Below are positions 1 through 7,871 of a stretch of DNA of 7,871 nt, piece by piece (position 1 is the stretch's first letter; every line of letters starts with the position of its first letter). Location of the stretch: positions 1 through 7,871 of the forward strand of contig DATCKS010000330.1 in NCBI GenBank assembly GCA_036562265.1, given 5' to 3'. A model generated the notes under the pieces. It did not search any database, was not told the DNA's origin, and was given only the letters and a program-made list of their open reading frames with translations. Both the position numbers and the translations under genes were made by a program. The stretch is from DASVDK01 sp036562265 [NCBI: Thermodesulfobacteriota bacterium]. Its GTDB lineage: Bacteria; DASVDK01.

Positions 1-988
1 TCCAGTTGCCCTTCGTGAGGAGGTAGTAGAAGCGCTCCGGGCGTTTGAGGTCGGCCACGAGGAGCCCCGCCGTGATGAGCGTGAAGAGAAACGCGAGGGC
101 CGGGGCGGCCGTGCCGAAGAGGGCGCTCCGCTCGCCGAGCCCGACGCCGAGCGCCGCCGCCATGAGGAGGAAGGCTCCCGCCGCGATCGACTTGGTCCAG
201 AGGTAGGCCGAGACGAGGCCGCCCCACGGCGTCTCGTGGGCCACGTTGTAGTTCACCTGGCCGCCCTCGGTGAGGTAGCCGGCCGCGACCGACTCGCCCG
301 GCCGCCCGCCGCGACCGCCTCCGCCTTCACGGACGAGCGTCGCGAGGTCGATCGCCCGCCCGTGCCCGCCGTGCGACGTGTCGCGGTGTTGCGACCACAT
401 GCCGCCCTGGGGGTCGGTGAACATCGCCGGGTCGAGGGCGGCCGTCTCGGCCCCCACGTACCAGAGCTTGGGCTTTGTGCCCTGCTCCGGCCGGCGAACC
501 GCGACGTTCTCCCGCCCGAGGGTGCGGGCGATGCGGCTCGTCGGGTCGTCGAGGTCGCCCGAGATGATCGCCTGCGTCGGACAGACCAGCACGCAGGCCG
601 GCTCGAGGCCGACCTCCACCCGGTGCGCGCAGTAGTGGCACTTGGCGGCGGTGTTGGTGGCCGGGTCGATGTAGATCGCGTCGTAGGGGCAGGCCTGCAT
701 GCAGGCCTTGCAGCCGATGCAGCGCCGGTTGTCGAAGTCGACGATGCCGTCCGGCCGGCGGTAGAGCGCGGAGGTGGGGCAGATCGCGGTGCAGGGGGAG
801 TTCGCGCAGTGGTTGCAGCGCTGGACCAGGAAGTGGCGACGGGTGTTCGGATAGGTGCCTTTCTCGACCGACTTCACCCACGTGCGGAAGACGCCAACCG
901 GCACCTGGTTTTCCGACTTGCAGGCGACCGTACAGGCGTGACACCCGATGCACCTGCGCTGGTCGATGACGAAGCCGTACGTCGGCAC
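1..988 (-). CDS. 4Fe-4S ferredoxin fused to NrfD-type membrane subunit (3' partial)
   Basis: Reading from GTG at 988 gives 329 residues before the window ends. Residues 1-137 carry four [4Fe-4S] cysteine sets of the DmsB/PsrB/NrfC type: C13/16/19/23, C58/61/66/70, C90/93/96/100 and C117/120/132/136. After a polar linker, with a Gly/Arg-rich stretch near 222-231, the sequence HETPWGG (251-257) begins two hydrophobic segments, about 257-284 and 288-312. These are followed by DLKRPERFYYLL, a typical NrfD/PsrC signature. In the family, the ferredoxin part passes electrons between a molybdopterin or other catalytic subunit and the quinone-binding membrane subunit; here both parts are one polypeptide. 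No Tat or Sec signal is visible at the N-terminus. The gene appears to be first in its transcription unit, so a catalytic subunit would lie beyond the left edge. The substrate (polysulfide, tetrathionate, DMSO or other) cannot be inferred. The start is supported by GAGGAG 6 nt upstream and by cysteines beginning at residue 13. Confidence 0.9.
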   Translation of the reverse strand, partial: MPTYGFVIDQRRCIGCHACTVACKSENQVPVGVFRTWVKSVEKGTYPNTRRHFLVQRCNHCANSPCTAICPTSALYRRPDGIVDFDNRRCIGCKACMQACPYDAIYIDPATNTAAKCHYCAHRVEVGLEPACVLVCPTQAIISGDLDDPTSRIARTLGRENVAVRRPEQGTKPKLWYVGAETAALDPAMFTDPQGGMWSQHRDTSHGGHGRAIDLATLVREGGGGRGGRPGESVAAGYLTEGGQVNYNVAHETPWGGLVSAYLWTKSIAAGAFLLMAAALGVGLGERSALFGTAAPALAFLFTLITAGLLVADLKRPERFYYLLTKGNW

Positions 989-994
989 GTCGCC

Positions 995-1000
995 CTCCTC
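995..1000 (-). promoter_or_regulatory. Ribosome binding site of the ferredoxin-NrfD gene
   Basis: GAGGAG on the minus strand lies 6 nt before GTG at 988. It decides the GTG start, because no ATG lies near the first cysteine motif in this frame. Confidence 0.75.
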
Positions 1001-1056
1001 GAGGGAAGCCCGTGACACACCGTTCGGAACAATCTACGCGACCGCCGGGTATCAGG

Positions 1057-1086
1057 CAAATAGCAAGTTGCGGGGAAGGGTATCAA
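1057..1086 (-). promoter_or_regulatory. Candidate sigma70-type promoter for the ferredoxin-NrfD gene
   Basis: On the minus strand, TTGATA (1086-1081) is followed after 18 nt by TATTTG (1062-1057), directly preceded by TGC, which makes an extended -10 element. Transcription would start near 1050, giving a leader of about 60 nt before GTG 988. The surrounding 1050-1100 stretch is clearly more AT-rich than the rest of the window. A second -10-like TATAAA lies upstream (1098-1093) but has no matching -35. The call rests on motif matching only. Confidence 0.45.
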
Positions 1087-1205
1087 GGATCGTTTATATG
1101 CAGGCGGGCTCGGGAGGTCGCGTCGTGCGGAGCACGCAACCGCGCTCGGTGCGGCGCGGTCATGGCGCTCGAGCGGAGATCGAAGGTCGTCACGCACCTC
1201 CGGTC

Positions 1206-1227
1206 CGGCTCGTGACACGACGAGCCG
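1206..1227. repeat. Hairpin-forming inverted repeat, 8-bp stem
   Basis: CGGCTCGT (1206-1213) and ACGAGCCG (1220-1227) are exact reverse complements separated by 6 nt. It lies 51 nt past the HNH stop codon and upstream of the ferredoxin-NrfD promoter, so it could help end HNH transcription. There is no T-run on either side, so it is not a classical intrinsic terminator. The rest of 989-1278 holds no gene that I can support. Confidence 0.4.
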
Positions 1228-1278
1228 CGCTCTTGCCGCCGGCGACACGTCAGCCCCATCGTCCCCCTGCCTCTCGTC

Positions 1279-2475
1279 CTACGGCGGCCGGACGGCCGAG
1301 GCCCAACTCGGTTCGAACCGAGTTCGCACGGGCCCAGAGGCCCGGTACGCCCCGGTGTAGACGGCCGCCGGTTCCCGCACCTGCGACTCGCCCCAGGGGC
1401 CGAACACGCGCTCGGCCTCGTACCCGTTGTGCGCCCGACAGCGCAGTTCGATGTTCGCCACGGTCGCCGCGCCGCCTTCGGCGTACGGCCGCACGTGGTG
1501 GAACTCGAGAAAGCCCCGCTCGGCGCATCGCCGCCCCGTCCGGCTCACGAACGCGCACCGTCCCCCGTCGCGCGCCCAGACCGCTCGCTTGACCGCCGCT
1601 GGCACGTGGCGCGAGCCGGGTCTCGGGGGCGTGCCGGCTCGGGGCCGCTCGGTCGCGCCCACCTTCTGCTTGAGGAGCGTGTCGACGAGGACGGTGAGGG
1701 CGCGGTCGAGCACCTGGGCGACGTCGCCGTCGGGGATCTGGTGGCGCAGGAGGTCCTGCGCCTGTCGCAGCTTGGCGTAGGTCTCGGCGCTTGCGGTGAA
1801 CTGGACCTTGTAGCGGTCGGGCGCCAGGGGCGCGACGACCGGCGGCCGTGCGGGCGGCACCTGCGCCGGGGCGGGTGCCGGCGCCGGCCGTTGCTCCACC
1901 ACTGCCGGCGCCGGTAGTGAGGCCGGCGGAGCCACGCTCGCCGACGGCTCCGGGACCGGGACAGACGGGCTCGCCAGCGCCGATTGCACGGAAGGTGGCG
2001 GCGTGGCTGGTACCGCCCGCGGCGCCGGCAGCCGGCGTACCGAGGCGGGCACGGGCGGCTGGGGACGAAGCGCCGCCACCAGCGCCTCGACCTCCCGCCG
2101 GCTCTTGTGTCGCACCTGGTCCAGCAGGTCCCGATGAGTCTCCCCTGTCAGGTGCGGCGCGAGGAGCGTCACCGTCGTGAGCGTGATCGAGCCGTCGGCA
2201 AGGCGCTCGAGGAGGATCGGGAACCGCCGCGCCGCGCGCGCCGCCTCGATCCGGCCGTAGGCGGCGTGCTCGGAGAGGTGGAGGACCTGCGTGCAGTAGA
2301 CGAAGAGGGACGAGCAGCCCTCGGCGAGGTAGAGGCGCCGGGCGTCGAGTTCGGCGAGGTGCGCGATGAGCGCGACGGTCGCCTCGCGTTCGCGGGCGGC
2401 GAGCCGCGGCACGGTGGCGAGGAGTTCCGAGTCGGAGAGTTGCGCGGGGTGAGCAAGCATGGGCATGGCGGCCAT
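1279..2475 (-). CDS. HNH endonuclease family protein with DUF222/13E12-like N-terminal region
   Basis: This 398-residue protein has three parts. Residues about 10-135 are helical and Leu/Ala/Arg-rich (LSDSELLATV, then LSEHAAYGRIEAARAARRFP), resembling the DUF222 region of 13E12-type proteins. Residues about 138-220 are a Pro/Ala/Val-rich low-complexity linker. Residues about 220-360 contain a helical segment (YKVQFTASAETYAKLRQAQD) and the HNH nuclease: VWARDGGRC, then FHHVRPYAEGG (H326, H327), N341, and RCRAHN (H349, N350). C307, C317 and C346 may bind metal. HNH domains cut or nick DNA with a single metal ion. ATG 2475 is the furthest possible start: TGA and TAG lie in frame just upstream, and AGAAGG precedes it. 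Residues 361-398 extend beyond the domain, and 384-391 are encoded by a 20-bp palindrome that recurs upstream of the gene. The neighbours on both sides are functionally unrelated, which suggests insertion. The target and biological role are unknown; 13E12-type genes in mycobacteria are repetitive and suspected to be mobile. Confidence 0.85.
   Translation of the reverse strand: MAAMPMLAHPAQLSDSELLATVPRLAAREREATVALIAHLAELDARRLYLAEGCSSLFVYCTQVLHLSEHAAYGRIEAARAARRFPILLERLADGSITLTTVTLLAPHLTGETHRDLLDQVRHKSRREVEALVAALRPQPPVPASVRRLPAPRAVPATPPPSVQSALASPSVPVPEPSASVAPPASLPAPAVVEQRPAPAPAPAQVPPARPPVVAPLAPDRYKVQFTASAETYAKLRQAQDLLRHQIPDGDVAQVLDRALTVLVDTLLKQKVGATERPRAGTPPRPGSRHVPAAVKRAVWARDGGRCAFVSRTGRRCAERGFLEFHHVRPYAEGGAATVANIELRCRAHNGYEAERVFGPWGESQVREPAAVYTGAYRASGPVRTRFEPSWASAVRPP
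1305..1324. repeat. 20-bp perfect palindrome, copy 1
   Basis: AACTCGGTTCGAACCGAGTT is exactly its own reverse complement, with no spacer. It lies inside the last 15 codons of the HNH frame and encodes residues 384-391 (RTRFEPSW) on the minus strand. An identical copy is at 2715-2734. The flanking bases differ between copies. Confidence 0.9.
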
Positions 2476-2662
2476 GCTTCCCTTCTATCACGGGGGTTCC
2501 GGAGGGCTTCCGAGGCGCCGTCGAGTGAGACACATGGGCGCGACCGGCGTCGAAGGCTCCCGATCCGAGAAACGCCGCCTGGCGGGCGGTCCCTGTCTCT
2601 ACAGAGCCATCGCCGAGATGACCCCGTCCCGCTCGGCGAGGCCCCCGGCGAAGCTGTCAAGC

Positions 2663-2698
2663 GTGTTTTCGAAGGCGCGGGGTGTTTTCGACGGCACG
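2663..2698. repeat. Two-copy tandem direct repeat, 19-bp period
   Basis: GTGTTTTCGAAGGCGCG (2663-2679) and GTGTTTTCGACGGCACG (2682-2698) match at 15 of 17 positions. The TTTT runs stand out in this GC-rich setting. The repeat lies 16 nt to the left of palindrome copy 2 (2715-2734), so it is inside the palindrome-bounded block. It could be a protein-binding site or an element end. Confidence 0.6.
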
Positions 2699-2712
2699 CG
2701 CGGCCGCTCGCG

Positions 2713-2736
2713 CGAACTCGGTTCGAACCGAGTTCG
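2713..2736. repeat. Perfect palindrome, copy 2 (20-bp core at 2715-2734)
   Basis: The core AACTCGGTTCGAACCGAGTT is identical to the copy at 1305-1324. Here the symmetry extends by CG on each side to 24 bp. It is non-coding, 239 bp upstream of the HNH start and about 135 bp upstream of the leuS -35 element. There is no T-run, so it is unlikely to be an intrinsic terminator. Confidence 0.9.
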
Positions 2737-2868
2737 AGTCGGGATGCCGCTCTGAGGAGGACCGGATCGCAACGAGCCTCCCGGTGACGCTGTCGAGGCC
2801 GTTCTCGCGGAGCGGCCCCCGGAGCGAAGCCGGTCCGGACGGCGTGCGCCGGCGGCGCCGGGCCAGGC

Positions 2869-2897
2869 TTGCCCCGGTCGGGGCCGCATGCTATAAA
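2869..2897 (+). promoter_or_regulatory. leuS operon promoter (sigma70-like)
   Basis: TTGCCC (2869-2874) and TATAAA (2892-2897) are separated by exactly 17 nt, with an AT-rich stretch downstream. Transcription would start near 2904, giving a leader of about 35 nt. That is too short for a T-box or other large leader structure. The spacer contains the inverted repeat GCCCCG-GT-CGGGGC (2871-2884), which overlaps the -35 and might bind a regulator. Confidence 0.6.
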
Positions 2898-2928
2898 CTC
2901 TCGATTACTCAGCCGATTTCCGTTTTCC

Positions 2929-2933
2929 AGGAG
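2929..2933 (+). promoter_or_regulatory. Ribosome binding site of leuS
   Basis: AGGAG stands 5 nt before ATG 2939 and fixes the leuS start. The next in-frame Met is residue 60, too far inside the conserved core. Confidence 0.75.
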
Positions 2934-2938
2934 CCCCC

Positions 2939-5491
2939 ATGACCGACTCCACCCGGGTCTCGCCCGAGCCCGCGACCGAGAGCCCGGCCGCTCGTCCGCG
3001 CGCCGATCGGTACGACCCCAAGGCGGTCGAGCCGAAGTGGCAGGCGCGCTGGGCCCAGGGCCGGGTGTTCGAGGTCGACGAGGACCCGGCGAAGCCCAAG
3101 TACTACTGCCTCGAGATGTTCCCGTACCCGTCGGGTCGGATCCACATGGGGCATGTCCGCGTCTACTCCATCGGCGACGTGATCGCCCGCTACAAGCGGA
3201 TGCGGGGGTTCAACGTCCTGCACCCGATGGGGTGGGACGCCTTCGGCATGCCGGCCGAGAACGCGGCCATCAAGAACAAGACCCACCCGGCCGAGTGGAC
3301 GTACAAGAACATCGGCTACATGAAGTCGCAGCTCCAGCGGATGGGGCTCTCGTACGACTGGCGCCGCGAGGTGACGACCTGCGCGCCGGAGTACTACCGC
3401 TGGGAGCAGTGGCTCTTCACGCGGATGTTCCAGAAGGGACTCGCGTACAAGCGCCTCGGCACGGTCAACTGGTGCCCGGTCGACGAGACGGTCCTCGCCA
3501 ACGAGCAGGTGGAGGGCGGCCGGTGCTGGCGCTGCGGGGCGGAGGTGACCACGCGCGAGCTGTCGCAGTGGTTCTTCCGGATCACGGCCTACGCCGAGGA
3601 GCTGCTCGAGGGGCTCGACCGGCTCACGGGCTGGCCGGAGCGGGTCGTGACCATGCAGCGCAACTGGATCGGCAAGTCGGTCGGCGCGGAGATCGAGTTC
3701 GACGTCGAGGGGTCCTCGGAGCCGATCCGCGTCTTCACGACGCGTCCCGACACGCTCGGGGGGGCCACGTTCATGAGCCTCGCGCCCGAGCACCCGCGCG
3801 TGGCCGAGCTGGCGAAGCAGGGGGGACGCGAGGCGGAGGTGGCCGCCTTCGTGGAGAAGGTCCGCCGGCAGGAGAGGATCCGCCGGACGGCCGAGGATCA
3901 GGAGAAGGAAGGGGTCTTCACCGGCGCCTACTGCGTGAACCCGCTGAACGGCCGCCGGATGCCGATCTGGGTGGCGAACTTCGTCCTCATGGACTACGGC
4001 ACCGGCGCGGTCATGGCGGTGCCGACCGGCGACCAGCGCGACTTCGAGTTCGCGAGGAAGTACGGGCTGCCGATGGTCCTCTCGGTGACGCCGAAGGGCG
4101 AGCCGCCACTCGACCCGGCGAAGATGACCGAGGCCTACACGGCGCCCGGCGTCCTGGTCAACTCGGGGCCGTTCGACGGCATGGACAGCGAGGCGGCGAA
4201 GGACGCCATCGCGGAGTGGCTCGCCGCGCGCGGCAAGGGGCGCAAGACGGTGAGCTACCGGCTGCGAGACTGGGGCATCAGCCGCCAGCGCTACTGGGGC
4301 GCGCCGGTCCCGATCATCTACTGCCCGGACCACGGCGCCGTGCCGGTGCCGGACGACCAGCTCCCGGTCGTGCTCCCCGAGGACGTGGAGTTCACGGGGA
4401 CGGGGGCCTCGCCGCTCGCGAAGCTCGAGCGCTTCGTCAACGCGCCGTGCCCGACGTGCGGCAAGATGGGCCGCCGCGAGACCGACACGATGGACACGTT
4501 CGTCGAGTCGTCGTGGTACTTCGCGCGGTACACGTCGCCGGGCTACGACCGGGGGATGTTCGACCGGCTCAAGGCGAAGTACTGGCTGCCGGTCGACCAG
4601 TACATCGGCGGCGTCGAGCACGCGATCCTCCACCTCCTCTACGCGCGCTTCTACACGAAGGTCATGCGCGACTTCGGCCTCGTGGACTTCGACGAGCCGT
4701 TCACGAACCTCCTCTCCCAGGGGATGGTCATCAAGGACGGCGCCAAGATGTCGAAGTCGCACGGCAACGTGGTCGACCCCGACGCGCTGATCGACCAGTA
4801 CGGGGCCGACACGGCGCGGCTCTTCAGCCTCTTCGCCGCCCCGCCCGAGAAGGACCTCGAGTGGAGCGACCAGGGGGTCCAGGGCTGCTTCCGCTTCATC
4901 TCGCGCGTCTGGCGGCTCGTGGTGGAGGAGCCCGACCTCTGGCGCGACGGCCCGGAGGTGGGCGTTTCGGTCGATCGCGAGGCGCTCCCGCGCGAGCTGG
5001 CCGCCCTGCGGCGCAAGACGCACGCGACGATCAAGAAGGTCACCGACGACCTCGACGGGTTCCGCTTCAACACGGCCATCGCCGCCATCATGGAGCTCGT
5101 GAACGCGATCTACCTCGCCCGCGAGGCGCACGGGACGGCCGGCGCGGCCGGCAGTGTGCTGCGCGAGGCGATCGTCGCGGTGGTGCGCCTGCTCGCGCCG
5201 TTCGTGCCCCACGTCGCGGACGAACTCTGGGAGCGGATGGGCGGCCGCGAGACGCTCGTCTTCCAGAACTGGCCCACCTTCGACCCCGCCCTGGTGCAGG
5301 CCGACGAGGTGCTCATCGTCGTGCAGGTGAACGGGAAGGTGAGGAGCCGCATCACGCTCCCCGCCGACAGCCCCGAGGACGACGTGCGAGCGGCGGCGCT
5401 GGCCGACGCCCGGGTGCGGGAGTTCACCGGCGGCAAGCCGCCGCGCAAGGTGGTGGTCGTGCCGAACAAGCTCGTGAGCATCGTGGTGTGA
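2939..5491 (+). CDS. leuS: Leucyl-tRNA synthetase
   Basis: This cytoplasmic class Ia synthetase attaches leucine to tRNA-Leu using ATP. At 850 residues it has the usual bacterial length. Visible landmarks: [11 protein letters not shown] with the HIGH-type motif HMGH at 69-72; zinc-domain cysteines (C179, C196, C199); the CP1 editing domain with the Thr-rich [12 protein letters not shown] (267-278) and the leucine-sensing aspartates in GDQRD (D365, D368); [14 protein letters not shown] (443-456); a second Cys pair (C504, C507); KMSKS at 603-607; and the C-terminal tRNA-binding region ending NKLVSIVV. The first 23 residues are a polar extension before the conserved [12 protein letters not shown]. 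One oddity: the editing site normally reads His-Asp-x-Arg-Asp, but residue 364 is Gly where His is usual; both aspartates remain. Its stop codon overlaps the start of lptE, so the two are translationally coupled and head an operon with holA. Confidence 0.98.
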
Positions 5492-6015
5492 GGGGAGGCC
5501 GGCTTCGCGGTCTCGTCGCCCAGGCCGCGGCGCTCGCCGTGGTCCTGGCCGGCTGCGGCTACACGTTCCAGGGGGCGCAGAAGGCGCTGCCGGGAGGCGC
5601 GACGACGATCGCGATCCCGATGCTCGCCAACCCCACGCTCGAGCCGGAGCTGGCGGTGATCCTCACGGCCGCCATCCGCGACCAGTTCGCGCGCACGCAG
5701 GCGATCCGCCTGGTCCGGACGGAGGCGGCGGAGGCGATCCTCCGCGGCCGGGTCGTCGGTTTCTCGGTCGACACGATCGCCTTCGACTCGCAGGGGCTCG
5801 CCCTCGAGTACCGGGCCACGCTGACGCTGAATCTCACCCTCACCGACCCCGACGGCGGCCGGATCTTCTGGGCCGACCCGGCCGTGCGGGGCACCGACAC
5901 CTACCGGGCGGCCAGCGACCCGCTCGTCACCGAGGCGAACCGGCGAGAGGCGGTGCGACGGATCGCGGCCGACATCGGGCGATCGGTCAGGGACCGGGTG
6001 CTCGCCGGCTTCTGA
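5488..6015 (+). CDS. lptE: LPS-assembly lipoprotein LptE
   Basis: LptE is an outer-membrane lipoprotein that plugs and helps assemble the LptD translocon, which inserts lipopolysaccharide in the outer leaflet. This 175-residue protein has a basic N-terminus (RGGRLRG), a hydrophobic stretch (9-21) and a lipobox LAGC with the lipidated cysteine at position 23, followed by GYTFQG, a typical LptE beginning. The mature part shows the expected [16 protein letters not shown] strand-helix, a central beta region ([26 protein letters not shown]) and a C-terminal helix ([21 protein letters not shown]). The start is GTG 5488, overlapping the leuS stop as GTGA; no ATG lies before the signal peptide and no strong ribosome binding site is seen, so translation probably depends on leuS termination. 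The leuS-lptE-holA order is conserved in many Gram-negative bacteria and supports the call. Confidence 0.92.
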
Positions 6016-6099
6016 CCGGCGTCACGCCGCGACCTGGGCCGCGTCGTCCGGTCGCGAGACCCGCGCGGTGACGAGGGCGGGGGACGAGCGGGAAGGCGG

Positions 6100-7137
6100 A
6101 TGGGCGGAGCGAGCATCGTCGAGTTCGAGCGGGCCCTGGGCAAAGGGCAGGTGCCGGCCGTGGTGCTGTTCGTCGGCGAGGAGGCGCGCCTCGTCGACCG
6201 CGGGCTCGCCTGCCTGAGGGAGGCCGTCGTCCCGGCCGCCCAGCGCGACTTCAACGAGGATCGCCTGCGCGCGGACGACCTCGACGCGCCCCGCCTGGAG
6301 GACAGCCTCCGCACGCTCCCCGTGCTCGGCGGGCGGCGCCTCGTGATCGTGCGCGACGCCCACCGGCTGGAGGACCGGGGGGCGAAGTACGAGGCGATGC
6401 AGGCCGCCCTCGTCGCCTACGTCGAGGCGCCGGTCGAGACGACGGTGCTCGCGCTCGCCGCCGAGAAGGTCGACCGTCGGCTCAGGGTCTGGAAGGCGAT
6501 CGAGAAGGCGGGGGTCGTCGTCGACTGCAGCCCGCCCGACGAGGCGACGCTTCCGGCCCGCCTCGAGGCCGAGGCGGCGGCCGCGGGCGTCCGGTTCGAA
6601 CCGGGCGCGGCGCGGTTCCTGGTGGAACTGGCCGGACCCGATCTGGGGGTCCTCGAGGGGGAGGTGGCCAAGCTCGCGGCCTTCGTGGGGGAGGGGGGCC
6701 GCATCAGCGCCGAGACCGTGCGCGAGATGCTCGAGAGCCGCCGGGCGGGCGAGACCTCGGTCTTCGAGTGGGTGGACGCGGTGGCCGCCCGGCGCGCCGA
6801 CGACGCGCTCGCCGGTCTCGGGCGGCTCCTCGACGCCGGGGAGGAGCCGCTGCGCCTCCTCGGGCTCCTCGCGCGACAGGTGCGCCTCGTCCTCGCGACC
6901 CGATCGATGCTCGCACGGGGTGCGAGCACGCAGGAGATCGCCGAGCGGGTCGTGCCGCGGGCGCGCTTCCTCGCCCGCAAGCTGGTCGACCAGGCGCGGC
7001 TCCACCGCGATCGCGACCTCTTCGAGATGCACGACGCGCTCGTGGAGGCCGACCTGGCCCTCAAGTCGAGCCCCGCCTCTCAGCGCTTCGTGATGGAGCG
7101 GCTGGTCCTGGCCCTCTGCGGGCTAGAGGCGCGCTGA
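6100..7137 (+). CDS. holA: DNA polymerase III delta subunit
   Basis: HolA is the clamp-loader subunit that binds and opens the beta sliding clamp during chromosome replication. The 345 residues match the usual length of about 340. Family features: the N-terminal PAVVLFVGEEARLVDRGL (19-36), the strand LPVLGGRRLVIVRDAHRLE (73-91), the WKAIEKAGVVVDC region (131-143), DLGVLEGEVAKLAAFVGEGGRIS (181-203, the domain II helix region), TSVFEWVDAVAARRADDAL (219-237), and the C-terminal collar region EEPLRLLGLLARQVRLVL (248-265). Like other delta subunits it has no Walker ATP-binding motif. ATG 6100 is preceded by GGAAGGCGG, with the ribosome binding site rather close, and there is no other start upstream in frame before the lptE stop. 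It lies 84 nt after lptE with no promoter or terminator visible between them, so it is probably cotranscribed. It converges with rpsT. Confidence 0.93.
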   Translation: MGGASIVEFERALGKGQVPAVVLFVGEEARLVDRGLACLREAVVPAAQRDFNEDRLRADDLDAPRLEDSLRTLPVLGGRRLVIVRDAHRLEDRGAKYEAMQAALVAYVEAPVETTVLALAAEKVDRRLRVWKAIEKAGVVVDCSPPDEATLPARLEAEAAAAGVRFEPGAARFLVELAGPDLGVLEGEVAKLAAFVGEGGRISAETVREMLESRRAGETSVFEWVDAVAARRADDALAGLGRLLDAGEEPLRLLGLLARQVRLVLATRSMLARGASTQEIAERVVPRARFLARKLVDQARLHRDRDLFEMHDALVEADLALKSSPASQRFVMERLVLALCGLEAR

Positions 7138-7225
7138 CGGCGCGGCGCGACCGCGCCACGCGTCGAGGGGCAGGGGGGGCGGCTCCTGTCGTCGGAAGCC
7201 GCCCACGGACCGGCATCGCGGCGCT

Positions 7226-7258
7226 CGGGCCTGCGGCCCGGGGCCGCTCTCGCGGCCC
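7226..7258. terminator. Two adjacent GC-rich hairpins between convergent holA and rpsT
   Basis: CGGGCC-TGC-GGCCCG (7226-7240) is followed directly by GGGCCGC-TCTC-GCGGCCC (7241-7258). Both stems are perfect. They lie 9 nt after the rpsT stop (minus strand) and 88 nt after holA, so they could slow or end transcription from both sides. Neither side has a T-run, so this would be a non-canonical or Rho-assisted terminator at best. Confidence 0.4.
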
Positions 7259-7267
7259 GCGCCTACG

Positions 7268-7540
7268 CTACTTGCCCGCGGTGGCCTTGTGGGCGGCCTT
7301 CATGAGCCGGGAGATCTTCCGGGAGGCCGTTCGCCTGTGCAGGACCCCCTTCGACGCGGCCTTGTCGAGCACGGGCACGGCCGAGGCGAGCGCGGCGGCG
7401 ACCGCGGCGGGGTCGTTCGAGCCGATCGCGGCCCGCACCTTCTTGACCTCGGTCTTCACGCGCGACTTGACGCTGACGTTGCGGGCCCGGCGGCGCAGGC
7501 TCTGGCGGTGCCGCTTGAGAGCCGACTTGTGGTTGGCCAC
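7268..7540 (-). CDS. rpsT: 30S ribosomal protein S20
   Basis: S20 binds 16S rRNA early in assembly of the small ribosomal subunit. The 90-residue product begins (M/V)[20 protein letters not shown], the classic S20 N-terminus, continues with [14 protein letters not shown], and ends with [22 protein letters not shown]. It is highly basic and helical, of usual length (family about 85-90). The reading frame is open further upstream to an ATG at 7618, but that would add 26 residues foreign to S20; GTG 7540 is chosen because GGGAGGAG lies 5 nt before it and the family starts there. A non-AUG start is notable because E. coli rpsT also has one (UUG), linked there to translational autoregulation. It is transcribed alone and convergently with holA. 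Confidence 0.97.
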
Positions 7541-7545
7541 GAATG

Positions 7546-7553
7546 CTCCTCCC
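7546..7553 (-). promoter_or_regulatory. Ribosome binding site of rpsT
   Basis: GGGAGGAG on the minus strand lies 5 nt before GTG 7540. It is the longest such match in the window and fixes the start of S20 at GTG rather than at the upstream in-frame ATG 7618. Confidence 0.8.
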
Positions 7554-7608
7554 GATGGGATGCGGGGCCGACCGGGAAGGCCGCCCACGCCGAAGACGAA
7601 ACCGCAGA

Positions 7609-7638
7609 CTACTAGCAACCGCGCCGGGGGGGTGTCAA
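7609..7638 (-). promoter_or_regulatory. rpsT: rpsT promoter, consensus -35 with extended -10
   Basis: On the minus strand, a perfect TTGACA (7638-7633) is followed after 18 nt by TAGTAG (7614-7609), directly preceded by TGC (extended -10). The predicted start is near 7602, giving a leader of about 60 nt. The layout is the same as the candidate promoter of the ferredoxin-NrfD gene. If transcription starts here, the ATG at 7618 lies outside the mRNA, which further supports GTG 7540. Confidence 0.55.
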
Positions 7639-7871
7639 GCCGGGGCGGGCCCGGCGTTCGGCGGGTCGCGAAGGGGCCTTCCGCCGAAGACGCGCAAGCC
7701 GCGTCCGGCGCGGCTTGGGCTCGCCTGTGGGCCCCGAATTGCGGCCTCCCGCGAGGCCCGGGCGCGCGGAAGCCGCATCAGGCAAGGCGGGAGCATACGC
7801 TCGACCGCCCCGCAAGATAAACACGGGGGCTTGCACGGAAGGGCAATCCCCAGGTTGGCGCCGCGTCCAGG
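7639..7871. other. Intergenic region upstream of rpsT, no gene seen
   Basis: No reading frame here resembles a protein I know; open frames on both strands are explained by base composition. The stretch contains a strong inverted repeat (7695-7717) and one AT-rich patch (7811-7824). It may be the region between rpsT and the next gene beyond the right edge, whose identity cannot be seen. Confidence 0.6.
7695..7717. repeat. Inverted repeat, 9-bp perfect stem with 5-nt loop
   Basis: CAAGCCGCG (7695-7703) and CGCGGCTTG (7709-7717) are exact reverse complements around TCCGG. It lies about 60 bp upstream of the rpsT -35 element. It could be a terminator stem for a transcript coming from the right edge on the minus strand, or a regulatory site. 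There is no T-run on either side. Confidence 0.5.

Follow-up and report, generated by a model that had tools for sequence, protein, structure and literature searches.

A palindrome-bordered HNH nuclease gene

The window, the whole 7,871-nucleotide stretch of DNA analyzed here, encodes an HNH nuclease bordered by two copies of a perfect palindrome. We interpret this unit, with a probability of roughly 0.6, as a mobile or repetitive element, compact at ~1.4 kb, that combines an HNH gene with cognate palindromic ends, REPtron-like but with an unrelated nuclease. The structure itself has good support: an HNH unit bordered by palindromes that also occur dispersed. The mechanism we consider most likely is that the HNH enzyme would act on the palindrome and so drive its spread. 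The features of the window are as follows.

1305–2736, minus strand: whole element, from downstream to upstream palindrome, ~1.43 kb
1279–2475, minus strand: HNH nuclease gene, 398 aa, intact (PF01844, 21.5 bits versus a cut-off of 21.4)
1414–1614, minus strand: HNH nuclease domain, residues about 288–354, from Pfam and a 23-member alignment
1630–1842, minus strand: central segment, residues 212–282, conserved in the 23-member alignment
1305–1324, no strand: 3' (downstream) palindrome, perfect over 20 bp, located within the HNH ORF near its 3' end
2713–2736, no strand: upstream (5') palindrome, 24 bp, perfect, with the core AACTCGGTTCGAACCGAGTT at 2715–2734
2655–2660, minus strand: TTGACA motif, unchanged across the 14 5' ends that were aligned
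2486–2490, minus strand: TGATA, at the position of a conserved TGnTA block directly before the HNH start codon

As originally predicted, AACTCGGTTCGAACCGAGTT occurs exactly at 1305–1324 and 2715–2734, the upstream copy being the one that extends to 24 bp. Neither a third exact copy nor a further match with up to three mismatches was found elsewhere in the window. The pair had been considered unlikely by chance, and this is borne out: none of 200 shuffles produced a match to the 20-mer, and a scan of genome_contigs (257 Gb) recovered it at five places, whereas chance alone would give ~0.2 if all four bases were equally frequent. The HNH gene had also been placed between the palindromes. Its ORF does span the interval, but the copy at 1305–1324 lies within the 3' end of the ORF, 23 bp ahead of the stop codon, and codes for RTRFEPS (residues 384–390).

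The upstream palindrome is at −259 from the HNH start, and most relatives whose 5' end is complete have it at −220 to −266; in L052, L074, L107, L119, L123, and L125 it is at −63 to −130. The TGnTA block is a candidate promoter element. No RNA family at gathering score and no tRNA was identified in the window. Following the element, positions 2939–7618 hold leuS, a lipoprotein-like ORF, holA, and an rpsT-like gene (the lipoprotein and rpsT assignments were made by eye); the part of the lipoprotein-like ORF that was tested has no Pfam match.

The HNH protein

A Pfam search of the window protein returned HNH alone at E ≤ 0.001, and PF01844 matches all 23 aligned members at E ≤ 1 (best 2.8e-6). 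Cys307, Cys317, Cys346, His326, His327, and Asn341 are invariant in the alignment, and His349 is nearly invariant (absent in L113). By these motif residues, the window protein and its relatives are assigned to the HNH nuclease superfamily. The predicted model, of low confidence, folds the HNH domain as helix, two strands, helix. Values of dN/dS of 0.14–0.26 across 11 pairs of relatives indicate that the gene is under purifying selection and that its function is kept. Broken copies also occur, with frame changes in L037, L052, and L116 and losses in L044 and L113, as do fragments.

The central segment is a candidate DNA-binding or dimerization domain, perhaps of the ribbon-helix-helix type. Pfam RHH_5 weakly matches 3 of the 23 members (best E 0.0073). 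The model of this segment has two helices and no strand, and a PDB fold search gave no match at E ≤ 0.001; with low-confidence models and no PDB match, the ribbon-helix-helix reading has no structural support.

The DUF222/13E12 label given to the protein in the original prediction is not supported. The Pfam assignment is HNH, and DUF222 (PF02720) has no match in the window protein up to E = 1. It does weakly match four of the 23 relatives (best E 9e-4), with L120 scoring 19.1 bits versus a curated cut-off of 24.4. The NCBIfam IscB model weakly matches the HNH part alone of the window protein (18 bits versus a cut-off of 175), and neither a Y1 transposase match nor a RuvC part was found in it.

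Distribution across genomes

Four of the five places that hold the 20-mer are in a single MAG, MENB01 (Armatimonadetes RBG_19FT_COMBO_69_19, here G001), and the fifth is in Flaviflexus. The Flaviflexus occurrence is probably due to chance because that genome has no match to the window HNH protein. There, the 20-mer forms part of a 28-bp perfect palindrome (L003 6472–6499) soon after a tRNA-Ala gene (by eye). G001 encodes a single HNH gene and carries the looser pattern ACTCGGTNCGNACCGAGT at 14 places with up to two mismatches (13 exact, one cut by Ns); at L005 of this genome, a palindrome lies between leuS and an HNH gene 58% identical to that of the window.

From the phylum to which G001 belongs, we sampled 43 genomes, all draft assemblies. 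ACTCGGTNCGNACCGAGT was matched in 10 of them and AACTNGNYYCGRRNCNAGTT in 13, and HNH homologs (E ≤ 0.001) were detected in 11, several with many copies and one, G016, with a fragment only. The palindrome family (ACTCGGTNCGNACCGAGT plus AACTNGNYYCGRRNCNAGTT) occurs in 11/11 HNH genomes versus 3/32 others (G003, G005, and G006); the Fisher p value of 6e-8 applies to genomes that are related rather than independent and counts G016 by its HNH fragment. The pattern matches in G018 are imperfect, and an 18-bp perfect palindrome precedes one of its HNH genes. Contigs C4, C39, and C43 of G006, a genome with no detected HNH homolog, contain four AACTCGGCCCGGGCCGAGTT-like palindromes, two of them perfect. 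Copy numbers are low, with 1–29 20-mers in each genome that has the family at all. HNH genes or fragments number up to nine in one genome, by our grouping. Viral contigs yielded no 20-mer and no confirmed HNH relative, phages yielded no HNH relative, and among plasmids there were two weak partial Deinococcus matches to the HNH protein.

The association extends to individual genes. Thirty HNH genes, from 37 gene clusters and including that of the window, have at least 300 bp of upstream sequence and could be tested. A palindrome is present within 300 bp upstream in 25 of them, versus 70 of 1500 segments of 300 bp drawn at random from these loci. The exceptions are L118, L120, L121, L122, and L124, and in L121 a palindrome is found farther upstream. 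With the co-occurrence among genomes, these counts uphold the proposal of a dispersed palindrome family associated with the HNH gene. The pairing anticipated between gene and palindrome is nevertheless incomplete, both in these five genes and in G003, G005, and G006, where palindromes occur with no detected gene.

Window LeuS is ~50–56% identical to long LeuS matches in 39 of the 43 phylum genomes, and the window HNH protein is up to about 68–70% identical to relatives in these genomes. The closer similarity of the HNH protein suggests that the window host lies outside the phylum of G001 and that the element was transferred. An HNH gene also lies within 2 kb of leuS in G001 and G018, and those leuS are ~53% identical to that of the window; the proximity may reflect either coincidence or an insertion shared from long ago. 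Two divergent leuS genes occur side by side in G018 (C4:44757–49653), G001 (C174:13507–18383), G021 (C11), and G022 (C297).

Short, dispersed, perfect palindromes, some of them paired 45–50 bp apart, resemble REPs, and genes for Y1 transposases are present in G012, G016, and G017. The palindromes could thus be REPs of the usual kind, mobilized by a Y1 (RAYT) transposase, with the HNH gene as a passenger, but we consider this very improbable. Y1_Tnp was detected in 3 of 14 genomes, all three among the 11 HNH genomes, and in none of the other eight HNH genomes (MAGs may be incomplete). None of the eight Y1 loci holds the palindrome. The tag GTAG lies within 10 bp of 1 of 63 palindromes and CGTC within 10 bp of 6 of 63, where ~9 would be expected by chance for each; directly abutting the palindrome, GTAG occurs in 0/63 and CGTC in 3/63.

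Ends of the element

The arrangement palindrome–HNH–palindrome, with perfect palindromes, was also identified in G008 (C101) and G017 (C66 and C176), with palindrome starts 1353–1392 bp apart. Eight further copies have a recognizable palindrome at each end, some with mismatches. Both ends are complete palindromes in the window, L035, L036, and L037. Where a 3' palindrome was found it is usually within the ORF, with ORF-end cases in L035, L036, L057, L060, L062, and L112. In L035 and L036 the ORF continues through the 3' palindrome into sequence with no clear sharing between copies.

In many pairs of copies at unrelated loci, homology stops at a palindrome or close to it. We mapped the end of homology relative to the outer palindrome edge in 132 ordered pairs of 12 copies. 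At the 5' side, homology ends within −30 to +10 bp in 52 pairs, falls short of this range in 64, and extends past +10 in 16. At the 3' side, the corresponding counts are 29, 86, and 17. Among L108, L110, L112, L114, and L116, the overshoot reaches at most 93 bp past the 5' palindrome and at most 73 bp past the 3' palindrome. Eleven of the 14 largest listed 5' overshoots are among L108, L110, L112, and L116; of the 14 listed 3' overshoots, six are among L108, L110, and L114, and two represent the shared locus L037/L114. About 55 bp of sequence is shared after the palindrome in L108, L109, L110, and L114, and extra degenerate palindromes lie ahead of L116 and L057. Given the overshooting homology, the element does not end precisely at the palindromes in every case, and we rejected exact palindromic ends for every copy.

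At L004 (533–570) and L095 (1249–1284, equivalent to L115 2986–3021), the 20-bp palindrome grows to 38 and 36 bp, respectively, and remains perfect. The outer arms are specific to each locus, as though adjacent DNA had been copied in mirror image. Symmetric extension by at least 5 bp was found in 4 of 46 perfect palindromes, versus 0.045 expected.

The similar distance of the upstream palindrome from the start codon in many copies is also what would be expected of operators or transcript hairpins. Such sites could belong to an immobile HNH family that is spread by other means, with the solo palindromes as further sites of the same regulator, and purifying selection on the HNH gene would be compatible with this. 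However, the second palindrome at the 3' end overlaps coding sequence, homology between copies stops at or close to the palindromes in the many pairs noted above, and there are truncated copies as well as copies at unrelated loci with empty sites. On balance, a regulatory role of this kind appears improbable.

Mobility, empty sites, and solo palindromes

Two elements vary in presence at orthologous sites, a trait shared with insertion sequences and MITEs. The element on contig C176 of G017 is flanked by a gene and tRNA-Asp; five relatives (G018, G015, G020, G021, and G022) lack it at the orthologous site, and G016 has other sequence there. The element on contig C125 of G019 is absent from the orthologous site in four (G017, G020, G021, and G022). 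In the empty regions of both, nothing was found closer than four mismatches to the degenerate palindrome. Since the relatives show no palindrome at either locus (nine comparisons), gene and palindrome seem to arrive together. No target-site duplication was seen by eye in the flanks, and the empty sites are too diverged for the exact insertion point to be placed. Identity between full-length copies at different loci does not exceed about 85%, so there has been no very recent jump of the whole element. Near-identical pieces are all short: L038 and L041 are 97% identical over 106 bp, and L043 and L045 are 99% identical over 78 bp.

The original prediction offered two options, the ends of a mobile element or a dispersed family associated with the protein, and these hold together. 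The first is sustained insofar as the palindromes lie at or near the ends of a repeated unit with two empty sites, but not as a claim of exact ends. An excess of palindromes close to HNH genes, also anticipated, is present: 15 of 47 strict 18-mer palindromes are within 400 bp of a detected HNH gene, versus 0.17 expected. The other 32, however, are farther away, several of them at contig ends where the gene was possibly cut off.

Five solo or gene-remnant loci (L038, L039, L040, L051, and L063) hold 48–106 bp of the 5' end of the element beside the palindrome. The presence of this end makes them look like remnants rather than targets. Other solo loci have a shared second motif (GACCCAnnTGGGTC-like, by eye) or palindrome pairs 45–50 bp apart. 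One such pair (L001 1880–1944, CCGG and TTCGAA cores, 45 bp apart) lies ~245 bp upstream of a lexA-like gene (by eye). We dropped a LexA operator reading of these palindromes because a better box, which we take to be LexA-like, lies nearer the lexA-like gene (by eye).

These observations bear on intergenic homing, in which the palindrome would be the HNH target, solo palindromes would be homing sites, and break repair from a palindrome–HNH–palindrome donor would insert the gene in either orientation. The HNH fold is common among homing nucleases, and free-standing HNH homing endonucleases, too, are solitary genes at different sites. Palindromes away from HNH genes are frequent, and a gene with a whole palindrome on each side is compatible with repair that uses the flanking palindromes as template. 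Unlike in homing endonucleases, however, both putative recognition palindromes remain intact beside the gene and are not interrupted by the insertion. The relatives at the two empty-site loci have no palindrome, and the five solo or remnant loci that hold the 5' end are remnant-like, not target-like. We therefore regard homing as unlikely, although less so than the other alternatives.

Units within 500 bp of a tRNA number 7 of 69. Within 500 bp of the units, tRNA density is 138 per Mb (9 tRNAs in 65 kb), versus 17 per Mb at greater distances in the same loci (5 tRNAs in 298 kb). Distances of 51–122 bp from tRNA genes were noted for L035 (4537–4612), L036 (3397–3485), L037 (6148–6307), L039, L142, and L150. 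The elements L037 and L114, which differ in palindrome type, lie in the same orientation in one gene/tRNA-Asp interval shared by G017 and G019, which may reflect repeated insertion or replacement. L044 and L060 are in opposite orientation at one shared locus.

Palindrome types and HNH lineages

Seven perfect palindrome types were identified, including AACTGGGTCCGGACCCAGTT, AACTAGGTCCGGACCTAGTT, AACTCGTTCCGGAACGAGTT, and AACTCGGTTCGAACCGAGTT. Variants change on both arms together: 56 of 75 listed 20-mers (76 by the table count) are perfect, versus 29% expected if the arms varied independently. Ten of 12 bracketed copies have the same arm type at both ends, some with one or two mismatches; L108 and L116 have unlike or mixed ends.

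Palindrome type follows the HNH lineage. In an HNH protein tree with 26 members, of which 23 have a palindrome label, it requires seven changes versus a shuffled mean of 11.8, and none of 1000 shuffles reached seven. When types were shuffled within genomes, 2 of 1000 did. The host label requires 12 changes for nine hosts, and the HNH genes do not follow their hosts. The AACTGGG type forms a supported clade that spans G017 and G019, both of which also carry AACTCGG-type copies; L119 (G018) falls outside the clade. Within it, L110 and L117 come from two MAGs yet share 97% identity across 3.9 kb, which may be a binning error. Physical linkage alone could generate the co-variation of palindrome and protein, so co-variation is no proof of recognition.

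Relationship to known systems

The element most resembles REPtrons, in which a RAYT/TnpA-REP gene is bordered by REP palindromes, REPs are dispersed, and lineages of enzyme and palindrome co-vary, as described in two reports (PMC8266576, PMC3733652). Shared with REPtrons so described are a nuclease gene bordered by palindromes, the dispersed solo palindromes, and the joint variation of enzyme and palindrome lineages. In contrast, the enzyme is an HNH protein and not a Y1 HUH transposase (0/23 members match Y1_Tnp), the palindromes are spacer-free with no GTAG or CGTC tag, the 3' palindrome overlaps the gene, and copy numbers are low. The element may thus work like a REPtron yet is no member of that group, because the defining Y1 enzyme and GTAG tag are absent.

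Other known systems share fewer features. The HNH genes here are multicopy like the DUF222/HNH genes and REP13E12 regions, are similar to them in size, and include four of 23 members with weak DUF222 similarity. Unlike them, the window protein has no DUF222 match, and no relatives at E ≤ 1e-20 were found in 198 genomes of the Flaviflexus phylum (first candidates per genome scored). REP13E12 regions of mycobacteria are described in one report as undergoing frequent gene conversion (PMC13061034). IS200/IS605 and IscB elements are compact and, as one account has it, have palindromes or hairpins at their ends (PMC8266576); in the present protein, neither a match to Y1 transposases nor a RuvC part was found. 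Among the titles and abstracts retrieved from the open PMC library, no description of an HNH gene bordered by dispersed palindromes was found.

Under our preferred reading of a mobile, palindrome-ended HNH element, the HNH protein, probably as a dimer, would recognize its cognate palindrome, in either duplex or hairpin form, and would nick or cut there. Repair or strand transfer at the palindrome could then copy the unit, or the palindromic 5' end alone, into new intergenic sites. We propose more tentatively, at slightly less than even odds, that such units constitute an element class of their own, with a solitary HNH nuclease as sole enzyme, perfect palindromic ends, and scattered solo palindromes. 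This class would be an independent counterpart of REPtrons, with matched nuclease–palindrome lineages shared by distant bacteria.

Significance

Many bacteria carry dispersed palindromes. According to one report (PMC3733652), REPs of the GTAG type are linked to RAYT transposases, and CGTC repeats apparently have no dedicated enzyme. If our interpretation is correct, a second, unrelated nuclease has its own dispersed palindromes, and such a life style arose more than once. The seven perfect palindrome types would represent natural nuclease–palindrome pairs of differing specificity that are directly testable. Overall, the element points to a little-known kind of mobile DNA that apparently spreads both an HNH gene and a short motif in uncultivated bacteria.
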